From Ilumatobacteraceae bacterium (GTDB lineage Bacteria; Actinomycetota; Acidimicrobiia; Acidimicrobiales; Ilumatobacteraceae), in the NCBI GenBank assembly GCA_017859395.1, contig JAFMNE010000017.1:1-42986 (forward strand): a DNA stretch of 42,986 nt, read 5' to 3'. A model generated the notes under the pieces. The model saw nothing but the letters and a program-made list of their open reading frames with translations, did not search any database and had not been told where the DNA came from. A program made the translations under genes and the position numbers. Every line of letters starts with the position of its first letter. Position 1 is the first letter of the stretch. This document shows, piece by piece, positions 1 to 42,986 of this stretch.

Positions 1-235
1 AGAACGCCAAGTTCCCCGTCTCAGGCAAAATCCCACCCAAACGCAACACACCATCGGCGGCATTGCCAGCAGCAGCGGGTTCCTCTGCAGGTTCTTCTGA
101 GGGTTCGTCGGCGGGCTGTTCCGCGGAGGGTTCCTCCGCGGGTGCATCGGCGTCATCATCGCCACCGCACGAAGCGGCGACGAGCGCGAGACCGATGACG
201 AGCGCGCCCACGCGACGTACTCGTGATCTGATCAT
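1..235 (-). CDS. Substrate-binding lipoprotein, N-terminus only (cut by window edge)
   Basis: Only the first 78 residues are present; the gene runs off the left edge. The start is an ATG preceded by a strong GGAGG ribosome site six bases upstream. The protein opens with two arginine-rich turns, a short hydrophobic stretch and a lipobox (LVAASC), so it should be exported and lipidated at the Cys. Next comes an acidic Glu/Pro/Ala-rich linker of about 35 residues, then the beginning of a globular domain reading LRLGGILPETGNLAF. That opening is typical of periplasmic-binding-protein type 1 (Leu/Ile/Val-binding, ABC transporter) proteins of actinobacteria. The transport role is inferred from this short piece; the ligand cannot be told. 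Transcribed away from the J-domain gene at 437. Confidence 0.7.
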   Translation of the reverse strand, partial: MIRSRVRRVGALVIGLALVAASCGGDDDADAPAEEPSAEQPADEPSEEPAEEPAAAGNAADGVLRLGGILPETGNLAF

Positions 236-424
236 GTGATTCCTCCCCCTGTTTCGGCCGATACCCGATGTACCGACAGTCATGGGTCTGGTCAGCCTAT
301 GGAGGCTCAACAGAGGCTGCAATGCAGGCGCCGTTTGCCCGTTTGCCATCGTTGCGTTGCCGTGTATTCACCTCTGGCTGATGCGTGGCCGGTGGTGCTG
401 GCTGGCTCGAGCGCACCGCGTCGC
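236..424. other. Divergent intergenic region, no gene seen
   Basis: About 190 bases between the lipoprotein start and the promoter of the J-domain gene. Short reading frames here lack homology or a ribosome site and look like chance. It holds the GGAGG ribosome site of the lipoprotein, and presumably its promoter, for which I see no clean -10 box. No riboswitch-like structure was recognised. Confidence 0.5.
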
Positions 425-430
425 TAGGTT
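425..430 (+). promoter_or_regulatory. -10 box TAGGTT of the J-domain gene
   Basis: TAGGTT ends six bases before the ATG at 437, which would place the transcript start on the start codon (leaderless mRNA). No ribosome site is visible upstream of this ATG, in agreement. No clear -35 box. Confidence 0.5.
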
Positions 431-436
431 GGCGAT

Positions 437-1021
437 ATGGCGGTGGACCCATTTCGGCAGCTGGGTCTGGACCGTTCCAGTGCCGATGCCGATGCCGTTC
501 GGCGTGCCCGGCGGCAGCTGGCCCGGGAAAATCATCCTGATGTGGGCGGTGATGCCGAGACGATGCGTGCGGTGAATGCGGCTGCGGCAGCGGCCCTTGC
601 CGAGATCGAGGGTGCACGAAGGTCCTCTGGTGCGCCGTCTGGTCCTGCTCCGTCATCGGCGGCGTCGCCCGATCACAACGCTGGCGGCGGGGCTGTTCGG
701 GTCGATCGGTGTTCGTTCACTATCGAGGTGTTGCCGGTCGATGCCCATGAGGTGCTGTGTGTGGCCGCGGCGTGGCTGGGAGAGGTTGTCGACGACGATC
801 CGCCGTATCTGCTCGAGGTCGATATGCACGACCCTCTGCGGGCGTGGTGTCGGCTGGAGTTGGTGCCCGATGCCGGTGCCACCACGGTGTCGCTCGGGGT
901 ATCAGCTACCCACGGCCTCGACGGCTACCCGGCACCGGTCCCCGATGTTGATCGTGTCCGTGACCTTTGGGTCGACACGGTCAACCGCCTGGCTGTTGAC
1001 GACCTGCTGCCGCCTTCGTAA
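437..1021 (+). CDS. J-domain (DnaJ-like) protein
   Basis: 194 residues. Residues 1-60 form a J-domain: an N-terminal DPFRQLGL stretch, a basic helix, and the diagnostic HPD tripeptide (NHPDVGGD) before a helix ending near residue 60. J-domains stimulate the ATPase of DnaK-type chaperones through HPD. A low-complexity Ser/Pro/Ala linker (about 62-85) leads to a C-terminal domain of about 110 residues that I do not recognise. The DnaJ zinc-finger and client-binding domains are absent, so this is a type III J-protein, not DnaJ. No dnaK or grpE lies nearby. Its last 41 bases overlap the 3' end of the opposite-strand sua5 gene. Confidence 0.75.
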   Translation: MAVDPFRQLGLDRSSADADAVRRARRQLARENHPDVGGDAETMRAVNAAAAAALAEIEGARRSSGAPSGPAPSSAASPDHNAGGGAVRVDRCSFTIEVLPVDAHEVLCVAAAWLGEVVDDDPPYLLEVDMHDPLRAWCRLELVPDAGATTVSLGVSATHGLDGYPAPVPDVDRVRDLWVDTVNRLAVDDLLPPS

Positions 1022-1939
1022 CGCGGTCACGCACCGCATGGCCAAGGCCGTGGGGTGCGGGCATCACCACCACGAGGGTGGTGATGTCATCGGTATCAGC
1101 CATGCGTAGATGGGTGTACAGATCGCGGGCGGCAGCCACGACATCTGCGCGCAGGTCGAGTACGCGCACCCCGGGAGCAGAGATGTCGGGAGGGCCTACC
1201 TCATCGAGGTGGTCGACGGCGAGCACGGTGCACGCGGGGGCGTAGTGCGCTGCGAGCATGCCCGCGGCGCGTGATGGCCCACTGGGGCCGTCAACGTGCC
1301 CGATGAGCCGATCGATGTCGTCGGTGGTGATGGCACCGGGCCGCAGGAGCTGTGGTGGGTCACTGGTGGTGTCCACGATCGAGCTCTCCACGCCGATCGC
1401 GCTGGCGCCGCCATCGAGAATCAGGTCGGTGTGTGGGTTGAGTAGCGCGCCGAGGTCGGCCACGACATGGGCAACGCTAGTTGGGCTGACCTCACCGAAT
1501 CGGTTCGCGGATGGCGCGGCGATGGCGCCGCCGTGGCGCCGGAGAACCTCGGCGGTGAGGTCGTGGGCAGGAACCCGGATGCCGACGGTGTCGCGTCCAC
1601 CGGTGACGGCATCGGGTACCTGGTCGGTTCGAGGGACCAACAAGGTGATCGGTCCCGGCCAGCATGCCGCAGCGAGCGTGGCGGCGGTGTGGTTGAAGAC
1701 GCCGTATCGGCGGGCGATGTCAACATCGGCCACGTGAATGATGAGCGGGTGGCCCCGCGGGCGACCCTTGGTCTCAAAGATGCGGTCGACGGCTTCGGGC
1801 ACCGCGATATCAGCGCCGAGGCCATACACGGTTTCGGTAGCAATGGCGACAAGCCCACCGAGGCGCAGGCGGCGCACAGCCTCATTGACGTCGGTGCTGA
1901 CGAGGTCGTGCCCGTCACGGTGGTGAGGGGGCGCAGAGG

Positions 1940-1943
<4 letters not shown>
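981..1943 (-). CDS. sua5: L-threonylcarbamoyladenylate synthase, Sua5 type
   Basis: 320 residues. Makes threonylcarbamoyl-AMP from threonine, bicarbonate and ATP for t6A37 modification of ANN-decoding tRNAs. The YrdC domain (about 15-205) shows the expected features: ATETVYGLGADI, the basic KGRPRGHPLIIHV stretch, GPITLLVPR, GIRVPAH and APSANRFGEVSPT. A HYAP motif near residue 230 introduces the C-terminal Sua5 domain, as in long Sua5 proteins and unlike short TsaC. The start is a GTG overlapping the stop of the upstream hydrolase by four bases, so the two are translationally coupled. Tail-to-tail with the J-domain gene, overlapping it by 41 bases. Confidence 0.92.
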
Positions 1944-4825
<2,882 letters not shown>

Positions 4826-4829
<4 letters not shown>

Positions 4830-5605
4830 GTCGTCCGGACACATTCTTGGTGGGTGATGGCCGCGCTGCGATCGCCTTTTACCGTGTGGGGCGAGCGCTG
4901 GTCACCTGGTTGACGCGACTGTTGACCCGCATGTCGATCGAGGGTCGCGAGAATCTTCCGCCGTCGGGCGCCTATGTGCTGGCGCCGGTGCACCGGTCGT
5001 ACATCGACACGCCGATCGCGGCCTGTGTGACTACGCGACGGTTGCGGTTCCTCGGGAAGGACTCGATGTGGAAGTACGCATGGTTCGGGTGGGTGCTGTC
5101 TGCGCTTGGCGCAATTCCCGTCACCCGGAACACCGCGGATCGTGAGGCGATGCAGCGTGCCCGCACGGTGCTCGATGCGGGTGAGCCCCTCGTGCTGTTC
5201 CCCGAGGGGGAGCGTAAGGAAGGCCCGATCGTGCAGCCGCTGTTCGACGGCGCGGTCTATGTGGCGTTGCGTGCCGGTGTGCCGATTGTGCCAGTGGGTA
5301 TCGGTGGGTCGCAGGCGGTGATGCCCAAGGGGGCGCGTATGGTGCGACCGGCCAAGGTGCGCGTGCTGATCGGTGAACCAATCATGCCCACGGTGGCAGC
5401 AGGCGCGCGGGTACCGCGACGTGAACTCTCGGCGCATTCGGCTCGGCTGCACGCCGAACTGCAGCGCTTGTTTGACCTGTCGATGGTGGGCGTGGGGTGG
5501 TCGTACCCGCCGGTGTCAGTCAGCGATATGGGCAGCGGGGCGCCAGTTGATGTAACCGCCGATGCAGAGCCACCAGGCGCTGCCGGTACACCATCGGCGG
5601 AGTGA
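4826..5605 (+). CDS. plsC: 1-acyl-sn-glycerol-3-phosphate acyltransferase family protein
   Basis: 259 residues, GTG start coupled to cmk by a four-base overlap. The acyltransferase motifs are present in order: HRSYID (the HX4D catalytic motif), GKDSMWK, the LFPEGERKEG substrate-binding motif, and VPIVPVGIGGS. The family transfers an acyl chain to lysophosphatidic acid to make phosphatidic acid at the inner face of the membrane. A hydrophobic N-terminal stretch (about 12-32) may act as a membrane anchor. The last 40 residues are Pro/Ala/Gly-rich and probably disordered. Exact acyl acceptor not determinable. Confidence 0.9.
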
Positions 5606-5616
5606 ACTGATCGCCA

Positions 5617-5632
5617 ACCACCTGTAGGTGGT
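5617..5632. terminator. Possible bidirectional terminator hairpin
   Basis: A perfect inverted repeat ACCACC-TGTA-GGTGGT lies in the 37-base gap between the convergent plsC and apeB genes. There is no T-run, so termination is inferred only from position and structure. Confidence 0.35.
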
Positions 5633-5642
5633 CGCCAGCGTG

Positions 5643-6920
5643 TTAGGCGCTGAGGTGCACCGTGAGCGCCGAAGCGAGAGCCACCGGGTCGTCCACACCG
5701 CAGAGCTCCCGGGCTGAATGCATCGACAACTGTGGAACTCCAACATCCACGGTGTCGATCCCCAGCCGGGTCGCGGTGATCGGACCGATCGTGGAACCGC
5801 ATGGCATCTCGTTGTTCGAACTGAAGGTCTGATGGGGCACTCCCGCAGTGGTGCATGCCGCAATGAATGCCGCGGCACTGGACGCGTCGGTTGCGTACCG
5901 TTGGTTGACGTTGACCTTTACTGCGGGCCCGGCGCCGATGCGTGGGGCGTGGCCCGGGTCGTGTCGTTCGGGGTAGTTGGGGTGCAGCGCATGGGCATTG
6001 TCGGCTGAGACGCATAGCGATGTTGCGTATGAGCGATGCCGGTCGTCGATATCGCCACCTCGGGCGTGCACATGGCGTGACAGCACCTGTTCGAGCAACG
6101 GCCCGGCCGCGCCGGTCACGCTGGCCGAGCCGACCTCTTCATGGTCGTTGGCCACCACGACCGCGATGGCGTTGCTCGGTTGCGCCGCAATCAGCGCGCG
6201 CACGCCGGCCCAGCACGACAACTGGTTGTCGAGTCGTCCTGAGGCGAGCAGCGAACGGTCGGTGCCGATGAGTGCCGCAGGAGTCACGTCGTACAGGCAC
6301 AGGTCCCACGTGGTGGCATCACCGCCGGCCGCATCGGCAATCCATTCGGTAAGGGCGCTGTCGTTATCGGTGCCGAGCACCGGGGTCATATGCGTCTGGC
6401 GGTCGAGGCGAAGGCCGTCGTTCACGCTGCGATCCAAGTGGATAGCCAACTGCGGGACACGGCACAGGGCTGTGGTGGAGTCGACCAGCACCGTCGAGCC
6501 GTCGGCGCGAACGACGCGGCCGGCAATCCCAAGATCACGGTCGAGCCATGAGTTCAACAGCACACCGCCGTAGATCTCGATCGCGATCTGGCGCCATCCG
6601 TGACGGCTGATATCTGGTGATGGCTTGACCCGCAGGCAGGGTGAGTCGGTGTGGGCCCCAACGATGCGCCACGGTGTGTGCGCGGCCGCCCCGTCGGGGC
6701 AGTTCCATGCGATCACTGCGCCATCGCGCACCACATACCGGCGGCCGTGGACATCGTCGGCGCTCCAGCGGTGATCGAGTGCGAGGCGTTGCCACCCGGC
6801 GTCGTCGAGGCGCCGGGTCATCTCACCGGCAACATGGAACGGGGAGGGACCGGCATCGAGCAGCGCCATGAGATCGGCGATGGCCTCGTTGCGGGTGGTG
6901 TTTTCTGGGTGATGACGCAC
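5643..6920 (-). CDS. apeB: M18 family aminopeptidase
   Basis: 425 residues, the usual length for M18 (aspartyl aminopeptidase-like, dinuclear zinc, cytosolic). The metal-site segments are visible: GAHTDSPCLRVKP (His-Asp), DNQLSCWAG (Asp), NDHEEVGSAS (catalytic and ligand Glu), VSADNAHALHP (Asp) and a C-terminal SMHSARE His. The start is a GTG with AAGGGG five bases upstream. A TACCCT box at 6954-6949 may be the -10, giving a leader of about 21 nt. The family removes N-terminal residues from peptides; specificity for acidic residues is inferred from the family only. Divergent from pyk with 33 bases between starts. Confidence 0.93.
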   Translation of the reverse strand: MRHHPENTTRNEAIADLMALLDAGPSPFHVAGEMTRRLDDAGWQRLALDHRWSADDVHGRRYVVRDGAVIAWNCPDGAAAHTPWRIVGAHTDSPCLRVKPSPDISRHGWRQIAIEIYGGVLLNSWLDRDLGIAGRVVRADGSTVLVDSTTALCRVPQLAIHLDRSVNDGLRLDRQTHMTPVLGTDNDSALTEWIADAAGGDATTWDLCLYDVTPAALIGTDRSLLASGRLDNQLSCWAGVRALIAAQPSNAIAVVVANDHEEVGSASVTGAAGPLLEQVLSRHVHARGGDIDDRHRSYATSLCVSADNAHALHPNYPERHDPGHAPRIGAGPAVKVNVNQRYATDASSAAAFIAACTTAGVPHQTFSSNNEMPCGSTIGPITATRLGIDTVDVGVPQLSMHSARELCGVDDPVALASALTVHLSA

Positions 6921-6948
6921 GGGGACCCCTTTCCGGCGGTAGGTGTAC

Positions 6949-6954
6949 AGGGTA
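6949..6954 (-). promoter_or_regulatory. Candidate -10 box TACCCT of apeB
   Basis: Minus-strand TACCCT, 28 bases upstream of the apeB GTG. It overlaps the first base of the pyk ATG, so apeB and pyk transcription would interfere if both are active. Confidence 0.3.
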
Positions 6955-8405
6955 TGACGCGTCGCACCAAGATCGTCGCCACCATTGGCCCTGCATCAGA
7001 GTCGCCCGATGTGTTGTCGGCCATGGTGGCTGCGGGCTGCGATGTGGTGCGCCTCAACCTGTCGCATGGCGATGTCGCCGGTCATCTGGAGCGGCTCGCC
7101 ACGGTACGCCAGGTGGCGGCCGATGCCGGTCGGCATGTTGCCGTGCTGGCCGACCTTCCCGGGCCCAAGGTGCGCGTTGGTCGTTTCCCCGATGGTGGGG
7201 TTGAACTCGTCGGCGGCGCGGACGTTCGGCTGGTAGCTGGTGACGGCGGCTCCGATGCCGACACGATCTGCGTCGCGGAGCCGGGAGTGGTGGCTGCGGT
7301 GCGGGTCGGGGACCGTGTCGTGCTTGGCGATGGGGCGATTTCGCTCACCGTCGTCGCGGTCGAGGACGCATCGTTGGGACATGCAGCGGTGACCGCTCGG
7401 GTGGATACCGGCGGGCGCACCCAAGGCGCGCCCGGTGTGCACATTTCGTCCGAGCGGTTTCATCTGGGGACACCAACACCGGAGGATCTGGTGTTGACCG
7501 ACACGATGGCGTCGGCGGGCGTGGAATTCATCGCGGTGTCGTTTGTGCGCACGGCCGCCGATTTGGCACCGGTGCGTGAGGTGGTGGCGGGACGTGCCCG
7601 GCTGGTCGCGAAAATTGAAACCTCGGCGGCTCTGGCCGATATCTCGGCGATCATTCAGGCCGCGGATGCGGTGATGGTGGCCCGTGGCGATCTCGGCATC
7701 GACTGCCCGATCGAAGATGTACCGCACCTGCAGAAAGCGATTGTGCGCGATTGCGTGGAACATGGGGTGCCGGTGATTACCGCCACCCAGATGCTCGAGT
7801 CGATGATCACTGCGCCGGCTCCGACCAGGGCGGAGGTCAGCGATGTGGCCAATGCCGTGTTCGACGGCACCGATGCGGTGATGCTGTCGGGCGAAACAGC
7901 CATTGGGCGCGACCCCGCAGCAGTGGTGGCCACGATGTCGTCGGTGGCCGAACGCGCCGAGCGCGAGGCGTCGTACCGTCAGTGGGCACGTCGTCTGGGT
8001 CGTCTGCAGCGCGGTGACTGGTCGTCCACCGATGACCGGGTGACTGCAGCGCTGGTACATGCGGCATCGGAGGCGGCTCACGATGTGGATGCCGCCGCAA
8101 TTCTGTGTTGCACCAGGTCGGGCCGTACGGCGCGTGCAATGGCACGGTTTCGGCCCGAGGCGCGGTTGTTGGGCTTGAGCCCCGACCCGTCGGTGCTGGC
8201 ATCTCTGGCGTTGTCGTGGGGGGTCGAGCCGGTTCCCGTCGACACATACGGATCAACCGATGAGATGGTGTGGTTCGCGGTGGAGACGGCGGTGCGCCAC
8301 GGTTTGGTTGCTCACGGGTCGACGGTGCTCGTTCTCGCCGGGTCACCAGGTGGTGGCGAGGGATCGGCTGCGGCCGACGTCATGCGGATTGTCAGGGTCG
8401 AATGA
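6954..8405 (+). CDS. pyk: Pyruvate kinase
   Basis: 483 residues from the ATG at 6954; the frame is open upstream but only this start gives the typical TRRTKIVATIGPAS opening. Converts phosphoenolpyruvate and ADP to pyruvate and ATP. Seen: NLSHGD, LADLPGPKVRVG, the catalytic-lysine strand LVAKIET, MVARGDLGID, TATQMLESM and MLSGETAIGRDP, followed by the C-terminal allosteric domain with TRSGRTARAMARFRP. The stop overlaps the next gene by four bases. No ribosome site or good -10 box is evident in the 33-base gap to apeB. Confidence 0.96.
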   Translation: MTRRTKIVATIGPASESPDVLSAMVAAGCDVVRLNLSHGDVAGHLERLATVRQVAADAGRHVAVLADLPGPKVRVGRFPDGGVELVGGADVRLVAGDGGSDADTICVAEPGVVAAVRVGDRVVLGDGAISLTVVAVEDASLGHAAVTARVDTGGRTQGAPGVHISSERFHLGTPTPEDLVLTDTMASAGVEFIAVSFVRTAADLAPVREVVAGRARLVAKIETSAALADISAIIQAADAVMVARGDLGIDCPIEDVPHLQKAIVRDCVEHGVPVITATQMLESMITAPAPTRAEVSDVANAVFDGTDAVMLSGETAIGRDPAAVVATMSSVAERAEREASYRQWARRLGRLQRGDWSSTDDRVTAALVHAASEAAHDVDAAAILCCTRSGRTARAMARFRPEARLLGLSPDPSVLASLALSWGVEPVPVDTYGSTDEMVWFAVETAVRHGLVAHGSTVLVLAGSPGGGEGSAAADVMRIVRVE

Positions 8406-9157
8406 GTCACGGGTTGCATGTGCATATCGCCGGTGTGGCCGACGCGTCGACCGTTGTTCTGGTGCACGGGTCGATGGACCGCTCCACCGGCTTGGCACGC
8501 CTATCACGACGACTCGAGAGCGAGTACCGCGTGGTGCGTTATGACCGCCGCGGGTACGGCCGTTCACGAGATGTCAGCGCGCCGTTCACGGTGCAGGCTC
8601 ATATCGATGACCTGTGCGGCATCATCGAACGCGATGGTGGCGACGGCTGTATCGATGTGATTGGTCATTCCTTTGGTGGCAATGTCGCGCTGGGGGCAAC
8701 GGCGCGCCTCGGTGCCACACGGGTGCGCACGGTCACGGTGTACGAGCCGCCGTTGTCGTGGACCCCTGACTGGCCAGGTGGGTCGGCGGGTCTCCGCGCT
8801 GACGCACCGGAAGCCTCGGCCGAGGCGTTTATGCGGCGACTAATTGGAGATGCCCGGTGGGAGCGTTTGCCGTCACGGACCCGGGCCGAGCGCGTGGCCG
8901 AAGGTCCGGTGCTGGTTGCTGAATTGGCCGACCTGCGCTCGCGTGCGCCGTGGGATCCAGCAGCGATCACGGTGCCGGTGCTCACCGTGGCGGGGTCGCG
9001 TGGGAGGGATCATCATCGTGCAGCGGTCCGCACGATCGCAGGGTGGATCGATGGAGCGGAGACCACCGAGGTCGAGGGCGCGCACCACTTCGGTCCGAAC
9101 ACGCATCCCGGTGAGGTGGCCGCGTTGTGGCGCGATTTCGTTGCGCGTCGTGGGTGA
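8402..9157 (+). CDS. Alpha/beta-fold hydrolase
   Basis: 251 residues from the ATG at 8402, which overlaps the pyk stop (ATGA); an upstream-open frame inside pyk is a shadow. Fold markers: VLVHGSMDRS, YDRRGYGRS, the nucleophile elbow GHSFGG (Ser) and a late histidine in GAHHFGP. The acid residue is not obvious in this read. The function is unknown; coupling to pyruvate kinase looks positional and gives no clear clue. Confidence 0.82.
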   Translation: MSHGLHVHIAGVADASTVVLVHGSMDRSTGLARLSRRLESEYRVVRYDRRGYGRSRDVSAPFTVQAHIDDLCGIIERDGGDGCIDVIGHSFGGNVALGATARLGATRVRTVTVYEPPLSWTPDWPGGSAGLRADAPEASAEAFMRRLIGDARWERLPSRTRAERVAEGPVLVAELADLRSRAPWDPAAITVPVLTVAGSRGRDHHRAAVRTIAGWIDGAETTEVEGAHHFGPNTHPGEVAALWRDFVARRG

Positions 9158-9177
9158 TGATGCTGGCCCGGCAGGGC

Positions 9178-10341
9178 TTATACAGAGTGACGACGTTCGA
9201 CGCTGACGGTGGTGAGCGCGAGACCTGCGGTGGCGGCGACTGCCGCGAGGGTGATCGATGCGCCCATGCCGACATTGTCGTAGAGCTGGCCGGAGATCAC
9301 CACGGCCACCGAACGGGCCACGGTCGAAATCGCATTGCCGATGGCAAGGGCACGTCCACGTGCCAGTGGCGCCGCTTCACTCATCATCGACAGTGACGAC
9401 ACGAAGCCGTATTCAAAGCCGGCGATGAACACGCAGAGACCGATGATGGCAACCGCGGTCGATGAGGCCGACAGCGCCATCACGCCGAGTCCGCCGAGCA
9501 GGATGACTACTCCGATCAGGACCGAACGGCGGATACCGATGCGATCGGACACGGCGGCCATCGTGGACGACGACACAAGCTCGACCGCGCCCATGGCGGT
9601 CGCAACCGCACCCAATCCGCCGATTTCAAGGCCATGTCGGTCGGCCATCCATGCGCCGCTCACCACGAAGATGCCGAGTCCGGCGGCGGCGATGCACGCC
9701 GATGCGAACAGTGGTGGCCACGCGTCACCGGGGAGGCGTCCTGCACCGCGTTCAGTGCGACGCGTGTGGGTGTCGGGAGCAGGTGCATATTTGGCCACCA
9801 CCACCGCCCCGAGCGCGGTGAGTGCGGCCAGGGTGATGTACGCGCCGCGCCAGCCATAGCGGTCGATGATCACGGCGAGAGCGGGAGCGCCGATCAGTAG
9901 CGACAGCGCCCACGAGGTTTCGTAGAGCCCGATGGCTCGGCCTCGTTGGTCATACGGCACGCGGTCGCCGATCAGCGCAAGGCCGGCGATTGTCAGATTG
10001 GTGACGCCGGTGACCAGGAGCACCATCGTGATGGCAAATGTGGCGATACTGCCCGACAGGGCGATCACCGACGACAGTGACACCAAGCAGAGTCCACCAA
10101 CGATGACGCGTCGGTGATGTCCGCGGTCGAGGATGCCGCCGGCTGCCCAGGTGGACAGTCCGGAGAGTTCCGCGGTGCCGATGATGCTGGCGAGGGTGCC
10201 GGTAGACGTACCGAAGGCTCGTTCCAATGTGGGCAGGAATGGCCCGACCCAGCGCAGCGCGACGTTCGACGTGGCCTTGCCGGCCATCAGGGCCGCGAGG
10301 CCCCCTCCTAGACGTCCCCGGGGGTGGGGGTGGTCGGTCAC
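9178..10341 (-). CDS. MFS transporter
   Basis: 387 residues from the GTG at 10341, which lies seven bases after the stop of the upstream small membrane gene; the longer upstream frame would run through that gene. About 11-12 hydrophobic segments are spread along the length. Between segments 2 and 3 there is a loop ILDRGHHRRVIVGG, a form of the MFS motif A. The fold is a proton-linked or facilitated transporter of a small solute in the inner membrane; drug or metabolite export is possible but the substrate cannot be told. Second gene of an operon with the 102-residue membrane protein. Confidence 0.85.
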   Translation of the reverse strand: MTDHPHPRGRLGGGLAALMAGKATSNVALRWVGPFLPTLERAFGTSTGTLASIIGTAELSGLSTWAAGGILDRGHHRRVIVGGLCLVSLSSVIALSGSIATFAITMVLLVTGVTNLTIAGLALIGDRVPYDQRGRAIGLYETSWALSLLIGAPALAVIIDRYGWRGAYITLAALTALGAVVVAKYAPAPDTHTRRTERGAGRLPGDAWPPLFASACIAAAGLGIFVVSGAWMADRHGLEIGGLGAVATAMGAVELVSSSTMAAVSDRIGIRRSVLIGVVILLGGLGVMALSASSTAVAIIGLCVFIAGFEYGFVSSLSMMSEAAPLARGRALAIGNAISTVARSVAVVISGQLYDNVGMGASITLAAVAATAGLALTTVSVERRHSV

Positions 10342-10348
10342 CGGCCGC

Positions 10349-10657
10349 TCAGTTGGGCACCGTTGCGGGCACGTCGAGCTCGACGCCGAAGAAGGTGCAG
10401 GCAGCGGCCTCGCCGCCGGTATCGACCGCGGTGCGCACAGCATTCACGCAATCATCGATCGAATCCCGTTGGCTCCACACGCCGAATCCGATGGCGGCGA
10501 TGATGACCACCGAGATGATCTTCATGATGATCGCTTTGGCAACGAGCGCCACGATCACGAACGCGACGATGATGGCGATGCCGACAATCAGGCTCATGTT
10601 CTTTGCGCCGTCGGCGCTGATAGCGGTCTGGGCCAAGGTGACCACGTTGGTGTTCAT
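10349..10657 (-). CDS. Small membrane protein, unknown
   Basis: 102 residues from the ATG at 10657, a start supported by a TAGGGT box seven bases upstream (leaderless). Residues about 21-40 and 43-62 are strongly hydrophobic, separated by a single Lys/Ile-rich turn, giving a membrane hairpin. The C-terminal 40 residues are polar, with two cysteines (DDC and AAC) that could form a disulfide if outside the cell. I recognise no family. It sits seven bases upstream of the MFS transporter and could be an accessory of it; that is inference. Confidence 0.65.
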   Translation of the reverse strand: MNTNVVTLAQTAISADGAKNMSLIVGIAIIVAFVIVALVAKAIIMKIISVVIIAAIGFGVWSQRDSIDDCVNAVRTAVDTGGEAAACTFFGVELDVPATVPN

Positions 10658-10664
10658 GGGCGCG

Positions 10665-10670
10665 ACCCTA
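10665..10670 (-). promoter_or_regulatory. -10 box TAGGGT of the membrane protein-MFS operon
   Basis: Minus-strand TAGGGT ends seven bases before the ATG at 10657. Only 13 bases separate it from the plus-strand -10 at 10684, so the two polymerase footprints overlap. Confidence 0.5.
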
Positions 10671-10683
10671 CGACCTCGGCCTC

Positions 10684-10689
10684 TACGCT
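10684..10689 (+). promoter_or_regulatory. -10 box TACGCT of the DUF3151-like gene
   Basis: TACGCT ends seven bases before the ATG at 10697, predicting a leaderless transcript. Confidence 0.5.
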
Positions 10690-10696
10690 GCACGTC

Positions 10697-11164
10697 ATGT
10701 CGAACGAGCAGCCAACATCTGGTGTGAATCTCTCAAGTGGTCTTCCATCGACGGTGCTGCCCGACGAGTCGGTGGAGGTGCGCCATGGTGTGGCTCAGGC
10801 AGCCGATGCCGATGACCCTCGGGCAGCGATTGCGGTGGTTGCTGCGCGAAGCCCGCGGTCGCTGGCCGCGTGGGCGGCGCTCGCTGAGGTATCGGAGTCG
10901 GTGATGGACCGGTATGCAGCGGCTCGTGTGGGGTATCACCGGGGGCTCGATGCCTTGCGTGCGAATGGCTGGCGGGGTTCGGGGTATGTGCGCTGGGCTG
11001 CGCCGTCGAACCACGGGTTCTTGCGGTGCCTGTTGGCGTTGCAGCGCGCTGCCGCGGAGATTGGCGAGCACGACGAGGCGGAGCGCTGCGCATTGTTCCT
11101 CGCACAGTTGGATCCGTCGGGGGTGCCGAGCGAGTTCGGTGCCATCGCGCCCGTGGGCGCCTGA
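10697..11164 (+). CDS. DUF3151-like actinobacterial protein
   Basis: 155 residues. The pattern of an Asp/Ala-rich helix, a RSPRSLAAWAALAE helix resembling a tetratricopeptide-like repeat, GYHRGLDALRANGWRGSGYVRW, and a final helix with HDEAERCALFLAQLDP resembles the actinobacterial family DUF3151, known from mycobacteria but without assigned function. The family call is from memory of this pattern and should be treated as likely. The start is supported by the leaderless-type -10 box. A mobA-like gene follows 23 bases downstream on the same strand. Confidence 0.72.
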   Translation: MSNEQPTSGVNLSSGLPSTVLPDESVEVRHGVAQAADADDPRAAIAVVAARSPRSLAAWAALAEVSESVMDRYAAARVGYHRGLDALRANGWRGSGYVRWAAPSNHGFLRCLLALQRAAAEIGEHDEAERCALFLAQLDPSGVPSEFGAIAPVGA

Positions 11165-11187
11165 CCGGGCTTGGTGATTCACCGGCG

Positions 11188-11769
11188 ATGTCCACTCACG
11201 CGGTGACGGGAGCGGTGTTGGCCGGTGGGGCATCGCGACGGATGGGCCGCGATAAGGCCCTGATCGATGTGGGTGGGCGCACGCTGATCGACCGCGCCCT
11301 CGACGTCATGGCCGATTTCGACCAGGTGGTGGTGCTCGGCGGTTCTGCGCAGGTGGCGCAGATCTGTTCTCGGCGGGGCGTGGAGGTGCTCGCCGACGTT
11401 CATCCCGGCTCGGGTCCGCTCATGGCAATTCTCACGGCCGTCGAGCAGGTGGGTGACGTGGTGGCTATGGCGGTGGATATGGCTGGGGTACAGGCGGCCA
11501 TGGTCGATGCGGTGCGCGCTGGTGGAGATGCCCGTGGGGTGGATATCGCGGTGGCGACTTCGCTGGGGGAGGTGCAGCCAGCGCTTGCACGATGGAACGC
11601 GTCGGTATACCCCGCAGCGATGGCGGCTGTGGATGACGGTGTGCGGTCGTTGTTCGGGGTCGTGGGGCGCGATGAGGTGTCGGTGGTGCAGGTGGAAGTC
11701 GGTGCGGGCGTGGGGATCAACCTGAATACACCGGCCGATGTGGCAATCTTCAATGACGTCGGTCAATGA
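11188..11769 (+). CDS. mobA: Molybdenum cofactor guanylyltransferase-like (MobA) protein
   Basis: 193 residues. The NTP-transferase signature is at the N-terminus: VLAGGASRRMGRDKALIDVGG, with the Gly-rich loop and the conserved Lys. Next comes HPGSGPLMAI, then AVDMAG in the place of the usual CDMP metal-binding motif, and a C-terminal INLNTPADV matching the family's (N)xNTPxD motif. MobA attaches GMP to molybdopterin. The replacement of the Cys/Pro residues around the metal Asp is slightly unusual, so another sugar or nucleotide transferase role is possible. No other molybdenum-cofactor gene or molybdoenzyme lies in the window. Confidence 0.8.
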   Translation: MSTHAVTGAVLAGGASRRMGRDKALIDVGGRTLIDRALDVMADFDQVVVLGGSAQVAQICSRRGVEVLADVHPGSGPLMAILTAVEQVGDVVAMAVDMAGVQAAMVDAVRAGGDARGVDIAVATSLGEVQPALARWNASVYPAAMAAVDDGVRSLFGVVGRDEVSVVQVEVGAGVGINLNTPADVAIFNDVGQ

Positions 11770-11813
11770 TGATGCGACCTGATCGATATTGTCCGGACAT
11801 ATTTCCTGCTCGC

Positions 11814-11819
11814 TAGGAT
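11814..11819 (+). promoter_or_regulatory. -10 box TAGGAT of the rhodanese-rnd operon
   Basis: TAGGAT ends six bases before the ATG at 11826 (leaderless). A TTGTCC at 11789-11794 could be the -35, at a 19-base spacing. Confidence 0.5.
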
Positions 11820-11825
11820 GATGGT

Positions 11826-12152
11826 ATGACCCCCGCTGAAATCACCACTGCCGACCTTGCCGCCGCGATGGCCAACGGGCCCGTGCGGCTGTTCGATGTC
11901 CGCGAACCCGATGAGTTCGCTGCCGGTCGTGTGCCTGGCGCCATCCCCGTCCCGTTGCAGACCGTTCCCGACAACATTGACACGTTCCGCGGCGACGGTC
12001 CGGCCTATGTCATCTGCCGCTCCGGTGGCCGCTCAGCCGCAGCGTGTGAGTTTCTTGCGGCGAACGGCGTGGACGTGGTGAATATCGCCGGCGGCACGGC
12101 GGTGTGGGCGAGTGAAGGGCGCGACCTGGAGATCGGCGACACCGCAGAATGA
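11826..12152 (+). CDS. Single-domain rhodanese
   Basis: 108 residues, one complete rhodanese domain: LFDVREPDEFAAGRVPGAIPVPL, then the active-site loop CRSGGRS with the persulfide-forming Cys, and NIAGGTAVWA. Members move sulfane sulfur, for example from thiosulfate, or serve as sulfur carriers. The physiological partner is unknown. Its stop overlaps the rnd start by four bases, so it is co-translated with a ribonuclease; this association may be only positional. Confidence 0.9.
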   Translation: MTPAEITTADLAAAMANGPVRLFDVREPDEFAAGRVPGAIPVPLQTVPDNIDTFRGDGPAYVICRSGGRSAAACEFLAANGVDVVNIAGGTAVWASEGRDLEIGDTAE

Positions 12153-13333
12153 ACGCCAGCGCCAGCATCGTCCACGAATGGGTCGACGATGATTCTGGCG
12201 TTGAATCGGTGATCGACGAGGCCATCGCTGCAGGGCGCTACGCGATCGACACCGAATTTCACCGTGAACGCACCTATTTCCCGGCGCTGGCCCTTGTGCA
12301 GATTGCCTGCGGGGATCGCATCGTTCTGATCGACCCACTCGCGGTCAATATCGGCGCCCTGGGGCGACTCTTCGCCACCGAGACACTCGCGGTCTTCCAT
12401 GCCGCCCAACAGGATCTCGACGTGTTGACCCACGCGGTCGGCTCGGTGCCGTTGGCATTTGTCGACACTCAAATTGCGGGCGGGTTCCTCGGATATGGCA
12501 CGCCGTCACTCGTGGCGCTGCTGACTGGTGAATTGGGTATCACCCCGGGCAAGGGCGACCGCTTGACCGACTGGTTGCGTCGTCCGCTCACCGCTGCGCA
12601 GCGGGACTACGCCGCGGTCGATGTGGCCTACCTCATCGAAGTGTGGGATCGACTGGCGAGCCGTTTAGAGGCGGCCGGTCGCCTTGGTTGGGCTCTTGAT
12701 TCATGTGCGGAACTCGGTGCGCGGCCGGTCGGCCCGACCGATCCTGAGAAGGCCTGGTTGCGAGTGAAAGACGTTCGCACCCTGAAACCCCGTGGTCGCG
12801 CAGTGGCCCGTGAAGTGGCGGCGTGGAGGGAACGGCGCGCGATGCGCCTCGATATCCCGGTGCGTCAGGTCATGCCCGATCTGGCGTTGTTGGGCGTCGC
12901 CCAACGTGCGCCGCGTGATGTCGGCGCCCTCGGTCAGGCGCGGGGAGTGGACGGTCGTTGGACAAAGGGGGCGATCGCCGATGAGATTCTCGACGCGGTT
13001 GCCATTGGGGCCGAGGCCGACCCACCCGAGTTACCCACCGGTGGCGACGACCTCGACCGGCGCCTTCGGCCAGCGATCGCGCTGATATCGGCGTGGGTAG
13101 CCCAAGTCGCCAAGGACGAACAGATCGACACAGCAATGCTGGCCACCCGTGCGGACCTGGTGTCGTTTCTCGCCGATGACCCCGCCAGCCGCCTGCGTAG
13201 CGGATGGCGTGGCGAACTCCTCGGTGATGGCATTGCGGCGCTGGTGTCGGGCCGAGCAGCACTCACTTTCGATCCCGGAGATGGATCTCATCGGGGCGGA
13301 CTACGCCTCGTGGGTCTCGATCCGGTAGGGTGA
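12149..13333 (+). CDS. rnd: Ribonuclease D family 3'-5' exoribonuclease
   Basis: 394 residues. The DEDDy exonuclease domain (about 10-195) shows DTEFHRERTYFPALALVQIA (motif I, Asp and Glu), FHAAQQDLDVL (motif II, Asp) and DYAAVDVAYL (motif III, Tyr and Asp). An HRDC-like helical domain follows (about 215-290), with KPRGRAVAREVAAWRERRA, and a second helical region fills the rest, as in RNase D of tRNA 3' processing. The length fits the family. Overlaps the rhodanese gene by four bases. Confidence 0.92.
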   Translation: MNASASIVHEWVDDDSGVESVIDEAIAAGRYAIDTEFHRERTYFPALALVQIACGDRIVLIDPLAVNIGALGRLFATETLAVFHAAQQDLDVLTHAVGSVPLAFVDTQIAGGFLGYGTPSLVALLTGELGITPGKGDRLTDWLRRPLTAAQRDYAAVDVAYLIEVWDRLASRLEAAGRLGWALDSCAELGARPVGPTDPEKAWLRVKDVRTLKPRGRAVAREVAAWRERRAMRLDIPVRQVMPDLALLGVAQRAPRDVGALGQARGVDGRWTKGAIADEILDAVAIGAEADPPELPTGGDDLDRRLRPAIALISAWVAQVAKDEQIDTAMLATRADLVSFLADDPASRLRSGWRGELLGDGIAALVSGRAALTFDPGDGSHRGGLRLVGLDPVG

Positions 13334-13397
13334 CCAAAGCGTGTCCCCCCGACACGCATCCGTCAGGACCACCATCGACACACCTGGGAGCCCGACT

Positions 13398-13583
13398 GTG
13401 AAGAAGGGTCGACATCGCCGCTTCGAAGAAGCGCGGAAACTAAAGCAGGCAGGTCCCGGAGCGTTTGATCTCGGTTTCGGTGATCGCTCTAGGGATAGCG
13501 ACGACGACGAGGACGAGTACGCCGCGTTAGCGGAGAAGTACGGCGTCTCCTTTGACGACGACGATTCCGACGACGAGGACTGA
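13398..13583 (+). CDS. Small acidic protein, unknown (61 aa)
   Basis: 61 residues from a GTG with GGGAG about seven bases upstream. The N-terminal 20 residues are strongly basic (KKGRHRRFEEARKLK); the C-terminal 30 are strongly acidic, with two Asp/Glu runs. The middle contains GAFDLGFGD. The protein is thus bipolar in charge and probably binds nucleic acid or a ribosomal or RNA-polymerase partner; that is inference. It lies 64 bases after rnd on the same strand. I do not recognise a named family. A start at the GTG at 13341 would add 19 residues but has no ribosome site. Confidence 0.7.
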   Translation: MKKGRHRRFEEARKLKQAGPGAFDLGFGDRSRDSDDDEDEYAALAEKYGVSFDDDDSDDED

Positions 13584-13587
13584 CCCT

Positions 13588-13604
13588 TGCCGGCGACGCC
13601 GGCA
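13588..13604. terminator. Hairpin between convergent genes
   Basis: A seven-pair inverted repeat TGCCGGC-GAC-GCCGGCA begins four bases after the stop of the 61-residue gene and lies before the convergent gene at 13658. No T-run follows, so a terminator role is inferred from position. Confidence 0.4.
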
Positions 13605-13657
13605 CCTAGGTGCGTGGCGCGTCCCTGGCTGCACCGTTGAACGCGGGATGATCTGGT

Positions 13658-14413
13658 TCAGCGGCCGCGCACGGTTGGGTGGGGCAGCGGCACCCATGTG
13701 GGGCGGGTGAGTTGACTCACCATCAGGTCGTAGATCTCGCGGCCGACCAGCTCGATGATTTCGTCGGCACTGGCGATGTACACCGGGTCGGTGCCGGTGA
13801 ACGCTTCGGGTGCCTCGGTGCACCACCAGTGGAATTCGCTGCCTCCATCGCCCCAGTCCCGGCGTTTCCACTCGCGTAGCCGTGAGGTGACGTGTCCGGT
13901 GCCGTCCGTCTCGTGCTCGAGGCGGATCGGGACCTGCCAGCACACGTTGGGCTTCCAATCGAGGGGCCGTTCGCCGGCCGCCATGGCAGCGATGTGCAGT
14001 GCGCAGCCAGTGCCGCCGTCAAAACCTGGCCGGTTCAAGAAGATGCAGGCATCATCGACTTGGCGGGTCACGGTTGTGGGTGCGCCCTCATCATCGGGTT
14101 CGCCGGGTTCCAAGAAGCCGTCGCGTGTCGCTTCACCGTGGAACTGCATGTGATGGGGCTGCAATTTGACGAACGCACGCACCACGGTCTGCACATCGTC
14201 GTCATCCACGAAATGAGCGCCGTAGCTGCAACACCCTTGTTGCATCTCGGTTGCATCGGCGTCGAGCACCCCTTTGCATCCCTCGCCGTAGATACAGCGA
14301 TGCGATGAGCGCATGTACGTCGCATCGATAAGCCACGTGCGGTCCTCGGTGGGATCCTCGAACGAGATCCATTCGTGGACATCGCTGGCTTGCGCGCTGC
14401 TGCGTCGTCCCAC
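13658..14413 (-). CDS. Conserved cysteine-rich protein, unknown function
   Basis: 251 residues from the GTG at 14413, chosen because a TACCCT box ends seven bases upstream and because the segment WISFEDPTEDRTWLIDATY reads as part of the fold; the ATG at 14314 is the alternative. It carries a striking set of cysteines: CIYGEGCKG, GCCSYGAHF, CIFLN, GCALH, VCWQVP and WWCTE. These resemble a metal- or iron-sulfur-binding cluster as in YkgJ-type proteins. The C-terminal part has HLREWK-like and DWGDGGSEFHWW segments. I recall similar proteins in other actinobacteria but no function. Divergent from alaS, 39 bases between starts. Confidence 0.75.
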   Translation of the reverse strand: MGRRSSAQASDVHEWISFEDPTEDRTWLIDATYMRSSHRCIYGEGCKGVLDADATEMQQGCCSYGAHFVDDDDVQTVVRAFVKLQPHHMQFHGEATRDGFLEPGEPDDEGAPTTVTRQVDDACIFLNRPGFDGGTGCALHIAAMAAGERPLDWKPNVCWQVPIRLEHETDGTGHVTSRLREWKRRDWGDGGSEFHWWCTEAPEAFTGTDPVYIASADEIIELVGREIYDLMVSQLTRPTWVPLPHPTVRGR

Positions 14414-14420
14414 GACGGCG

Positions 14421-14426
14421 AGGGTA
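14421..14426 (-). promoter_or_regulatory. -10 box TACCCT of the Cys-rich gene
   Basis: Minus-strand TACCCT ends seven bases before the GTG at 14413 and decides that start. Confidence 0.45.
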
Positions 14427-14436
14427 CCGCCCTCGG

Positions 14437-14442
14437 TAGGCT
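14437..14442 (+). promoter_or_regulatory. -10 box TAGGCT of alaS
   Basis: TAGGCT ends ten bases before the ATG at 14453, giving a leader of zero to a few bases. It probably drives the long run from alaS to mltG and aroE. Confidence 0.4.
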
Positions 14443-14452
14443 CGCGGGCACT

Positions 14453-17056
14453 ATGACCGAGTCGATGTCCGCCGATCAGCTGCGCCGCTCCTTCCTCGAC
14501 TTCTTCGCGTCGCGCGATCACACGGTGGTGCCCTCGGCCAGCTTGATCCCGCACGATCCGTCGATCATGTTCACGGTGGCCGGCATGGTGCCATTCAAGC
14601 CGTACTTCGTTGGTGATGAAGTGCCGCCGTATGCCCGTGCGACCTCGTCGCAGAAGTGCGCACGTGCTGGCGGCAAGCACAACGACCTTGACGATGTGGG
14701 TCGCACCAAACGGCATCTCGTGTTCTTCGAGATGCTCGGCAATTTCTCCTTCGGCGACTACTTCAAAGGCGAAATCATCCCGTGGAGCTGGGAACTGGTC
14801 ACCGAGGGGTGGGGTTTCGACGGCGACCGGCTGTGGATCACCGTGCACGAGAGCGACGACGAGGCCGAAGCCATCTGGCACGAGCAGGTCGGTGTGCCGA
14901 TGGAGCGCATCCAGCGCCTCGGCGACAAAGACAATTTCTGGCAGATGGGTGACACGGGGCCGTGTGGCCCGTGTAGCGAGATTCACATCGACCGCGGGCC
15001 CGCATTCGGCCCTGATGGCGGCCCGTTGCACGATCCGGCCGGTGACCGGTTCATGGAGTTCTGGAACCTGGTATTCATGCAGTTCGATCAGGCGGCCGAT
15101 GGCACGCGCACCTCATTGCCGAAGCCCTCCGTGGACACCGGTGCGGGGCTCGAGCGCATTCTCGCGCTGGTGCAGGGGGTCGATTCGGTGTGGGAGACCG
15201 ACCTCATGGCCCCGCTGATCGACACGGCGTGCTCGCTCACTGGTGCCACCTACCGGCCGGGCAGCTACGACGATCGTGAGTCATTTGCGGTGCGGGTGCT
15301 GGCCGAACATGCGCGGTCGGCCGCGATGCTGGTCGACGATGGGGTGTTCCCGTCGAACGAGGGCCGGGGCTACGTGCTGCGGCGCATCTTGCGGCGTGCG
15401 GTGCGTTACGCCTTCTTGCTCGGCACCGAACGTCTGGTCATGCCCGATCTCGCTGCCCGGGCGATCGATGTGATGGGCGCGGCATACCCCTCGCTCGGCG
15501 CCAACAGCGACTTCATTACCGGTGTGCTCACCAAAGAAGAAGAGCGCTTCCGGCATACCTTGCGCACTGGCATGGGCATCCTCGACGACGAGTTGGCCAC
15601 GGGCGGCTCCCTTGGGGGTTCCACAGCGTTCTTGTTGCACGACACCTACGGTTTCCCGCTCGAACTGACCGAGGAAATCGCCGGCGAACGCGGAGTGAGC
15701 GTCGATACGGCGGGCTTCGAAGTGGAGATGCAGGCGCAACGTGAACGTGCCAAGGCCGCGCGCCGTGATGGCACCGGCGGTGATGACCGTGTGGCTATTC
15801 ACCGCGGTGTGCTCGATGAGTTCGGCACCACCGAGTTCGTTGGCTACACCGACGATGTCGCCACGGCCCGGGTGCTGCATATCGATGCGGTGGTGGGGCC
15901 CGACGGTGACGACCTGCTGGAGGTATTCATTGATCGCACCCCGTTCTATGCCGAATCGGGTGGCCAGATCGGTGATGTGGGCACCGTGGTTGGCCCCGCC
16001 GGTGTTCTTGAGGTGATCGACTGCACGTTCGCCCTGCCGAATCTGCGGCGCCACCTTGCGCGCGTGGTCAGCGGTGAGGTCAACGTGGGCGACATGGTGG
16101 AGGCCAGCATCGATCGCGCGCGTCGTGACGCGATTCGCAAGAACCACACCGGCACCCATGTGCTGCACTGGGCATTGCGCACCGTTCTTGGTGAGCATGT
16201 GAAGCAGGCAGGGTCATGGGTCGGTCCCGACCGGCTGCGCTTCGACTTCTCGCATTATGCAGCGGTGACCCGTGAGGAGATCGCCGAGATCGAACGACTT
16301 GCGAATATCGAAACCCTGGCAAACACCGGCGTGCGGTCGTTTGAGACAACCAAAGATGAAGCTGAAGCGCTTGGCGCCATTGCCTTCTTCGGCGACAAGT
16401 ACGGCGATGTGGTGCGGGTGCTTGAGGCCGGGTCGTCGATCGAGTTGTGCGGTGGCACCCATGTGCGCGCCACCGGAGATATCGGCACCATCAAGGTGAT
16501 CTCGGAATCGTCGATCGGGTCGAACCTGCGTCGTATCGAAGCGGTCACGGGTGCGGCATCGGTTGAGTTGCTGCAACGGCGCACCGATGCGCTCGCCGAG
16601 ATCGGTGACCTGGTGGGGTCGAGCGGTGACGAGATCGCCGATGGTGTGCGGCGCAAACTCGACGAGATCCGCCAACTGCAGGACGAGTTGAAAGCGCTGC
16701 GGTCCGCTGCGGCGACATCACGAGCCGGCGACATCGCCGCTACCGCTGTTGATGGTGTGGTGGCCCAGCGCATCGATGACATGGCACCGGGTGATATGCG
16801 CGAGTTGGCCATCGCCGTTCGTCAAGCAGGTGCGCGCCGGGTGGTGCTGGTGGGGGAGACCTCCACCGGTGGCGTTGGCCTCGTCGCTGCGGTCGGCCCC
16901 GATGAAGGTATTCCCGCTGCTGATCTGATCCGCGATGCGGCGCGTGCCGTTGGCGGTGGTGGCGGGGGCAAGGGAGATGTGGCGACCGCTGGTGGCAAAG
17001 ATGTCACCGCGATCGATGAGGCCCTGCGCATCGCATCGGAGGTCGCGGCGGGGTGA
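14453..17056 (+). CDS. alaS: Alanyl-tRNA synthetase
   Basis: 867 residues. Charges tRNA-Ala. Class II core: the LRRSFLDFFASRDHTVVPSASL opening, MFTVAGMVPFKPYF, RATSSQKCARAGGKHNDLDDVG, FFEMLGNFSFGDYFK and the motif-3 region GAGLERIL. The editing domain carries both metal motifs, HTGTH (after KKNHTGT-like context) and CGGTH, so proofreading of Ser/Gly looks intact. A coiled coil and C-terminal DHHA1 domain with GGGGGGKGDVATAGG complete it. The ATG at 14453 follows a -10 box closely; the ATG at 14465 is the alternative. Overlaps ruvX by four bases. Confidence 0.97.
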   Translation: MTESMSADQLRRSFLDFFASRDHTVVPSASLIPHDPSIMFTVAGMVPFKPYFVGDEVPPYARATSSQKCARAGGKHNDLDDVGRTKRHLVFFEMLGNFSFGDYFKGEIIPWSWELVTEGWGFDGDRLWITVHESDDEAEAIWHEQVGVPMERIQRLGDKDNFWQMGDTGPCGPCSEIHIDRGPAFGPDGGPLHDPAGDRFMEFWNLVFMQFDQAADGTRTSLPKPSVDTGAGLERILALVQGVDSVWETDLMAPLIDTACSLTGATYRPGSYDDRESFAVRVLAEHARSAAMLVDDGVFPSNEGRGYVLRRILRRAVRYAFLLGTERLVMPDLAARAIDVMGAAYPSLGANSDFITGVLTKEEERFRHTLRTGMGILDDELATGGSLGGSTAFLLHDTYGFPLELTEEIAGERGVSVDTAGFEVEMQAQRERAKAARRDGTGGDDRVAIHRGVLDEFGTTEFVGYTDDVATARVLHIDAVVGPDGDDLLEVFIDRTPFYAESGGQIGDVGTVVGPAGVLEVIDCTFALPNLRRHLARVVSGEVNVGDMVEASIDRARRDAIRKNHTGTHVLHWALRTVLGEHVKQAGSWVGPDRLRFDFSHYAAVTREEIAEIERLANIETLANTGVRSFETTKDEAEALGAIAFFGDKYGDVVRVLEAGSSIELCGGTHVRATGDIGTIKVISESSIGSNLRRIEAVTGAASVELLQRRTDALAEIGDLVGSSGDEIADGVRRKLDEIRQLQDELKALRSAAATSRAGDIAATAVDGVVAQRIDDMAPGDMRELAIAVRQAGARRVVLVGETSTGGVGLVAAVGPDEGIPAADLIRDAARAVGGGGGGKGDVATAGGKDVTAIDEALRIASEVAAG

Positions 17057-17487
17057 GCCCGCCATCGGCCACCCACCGGGTCATCGGTGTCGACCCCGGC
17101 CGGCGCCGCATCGGGGTGGCACTGGGCACGAACGGTGTTGCCAGCCCGCTCGAGGTGATTCACCGCACATCCTCGCTCGATGCGGATCTTCGGCGGTTGG
17201 TGAACCTGGTCGACGAATGGGAGGCCACCGCTGTGGTGGTGGGTCTGCCGCTCACATTGAACGGCGATCACGGGCCAGCGGCGGTGGCCGCCACCACCCT
17301 GGCGGAACGGTTGGCTAGGTTGACGTCTGTGCCGGTGGAGATGCACGACGAGCGCCTCACGACGGTGACGGCGGAACGCGCCATGGTCGAGGCTGGCCTC
17401 GACGGGGTGCAGCGTCGACGCAGTGTCGACAAAGTGGCGGCAGCGGTGATGCTGCAATCGTGGCTCGACGCACGTGCGGGGGCCTGA
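17053..17487 (+). CDS. ruvX: Putative pre-16S rRNA nuclease / Holliday junction resolvase (YqgF)
   Basis: 144 residues, GTG start overlapping the alaS stop. RNase H-like fold: VIGVDPGRRRIGVALG with the first catalytic Asp, VVVGLPLTLNGDHGPAA, the HDERLTTVTAERAM stretch with the Glu, and RRSVDKVAAAVMLQSWLD with the last Asp. In bacteria the family processes the 5' end of 16S rRNA and was also proposed as a resolvase. The alaS-ruvX-mltG-aroE order is a widespread actinobacterial arrangement, which supports the call. mltG begins on the next base. Confidence 0.94.
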   Translation: MSPPSATHRVIGVDPGRRRIGVALGTNGVASPLEVIHRTSSLDADLRRLVNLVDEWEATAVVVGLPLTLNGDHGPAAVAATTLAERLARLTSVPVEMHDERLTTVTAERAMVEAGLDGVQRRRSVDKVAAAVMLQSWLDARAGA

Positions 17488-18675
17488 ATGCGCGACGACG
17501 TTCTTTCTGATGACCGTCGCGCCGAAGCGCACTGGCGGGTCGATCCGTGGGATGACCCGGTGGAGGTGCCCGTCGTGGAAGCACCCGCTCCAGCCGGGGT
17601 GTGGGTGCGTTGGTTGGTTGTGGCGGTGGCCGTGGTGGTCGCTGCGGCCGTGCTGACCGCAGGAGTAGTCGGCTGGTGGCTGCTCGAACGCGTGTCGGCA
17701 GCGGACGAGATCGGCGACCCGGTGCGTTTCGACATCGCCGCCGGCGACGATCTGGGTGATGTTGCAGCTGGCTTGGCGGCCGGCGGGTTCATTGCCGATG
17801 CCGGTGTGTTCGAATGGTACGTGGAGCAACGTGGTGGGCTTGAGGTGGTGCCCGGGTTGTATCGCGTGCGCCCGGGCGCTCATCTCGGTGATGTGCTGTC
17901 GGTGTTGCGCACCCCGCCCGATGAGACCTATCAGCAGGTGACGTTCCCTGAGGGGTTCACCGTGGCGCAGATTGCCGACCGTCTTGATGACCGATTGGTG
18001 CAGATGGATGCGGCCAGATTCTTGGCGCTCACCGACGATGCCGAGCGCTCGGTGCCGCTGCGACCTGATGGGGTGATATCGCTCGAGGGTCTGTTGTTCC
18101 CCGACACCTACCGCATATCGAATGCAGACAACGAGGGCCAGGTCATCGAGCGAATGCTCGAGCTGATGGAGCGCGTCGTGGCTCAAGAGGATGTGCTCGC
18201 AGCCTCGCAGCGGCTTGGGTTGAGCCCGTATGAGATCTTGACGGTGGCGTCAATGATCGAACGCGAGGCCAAGGTCGATGCGGATCGTGCCGTGATTGCC
18301 CGCGTGATTTACAACCGTTTGGCGCGTGGGATGCGGTTGGAGATCGACGCCACGCTGTACTACGGCGCGCCAGCCGGCACACCTTTCGATGTGCTGCGCG
18401 ACACCGACTCGCCCTACAACACCTACCTCTACAGCGGCCTGCCACCGACGCCGATCGCCAACCCGGGTCGTGCATCCATTCGCGCGGCGGTGAACCCCGC
18501 GCCGAACCCCGCGTCGGGCGACGAGATCTGCACGGTTCTGCCGGATCCCACCGTCGACTGCGATTATCTGTTCTATGTGCTGGCCGACGATGACGGATCT
18601 CATGAATTTGCTGTGACTTTCGAACAGCATCAGGCCAATATCGATGCGGCGCGGCGCGCAGGGGTGCTGCCATGA
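17488..18675 (+). CDS. mltG: Endolytic murein transglycosylase MltG
   Basis: 395 residues. A cytoplasmic N-terminus of about 42 residues is followed by one membrane segment (about 43-68) and an outer YceG domain. Seen: GLYRVRPGAHLGDVL (LysM-like part), VTFPEGFTVAQIADRL, LEGLLFPDTY, SMIEREAKVD (catalytic Glu, E258, with E260 close by), VIYNRLARGMRLEIDAT, SPYNTYLYSGLPPTPIANPG and the late FYVLADDDGSHEFAVT. MltG cuts nascent glycan strands and is proposed to end their elongation. The ATG follows ruvX directly, and the stop overlaps aroE by four bases. Confidence 0.95.
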   Translation: MRDDVLSDDRRAEAHWRVDPWDDPVEVPVVEAPAPAGVWVRWLVVAVAVVVAAAVLTAGVVGWWLLERVSAADEIGDPVRFDIAAGDDLGDVAAGLAAGGFIADAGVFEWYVEQRGGLEVVPGLYRVRPGAHLGDVLSVLRTPPDETYQQVTFPEGFTVAQIADRLDDRLVQMDAARFLALTDDAERSVPLRPDGVISLEGLLFPDTYRISNADNEGQVIERMLELMERVVAQEDVLAASQRLGLSPYEILTVASMIEREAKVDADRAVIARVIYNRLARGMRLEIDATLYYGAPAGTPFDVLRDTDSPYNTYLYSGLPPTPIANPGRASIRAAVNPAPNPASGDEICTVLPDPTVDCDYLFYVLADDDGSHEFAVTFEQHQANIDAARRAGVLP

Positions 18676-19529
18676 TCGCCGCGTCGACAACGGTGGTGGC
18701 GGTCATCGGTGATCCGGTGCGCCATTCGCTGTCGCCGGTGATGCACAACGCCGCGTTCGCTCATGCAGGGCTGGATTGGGCGATGGTGGCACTGCCTGTT
18801 CGGGCTGGTGACGGGGCGGCAGCGGTGAGTGCAGCGCGCACCATGGGTGTGGCGGGCCTGGCGGTGACGATGCCGCATAAGGCCGACGTGGCTGCTGCTG
18901 CCGATCATCGTGATGCGACGGTGCAGCGGTTGGGTGTCGCCAACACGGTGGTGTTCGACGGTGGTGCGGCGACGGCGTACACCACCGATGGTGATGGTCT
19001 GGTCGATGCCATGGTGTCGGCCGGTCACGACCCTGCTGGTGCACGGGTGTTGATCGTGGGCGCAGGTGGAGCAGCCCGCTCGATTGTCGAAGCGATGACG
19101 CGTCGCGGTGCCCGGGCGGTCACGGTGGCGAATCGCACCGTGACCCGTGCTGAGCAATGCGCTGCATGCGCGGCTGCGGATGCGCCGGTGAGCGCGATTG
19201 GTCTCGACGATATGGGTGATGTTGTCGCAGAGGTCGACATCGTTGTGAACACCACCTCGGTCGGGATGGCAGGAACCGATCGCGAGGATGCCCTTGTGGT
19301 GCCTGCGGCAGCGTTGCGGTCAGAGCAGGTGGTGGTCGACATCGTGTACCACCCGTTGCAGACCCCGCTTCTGGTGGCCGCCGATGCGGTGGGTGCCGAC
19401 ACCCTTGACGGCTTGGCCATGCTTGTCCACCAAGCGGTTCGCCAGCAGATGTTGTGGACCTCGCACACCCCACCGGCGCAGGTGCTGCGAACCGCGGCGC
19501 TGGGTGCCCTTGGCCTCGCCGACAGTTGA
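18672..19529 (+). CDS. aroE: Shikimate dehydrogenase
   Basis: 285 residues. Reduces 3-dehydroshikimate with NADPH. Substrate-site motifs: HSLSPVMHNAAF and TMPHKADV (catalytic Lys), followed by NTVV and a TDGDG Asp. The Rossmann part has VLIVGAGGAARSIVEA, a cofactor-selecting ANRTVTRAEQ and NTTSVGMAG. The C-terminal GLAMLVHQAVRQ helix is typical. ATG overlaps the mltG stop (ATGA). Then come 85 bases that hold the aroC promoter. Confidence 0.95.
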   Translation: MIAASTTVVAVIGDPVRHSLSPVMHNAAFAHAGLDWAMVALPVRAGDGAAAVSAARTMGVAGLAVTMPHKADVAAAADHRDATVQRLGVANTVVFDGGAATAYTTDGDGLVDAMVSAGHDPAGARVLIVGAGGAARSIVEAMTRRGARAVTVANRTVTRAEQCAACAAADAPVSAIGLDDMGDVVAEVDIVVNTTSVGMAGTDREDALVVPAAALRSEQVVVDIVYHPLQTPLLVAADAVGADTLDGLAMLVHQAVRQQMLWTSHTPPAQVLRTAALGALGLADS

Positions 19530-19600
19530 GCACGGCGCTATTGAGTGGCATCTGCCACTGGTGGCGGTGGGTGCACCGTCGACGCCGGAGGCCACGCGGG

Positions 19601-19606
19601 TAGCCT
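19601..19606 (+). promoter_or_regulatory. -10 box TAGCCT of aroC
   Basis: TAGCCT ends eight bases before the ATG at 19615. The GAGAGG that follows could serve as a ribosome site if transcription begins further upstream; a leaderless start is the simpler reading. It would start a sub-operon aroC onward. Confidence 0.45.
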
Positions 19607-19614
19607 GAGAGGCG

Positions 19615-20790
19615 ATGTTGCGCCTTCTCACCGCCGGAGAATCACACGGGCAAGGTCTTGTCGTCGTGCTCGAGGGTCTGCCTGCGGGCCTTGAGATCAC
19701 GGCCGAGGAGATCCAAGCCGAAATGGGCCGGCGTCGCCTCGGCTATGGCCGTGGGCCACGACAGCGCTTCGAGGTCGATGAACTGACGCTGATCGGCGGT
19801 GTGCGCCATGGCCGCACCCTCGGGTCACCGCTGGCTATCGAGATTCAGAACACCGAGTGGTACCGGAGCGACAAGTGGCATGAGGAAATGTCCCCAGCGC
19901 CGGGCCAGACCGCAGTGCCGCTCACCCAGGTGCGCCCGGGTCATGCCGACCTTGCCGGTATGCAGAAGTACGGGTTCACCGATGCGCGCGATGTGCTGGA
20001 ACGGGCGTCCGCCCGTGAGACAGCTGCGCGTGTGGCAGCAGGTGCCGTTGCCAAGAAGCTGCTGAGTCACCTCGGTGTGGAGATCATCTCCCATGTCATC
20101 CAGATGGGGGCGGCACGGGTGGCTGACGGTGCAGCGCGGCCCACCCCAGCGGATCTTGACGCGGTGGATGAGTCACCGGTGCGCTGTTTCGACGCTGACG
20201 CGTCCGAGGCCATGGTGACCGAGATCAAAGCTGCGGCCAAAGACGGCGATTCGTTGGGCGGCGTCGTCGAGGTTCTGGCTTTCGGGGTGCCCATCGGGCT
20301 TGGCTCCCATGTGCATTGGGATCGCAAACTCGATGGTCTGTTGGCCCAAGCACTGATGTCGATCCAGGCGGTGAAGGGCGTGGAAATCGGCGATGGTTTC
20401 GAGGTGGCTGGCCGGCGCGGGTCGGTGGCCCATGACGCCATCCGGTTCGATGCAGCCGATGGCCGCTATCGCCGCTTGTCCGACCTGTCGGGTGGGCTCG
20501 AGGGTGGTATCACAACTGGCGAGTTGGTGGTGGCACGTGCCGCGATGAAGCCGTTGGCCACATTGAACGTGCCGACCCTTGAAACAGTCGATACCGCCAC
20601 CCGCGACAGTGCGGTGTCGTTCAAAGAACGCACCGATGTCACCGCGGTGCCGGCCATGGGCGTGGTCGCCGAGACCATGGTCGCCCTCGTTCTCGCCGAT
20701 GAGGCCCAGCGAAAATTTGGTGGCGATTCGGTGGAGGAGTTCGTGCGCAACGCGTCGGCGGCCGCCGCGGTGATCGCCGAACGGACCTGA
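19615..20790 (+). CDS. aroC: Chorismate synthase
   Basis: 391 residues, usual length. Makes chorismate from EPSP with reduced FMN. Seen: the LTAGESHGQGLVVVLEG opening, RRRLGYGRGPRQ-like basic FMN loop (MGRRRLGYGRG), HADLAGMQKYGFTDARDVLERASARETAARVAAGA (signature), and GGLEGGITTGELVV near the C-terminal third. In many actinobacteria aroK follows directly; here only 34 non-coding bases separate aroC from aroB. Confidence 0.97.
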   Translation: MLRLLTAGESHGQGLVVVLEGLPAGLEITAEEIQAEMGRRRLGYGRGPRQRFEVDELTLIGGVRHGRTLGSPLAIEIQNTEWYRSDKWHEEMSPAPGQTAVPLTQVRPGHADLAGMQKYGFTDARDVLERASARETAARVAAGAVAKKLLSHLGVEIISHVIQMGAARVADGAARPTPADLDAVDESPVRCFDADASEAMVTEIKAAAKDGDSLGGVVEVLAFGVPIGLGSHVHWDRKLDGLLAQALMSIQAVKGVEIGDGFEVAGRRGSVAHDAIRFDAADGRYRRLSDLSGGLEGGITTGELVVARAAMKPLATLNVPTLETVDTATRDSAVSFKERTDVTAVPAMGVVAETMVALVLADEAQRKFGGDSVEEFVRNASAAAAVIAERT

Positions 20791-20824
20791 GCGTGGTCGT
20801 GGTGCGTACTCGACGAGGTCGGCG

Positions 20825-21871
20825 ATGACGCGGCGCGTCACGGTTGCCCTGGCCACCGGTGGCGTTGACCGTTCCTACGATGTCGTTGTCGGCCATGGTG
20901 TGCGATCGTCGGTGGGCGACAGCGTTGCGGGGATCGGCGCGGTGCGTCGGGTGGCGCTCGTCACCCAAGACGGCATCCCGTTCTCGTCGGCCGGCGATCT
21001 TGGCCTCGATGCGGTGCAGGTATCACGTCATGTGATCGGCGACGGTGAGGACCATAAGACGTTCGACACTGTGGCGCGGTTGTGCCGCGAGTTTGTGGCT
21101 GCGGGGCTGACCCGTGGCGATGCGGTGGTGGCGGTTGGTGGCGGAATGGTCACCGATGTCGCTGGGTTCGCCGCTGCGTCGTACCACCGTGGCATTGCGG
21201 TGGTGCATGTGCCCACAACCCTGCTCGGCATGGTGGATGCAGCAATCGGCGGCAAGACCGGAGTGAACCTGCCCGAGGGCAAGAATCTCGTCGGCGCGTT
21301 CTGGCAGCCCGCTGGCGTGGTCTGTGATCTCGATGCGCTCGCCACATTGTCCGAGCGTGAATTGCGCTGTGGTCGAGGCGAGATGGCGAAGTATCACTTC
21401 TTGACTGGTGATGATCTGCAGGTGATGGATCTCGCCGATCGGGTGGCGCGCTGTGTGGAGATCAAAGCCGAGGTTGTGGCCTCTGATGAGCGCGAATCGG
21501 GCCGCCGGGCACTGTTGAACTATGGCCACACGTTGGCCCACGCCCTTGAGATCGCTTCGGATCACTCGATCGCTCATGGTGAGGCCGTGGCGATTGGGCT
21601 GGTCTTTGCGGCCCGTCTCGCCGAACGACTCGGCCGTATTGATACCGAGCGGGTGCAGGCACATGTGCAGGTCGTCGATGGCGAATATGCCCTGTCGTCA
21701 GCCATTCCTCGCGTCGCTGATGCCGACGCGCTGGTGGCGTTGATGGCGCGTGACAAAAAAGCCGTCGATGGGCTGACCTTCGTGCTCGATGGTCCACAGG
21801 GCGTCGAAGTGGTGGTGGGGGTCGACGGCACGGTGGTGCGCGACCTTCTCGCCGAACTATTGCCGGCATGA
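20825..21871 (+). CDS. aroB: 3-dehydroquinate synthase
   Basis: 348 residues. Converts DAHP to dehydroquinate with NAD and a divalent metal. Seen: the dinucleotide loop GGGMVTDVAGFAAASYHRG, VPTTLLGMVDAAIGGKTGVN, the metal ligands in the NYGHTLAHALE and HGEAVAIG segments, and RDKKAVDG near the end. A GAGG six bases before the ATG is a plausible ribosome site. The stop overlaps the following GNAT gene by four bases. Confidence 0.96.
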   Translation: MTRRVTVALATGGVDRSYDVVVGHGVRSSVGDSVAGIGAVRRVALVTQDGIPFSSAGDLGLDAVQVSRHVIGDGEDHKTFDTVARLCREFVAAGLTRGDAVVAVGGGMVTDVAGFAAASYHRGIAVVHVPTTLLGMVDAAIGGKTGVNLPEGKNLVGAFWQPAGVVCDLDALATLSERELRCGRGEMAKYHFLTGDDLQVMDLADRVARCVEIKAEVVASDERESGRRALLNYGHTLAHALEIASDHSIAHGEAVAIGLVFAARLAERLGRIDTERVQAHVQVVDGEYALSSAIPRVADADALVALMARDKKAVDGLTFVLDGPQGVEVVVGVDGTVVRDLLAELLPA

Positions 21872-22431
21872 CCCGCGCCGACCCTGCGGCCGCGACCGGG
21901 AACGTTGACGGGGTGACGTTGCGTCGTTGGACGTCCGATGATCGCTGGGCCATGCGCGAGATGAATGCCGACCCTCAGGTGATGACCACGATCGGGCCGG
22001 TGATGGATGACGCAGCGAGCGACGCCTTCATCGACCGGATCGACCGCTCGTTTGTTGACCATGGATTCGGATTGTGGTGCGTCGACGTGAACGGCGAGCC
22101 GGCTGGTTTTTGTGGGTTGATGTTGCCGTGGTTTCGCGACGGTGTTGAGATCGGGTGGCGTTTGCGGTCGTCGATGTGGGGTCGGGGAATCGCCACGACA
22201 GCAGCCCGACTGGCTGCCGATCAGGCCTTTTCCGTATCGGGGCTGGGCCTGACAGAGTTGATTTCGTTCACTGCGGCGATCAATTCACGGTCGATTGCGG
22301 TGATGGAGCGACTGGGGATGGAACGTGATCTCGGTGGTGATTTCTTGCACCCTGGGGTGCCACCCGAATCGCCGTTGGCTCCTCATGTGCTGTATCGACT
22401 GTCGGCGGCGCGGTACCGTGATGGGCTGTGA
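21868..22431 (+). CDS. GNAT family N-acetyltransferase (RimJ/RimL-like)
   Basis: 187 residues. Opens with VTLRRWTSDDRWAMREMNADPQVM, the usual RimJ/RimL-type start, and has a central GFGLWCVDVNGEPAGFCGL strand pair, a WRLRSSMWGRGIATTAARL helix in the place of the acetyl-CoA pyrophosphate loop (R-x-x-G-x-G/A), and SRSIAVMERLGM. Acetyl-CoA-dependent; substrate unknown (protein N-terminus or small amine). It is coupled to aroB and aroQ by four-base overlaps on both sides, but nothing links it to aromatic synthesis except position. Confidence 0.88.
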   Translation: MTRADPAAATGNVDGVTLRRWTSDDRWAMREMNADPQVMTTIGPVMDDAASDAFIDRIDRSFVDHGFGLWCVDVNGEPAGFCGLMLPWFRDGVEIGWRLRSSMWGRGIATTAARLAADQAFSVSGLGLTELISFTAAINSRSIAVMERLGMERDLGGDFLHPGVPPESPLAPHVLYRLSAARYRDGL

Positions 22432-22874
22432 CCACAGTCCTGCTCCTTCATGGGCCGAACCTCAATCTGCTCGGTGAGCGTGAACCCGAGGTGTACGGCA
22501 CGGCGACCCTCAACGATCACGTGGCGCGGGCACGGGCGACGGCCACCCCATTCGGCATTGAGGTGGAGCATCTGCAGTCGAATCACGAAGGTGACTTGGT
22601 CGAGGCGGTGCATGGTGCACGCAATCGATGCGCCGCAATCATTGTGAACCCGGGAGCGTTCACCCATTCGTCGTGGGCGCTGCATGATGCTCTGGCCTCC
22701 TTCGACGGACCGGTGGTGGAATTGCACCTGTCGAACCCGGACGCCCGTGAACCGTGGCGACGCACCAGTGTCGTGGCACCGGTAGCAACCGGGACGATCA
22801 GCGGGTTCGGCGGTCACGGCTATGAGTTGGCGGTGCGTGCCGTGGCCGCGCGGCTCGAGTTGTCCTCGTCATGA
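22428..22874 (+). CDS. aroQ: 3-dehydroquinate dehydratase, type II
   Basis: 148 residues, GTG start overlapping the GNAT stop. Seen: LLLHGPNLNLLGEREPEVYG with the catalytic Arg and Tyr, LQSNHEGDLV, NPGAFTHSSWAL, the HLSNP motif with the catalytic-site His, and REPWRRTS. This is the dodecameric, trans-eliminating type usual in actinobacteria. The stop overlaps the M24 peptidase start by four bases. Confidence 0.96.
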   Translation: MTTVLLLHGPNLNLLGEREPEVYGTATLNDHVARARATATPFGIEVEHLQSNHEGDLVEAVHGARNRCAAIIVNPGAFTHSSWALHDALASFDGPVVELHLSNPDAREPWRRTSVVAPVATGTISGFGGHGYELAVRAVAARLELSSS

Positions 22875-23968
22875 CGTCAGGCCGTGTCGAGGCGCTGCGC
22901 TCGGCATTGGCCGTCGATGGTCGTGCCGCGTCGATGTTGGTGTCGGATCCCTCCAATATTCGTTGGTTGACGGGCTTCACCGGGTCGTCGGGTGCGGTGG
23001 TTGTCACCGCCGGGCGGGTCGCATTGGTGACCGATGGGCGTTACACCGATCAGGCGCGCCGACAACTCGACGATGTTGGCCTCGGCGACGCCGAGGTGGT
23101 CACGGCCATGTCGGCTGCGGCGATGGACGCTGAGGTAGCCCGACTTGCTGGTGACGAGGCATTGGGGGCCGAGGCCACGCGGTTGAGTCATGCACGGTGG
23201 TCGGCATTGGCCGAGCACGCGTCGCCGGTGGCAGCCGATGGGCTGCTGGAGGGTTTGCGTCGTCACAAGACCGCTGATGAGGTGGCGATGATGGAGCGAG
23301 CAGCCTCCATTGCATCGGCTGCGTTAGCCGAGGTGGCACCGATGTTGGTGGCCGGGGTGCGTGAACGCGACATTCGCGATGAACTGGAGTACCGCATGCG
23401 ATGCCACGGGGCCGATGGCCCGAGCTACGAGACGATCGTGGCGAGCGGGCCTGACCATGCCGCGCGACCGCATCAGCGCCCCACCGATCGAGAACTGTGC
23501 AAGGGCGACTGGGTGATCATCGATGTCGGGGCGTTGCTGCAGGGGTATCACAGCGACATGACCCGCACGTTCTGTGTGGGTGAGCCCTCAGCGGAGCAAC
23601 TCCGTTGGTACACCGCCGTTACCGAGTCGCAAGCAGCCGGTCTCGCCGCCGTGGGTGATGGTGTGCTCGCGCGTGAGGTCGATGCGGCCTGTCGCGAGGT
23701 TCTCGAGGCCTATGGCCTTGGTGAGTTCTTCATTCACGGCACTGGTCACGGGGTGGGGCTCGACATTCACGAGGACCCGTTCGTGGCGCGGACCTCGGCG
23801 GCAATTCTGCGCACTGGTGACGTCGTCACCGTGGAGCCCGGGGCGTATCGTGTGGGCACCGGAGGCGTCCGCATCGAGGATCTTGTACTGGTCACCGATG
23901 ACGGCCACCGGCCGCTGACCTCATTCCCAAAGGACGACCCATGCCCGCCATCACTACCAACGATCTGA
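22871..23968 (+). CDS. pepP: Xaa-Pro aminopeptidase family (M24B) peptidase
   Basis: 365 residues. The N-terminal creatinase-like domain (about 1-125, [19 protein letters not shown]) precedes the pita-bread catalytic domain. All five metal ligands appear: Asp in [13 protein letters not shown] and the Asp of HSDMTRTF, His in [12 protein letters not shown], Glu in TVEPGAY and Glu in [10 protein letters not shown]. It releases N-terminal residues before proline. The position before efp is conserved in many bacteria. The last 28 bases overlap efp. Confidence 0.92.
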
Positions 23969-24504
23969 AGACCGGAATCACCCTCGAACTCGACAATGGC
24001 CTGTTTCAGGTGATCGAGTTCCAGCATGTGAAGCCCGGCAAGGGTGGCGCGTTCGTACGGACCAAGCTTCGCAATGTGCGCACCGGCAATGTGTTCGACC
24101 GTACCTTCAATGCGGGGGTTCGGGTCGAGCAGGCCATCATCAACCGTGAGGAGATGCAGTTCTTGTATCGCGACGGTGCCGACTTCGTGTTCATGAACAA
24201 CGAGTCGTATGAGCAGATGAACGTGCCACCGGCTGCGCTCGGCGAGGTGGCCGATTTCATGATCGAGGGCATGGTCGCCCAGGTCGCTTTCTACGGCGAC
24301 GACATCATCGGCGTGGAAATTCCGGCGTCGGTCGAGTTGACCATTGCCGAAACCGAGCCCGGTGTGCAGGGCGACCGGGTATCGGGGGCACGCAAGCCGG
24401 CCACGCTGGAAACCGGACGTGTTGTGCAGGTGCCGTTGTTCGTCGAGACCGGCGACCGCATCAAAGTCGACACCCGTACCGGCGAGTACATGACCCGTGT
24501 CTGA
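23941..24504 (+). CDS. efp: Elongation factor P
   Basis: 187 residues, three beta-barrel domains. Relieves ribosome stalling at polyproline. The tip loop KPGKGGAF places a lysine at residue 34, the position modified in other bacteria. No epmA/epmB/earP-like modification gene is in the window, which fits other Gram-positives. The C-terminal signature [11 protein letters not shown] is intact. The ATG lies 28 bases inside pepP in another frame, an unusually long overlap, so its ribosome site is inside the pepP coding sequence (AAGGACG just upstream). Confidence 0.96.
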
Positions 24505-24907
24505 TCCCGATCGTTTCGACGAGCGCACGGCCGCGCGAGAACGTGCACTCGACTTGTTGTACGAAGCACATTCGAAGCAACTGCCGGTGGCCGATGTGCT
24601 CTCCGCTCAGGCGCTCGACGTCTCCGACGAGGTCCGGCTGCTGGTGGAGGGCACCGAAGCCACCTGTGAGCGTGCCGATGAGTTGATCGCGGCCCGGTCG
24701 CGTGGATGGACGCTGGAGCGCATGCCGGTCATCGATCGCACCGTGATGCGAATGGCCACGTTCGAGTTGTTGTCGCGACTCGATGTGCCACGCGCAGTGG
24801 TGCTCGACGAGGCCGTGTCGATGGCCAAGCGGTACTCCACCGATGACAGTGGGCGATTCGTGAACGGAGTGCTGGCAGCCATCGCCGACGAGGTCCGACC
24901 CGGATGA
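24497..24907 (+). CDS. nusB: Transcription antitermination factor NusB
   Basis: 136 residues, all-helical. Opens [16 protein letters not shown], the RNA-binding Arg-rich start, and has [15 protein letters not shown] and a [26 protein letters not shown] signature. NusB binds boxA RNA with S10 for rRNA antitermination. The GTG start overlaps efp by eight bases. The stop overlaps the DUF2079 gene by four. Confidence 0.95.
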
Positions 24908-26373
24908 TCGCACGGCTCCGGAGCGTTGATCCGGGGTTGTACGCACTCAGTGCGTTCATTGCGGCGTACGTCATCTGGTTCGGGTCGGCGACGCTCAATA
25001 TCCATCACGGCCTTGGTACGGCCAGTTATGACTCGGCCCTGTACGACCAGGGTGTGTGGCTGCTGTCGCGTTTCGACGCGCCGTTCGTCACGTTGATGGG
25101 GCGCAATCTGTTCGGCGATCACTCGTCGTTCATCTTGTTGACCCTGGTGCCGTTGTATTGGTTGGCCCCGGGCGCATGGATTCTGTTCTGGTCGCAGGCT
25201 GCGGTCATTGCGGCCGGCGCGGTGCCGGTGTATCTGTTCGCCCGGTCACGGCTGCGCTCAACCACGGTGGCGTTGGGCTTTGCCGGTGCGTTCATGGTGC
25301 ATCCAGCAGTGCTCGGTGCGCTCTATGAGAACTATCACCCCGATTCGTATCTTGGGTTGTTCATCCCGTTGGCGTTGTGGGCAGCGTTGGAGCGACGGTG
25401 GGGCTGGTATGCGGTCGCGGTCGTGGCGGCGCTCAGCGTGAAAGAGGATGTGTCGTTGGTGCTGGTGCCGATCGGCATTTGGGTGATGCTGAATCGTCGG
25501 GTGCGTATCGGTGTGGCCACGGTGCTGGGATCGGTTGCGTTCATGGTGGTAGCCATGTTCGTGGTGATGCGGTCACTCATCGGTGTGCCCACCCGGAACA
25601 CGTGGCGGATCCCTTTTGGGGGGCCGAGCGGGTTCATCTCGACAGCGCTACGCGACCCGACCCAGGTGATTGATCATCTGCGTTCTGATGGTCGCCTCTG
25701 GTACCTGTGGCAGATGGCATCGCCGATGGGGCTGGTGTTCCTACGACGGCCGGCGTTGGCGGCGGTGAGCGCACTGGTGTTGTTCACCAACATCGTCAGC
25801 ACCTACTGGTACCAGTACCACGTGCAGTACCACTACAGCTTGGTGGCGGTGCCGGGGTTGGTGTTCGGCACGATCTGGGCGATCAGCACGTTCGCTCCGC
25901 GCGGGCTGGGTGGCCGGCGCATGGCCCTTGCGGTGGTGTTCGTGTCGAGTGCGGTGACGGCATGGCTGTGGTCGCCGTTGCCGGGAGCGCGGTCGGAGCC
26001 GGCGTATTGGCCTGCGAATCACCCGGTGGCGGTCGCGGCGCGTGACGCCATTGCGCAGGTGCCCGATGACTCGTCGGTGGCTGCTCATTATCGCATCACC
26101 CCCCATCTGGCATACCGCACCGAGATCTACCAGTTCCCGACGCCGTTCCGGGTGGTGCTCTATGGCACCGACATCGCCGATGAAGGGTCGCGGTTGGCTG
26201 CCCGCGCCGACGGTGTGGAGTATCTGGTGTTGCAATCCACGATGGACGAGCAAGCGGCGATCGATTTCGCGTCGATCGCGCCGGCGTTCGTTGAGGACTA
26301 TGCCAACGCGTACTGGACGGTGTGGCGCCGGGACCCGTCGGTGGCGCTACCACCGCCGGTGTCATCTCCGTAG
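24904..26373 (+). CDS. DUF2079 family membrane protein
   Basis: 489 residues. About eight to ten hydrophobic segments, starting at residues 11-31, with a conserved first external loop (YDSALYDQGVWLLS, then NLFGDHSSF) containing the acidic residues typical of DUF2079, a GT-C-like polytopic family. Members are thought to be envelope glycosyltransferase-like, but no reaction is established. The C-terminal 120 residues form a soluble domain (SSVAAHYRITPHLAYR ... DIADEGSRL). It is coupled to nusB by ATGA, where pyr or car genes are more usual. One base separates its stop from the convergent amidohydrolase. Confidence 0.87.
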   Translation: MIARLRSVDPGLYALSAFIAAYVIWFGSATLNIHHGLGTASYDSALYDQGVWLLSRFDAPFVTLMGRNLFGDHSSFILLTLVPLYWLAPGAWILFWSQAAVIAAGAVPVYLFARSRLRSTTVALGFAGAFMVHPAVLGALYENYHPDSYLGLFIPLALWAALERRWGWYAVAVVAALSVKEDVSLVLVPIGIWVMLNRRVRIGVATVLGSVAFMVVAMFVVMRSLIGVPTRNTWRIPFGGPSGFISTALRDPTQVIDHLRSDGRLWYLWQMASPMGLVFLRRPALAAVSALVLFTNIVSTYWYQYHVQYHYSLVAVPGLVFGTIWAISTFAPRGLGGRRMALAVVFVSSAVTAWLWSPLPGARSEPAYWPANHPVAVAARDAIAQVPDDSSVAAHYRITPHLAYRTEIYQFPTPFRVVLYGTDIADEGSRLAARADGVEYLVLQSTMDEQAAIDFASIAPAFVEDYANAYWTVWRRDPSVALPPPVSSP

Positions 26374-26374
26374 G

Positions 26375-28075
26375 TCAGCGTGGCCCGCGTACCAATCGGC
26401 CGGGGAGGTCTCCGGTGAATGTGTCGTTGACCACTGTTGGCGTTCCAGCGACCAGGGTGTGCAGATATCCCCGCCCTGGTTGCACCAGCCGTGGTGCGCC
26501 GCCGGGGAGGTCGTGGGCCATCTCGGCAGGAGCAAATCCGAGCCGGTCATAGTCGATCACGTTGATATCAGCGCGTTGGCCTGGCCGCAGTGAACCACGA
26601 TCGCTGAGCCCGTACAGGTCGGCGGTCTGTCGTGTTTGGCGGTGCACCACATATTCGAGGTCGAGGCGTGGGCCTCGGGTGCGGTCACGTGTCCAGTGGG
26701 TCAGCATGAATGTCGGCATTCCGCCGTCGCAGATCACCCGGCAGTGCGCGCCGGCATCGGCGAGGCCCATTCGGGTACCGGGATGCTGCTGCGCCGTGTG
26801 GATGAACGACAGATCACCGGCCGCGTAGGAAAAGAACGGTGAGTAACAGAATCCGTTGCCGTTCTCGCTGAGGAGATGGTCGATCACAATGTCGAGTGGG
26901 TGGCATCCCTCTCGTTCAGCGCGAGCGGCAACCGAGTCATCGGGGTGCGGTTCGTAATCGATATCGGCACGGTCAACGGTCCATGTTTTGGGCATGGCGG
27001 CGATCACGGCACGTTCGAAGAACCCTCCGTCGTTCGGAACCTCGGCGGTGAAACGGCGACGGCGTTCAGGGTCGCGCAGGGCAGCCACCTGTTCGCGATG
27101 TGGCAGATCGGCGATCTCTGCCCATGCGGGATGGAACATCAACGGGTGGTAGCTGCCTTCGAGGCACATCAGCAGGCCAACGGCGCGTCCACCGATTTGA
27201 GCAACGATCGGAATCTGATCAGCGGCAGCTTCGTCGAGCAGGTGAAGAACCTGGCGCCAGACATCGACGTGTTGGTCGGGTTGGTTCAAATTGACGCTGA
27301 CGGTGCGCCCGGTGGTGGCTGCGAGTTCACGCATCCACCGCCATTCGGTTGTGGGCACATCCACATGGTGAGGAGCGAACTGAAACACGCCGTGCGGCAT
27401 CGCAGTTGCAATGCCGAAGAGTTCATCGTCACCCGCGGTGGTGCCCGGCACCAGTTCACCTGAACGGGAGCGATGCAGCGGCGTGCGCGACGTCGTGAAC
27501 CCCAGTGCGCCGGCATGCAGCCCGGCGGCCACGAGGCGTGCCATCTCGGCGATATCGCTCGGGGTGGCGTCGGCGTTGGCGGCACCCCGGTCTCCCATCA
27601 CGTACCCGCGCACAGCCCCGTGGGGCACTTGAGTGCCGATGTCGAGCACATAGTGACGGCGCTCGAGGGCATCGAGGTACTCCTCGAAACTTTCCCATTC
27701 CCAGTGGATGCCGTCGGTCAGTGCCGCGCCGGGGATGTCTTCCACACCTTCCATCAGTTCGATGAGCCACTCGTGCCGGTCGGGTGCAGCGGGGGCGAAA
27801 CCCACCCCGCAGTTCCCCATGACGGCGGTGGTCACCCCGTGCCATGACGATGGTGTGAGGTACGGGTCCCACGTGGCTTGGGCGTCGTAGTGGGTGTGCA
27901 CGTCCACGAAACCGGGGGTGACGAGTGCACCGTCGGCGTCGATGTTCTGGTGTGCGGAGCCGATGTCATTGCCGACCGCTGTGATGATGCCATCGTCGAT
28001 TGCGATGTCGGCGGTGCGTGCCGGGCTGAGATCGCCATCGACCACCTGTCCGCCGCGAATCACGAGGTCATGCAT
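26375..28075 (-). CDS. N-acyl-D-amino-acid deacylase-like amidohydrolase
   Basis: 566 residues. Amidohydrolase superfamily, D-aminoacylase branch: the beta-sandwich opening [11 protein letters not shown], the metal motif [29 protein letters not shown] with the zinc Cys of D-aminoacylases, and [16 protein letters not shown] carrying the late Asp/His. The C-terminal [15 protein letters not shown] stretch returns to the sandwich. The family hydrolyses N-acyl-D-amino acids or cyclic amides; in actinobacterial catabolic clusters many such proteins act on unknown amides or lactones, so the substrate is open. The ATG is six bases after a TACGGT box. Confidence 0.88.
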
Positions 28076-28081
28076 GTCGTC

Positions 28082-28087
28082 ACCGTA
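28082..28087 (-). promoter_or_regulatory. -10 box TACGGT of the amidohydrolase
   Basis: Minus-strand TACGGT ends six bases before the ATG at 28075 (leaderless). The tandem repeat at 28088-28141 begins immediately upstream, where a -35 or an operator would sit. Confidence 0.45.
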
Positions 28088-28141
28088 GTCAGTGTGATGA
28101 TGCCCGTCAGTGTGAGGATGCCCGTCGGTGTGGGCGTGTCA
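28088..28141. repeat. Three tandem 18-base units
   Basis: Units start at 28088, 28106 and 28124. The first two differ at one base (GTCAGTGTGATGATGCCC type); the third is more degenerate. They fill nearly all of the intergenic space between the acyl-CoA synthetase stop and the amidohydrolase -10 box. Confidence 0.6.
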
Positions 28142-29791
28142 GGAACCGGCGAGTGCGGCGATTGCGGTGTCGGTGGCCCAGCGGTAGTCGAGTTTGCCGT
28201 TGGGGGCGCGGTACACCTCGTCGACGAAGACGATCTGCCGGGGTGCCTTGTAGTGGGCGATGCGTTCTTTGACGGTGTCGATGATCGCGTCAGGATCGAC
28301 GGGTGCGCGGGTGGAGCACACCAAGGTGACGGTCTGGCCGAAGCGTTCGTGTGGCACGCCAACGGCGATTGCGTCGATCACGTCGGGGTGTTCACGCGCA
28401 GCCACTTCGACTTCTTCGGGATAGATCTTCTCGCCACCGGAGTTGATACACACCGAGCCCCGGCCGAGCAGGGTGACGGTGCCGTCGGTGGCGATGGTGG
28501 CGAAGTCACCGGGCACGGTGTAGCGCACACCGTTGATCACCGGAAAGGTGCGCGCGGTCTTGTCGGGATCGCCGAGGTATCCGGCAGGCATCGGCCCGGA
28601 CACGGCCAACATGCCCGGTGTGTCGCTGCCGCGCGGGATCACCTCATGGGTGTCAGGGTCAAGAGTGACAACATTCGGCGGGGCGGTGAATATTGCGGTG
28701 TCGGCGGGTTCGTCACCGGGCATGGTGGCTGACACGCCAAAGGGGCCGCCTTCAGAGGCGCCGATCATGTCGAGGATCATCAAGTTGGGGGCATGGGCGG
28801 CCAAAGCCCGTTTCTGATCGGCCGACAAGGTGGCACCGGTGGAGGCAATGCGCTGGAGCGAGGTGAGGTTCCGTGGGGAACCCGCCTCGGCGCGGGCGGC
28901 GAGAGCGGCGGTCATCGGGCGGGCAAAGGCGTCGCCAACGAGGGAGATCTGGGTGACCTGGTAGCGCTCCACGAGGTCCCACAGTTCGTCAGCGTCGAAT
29001 GAACGCCCGCCGAGCAGCACCACGGTGCCGCCCATCACGAATGCGGACATGGCAAGGAACAACGCGGTGCCGTGCATCAATGGTGGCGCACACAGCATCA
29101 CGGGGCTGTTGCCGGATGACCGAATGGTGGCCGCGGTGCCGGCCACTGCATCGATGGTGGTGGGCACGTCAAGGCCGGCGGCCATGTAGCCGGGGAAGGC
29201 GAGCGCGCCGAACAGTTCGTGGTGCGGCCAGATCACGCCTTTGGGCATGCCGGTGGTGCCGCCGGTGTACAGCAACAGTTCGTCGCCGCCGGAGCGGTCG
29301 ATGCGTGGTGCGGGTTCGGCCTCGGCGATCACCTCGTGGTACCAGCGCGCACCGTCGATCAGGGGATGGCCATCGTCGACTTGCAGCAGAAGTCGCACGC
29401 TGGGCATCAGCCCATCGGCGCGTGCGGTGGCCACCCGGTCGGCGTGTGCGCCGTGGAACACCAGCACTTCCGCGCCGGCGTTGTCGCACACGTAGGCAAT
29501 TTCTGCTGCTTGGTAGCGGTAGTTGACGTTCACCGGTGAGGCCTGCACTTTGAATGCGGCGTACACCGATTCCATGTATTCGGGGCAGTTGAACATCAAC
29601 TGGGCGACCTTGGTGCCGCGTCCCACACCGGCGGCGGTGAATGCACCGGCCAGGCGGGCGGCGCGGTCGTCGTACTCGCGCCAGGTCATCTCCTGCGTGC
29701 CGATCACCACGGCGAGGGCGTCGGGTTGGGCGTCGGCGATGGCCTCCCACAGCGTGGCCCAGCTCTCATGTAGTGCACCGGTGTCGCTCAT
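28139..29791 (-). CDS. Acyl-CoA synthetase (AMP-forming)
   Basis: 550 residues from the ATG at 29791, chosen because GAGGGGG lies just upstream; a start seven codons further up lacks this. ANL-family motifs: the P-loop YTGGTTGMPKGV, a GASEGG segment, YTVPGDFATI, GRGSVCINSGGEKIYPEEVE and the catalytic-lysine motif APNGKLDYRW. It activates a carboxylic acid as acyl-AMP and then acyl-CoA; the acid (fatty, aromatic or terpenoid-like) cannot be told. Neighbours (LLM oxidoreductases, SDR, thiolase) suggest a CoA-dependent catabolic route. A TAATTT at 29835-29830 is a possible -10. Confidence 0.93.
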   Translation of the reverse strand: MSDTGALHESWATLWEAIADAQPDALAVVIGTQEMTWREYDDRAARLAGAFTAAGVGRGTKVAQLMFNCPEYMESVYAAFKVQASPVNVNYRYQAAEIAYVCDNAGAEVLVFHGAHADRVATARADGLMPSVRLLLQVDDGHPLIDGARWYHEVIAEAEPAPRIDRSGGDELLLYTGGTTGMPKGVIWPHHELFGALAFPGYMAAGLDVPTTIDAVAGTAATIRSSGNSPVMLCAPPLMHGTALFLAMSAFVMGGTVVLLGGRSFDADELWDLVERYQVTQISLVGDAFARPMTAALAARAEAGSPRNLTSLQRIASTGATLSADQKRALAAHAPNLMILDMIGASEGGPFGVSATMPGDEPADTAIFTAPPNVVTLDPDTHEVIPRGSDTPGMLAVSGPMPAGYLGDPDKTARTFPVINGVRYTVPGDFATIATDGTVTLLGRGSVCINSGGEKIYPEEVEVAAREHPDVIDAIAVGVPHERFGQTVTLVCSTRAPVDPDAIIDTVKERIAHYKAPRQIVFVDEVYRAPNGKLDYRWATDTAIAALAGS

Positions 29792-29868
29792 GTCGTCGTC
29801 CCCCTCGGGCAATGTTGTGGTCGTCGACGAAATTACCCGAGCGATATGTGGGGTTCGGCAGTCGGGGG

Positions 29869-30756
29869 TCAGCCGCGCACAGCGGCTATGAATGTGGCGA
29901 GTGCGTCGATGTGTTCACGTGCGGTGGTGAACCCCGGGTCAGCTTCACCGACCAGTGCCGATGAGGCGGTCATCGTGCGCACCGATACCGCATCGGCGTC
30001 GACGGTGGCCCATGAGGCGATGCGGTCGTGCCAGACGTCGGGGCCGTCACCGAATCCCACCAGAGCATCAAGGCCGAAGTGGTCGTCGCGGCCGTGTGCA
30101 GCGAGGCGTGCACGCAGGTCACGTGCGGCCCCGAGGGCGCGATCACCTGAGGATCCAAACAGGTAGCCATCACCCACGGTGGCGGCGCGGCGCAGCGATG
30201 CCGGGGCGCTACCCCCGAACCAGATAGGGATCGGCCCGGGCGGGGTGGGCTGGCAGTTCGCTCGGTCGATCTGATGGTGGTCGCCGTGGAACTCGATGAC
30301 GTCACCGCTCCACAGCCGGCGCCAGAGGTCGACCTGTTCGTCGAGGACGGCACCACGGTCGGCGAACGCCATACCGAGCGCCTCATACTCCACGGGGTTC
30401 CACCCGGTGCCGACACCGAGGCGGAACCGTCCGTTCGACAACAGCGCAATCTCCGCGGCCTGTTTTGCCACGAGCACCCCTTGGCGCTGTGGGGAGATGA
30501 GCACGCCGGTCATCATCTCGATGCGGGTCGTGATGCCAGCCATGAAGCCGAGTAGCACCATTGGTTCGTGGAAGGGGTGGGTCTCGTCGTAGGGGCCCCA
30601 CAATGCGGGTGTGCGGTCGGCGTGCACGGCACCGAGCACATGGTCGTACACGATGATGTGGTCGTAGCCGAGGCCTTCGGCGGTCTGTACCCAGTCGCGG
30701 ATCGCGCCCGGGTCGTTGCCGATTTCCACGGTGGGGAAGACACATCCGAATTTCAT
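29869..30756 (-). CDS. LLM-class F420-dependent oxidoreductase
   Basis: 295 residues. Luciferase-like TIM barrel: KFGCVFPTVEIGNDP opening, AEGLGYDHIIVYDHVLG, ITTRIEMMTGVLISPQRQGVLVAKQAAEI, and GRFRLGVGTGWNPVEYEALG, the signature of F420- rather than FMN-dependent members. These use reduced or oxidised F420 for hydride transfer or oxygenation of secondary metabolites and xenobiotics. The ATG overlaps the stop of the NTF2-like gene by four bases, with AGGAAGG upstream. Third gene of a coupled trio. Confidence 0.9.
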   Translation of the reverse strand: MKFGCVFPTVEIGNDPGAIRDWVQTAEGLGYDHIIVYDHVLGAVHADRTPALWGPYDETHPFHEPMVLLGFMAGITTRIEMMTGVLISPQRQGVLVAKQAAEIALLSNGRFRLGVGTGWNPVEYEALGMAFADRGAVLDEQVDLWRRLWSGDVIEFHGDHHQIDRANCQPTPPGPIPIWFGGSAPASLRRAATVGDGYLFGSSGDRALGAARDLRARLAAHGRDDHFGLDALVGFGDGPDVWHDRIASWATVDADAVSVRTMTASSALVGEADPGFTTAREHIDALATFIAAVRG

Positions 30757-31232
30757 GGCCGGTCCTTCCTGGTGCTGCGCTCACGGGCGCGCCGCATGAT
30801 GTCGGGGTTGCCGCGTTGCCATGTCACCGTCAAGGTGACCGCGTCGATACGCCAGCCGTTGGGGACGCGCACTAACCGATCGTCGTAGTAGCCGCCGATG
30901 GTGAATTCGGGTTTGGGATCGTCGGTGAACATGTGCACGGCCTGCATGTACATGCGGCACCGTGCGTGATCACCATCGATGTTGACGAGGGGGTTTGTCA
31001 TGGTGTGTTGGGTGGCGTCGAGGCCGCTGAACAGAGGAATGAGGTTCGCCACCCAATCGTCGGCCGCCATCGCTGCGGCCGTGGAGGTGGGGTTGTACGA
31101 GGTGAAGTCGATGTGGACCGTGTCAGCGAAGATCGAGCGATACAGATCCCAGTCGCGGGTGTCGATACCCCAGGCATATTCGTAGACCCGCTGCACGATC
31201 TGCTCACGGTCGTTGGTGTGTGCATCCGACAT
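30753..31232 (-). CDS. NTF2-like / SnoaL-like protein
   Basis: 159 residues from the ATG at 31232, which shares one base with the stop of the upstream oxidoreductase; the longer upstream frame lies within that gene. The fold is a cone-shaped alpha+beta barrel: QIVQRVYEYAWGIDTRDWDLYRSIFADTVHIDFTSY, ATQHTMTNPLVNIDGDHARCRMYMQAVH and a final GGYYDDRLVRVPNGWRIDAVTLTVTWQRG. Members include ketosteroid-isomerase-like enzymes and ring-hydroxylating small subunits. The Asp/His pair suggests an isomerase or dehydratase, but activity cannot be assigned. Confidence 0.87.
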   Translation of the reverse strand: MSDAHTNDREQIVQRVYEYAWGIDTRDWDLYRSIFADTVHIDFTSYNPTSTAAAMAADDWVANLIPLFSGLDATQHTMTNPLVNIDGDHARCRMYMQAVHMFTDDPKPEFTIGGYYDDRLVRVPNGWRIDAVTLTVTWQRGNPDIMRRARERSTRKDRP

Positions 31233-32113
31233 CAGGCCAGAACATCCCGTGCGAACAGTTCGTATCCGGCGTCGTTGATAGCGCTGATCTGGGCGACGCT
31301 CACTCCGGTGGTGGCCAGCCACTCCACTCCCTCGGCCACTGCGGCCGGCGAACCAGAAAAACGTGAGTACAGGCCATCTCCGAGGGCATCGACCATGGCG
31401 CGGGTGCCGGCGTCGTCGCCGATGGCGCACAGTACGAACATGCCGATCTCGATATCGGAGTTCACGGCCCGCACGGCGGCGACGGCGTCGAGCAGATCGT
31501 CGTCGGTGACCTGGCTCAATTCGTGGAGGTTCAATGCGCCGGCTCGGGTGGCGCGGCTGGCAGGTTTCAGCTCCACCGCATCGGCATGCGGGGTGACCTC
31601 GGCGATGGTGCGTGGGCCGCCGACGGAGCAGATTAACGGTGGCGGCTCACCGGGTGCGCCGAAGCCGTCGATATCGATGCGGTATTGGTTGCCGTGGTGG
31701 TGGCAGGCACCGTCGTGGAGCAAAGCGCGGATGATCTGTGCCGATTCTGCAAACGCGCCGGCACGCACCCCGGCCGGTGGGTACTCCATCCCGGCTGCAG
31801 CGAGTTCGGCGGCGGCCCAGCCGGCGCCGAGCCCGAGGTGGAAACGACCGTCGCTCACCTGCTGCAGGGTCATGGCGGCCTGGGCGACTTCGACCGGATT
31901 GCGGAACAGGTTGTTCACGAACGCGGTGGTGATGTCGATGTGGGTGGTGGCGCTGGCCATCGCGGTGGCGGTCACCCACACGTGGGGGTAGGCCCGGGTG
32001 TTCGTTACGAAATGATCCGCAACGGAGATGCGGTCCCATCCTTCTGATTCGCGGCGTTGCGCCCACGTGCGCGCGTCGATGTCGTTGCGCATCAGATTGG
32101 CAGTGAATTTCAA
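31232..32113 (-). CDS. LLM-class F420-dependent oxidoreductase
   Basis: 293 residues. A second luciferase-like barrel protein: KFTANLMRNDID opening, RISVADHFVTNTRAYPHVWVTATAMA, VEVAQAAMTLQQVSDGRFHLGLGAGW (signature) and AVELKPASRATRAG. It is clearly diverged from the neighbour at 29869 and so not a recent duplicate. The start appears to be TTG, with GGGAG upstream; no ATG or GTG in frame fits better. First gene of the trio. A TACGCT box at 32158-32153 would give a leader of about 32 nt. Confidence 0.87.
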   Translation of the reverse strand: MKFTANLMRNDIDARTWAQRRESEGWDRISVADHFVTNTRAYPHVWVTATAMASATTHIDITTAFVNNLFRNPVEVAQAAMTLQQVSDGRFHLGLGAGWAAAELAAAGMEYPPAGVRAGAFAESAQIIRALLHDGACHHHGNQYRIDIDGFGAPGEPPPLICSVGGPRTIAEVTPHADAVELKPASRATRAGALNLHELSQVTDDDLLDAVAAVRAVNSDIEIGMFVLCAIGDDAGTRAMVDALGDGLYSRFSGSPAAVAEGVEWLATTGVSVAQISAINDAGYELFARDVLA

Positions 32114-32152
32114 CGTGGCAACTCCCGTGAGGATGTGCGGTGGTGCAATGCG

Positions 32153-32158
32153 AGCGTA
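32153..32158 (-). promoter_or_regulatory. Candidate -10 box TACGCT of the LLM-NTF2-LLM operon
   Basis: Minus-strand TACGCT, 39 bases upstream of the TTG start at 32113, with a GGGAG ribosome site inside the predicted leader. Confidence 0.35.
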
Positions 32159-32244
32159 GGTGTCGGGTGGCGGTGGTCATGAGTCGCAGTCGTGTGCGGG
32201 TCCCGACCGCGGTTGTCGACATCGGCCGGCGGCGGGCCGCGTTC

Positions 32245-32250
32245 TAGGTT
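32245..32250 (+). promoter_or_regulatory. Candidate -10 box TAGGTT of the SDR gene
   Basis: TAGGTT lies 39 bases before the ATG at 32290; the predicted leader holds the GGAGAGGGG ribosome site. Confidence 0.35.
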
Positions 32251-32289
32251 GTGCACAGCGGTAGAGGCCGCAACGGAGAGGGGTGGGAG

Positions 32290-33054
32290 ATGGACACAGC
32301 ACCGGCACTCAATTCGGTGTTCTCGTTGGCGGGTCGTCGTGCACTCGTCACCGGTGGCGCCAAGGGCATCGGTGCAGCGGTGGTGGCACGGCTGGTGGAA
32401 GCCGGCGCCGCAGTGACTCTCGCCGATCTCGATACAGATGGTGCTGCCACCGCCGATCGTCTCGGCGCCACATTTGTGGCCTGCGACGTGACCGATGCCG
32501 CGCAGCTCGGTGCGGCCGTCGACGTCGCTGCAGGGGACAACGGGCTCGACATCTGTGTGAACAACGCCGGCATCTTCCCGACGACGGGGCCGATGCAGTC
32601 CGCGTCGGACGACTTCGTTGCCCGCATGTTGGAGGTGAATGTGCGCGCGGTGTTCTCCGCGGCTCGTGAGGCAGCAAACCGCATGCCCAACGGTGGGGCA
32701 ATCGTGAACATGGCGTCCATTGCAGCACTCGGTGGTGGTGCGGGTATTTCGGCGTATTCGGCATCGAAGGCGGCGGTGGTGTCGATGACGCGTGCCCATG
32801 CCATCGAGTTGGGCCCTCAGGGCATCCGTGTGAATGCGATCGCTCCCGGGGTAATCGACACACCTGGTGTGCAGGCCCAGTTGGAGCCGTTGCGTGCCAG
32901 CGGAATCGATATCGACAAGCGCATCGCGGCGAACCCGCTTGGGGTGGCCGGCCAACCTGATCACATCGCACGTGGTGTGATGTTCTTGGTGTCGGACTTG
33001 GCGGCGTTTATCACCGGGCAGGTGTTGGTGATCGACGGCGGTGCCACAGCGTGA
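32290..33054 (+). CDS. Short-chain dehydrogenase/reductase
   Basis: 254 residues from the ATG at 32290 with GGAGAGGGG upstream. Classical SDR: ALVTGGAKGIGAAV (cofactor loop), a Asp-ending second strand LADLD that favours NAD(H), NNAGIFP, the catalytic Ser in NMASIAALGG, and YSASK (Tyr and Lys). The end, FLVSDLAAFITGQVLVIDGGATA, is typical. It oxidises or reduces an alcohol/ketone; the substrate is unknown. The stop overlaps the nitroreductase start by four bases. Divergent from the LLM operon, so probably part of the same pathway. Confidence 0.94.
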   Translation: MDTAPALNSVFSLAGRRALVTGGAKGIGAAVVARLVEAGAAVTLADLDTDGAATADRLGATFVACDVTDAAQLGAAVDVAAGDNGLDICVNNAGIFPTTGPMQSASDDFVARMLEVNVRAVFSAAREAANRMPNGGAIVNMASIAALGGGAGISAYSASKAAVVSMTRAHAIELGPQGIRVNAIAPGVIDTPGVQAQLEPLRASGIDIDKRIAANPLGVAGQPDHIARGVMFLVSDLAAFITGQVLVIDGGATA

Positions 33055-33704
33055 GCAGCGGTGCGTCAGCGATGGCCGATGAGGTGTTGGAGGCCATGCG
33101 CACGTGCCGGGCGATGCGGCATCTGTCGTCGGACCCGGTGGATGATGCCCTAGTCGCACAGGTGGTGGAGGCTGGCACGTGGGCACCGAGCCCTGGGAAC
33201 TCGCAGGGTCGAGACGTGATCGTGGTGCGCGATGCAGCCACAAAGTCGGCGATTGCCACCGCGATCGAGTCGGCGCTGGCACCGGCGGTGGCGGCCATGG
33301 AACGACCGGATCGCACTCACCGGTTGATGTTGGATGGGACGGCGCACCTGTTGTCCACGTTGGCTGACTGCCCCGTGTTGATGCTGGTGTGTGGGCGGCC
33401 GGTGTATCCCTATGCGGCGCCACGGGAGTCGTTCGTATGGTCGTCGATCTATCCGGCGGCGCAGAACATGGTGGTGGCGGCGCGGTCGCTCGGTTTGGGC
33501 ACGGTGTTCACCACCTTCCACGGGGTGGCCGAACCAGCGATCCGCGAGGTGCTGCACATCCCCGACGATGTGCTGATCGGGTGCCTGATTCCGATGGGAT
33601 GGCCACTACGGCAGTTCGGGCCGGTGAACCGCGTGCCGGTCGACCAGGTGATCCACGAGGACCGTTGGCGCGGTGATCTGCGCTCGGTACCGCCAACGAT
33701 GTAG
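33051..33704 (+). CDS. Nitroreductase family protein
   Basis: 217 residues. Opens EVLEAMRTCRAMRHLSSDPV with the FMN-phosphate arginines, continues WAPSPGNSQGRDVIVVRD, and has SSIYPAAQNMVVAARSLGLGTVFTTF and IPMGWPLRQFGPVNR. An FMN-dependent NAD(P)H oxidoreductase; natural substrates are often quinones, flavins or enones, not nitro compounds. GTG at 33051 overlaps the SDR stop; the ATG at 33072 is an alternative start and begins just before the conserved region. Confidence 0.9.
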   Translation: MSSGASAMADEVLEAMRTCRAMRHLSSDPVDDALVAQVVEAGTWAPSPGNSQGRDVIVVRDAATKSAIATAIESALAPAVAAMERPDRTHRLMLDGTAHLLSTLADCPVLMLVCGRPVYPYAAPRESFVWSSIYPAAQNMVVAARSLGLGTVFTTFHGVAEPAIREVLHIPDDVLIGCLIPMGWPLRQFGPVNRVPVDQVIHEDRWRGDLRSVPPTM

Positions 33705-33766
33705 CCGCGCGCGGGCCGCGATGGCGGTGATCTGAAATTCCGCCGCATGAGATGGCCGAGGTTGTT

Positions 33767-33772
33767 TACGGT
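33767..33772 (+). promoter_or_regulatory. -10 box TACGGT of the thiolase gene
   Basis: TACGGT ends eight bases before the ATG at 33781, in keeping with a leaderless transcript separate from the SDR-nitroreductase pair. Confidence 0.45.
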
Positions 33773-33780
33773 GCGCGGCC

Positions 33781-34938
33781 ATGAGAACTCAACGTGAACC
33801 TGTGTACATCGTGGAAGCAGTGCGGTCGCCGGTCGGCCGTGCCGGTGGTGGCCTCGCTGAGGTGCATCCCGCCGATCTCGGCGCCGCCGTGATCGCCGCA
33901 CTGATTGATCGCACCGGCATCGACCCAGGTGAGGTCGATGACGTGATGGTCGGCAACGTCGACTCGGTCGGTCCGCAGGCCGGGTGTCTGGCCCGTACGG
34001 CCTGGCTGGTGGCAGATATGCCCGAGCATGTGCCGGGCACCACGATCGACCGTCGATGCGGGTCATCGCAGCAGGCGGTGCATTTCGCTGCGCAGGCCAT
34101 CCTGTCCGGCCAGGCCGACATGGTGGTCGCCGGTGGCATCCAGTCGATGTCGCAGGTGCCGATGATGCAAGCTTTCGCTGTGCCCGGAGACGACGGGTTC
34201 GATCCGTTTACGTCGTCACCAGGTTGGGTGAAGCGCTACGGCGACAGCCGGTTTGATCAGTTCGACGCGGCGGAGCGCATCGCGGAACGGTTTGACATCA
34301 CCCGTGGCGACATGGAGGCGTTCGCGCTCGAGTCGCATCGTCGAGCGATCGCCGCGGCGGCCGAGGGCCGGTTCGATAACGAAATCGTCGAGGTCGCGGG
34401 CCTGCGCCACGACGAGTGCCCGCGGGTTCCCGATGCGGCTCGGGTGGCGGCATTACGTCCGTTGCGTGAGGGCGGACGTTTGACCGCGGCGGTGTCGTGC
34501 CAGTTGGCCGATGCGGCGGCAATGCTGTTGATCGCCAGCGAGTCGGCGGTCGCCCGCTGGGGCCTTGAACCGTTGGCGCGAGTTACCCACATGGATGTGA
34601 GCGCGTCGGATCCGCTGGAGATGTTATCGGCGCCGATTCCGGCGACGGAGCGGGCATTGCGTCGTGCCGGTCTCACAATTGACGACATCGATCTGGTGGA
34701 GAACAACGAGGCGTTTGCGTCGGTGGTGTTGGCGTGGGAACGGGCGTTGGGCGCGGATCCGTCACGGGTGAATGTGTCTGGTGGGGCAATCGCTCTTGGT
34801 CATCCACTCGGTGCGACCGGTGCACGGTTGATGACGACAATGGCGCACGAGTTGCACCGTCGGGGTGCGGGACGGGCGTTGCAGACCATGTGCGAACGAG
34901 GCGGCATGGCGAATGTGACGGTGATCGAACATGTGTGA
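33781..34938 (+). CDS. Thiolase family acetyl-CoA acyltransferase
   Basis: 385 residues. The nucleophile Cys93 is in DRRCGSSQQAV, and the His341 loop GGAIALGHPLGATGAR is intact. The C-terminal catalytic cysteine, Cys371, is in CERGGMANVTV where most thiolases have CxGGGxG, a moderate deviation. The family cleaves 3-ketoacyl-CoA or condenses acetyl-CoA. The opening PVYIVEAVRSPVGR fits the degradative type. With the acyl-CoA synthetase and SDR nearby, a beta-oxidation-like role is inferred. The ATG is supported by the -10 box at 33767. Confidence 0.94.
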   Translation: MRTQREPVYIVEAVRSPVGRAGGGLAEVHPADLGAAVIAALIDRTGIDPGEVDDVMVGNVDSVGPQAGCLARTAWLVADMPEHVPGTTIDRRCGSSQQAVHFAAQAILSGQADMVVAGGIQSMSQVPMMQAFAVPGDDGFDPFTSSPGWVKRYGDSRFDQFDAAERIAERFDITRGDMEAFALESHRRAIAAAAEGRFDNEIVEVAGLRHDECPRVPDAARVAALRPLREGGRLTAAVSCQLADAAAMLLIASESAVARWGLEPLARVTHMDVSASDPLEMLSAPIPATERALRRAGLTIDDIDLVENNEAFASVVLAWERALGADPSRVNVSGGAIALGHPLGATGARLMTTMAHELHRRGAGRALQTMCERGGMANVTVIEHV

Positions 34939-34985
34939 CGCACGGTCGTGGTCGATGTTTATGCGCGAGCGGGAAGCGCAGCGCT

Positions 34986-35001
34986 CCGGCGCGGGCGCCG
35001 G
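34986..35001. terminator. Hairpin between convergent genes
   Basis: CCGGCG-CGGG-CGCCGG, a six-pair GC-rich hairpin in the 69-base gap between the thiolase stop and the convergent 88-residue gene. No T-run. Confidence 0.35.
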
Positions 35002-35007
35002 CGAGGC

Positions 35008-35274
35008 TCAGGTGTCGTCGACGGAGTCTTCGAGCACGTCGATGAGCGCGTCGACGTCGTTGGTCTCGCCGCCGATCAGCCACACCACGTCGCCGTCGGC
35101 GATGTCGTCAGGGTCGCCGGGGGCGGGTCCGTTCCATGGGAAGATCGCGTCAAGGGTGTAGCGGTCGACGCTGACGTCGGTGTCGGTGTCGGCAACAGGG
35201 GCCACCACCGCCAATTCGATCTCGGCATCTGGTGCCTGGTCCTGCAGGATGTCCATCAGTTCGCGGACCTGCAT
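35008..35274 (-). CDS. Small acidic protein, unknown (88 aa)
   Basis: 88 residues, 24 or so acidic and very few basic. It opens MQVRELMDILQDQAPDAEIELA, a helix followed by a strand, as in small antitoxin-like or regulatory proteins of bacteria, and ends in an acidic helix VDALIDVLEDSVDDT. The middle holds IFPWNGPAPGDPDDIADGDVVWLIGG. AAGGAGG five bases before the ATG gives a clear ribosome site, and TACAGT at 35312-35307 is a candidate -10. No family recognised and no toxin-like partner adjacent. Confidence 0.72.
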   Translation of the reverse strand: MQVRELMDILQDQAPDAEIELAVVAPVADTDTDVSVDRYTLDAIFPWNGPAPGDPDDIADGDVVWLIGGETNDVDALIDVLEDSVDDT

Positions 35275-35306
35275 GGTGCCTCCTTCGGTGTGGGCGTGTC
35301 GGCCCC

Positions 35307-35312
35307 ACTGTA
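35307..35312 (-). promoter_or_regulatory. Candidate -10 box TACAGT of the 88-aa gene
   Basis: Minus-strand TACAGT, 33 bases upstream of the ATG at 35274, giving a leader of about 25 nt with AAGGAGG. Confidence 0.35.
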
Positions 35313-35330
35313 AACCGGTCGCCGGTGGTG

Positions 35331-35900
35331 TCAGGGTTCGACGAGCCAGGCGTCAGCGTGTTCGAGCAGATATAGGCTCACCTGTTTGCAGCGTTCGAGG
35401 CTCCGCGCCACGGCGTCATCGTTGTTCAAGTACACGTCGGCGAGGTCGACGCTCATCCGAGCCACGATCGACAGCGACCGTTCGGGTGCGTCGGTGACGG
35501 TGGGAAATGAGTCGATCGCGGTGACTTCAACAGGGAGGTCCACACCGCCAACCCCGGCAATGTCGGTGGCGAGCACCAACAGGTCGGGTGGGCTGGGAAG
35601 GGGTGGCAGCGTCCATGTGAACAGCAGTGGGAAGGAGAATCCCTGTGGCGGGTCGTCGTCGACGTCGTCCATTTTCATGACGTCGTCTTCGAAACCCAGC
35701 AGGGCGCGGGGGTCGACATCAAGCGAGAGATGCAAGTCGATGGGGCCGGCACAGGCCTCTTCGGGGTGCAGGTCAACTTCCCAAAGTTGTCGTAGCGAGT
35801 AGGTCTCGACGAAGTGTCGTTCGTCGTGGACGTGGAACCCGCTGTCGATGGCCTGGCTCTTCACATCGGCGACGAACCCGGCAACGTCGATCACTGCCAC
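35331..35900 (-). CDS. Uncharacterised protein (189 aa)
   Basis: 189 residues from the GTG at 35900, chosen because a TAGTGT box ends seven bases upstream; a second GTG at 35894 follows. The frame is open far upstream but only as a shadow of the phosphatase gene. It has alternating strands (RQLWEVDLHPEEACAGPIDLHLSLDVDPRALLGFED), an acidic DDVDDDPPQ turn and a C-terminal helical half with RSLERCKQVSLYLLEHADAW. The text suggests a cytosolic alpha/beta protein. I recall similar unnamed proteins in actinobacteria, but no function. Confidence 0.68.
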   Translation of the reverse strand: MAVIDVAGFVADVKSQAIDSGFHVHDERHFVETYSLRQLWEVDLHPEEACAGPIDLHLSLDVDPRALLGFEDDVMKMDDVDDDPPQGFSFPLLFTWTLPPLPSPPDLLVLATDIAGVGGVDLPVEVTAIDSFPTVTDAPERSLSIVARMSVDLADVYLNNDDAVARSLERCKQVSLYLLEHADAWLVEP

Positions 35901-35907
35901 GGATGGG

Positions 35908-35917
35908 ACACTACCGT
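35908..35917. promoter_or_regulatory. Symmetric bidirectional -10 element
   Basis: The ten bases ACACTACCGT hold a plus-strand TACCGT (35912-35917), eight bases before the GTG at 35926, and a minus-strand TAGTGT (35913-35908), seven bases before the GTG at 35900. The two boxes share the central TA. Both genes would be leaderless. Confidence 0.55.
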
Positions 35918-35925
35918 GATCTGAC

Positions 35926-36729
35926 GTGACCCCTCCCAGCGACAACGGACATGCACCCACCGCGATGAGCGCCGACGCGGTGATGGAGGTGTTCGAACGT
36001 GCCGCCGATGCGGTAGCGGAGGTGCTGGCATCAACGAGTGATTGGGGGCCGTCGGGGCTGCGCCATAGCCAATATGCCTTTGATGTGACCGCTGATGATG
36101 CCTGCCGGGCGGTGCTGCATGGTGCGGGTTTGGCGGTGTTGAGCGAGGAGAGCGGTGTGACCGCCCCTGATGGGTCCACTGTGTCGGCCGACCGTCCGGT
36201 GGTGGTGGTCGACCCGGTGGACGGATCAACGAACGCGTCACGTCAGGTGCCGTGGTATGCAACGGCGTTGTGTCTGGTTGCCGATGGCGCGCCACAGGTC
36301 GCACTCGTCGCGAATCACGCGAGTGGCCATCGGTGGCGCGCGATTGCCGGTGGGGGAGCGACGCGTGACGGGGTGCCCATCTCGTCATCAGGGTGCGCCG
36401 AGATGCGCCGGGCGATTGTGGCGATGTCGGGGTTGCCATCACATCATTACGGCTGGGCGCAGTTCCGTGTGCTGGGTGCCTCGGCGCCTGACATGTGTCT
36501 GGTGGCTGACGGCACGCTCGACGCCTGGTGCGACATGAACAATGGGGGGCACGGTGTGTGGGACTACGCGGCGTCGGTACTGATCTGCACCGAGGCGGGT
36601 GCGGTGGTCGGTGAAGTGGAGGGCCGCGACCTGATTCATCTCGATCACACCGCGCGACGGTCACCAATGGTGGCAGCATCGGCGGATCTTCTGGAGGTGC
36701 TGGCCGAGCATCGTCGTCGGGGTCGCTGA
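35926..36729 (+). CDS. Inositol monophosphatase family protein
   Basis: 267 residues. Metal-dependent phosphatase fold: EESG (first metal Glu), DPVDGSTNASRQVPWYATAL (the DPxDGT motif, here DPVDGST) and GVWDYAASVLICTEAGAVV (the C-terminal WD motif). Targets of this family include inositol phosphates, fructose bisphosphate, histidinol phosphate and PAP; none can be picked. The GTG at 35926 is favoured by the promoter; the ATG at 35965 is possible. Its stop shares one base with the ATG of the glycosylase gene. Confidence 0.9.
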   Translation: MTPPSDNGHAPTAMSADAVMEVFERAADAVAEVLASTSDWGPSGLRHSQYAFDVTADDACRAVLHGAGLAVLSEESGVTAPDGSTVSADRPVVVVDPVDGSTNASRQVPWYATALCLVADGAPQVALVANHASGHRWRAIAGGGATRDGVPISSSGCAEMRRAIVAMSGLPSHHYGWAQFRVLGASAPDMCLVADGTLDAWCDMNNGGHGVWDYAASVLICTEAGAVVGEVEGRDLIHLDHTARRSPMVAASADLLEVLAEHRRRGR

Positions 36730-37538
36730 TGCCAGAAGGGCACACCATTCATCGGGCCGCTCGGTTGCAGCGCCGCCGTTTTGCTGGCGCGGTGCTGCAG
36801 GTCGACTCGCCGCAGGGCCGTTTCGACGCGGGTGCGCGCATGCTCGATGGCCGTGAACTGCTGGGGGTGGATGCTCTGGGGAAGCATCTGTTTCATCGCT
36901 GGGAGGGCGATGTGAGCGTGCATATCCATCTCGGCCTGTTCGGCAAGTTCAAGGTGTTTACCGATGTGGGTCGGGCGCCGGCACCCTCTGATGGGGTGCG
37001 GATGCGCTGGCGCGGGGATGTGGGGGTCATGTATCTGTCGGGGCCGACGGCATGCGAAATCATCGATCCCGATGCTGAGGAGGCGTTGCGCGCGCGCATT
37101 GGCCCCGATCCGCTTGCGGTGCGCAACGGCGACGCCGATCGGGTGGTGACAACGCTGGCGCGCCGGCGAGCACCGATCGCGCAGTTACTGCTCGACCAGG
37201 CCGTCGTGGCGGGTATCGGCAATGTGTATCGCGCCGAGTTCTGTTTTCTTGCCGGTATCGATCCGCGCCGACCCGCCAATGAGGTGTCGTCCGACGATGC
37301 GCTGGCACTGTGGGAGATGTCGATTCGTCTGATGACCATTGGTGAGCGCATCGGTCGCATCGTCACGGTGGACCCGGCAGAGGTGGGCGCGGCCAAACCG
37401 GGTGATCTCGTTCGTGGCGACCGGTTGTATGTATACAAACGGGCGGGTCAACCGTGTCGCCGGTGCGCGACACCGGTGCGGTCGGCGATGCTGGCCTCGC
37501 GTCGGGTGTGGTGGTGCCCGACGTGTCAGCCCGGCTGA
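36729..37538 (+). CDS. nei: Formamidopyrimidine-DNA glycosylase / endonuclease VIII family
   Basis: 269 residues. Begins MPEGHTIHRAA, so after Met removal Pro1 and Glu2 are the catalytic residues; the THR-rather-than-LPE form (EGHT) is that of Nei, and resembles actinobacterial Nei2. A Lys in LGKHLFH and the helix-two-turn-helix region VVAGIGNVYRAEFCF follow. The C-terminal zinc finger is complete, CRRC ... CPTC. It removes oxidised pyrimidines and cuts the strand. Start is coupled to the phosphatase gene by TGATG. Confidence 0.93.
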   Translation: MPEGHTIHRAARLQRRRFAGAVLQVDSPQGRFDAGARMLDGRELLGVDALGKHLFHRWEGDVSVHIHLGLFGKFKVFTDVGRAPAPSDGVRMRWRGDVGVMYLSGPTACEIIDPDAEEALRARIGPDPLAVRNGDADRVVTTLARRRAPIAQLLLDQAVVAGIGNVYRAEFCFLAGIDPRRPANEVSSDDALALWEMSIRLMTIGERIGRIVTVDPAEVGAAKPGDLVRGDRLYVYKRAGQPCRRCATPVRSAMLASRRVWWCPTCQPG

Positions 37539-37625
37539 CGCTGGCGTGCATCGACCACGTGCTTCATTGATGCCGTTGGGTGGCTCGGGTGTACATCTGC
37601 GTGTGGTGTGGTCAAGACTGAGCAC

Positions 37626-38183
37626 ATGGTCGACCCACGACCCGACGGTGCCAGCGGCGGTGATGCGCGCGCTGAGGGCCCAGTGGTGCTAGTGCGTCCC
37701 GCCCCCACGCTCACGCCGCGCGGTTTTGTTGGCCACCGGTATGAGCACACCTGGGTGATCAACCGTTCGCGTGATGTGGTGTGGGGCTGGTTGTGCGACC
37801 CGTCGACGTTCACCGATTCGCAGGTGTGGCCGTGGCGAGTGGAGTTCTTGAACGGCGCCGATGGCGAGACCGGGTTCATGACGGGCGTGTACAACGCCCA
37901 TGTGGGGCCATTCACGAATTTCTCGGGTGTGTTGGGTGAGATTCGCGACAAGGAGTACCGCGATCTGCAGTACTTCTACGGCAGTTTTGCGATTTCGCCG
38001 GCCTTGTTCCGCCCGACCCGTCTGCAATTCTGGTTGGACGACCACCCTGACGACCCGGGTGTGTCGGTCCTTCATCTGCGCCTCGATGCCGTGGTGCGTC
38101 GATCTGCGCGTGGGGTGTGGGGCTGGCTGATGCGCCGGTTCTGGGCGCGGTTCGGCCGGTGGTGTGAGCGCGCCACCCAATGA
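37626..38183 (+). CDS. SRPBCC (START-like) family protein, putative
   Basis: 185 residues from the ATG at 37626; a GTG at 37608 is an equally weak alternative, as neither has a ribosome site. After about 35 disordered residues comes HRYEHTWVINRSRDVVWGWLCDPSTFTDSQVWPWRVEFL, the opening of a polyketide cyclase/SRPBCC-type ligand-binding domain, followed by strands to LHLRLDAVVRRSARGVWGWLMRRFWARFGRW. Such domains bind hydrophobic ligands. The C-terminus is a basic aromatic helix that may touch the membrane. Function unknown. It runs towards the convergent VOC gene, 20 bases away. Confidence 0.7.
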   Translation: MVDPRPDGASGGDARAEGPVVLVRPAPTLTPRGFVGHRYEHTWVINRSRDVVWGWLCDPSTFTDSQVWPWRVEFLNGADGETGFMTGVYNAHVGPFTNFSGVLGEIRDKEYRDLQYFYGSFAISPALFRPTRLQFWLDDHPDDPGVSVLHLRLDAVVRRSARGVWGWLMRRFWARFGRWCERATQ

Positions 38184-38203
38184 CGGAGCCGTGACCGAGA
38201 TGG

Positions 38204-38578
38204 TCAGTCGCTGGCGAGTGGTCGCGCGATGCTCAAGTCGTGCCCGGCAGGGTCGTGAATAGGGAAGTAGCGCTCGCCCCATGAGGCATCAGATGGGGGA
38301 GCGTCCGGCGGCCATCCGGCAGCCACCATCTGATCGTGCAGCGCGTCGACATCGTCGACATGGATGATGGTGCGGCCCCATCCGGTGGCAACGTCGTTGG
38401 GGGCGGCAACGCGAATCAGGTTGATGTGTGGCCCGTCGGTGCTGGCTGACATGGTGGTGAAATCGCTCTCGGGGCCACCGAAACTGATGTGCAGGCCCAG
38501 AGCGGTGTAGAACCCCATGGACGCGGCCATGTCAGCGGTGGTGAGCGTGACGGCGTCGATGCGGTGTATGCCGGCCAT
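38204..38578 (-). CDS. VOC (glyoxalase/bleomycin-resistance) superfamily protein
   Basis: 124 residues from the ATG at 38578. One VOC unit: GIHRIDAVTLTTADMAASMGFYTALGLHISFGG, then GWGRTIIHVDDVDALHDQMVAAGW and ERYFPIHDPAGHDLSIARPL, with paired beta-alpha-beta-beta-beta modules. His in IHRID, and Asp/His-type metal residues in the second half, suggest a metal-dependent lyase or dioxygenase, or a binding protein. A longer form starting at a TTG (38620) would put its upstream region in a hairpin, so the ATG is preferred. Confidence 0.85.
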   Translation of the reverse strand: MAGIHRIDAVTLTTADMAASMGFYTALGLHISFGGPESDFTTMSASTDGPHINLIRVAAPNDVATGWGRTIIHVDDVDALHDQMVAAGWPPDAPPSDASWGERYFPIHDPAGHDLSIARPLASD

Positions 38579-38608
38579 GGGGTCAGTTTCGCCGACAGTG
38601 TCGTGTGG

Positions 38609-38627
38609 CGCCACCGTCAAGGTGGCG
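38609..38627. terminator. Possible terminator after the VTC gene
   Basis: A seven-pair stem CGCCACC-GTCAA-GGTGGCG lies 24 bases beyond the stop of the minus-strand VTC gene and before the VOC gene. No T-run; terminator role inferred. Confidence 0.35.
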
Positions 38628-38650
38628 GGGCGCCGGGTGAGGTGGAGCGA

Positions 38651-39427
38651 TCACTGCGGTGTGTCGTGCCGTCGAAGGTGTCGAACAGCGTCGCGTGCAG
38701 GGAGGTAACACGGATATCTGTTGGCGGCGATGGCGGCGCAATATTTGGAGTAGGACTGCGGCCGGTTGCCGTGTCGAAGAAGTAACTCTGTGGTGGGCCC
38801 ACGATGCTCAGGTGATTTCACTTCGATGACGGCGGCGTCGGGAAGAAGCGATGTTGCCTCCTGTTGGCCGGTGGTGGTGACGTCGGTATCGATTGTGATG
38901 CGTTCGCCGCGCGACGGCGCCACAAGCGTGATGCGCTGATAACTGAGAAATGTCGTGGTTCGCGGATGGGCATGATGGGGGACGAGGCCGTGACGATCGA
39001 GATGGGTGACGACCCATGCGTACTCGGCATCGTTGAGAGTGGCGGTGTGGTTGTCGCGGACTCGGCGTTCTTTGATCGTGCGGCCGCGGCCGCTGCGGAC
39101 CTTGAGTTCCAACTGGGTGTTGGCGGATGCCTGATACTGCCGCGATCGAATCTTGAAACGTCGATGACGTCGTTGAACATGATGGCGAAATGACATCAAG
39201 TCATGGTCGAAATAGATGTTGGAGTACACAAACATGCTGTCGGCGCCGATGGTGAGTTGGCTCCACAGTCCGGTTACGCGAAGATCGTCAAGGATGGGGC
39301 GAAGCGCATGGCGAGCGATGACGTATTTCGTATCGACACGGTTGCGTAGCGCCGCCACAGCGTCCATCGTGTCGAGGTCAATCGGGGCGAAATGGCCTGC
39401 GGGAACGATCGGTGAGTCGACCATCAC
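38651..39427 (-). CDS. VTC-domain polyphosphate polymerase-like protein
   Basis: 258 residues, GTG start overlapping the DUF4956 stop by four bases (an ATG follows directly). The tunnel-shaped VTC fold is shown by its charged motifs in order: R30 and K34 (RVDTKY), Y72, R94 and R96 (KIRSRQY), E107 and K109 (LELKVR), R165 (SYQRI), R176 (ERITID), E202 and K204 (IEVKS) and K228 (SYSKYC). These correspond to the ATP- and phosphate-binding residues of yeast Vtc4, the polyphosphate polymerase; none appears missing. Soluble, so membrane attachment would come from DUF4956. Polymerase activity is inferred. Lower GC than neighbours. Confidence 0.9.
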   Translation of the reverse strand: MMVDSPIVPAGHFAPIDLDTMDAVAALRNRVDTKYVIARHALRPILDDLRVTGLWSQLTIGADSMFVYSNIYFDHDLMSFRHHVQRRHRRFKIRSRQYQASANTQLELKVRSGRGRTIKERRVRDNHTATLNDAEYAWVVTHLDRHGLVPHHAHPRTTTFLSYQRITLVAPSRGERITIDTDVTTTGQQEATSLLPDAAVIEVKSPEHRGPTTELLLRHGNRPQSYSKYCAAIAANRYPCYLPARDAVRHLRRHDTPQ

Positions 39428-40020
39428 GGTGGGGTAGTTGAGTCGGGTTGCTGGCGTGCCACGGTCACCTCAAGGCGCATTGTGTCGCGTGCGAAGTCGA
39501 TGTTGCGTACGTGCACGTCACGCACAGCGGCGCCAAGACGTTCGCTGATGTGAGCCACAAGGGCGGTGTCGTCGGTGATAACCCGGTCAAGCTCGACGCG
39601 TGTGGTGACCCACCGGTGGCTGGGGTGATGGCCGCCGCCAGCGTCGATCAGCAACATGACGCCGACGAGGATCGCCGCGAAGGTGCATTTCACACCGAAG
39701 TCCATACCTGAAAGCCCGCTCATCAAACCGAGGACGAGCGACACCATCGTGTACCCAATTTCAACTTGTCCGGATTCGTTGGATCTCAGCCGGACGATGG
39801 ACAGCACGGCGAAGAGGCCGAAGCCGACCCCGATGTTGAGCGGAGCGGACGTGCCAAGTGCGGCGGCGACGGTGAACAAGCTGATGTTGAACGCCACATA
39901 CCCAATGACTTGGTCCCAGCGGCGATGACGGCGGTAGTAGCCAACGAAGACGAGAATGCTGAGCGCAGCAAGGTTCATCGCCAGGTCACGCACGAGTTCG
40001 GCGATATCGAGTTGTGCCAC
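39424..40020 (-). CDS. DUF4956 membrane protein
   Basis: 198 residues from a GTG with a GGAGG site six bases upstream. Four to five hydrophobic segments (about 11-28, 39-57, 62-76, 88-104, 110-126) precede a soluble C-terminal domain (about 135-190) with strands (RVELDRVITDD, VRDVHVRNIDF, MRLEVTVARQ) similar to a small ferredoxin-like fold. The GFGLFAVLSIVRLRSNE stretch is the family hallmark. DUF4956 proteins are known as frequent partners of VTC-domain proteins and may hold the polymerase at the membrane or pass product; the biochemical role is not established. First gene of a two-gene operon. Confidence 0.88.
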   Translation of the reverse strand: MAQLDIAELVRDLAMNLAALSILVFVGYYRRHRRWDQVIGYVAFNISLFTVAAALGTSAPLNIGVGFGLFAVLSIVRLRSNESGQVEIGYTMVSLVLGLMSGLSGMDFGVKCTFAAILVGVMLLIDAGGGHHPSHRWVTTRVELDRVITDDTALVAHISERLGAAVRDVHVRNIDFARDTMRLEVTVARQQPDSTTPP

Positions 40021-40065
40021 GGCAACCTCCGTCGGTGATCGGGTCGGACCGCCCTGTGGTGGGGC

Positions 40066-40075
40066 AACCTACACT
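40066..40075. promoter_or_regulatory. Symmetric bidirectional -10 element of the VTC/CotH module
   Basis: The ten bases AACCTACACT hold a plus-strand TACACT (40070-40075), seven bases before the CotH ATG at 40083, and a minus-strand TAGGTT (40071-40066). The boxes share the central TA, exactly as at 35908. Rightward transcription would be leaderless; leftward would have about 38 nt of leader with GGAGG. Confidence 0.55.
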
Positions 40076-40082
40076 TTGGGCG

Positions 40083-42842
40083 ATGTCTGGTGATGTGATC
40101 TCACCAGCGGCGTTGGCTCGTCGGCTGGCTGTCGGGCTGTTGATGGTGGTGGGTGCGGCATGTTCCGCGTCGGGTACGTCAAATCGCGCCGGAACATTGT
40201 CGGTTGACATGGTGCCGTCGGGTGATGACGCGCCAGTGGCCACGACGACGAGTGCCGCGGAGCTTCCTGTTGTTGAGGTTGTCCGCCTCAATGAGGTGCA
40301 TTACCACCCACCTCGCGATGCTGATCCGTTGGAGTTCGTCGAGGTGGTGAATCTGGGTGGCCAGCGTGTCAACCTTCAGGATTGGTGCATTGATGGAACC
40401 GGGTTCTGCTGGGAGGCGGTGACTCTTCTTGAACCTGGCGAGGCCGCCGTCGTCACGTTCAGCGCTGATGACTGGCGGTTATCGAATGGCGGCGAGACGG
40501 TGGCGCTCGTGGATGCGCTCGGTCAGCGTGTCGATGAGGTGACCTATTCCGATGATGGGGCATGGCCCACGGTTGCCGACGGTGGCGGCGCATCGCTGCA
40601 TCGTGTGAGCGCTGGCACAGATGTGGGGTCGTGGCAGGCGGCGCTGCCAACCCCGGGTGTTGTGGCCGCAGGTGAGGGTGCGGTGGTCGTCGGTGATGTT
40701 GTGGTGACCGAGTTGTATTACCACGCTGTTGATGACGACCCGGCTGCGGCGTTCATTGAGGTGACGAATGTGTCGGCAGCGGCGGTTGACCTTCAAGGTT
40801 GGTGCGTGGTGGGAACACCAGCGTGTTGGGATGAGCCGACTGTGCTCGGCCGGGGTGAGGCGTTCAGCACCGATGGGTGGTTCGCCAACGGCGGGTTGTC
40901 CCGTTCGGGCGAGCGGTTACACCTGATGGATACCGCGGGCCGAATCCACGACACCGTTGTATACGAGGATCATGGCGACTGGCCTGCGCTGGCCGACGGG
41001 TATGGGTGGTCGCTATCCCGGCGTGATGTGACCGAATCGGGAGTCCTGGCAGGTAACTGGGATGCGGCTGTGCCAACGCCGGGGGTGTACGACGACACTG
41101 TCGCTGGCTCGGTCCGGCCGTTGTTCAGCGATATCGACTTCACCCCCTCGCCGTTGCCGGGTGACGAGTTAGCGATCACCGCAGCTGTGTCGGGTCTTGA
41201 CGAGGTGCAGGTTCACTACCGCATCGATTTCGGCGATGAGGTTGTTCTGCCAGCTAACTACGACGGTGAGCGTGTTGACGTGACCTTGCCGGCAGCTGAC
41301 GCTGGGGCGCTCATCCGGTTCCGGTTCGTTGGGGTCGCTGCGGGGGAGGAGCTTGCTCAGTGGCCACGGTTGGGCAATGGCCAGGTGTATGGCGGCACGG
41401 TCGTGGCTGATCTTGATGCCGATGCGACTGCGCTTCCACGGTTGCAACTGTTCGCCGAGGACGAGGTGTGGCAGGAAGCGCGGCGGAATACGCGCCTGCA
41501 TGGAAACGAGGGTTATCCGGTGGTGCTCGCTTTTGATGGCGAGATCATCGACAACTCGCTCATTCGAATTAAGGGGAATCAGGCGCGGTCGAACACGAAG
41601 AAAAAGTGGAAGGTGATGCTGCCGGCCGGGCAGCACTGGGAAGCTGGCGGTCTGCTCCGGGCACCGGTCGATCAGTTTGATCTGCTGCCCGCGGCCACCG
41701 ACAAGTCGTTTTCCCGCGAGATCTTGGTGTCGGACATGCAAGAAATGGCGGGCGGCTTGTCGCAGCAGGTTCTGCCGATGAGGGTTGAGGTCAACAACGA
41801 GTTCTTTGGGCTTTACATGTATGGCGAATCACCTGATGGTGATTGGCGTGACCTCATGGGGTTCAGCGATGAGGTGTATGTCTGGAAAGCAGAGATGTTG
41901 AGTTTTCTGCGCTCTCGCGACCTTGATCTCGATGCCGATACGTTTGCCCGGCATTACGAGCGGATCACGAAGGGCTGGAGAGATGACAACGATGAGCTTC
42001 TTCGCTCGTTGATCGACACGCTTGACACCTTGCAAGACCATGAGCTGGAAGAGTGGGTGTTTGCCAATATTGATGTGCCGCAGGTGGTGAACAGCCTCGC
42101 GGCAATGAGGATCGTTCAGCACAGCGAGTGGCAGCACAAGAACTATTTCGTGGCGTTTGACCCTCAAGATGGTCGGTGGCGGCTCATTCCGATTGATTTC
42201 GATTTGACGTTCGGTCGGTACTACGCCAGCCCCTGTAACGCCCGCTGCGACACGATCACGGCGTGGCCGTATCTGGATTATCCCGATGGCAATCGGCTTG
42301 CGCGTGCACTGTTGCGTAACGAGATGTTCCGGTCACTTGTTGATCGTCGAACGAGGGAACTGGCCGAGGTGTATCTGGCACCCGGGGTGCTGGAGCAGCG
42401 ACTCGCTGAACTGCTCGATGTGATGGGTGATGACGCAGCTGATGATCGTGCACGCTGGTCGGTGTATGGGGAGCAGCAGAGCATGGGCCGCGCGCAAGAG
42501 TTGATGACCCGGTATTTCATTGAGCCCAAGCGTGAGATGTATCTCGGGGAGAACTCGAGGCTTCCCGATCCGCAGCCTGTGTCACCTGCGGTCAGCGTTA
42601 ACGAGGTCGTCACCGACGATGCCGGGCAGGTGTTGCAGGCCACTCTTGTCAATCAGGAATCGGTTGCGGTGGACATGTCGGGACGCGTCATGCCTGAGAT
42701 TGATGCGGTACTCCCAGCTGGCTTGGTTCTGCCGGCAGGGGGTTCGTGCGTGGTCGTGTTCGAACGGGTGCCGGTGACGGCGTCGCAGGTTGGCGAGTTC
42801 GTGGTGATGGCCCACCGAGTGGTTGATGCCGATGAGGATTGA
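40083..42842 (+). CDS. Lipoprotein with lamin-tail-like domains and a CotH kinase domain
   Basis: 919 residues from the ATG at 40083, supported by the -10 box and by the signal: LARRLAVGLLMVVGAAC, lipobox Cys27. Residues about 62-192 and 204-335 are two lamin-tail-like domains (LNEVHYHPP ... EFVEVVN; VTELYYHAV ... FIEVTN), each with a Cys pair (C102/C109, C241/C248). After a beta domain (about 345-435) comes a CotH kinase domain (about 455-800): R495-I-K-G-N-Q ... K506-K-K-W-K, H685-K-N687 and the D705-F-D-L-T-F-G711 catalytic Asp motif. A third lamin-tail-like piece ends the protein (852-918). Bacillus CotH is an atypical protein kinase; kinase activity here is inferred. GC is low. Confidence 0.9.
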   Translation: MSGDVISPAALARRLAVGLLMVVGAACSASGTSNRAGTLSVDMVPSGDDAPVATTTSAAELPVVEVVRLNEVHYHPPRDADPLEFVEVVNLGGQRVNLQDWCIDGTGFCWEAVTLLEPGEAAVVTFSADDWRLSNGGETVALVDALGQRVDEVTYSDDGAWPTVADGGGASLHRVSAGTDVGSWQAALPTPGVVAAGEGAVVVGDVVVTELYYHAVDDDPAAAFIEVTNVSAAAVDLQGWCVVGTPACWDEPTVLGRGEAFSTDGWFANGGLSRSGERLHLMDTAGRIHDTVVYEDHGDWPALADGYGWSLSRRDVTESGVLAGNWDAAVPTPGVYDDTVAGSVRPLFSDIDFTPSPLPGDELAITAAVSGLDEVQVHYRIDFGDEVVLPANYDGERVDVTLPAADAGALIRFRFVGVAAGEELAQWPRLGNGQVYGGTVVADLDADATALPRLQLFAEDEVWQEARRNTRLHGNEGYPVVLAFDGEIIDNSLIRIKGNQARSNTKKKWKVMLPAGQHWEAGGLLRAPVDQFDLLPAATDKSFSREILVSDMQEMAGGLSQQVLPMRVEVNNEFFGLYMYGESPDGDWRDLMGFSDEVYVWKAEMLSFLRSRDLDLDADTFARHYERITKGWRDDNDELLRSLIDTLDTLQDHELEEWVFANIDVPQVVNSLAAMRIVQHSEWQHKNYFVAFDPQDGRWRLIPIDFDLTFGRYYASPCNARCDTITAWPYLDYPDGNRLARALLRNEMFRSLVDRRTRELAEVYLAPGVLEQRLAELLDVMGDDAADDRARWSVYGEQQSMGRAQELMTRYFIEPKREMYLGENSRLPDPQPVSPAVSVNEVVTDDAGQVLQATLVNQESVAVDMSGRVMPEIDAVLPAGLVLPAGGSCVVVFERVPVTASQVGEFVVMAHRVVDADED

Positions 42843-42884
42843 CGCTGTTCGCGCATGCCAGCCAAGCCTCGCCGTCATGGCCGA

Positions 42885-42890
42885 TAGCCT
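42885..42890 (+). promoter_or_regulatory. -10 box TAGCCT of the tRNA gene
   Basis: TAGCCT ends nine bases before the mature tRNA 5' end. A TTGACG at 42839 is too far away to be the -35 of this box. Confidence 0.4.
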
Positions 42891-42899
42891 GCAACAATC

Positions 42900-42973
42900 G
42901 GGCGCATAGCTCAGTTGGCTAGAGCGCTTCCCTTACAAGGAAGATGTCGGGGGTTCGAGTCCCTCTGCGCCCA
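42900..42973 (+). tRNA. tRNA-Val (anticodon TAC)
   Basis: 74 bases. Acceptor strands GGGCGCA (42900-42906) and TGCGCCC (42966-42972) pair fully, with discriminator A at 42973. The D-arm GCTCAGTTGGCTAGAGC, anticodon stem CTTCC/GGAAG and T-loop GGTTCGAGTCC are canonical. The seven-base anticodon loop (42932-42938) gives TAC at 42934-42936, reading GTA/GTG valine codons. CCA is not encoded; CTA follows the discriminator. Confidence 0.97.
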
Positions 42974-42986
42974 CTAGATAACAGCA

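Follow-up and report, generated by a model that had tools for sequence, protein, structure and literature searches.

The genes for a VTC-domain protein and a DUF4956 membrane protein form a pair that recurs as a unit, and CotH is an optional partner of this pair. From sequence comparison, we propose that the two proteins act as a membrane-coupled polyphosphate (polyP) synthase that would deliver its product outward to a lineage-specific surface partner, a reading to which we assign a probability of roughly 0.4. The window, meaning the whole stretch of DNA that was analysed (42,986 nucleotides from an Ilumatobacteraceae bacterium, contig JAFMNE010000017.1), holds the following features.

38651..39427, minus strand: VTC-domain (Vtc4-like) putative polyphosphate polymerase, 258 aa (Pfam PF09359, 76.3 bits against a cut-off of 23)
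39424..40020, minus strand: DUF4956 polytopic membrane protein, 198 aa (Pfam PF16316, 145.3 bits)
40021..40082, no strand: divergent intergenic region of 62 bp between the DUF4956 and CotH starts
40083..42842, plus strand: CotH-family protein, 919 aa, with a signal-like N-terminus and a Cys (probable lipoprotein; Pfam CotH)
40281..40550, plus strand: lamin-tail (LTD) stretch, the better-scoring of two, residues 67–156 of the CotH protein (Pfam PF00932)
41562..42506, plus strand: CotH kinase domain, residues 494–808 (Pfam and structure model)
42126..42128, plus strand: codon of Glu682, at the position of the catalytic Asp228 of B. subtilis CotH (alignment)
42195..42197, plus strand: codon of Asp705, at the position of Asp251 of B. 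subtilis CotH (alignment)

These coordinates confirm the three adjacent open reading frames of the initial annotation. The VTC and DUF4956 genes lie on one strand and overlap by 4 nt, and the CotH gene is divergent. We place its start at ATG 40083, which is more probable than GTG 40014, so that 62 bp separate the divergent starts; this gap is near-identical in L088, another assembly that was deposited separately. The shared promoter that had been assumed for the three genes was not recovered, as a scan of 39900–40250 that covers sigma-70-type promoters only gave no match. According to Pfam, the neighbouring genes at 35926–38620 encode an inositol-monophosphatase-like protein, an Fpg/Nei-like protein, one protein without a match and a glyoxalase-like protein. 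An NCBIfam search of the locus returned nothing above cut-off. A phage origin was considered and rejected, the window DUF4956 having no match in 50,697 phage records (E 1e-3).

Across 198 genomes of the phylum, VTC and DUF4956 occur in the identical 20 genomes, where they lie side by side (Fisher p 8e-28, uncorrected for relatedness). The two domain matches are spaced by 102–360 bp in all 21 pairs of this set; 20 of the pairs entered alignments A1 and A2, and G099 was omitted because of a stop in both frames. CotH was found in 17 of the 198 genomes, and 16 of these 17 are among the 20 (Fisher p 6e-19). The supposition that the three families co-occur beyond chance is thus borne out, with CotH present in 16 of the 20. 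In 14 control genomes, VTC and DUF4956 were both detected in the same three. All three families are detected in the genome of C. glutamicum. In place of a whole-genome count in a second phylum, named loci and plasmid records were surveyed. A VTC gene on the same strand adjoins DUF4956 in 77 of the 80 named loci, with domain gaps of –3 to 339 bp. DUF4956 stands without a recognised VTC in L096, L120, L140 and a Hymenobacter region, and in Pseudoalteromonas it lies beside a VTC remnant only. The search for fusions suggested earlier found none of VTC, DUF4956 and CotH within one reading frame in the 80 named loci.

The outer partner of the pair is exchanged between lineages. Each of the 20 genomes carries CotH (16) or a Cthe_2159-family protein (7), and three carry both. 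In the four genomes without CotH, a Cthe_2159-family lipoprotein takes its place, with a lipobox-like Cys in all four. A phytase-like protein lies beside the pair in the four alphaproteobacterial loci read from Pseudomonadota plasmids, one of which also has a PHO4 transporter, and the Pseudoalteromonas locus has a phosphate-selective porin O/P; these phosphate-related neighbours speak for the synthase reading. Neither CotH nor Cthe_2159 is within reach in 53 of the 80 named loci. Fifty of these 53 genomes were searched (L094, L114 and L118 were left out): 42 lack any CotH, none has Cthe_2159, and 48 of the 50 loci contain VTC. In 7 of the 50 loci, less than 5 kb is available on one side of DUF4956, so that a local partner could be missed there. 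Because the pair has other partners and 42 of 50 further genomes are without CotH, CotH is an optional partner, and the pair can occur without an outer protein from either of these two families.

The window VTC protein matches yeast Vtc4 (3g3q) at profile level with E 1.8e-23. Residues K200, R264, R266, K281 and K294 of Vtc4 correspond to K34, R94, R96, K109 and K119, and R361, R373, E426, K428 and K458 to R165, R176, E202, K204 and K228. The earlier statement that all charged ligands of the Vtc4 type are kept therefore holds for these ten mapped residues and fails for K455, which is lost in the alignment as read by eye. We take K200, K281, K294, R361, R373 and K458 of Vtc4 to be ligand residues; these six, together with R264, R266 and E426, are kept in all 20 rows of alignment A2. 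Among the 77 VTC proteins of the named loci, the R264, R266 and E426 positions are kept in 77, 77 and 76 (one gap), respectively. In yeast, joint alteration of these three residues impairs the complex catalytically, according to an excerpt of PMC9911596. The domain stands alone in the window protein, in which neither SPX nor any other Pfam domain was found.

It is very improbable that the VTC-like domain is some other triphosphate tunnel enzyme and that the cluster is unrelated to polyP. Ser or Val stands at the K200 position in 22 of the 76 VTC proteins that could be read, every one of them from a Streptomyces locus with neither CotH nor Cthe_2159, and our literature search found no assay of any bacterial VTC protein, both of which suit such an enzyme; the strength of the Vtc4 match and the retention of the other ligands argue against it.

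Bacterial polyP is commonly regarded as a cytosolic product made by PPK enzymes. PPK1 is encoded by a separate gene in the window genome, and VTC is therefore no replacement for an absent PPK1. The same candidate role was rejected for the wider set, where PPK1 is present in 16 of the 20 VTC/DUF4956 genomes against 100 of the 178 others, an association that is not significant (p 0.054).

In the mechanism that we favour, the VTC protein would make polyP from ATP at the cytosolic face, as the kept ligand residues suggest. DUF4956 would dock or gate the VTC protein and allow the polyP chain to pass outward. At the outer surface, polyP would be handled by a lineage-specific partner, which in the window genome may be the LTD-CotH lipoprotein and in other lineages a Cthe_2159-family lipoprotein or a phytase-like protein. 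A precedent is offered by yeast, where the tunnel domain sits within a complex and a membrane channel is coupled to synthesis (PMC9911596, in excerpt). With slightly less confidence, we extend this proposal to a general form: the two-protein system may be a widespread vectorial polyP synthase and minimal counterpart of the eukaryotic VTC complex, with interchangeable outer modules (CotH-like, Cthe_2159-like or phytase-like) that would anchor, attach or recycle surface polyP. The cross-membrane polyP system put forward in the initial annotation fits the gene anatomy up to its last step, the use of polyP as phosphate donor by CotH, which is weakened below.

As had been noted, the partner of VTC is polytopic: the structure model of DUF4956 has five predicted helices and, at the C-terminus, a beta-alpha-beta-beta domain, and its conserved residues are N45, L73, S74, R77, R79 and S80. 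A fold search of the PDB with the model gave nothing at E ≤ 0.001, with ACT-like entries appearing as weak matches above that value, and there is no significant PDB sequence match, Vtc1 included. DUF4956 profile A1 aligned with MgtC/SapB profile A7 at an hhalign probability of 90.6 across the later transmembrane helices and the C-terminal domain, whereas three unrelated membrane proteins, used as single sequences, gave 0.1–0.3. Since DUF4956 by this profile resembles MgtC/SapB, which others read as a regulator, and not Vtc1, it could be a regulator rather than a channel.

Accordingly formulated, the alternative holds that VTC-made polyP stays cytosolic, that DUF4956 is an MgtC/SapB-like, ACT-type sensor of a ligand or of membrane state that activates VTC, and that nothing is exported and CotH is simply co-regulated. 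We consider this somewhat unlikely. In its favour, 36 of the 80 loci have, at no more than 5 kb, a protein from a cluster in which those tested are histidine kinases or response regulators, and SIR_1592 of S. intermedius is termed MgtC-like with an ACT domain by its authors (excerpt of PMC12345266). However, the profile from the closer set (A5) reached only 39.7 and a single YhiD sequence 2.1, Pfam MgtC is absent from the matches of the window locus up to E 1, and PPK1 is already present in most of the genomes concerned. Moreover, all 20 genomes have CotH or Cthe_2159 proteins that look extracytoplasmic where readable, and a purely cytosolic role leaves these partners unexplained.

The CotH domain of the window protein scores 113.9 bits in Pfam (cut-off 23.8), and the kinase-domain model (mean pLDDT 70.7) matches B. 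cereus CotH 5jd9 in Foldseek with E 1.8e-12. Two LTD stretches bear out the lamin-tail-like domains described before. Its assignment as a lipoprotein stands in so far as a Cys follows a signal-like stretch in the window protein and its relatives (by eye), but the window lipobox, GAAC, is not canonical. A hydrophobic N-terminal stretch is present in 13 of the 15 CotH frames that adjoin a pair; the other two have no readable N-terminus. The CotH motif set, by contrast with its earlier description as complete, has Glu682 in place of Asp228, a residue whose alteration inactivates B. subtilis CotH (PMC7821199, in excerpt). Glu is shared with six relatives; the column reads Glu in 7, Asp in 24 and Ile in 1 of 32 rows of new alignments, from which the fragmentary L093 CotH frame was left out. 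The second active-site Asp is kept as D705, 23 residues past E682, the same spacing as between D228 and D251. Because the catalytic Asp is Glu, the window CotH is less likely an ordinary protein kinase, and judging from these residues its more probable role is to bind, anchor or modify a surface acceptor or polymer.

These observations bear on the proposal that the CotH kinase takes its phosphate from exported polyP, allowing surface acceptors to be phosphorylated where ATP is scarce. The close association of CotH with the pair, the CotH fold and the retained second Asp agree with it. Nevertheless, the Glu682 substitution, the replacement of CotH by Cthe_2159-family proteins in four genomes and the many further genomes without CotH weaken it to an improbable reading. 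In addition, the B. cereus CotH structure 5jda was, according to its title, obtained with Mg2+/AMP, which suggests that the ligand of this relative is a nucleotide.

A cassette of cotH, PPP and DUF4956, with or without DUF4832, has been described as an accessory of Gram-positive Pel loci (excerpt of PMC7112168). In S. intermedius, deleting the DUF4956-like or the CotH gene alters the Pel level and reduces aggregation; the deletions for which the same excerpt reports such effects do not include that of SIR_1593, the VTC homologue (PMC12345266), a point against the proposed synthase. The module might decorate or regulate a surface polysaccharide, the pair giving phosphate or polyP for an exopolysaccharide and CotH or Cthe_2159 acting on the polymer side. 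The trio also lies inside glycosyltransferase clusters in Pseudobutyrivibrio and Planococcus, and PF14262 bears the name carbohydrate-binding domain. Against this, PelG was found neither in the window genome (95% complete) nor among the 20 VTC/DUF4956 genomes, so that a Pel accessory cassette was rejected for the window genome, and no polysaccharide synthase is among the genes scanned at 35926–38620 or in the annotated Deinococcus neighbourhood. We therefore regard a polysaccharide role as unlikely.

If the pair does make and export polyP, it would provide a route to surface polyP and a function for DUF4956, as well as a testable reason for CotH proteins in organisms without known sporulation. 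The linkage reported here runs counter to a published remark that the trio was not found outside the Pel locus. The exchange of partners sets the experimental priority: the pair first, CotH second.

When comparing the locus with known systems, the Gram-positive Pel cassette (PMC7112168; SIR_1592–1594, PMC12345266; both in excerpt) has the same three families adjacent, whereas the window genome lacks PelG and its CotH is divergent, LTD-bearing and carries Glu for the catalytic Asp. The Bacillus spore-coat kinase CotH (5jd9/5jda) shares the fold and the second active-site Asp with the window protein, which differs in Glu682 for Asp228, its LTD domains and its probable lipid anchor. For MgtC/SapB, one of two DUF4956 profiles (A1) gave a co-linear alignment over the later transmembrane helices and C-terminal domain at high probability; DUF4956, however, has no Pfam MgtC match and has conserved residues of its own, LSIxRLRS. 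Finally, whereas the window polymerase has no SPX domain and DUF4956 no significant match to Vtc1 or another PDB chain, the pair resembles the yeast VTC complex (Vtc1/Vtc3/Vtc4) in its tunnel domain with the same charged ligands and in the membrane component that accompanies the polymerase.

The locus comprises overlapping VTC and DUF4956 genes and a divergent CotH gene encoding two LTD stretches, in line with the neighbouring trio claimed in the initial annotation:

38651-39427, minus strand: VTC gene (Vtc4-like putative polyphosphate (polyP) polymerase; Pfam domain match)
39424-40020, minus strand: DUF4956 membrane protein gene (Pfam match; 4-nt overlap with VTC)
40083-42842, plus strand, divergent from VTC and DUF4956: CotH kinase-like protein, 919 aa, ATG start, two LTD stretches

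Each family has one match in the window's genome (2.25 Mb, 95 contigs). Since the three genes are arranged alike in a separately deposited assembly (named locus L088), whose divergent gap is nearly identical and whose DUF4956 protein has 96–97% identity, the layout is hardly an assembly accident. A glyoxalase-family gene (38204-38620) lies on VTC's strand, starting at least 30 bp downstream of it.

A single draw of 198 genomes from the window's phylum, searched with a profile for each family, contained DUF4956 in 20 genomes, spread over eight families, and VTC in exactly the same 20. CotH was found in 17 genomes, 16 of them within this set. The three families thus co-occur beyond chance, as had been proposed, with Fisher p values of 8e-28 (VTC with DUF4956) and 6e-19 (VTC with CotH), both inflated by relatedness. 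The VTC and DUF4956 domain matches lie 102–360 bp apart in all 21 pairs. In 14 of the 16, the distance from the pair to the CotH match is 57–1645 bp; G108 and G147 carry CotH on a separate, short contig. All four CotH-less genomes belong to one family (f27), and here a match to the Cthe_2159 family (PF14262) adjoins DUF4956 on the same strand, encoding proteins with a lipobox-like Cys. Cthe_2159 binds polygalacturonate and calcium. Overall, PF14262 occurs in eight of the 198 genomes, seven of which lie inside the VTC/DUF4956 set; it lies at another place in the genome in G031 and G113 and flanks the pair on both sides in G186. PelG was detected in five of the 198 genomes (two above the cut-off) and in none of the 20. 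Three of the 14 control genomes, namely Bacteroides ihuae, C. glutamicum and M. acetivorans, have VTC, and these are also the ones with DUF4956; CotH occurs in C. glutamicum, M. acetivorans and B. subtilis, and Cthe_2159 in B. ihuae only. In genome G099 (C1:191830-193102), the DUF4956 and VTC frames contain one stop each, and the adjoining CotH match is open.

A scan of named genomes yielded 80 loci, assigned by title to Actinomycetota and Chloroflexota; these are the best 80 of 555 and hence biased to close relatives, with Ilumatobacteraceae and Acidimicrobiaceae MAGs among the nearest. Within these 80, VTC adjoins DUF4956 on the same strand in 77 (exceptions L096, L120 and L140). CotH is present at 13 loci, the Cthe_2159 cluster at 15 (three Pfam-checked, the others assigned by clustering), at least one of them at 27 and neither in reach at 53. 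Searching 50 partner-less genomes whole, including L120 and L140 without VTC at the locus, revealed CotH in eight and Cthe_2159 in none. In these two Streptomyces, the neighbour of the VTC-less DUF4956 gene belongs to a cluster from which the one member tested is a class-III aminotransferase. Members of a two-component cluster (those tested, from L110 and L124, being histidine kinases or response regulators) lie within 5 kb at 36 of the best 80 loci; two-component genes also adjoin the pair in L076, which is not part of this set. In the Thermomicrobiales MAGs L124 (6123-9843) and L158 (6186-9282), CotH is followed on the same strand by two-component cluster genes, one in L124 being a Pfam-checked histidine kinase, all divergent from DUF4956-VTC.

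The VTC profile matches yeast Vtc4 with an E value of 1.8e-23. Vtc4 K200, R264, R266, K281 and K294 correspond to K34, R94, R96, K109 and K119 of the window VTC, and R361, R373, E426, K428 and K458 to R165, R176, E202, K204 and K228; beyond R264, R266 and E426, we take these to be substrate-binding. Each of the 20 sequences in the VTC alignment carries all ten unchanged. The claim that every charged Vtc4 ligand is kept holds for these ten but not for K455, which has no retained equivalent in the window VTC when the alignment is read by eye. The yeast VTC complex carrying R264A/R266A/E426N is catalytically impaired (PMC9911596). At 77 named loci (from the best 80 of 555), the set is kept in every readable row save at K200, where K occurs 54 times, S 21 times and V once, with one row unreadable. 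Streptomyces carminius (L151), which has two CotH genes, retains Lys at this position. Among these loci, the change is confined to those without CotH or Cthe_2159 in reach (0/25 partner-bearing versus 22/51 partner-less; Fisher p 2.7e-5). As all 22 are Streptomyces (L095, L101 and L102 among them), shared ancestry may be the source of this association.

For DUF4956, the predicted model (mean pLDDT 77, pTM 0.60) contains five helices, consistent with the proposed polytopic partner, and a C-terminal beta-alpha-beta-beta domain. N45, L73, S74, R77, R79 and S80 are identical in all 77 two-gene loci (from the best 80 of 555); in the more diverse DUF4956 alignment from the phylum draw, only Y28, R77 and R79 are invariant. 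The model matched no PDB fold at E 0.001 or better. Against MgtC/SapB, the wider DUF4956 profile reached an hhalign value of 90.6 and the narrower one 39.7. Three unrelated membrane proteins gave at most 0.3, a lenient control since these were single sequences, and YhiD as a single sequence gave only 2.1. The authors of a study on S. intermedius likewise assign its SIR_1592 as MgtC-like (PMC12345266). This MgtC-like signal makes it a serious alternative that DUF4956 is a regulator, with polyP staying cytosolic.

The CotH kinase-domain model (mean pLDDT 70.7) matches B. cereus CotH (5jd9; E 1.8e-12). The complete CotH motif set initially described was not upheld: Glu682 occupies the position of the B. 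subtilis catalytic Asp228, and phmmer places it opposite an Asp of 5jd9. The second Asp, D705, follows 23 residues later, a spacing equal to D228–D251. Across 32 aligned CotH domains, this position holds Asp in 24, Glu in seven (the window, G188 and L088-L092) and Ile in one. Because relatives with 60–64% identity share the Glu, it is not a sequencing error. D228Q is reported to abolish B. subtilis CotH activity (PMC7821199).

Nine annotated plasmid regions with incomplete gene tables extend the picture. Two Aminobacter and one Shinella (L169-L171) show the order DUF4956-VTC-phytase-like, and in a Nitratireductor plasmid (L173) a PHO4 phosphate transporter sits between VTC and the phytase-like gene; in all four, DUF4956-VTC and the phytase-like gene apparently form one operon. 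A Pseudoalteromonas plasmid (L172, 4303-6681) encodes in succession an LTD-like protein, whose 31.3 bits fall short of the cut-off of 34.3, a remnant of the VTC C-terminus, DUF4956 and phosphate-selective porin O/P. In Deinococcus taeanensis (L183), the genes simply run CotH-VTC-DUF4956, and nothing annotated within ~6 kb bears a Pel name. The trio lies inside glycosyltransferase clusters in Pseudobutyrivibrio and Planococcus. In Hymenobacter, a TolC-family gene adjoins DUF4956, with no VTC or CotH within ~6 kb in the incomplete gene table.

Among the top-ranked open-access papers, we found no functional study of the bacterial VTC-DUF4956 pair besides deletions in S. intermedius. In that work, deleting SIR_1592 (DUF4956-like) or SIR_1594 (CotH) altered the Pel level and lowered aggregation, no such effect is reported for SIR_1593, and the authors could not find trio synteny outside the Pel locus (PMC12345266). 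Our 198-genome counts go against this last statement for this phylum; the genome set or intended order may differ. Other papers describe the trio as a cassette in Pel loci (PMC7112168) and list VTC and CotH genes within one C. perfringens locus (PMC2879425).

Taken together, VTC and DUF4956 most likely work as a single membrane machine. We infer that this machine would export polyP, given that VTC has no second domain, that yeast VTC is described as coupling polyP synthesis to translocation (PMC9911596), that the partner proteins look extracytoplasmic by their N-termini and that phosphate-related genes neighbour the pair in other phyla. The weakest step is the proposed use of polyP as phosphate donor by CotH, as initially suggested.
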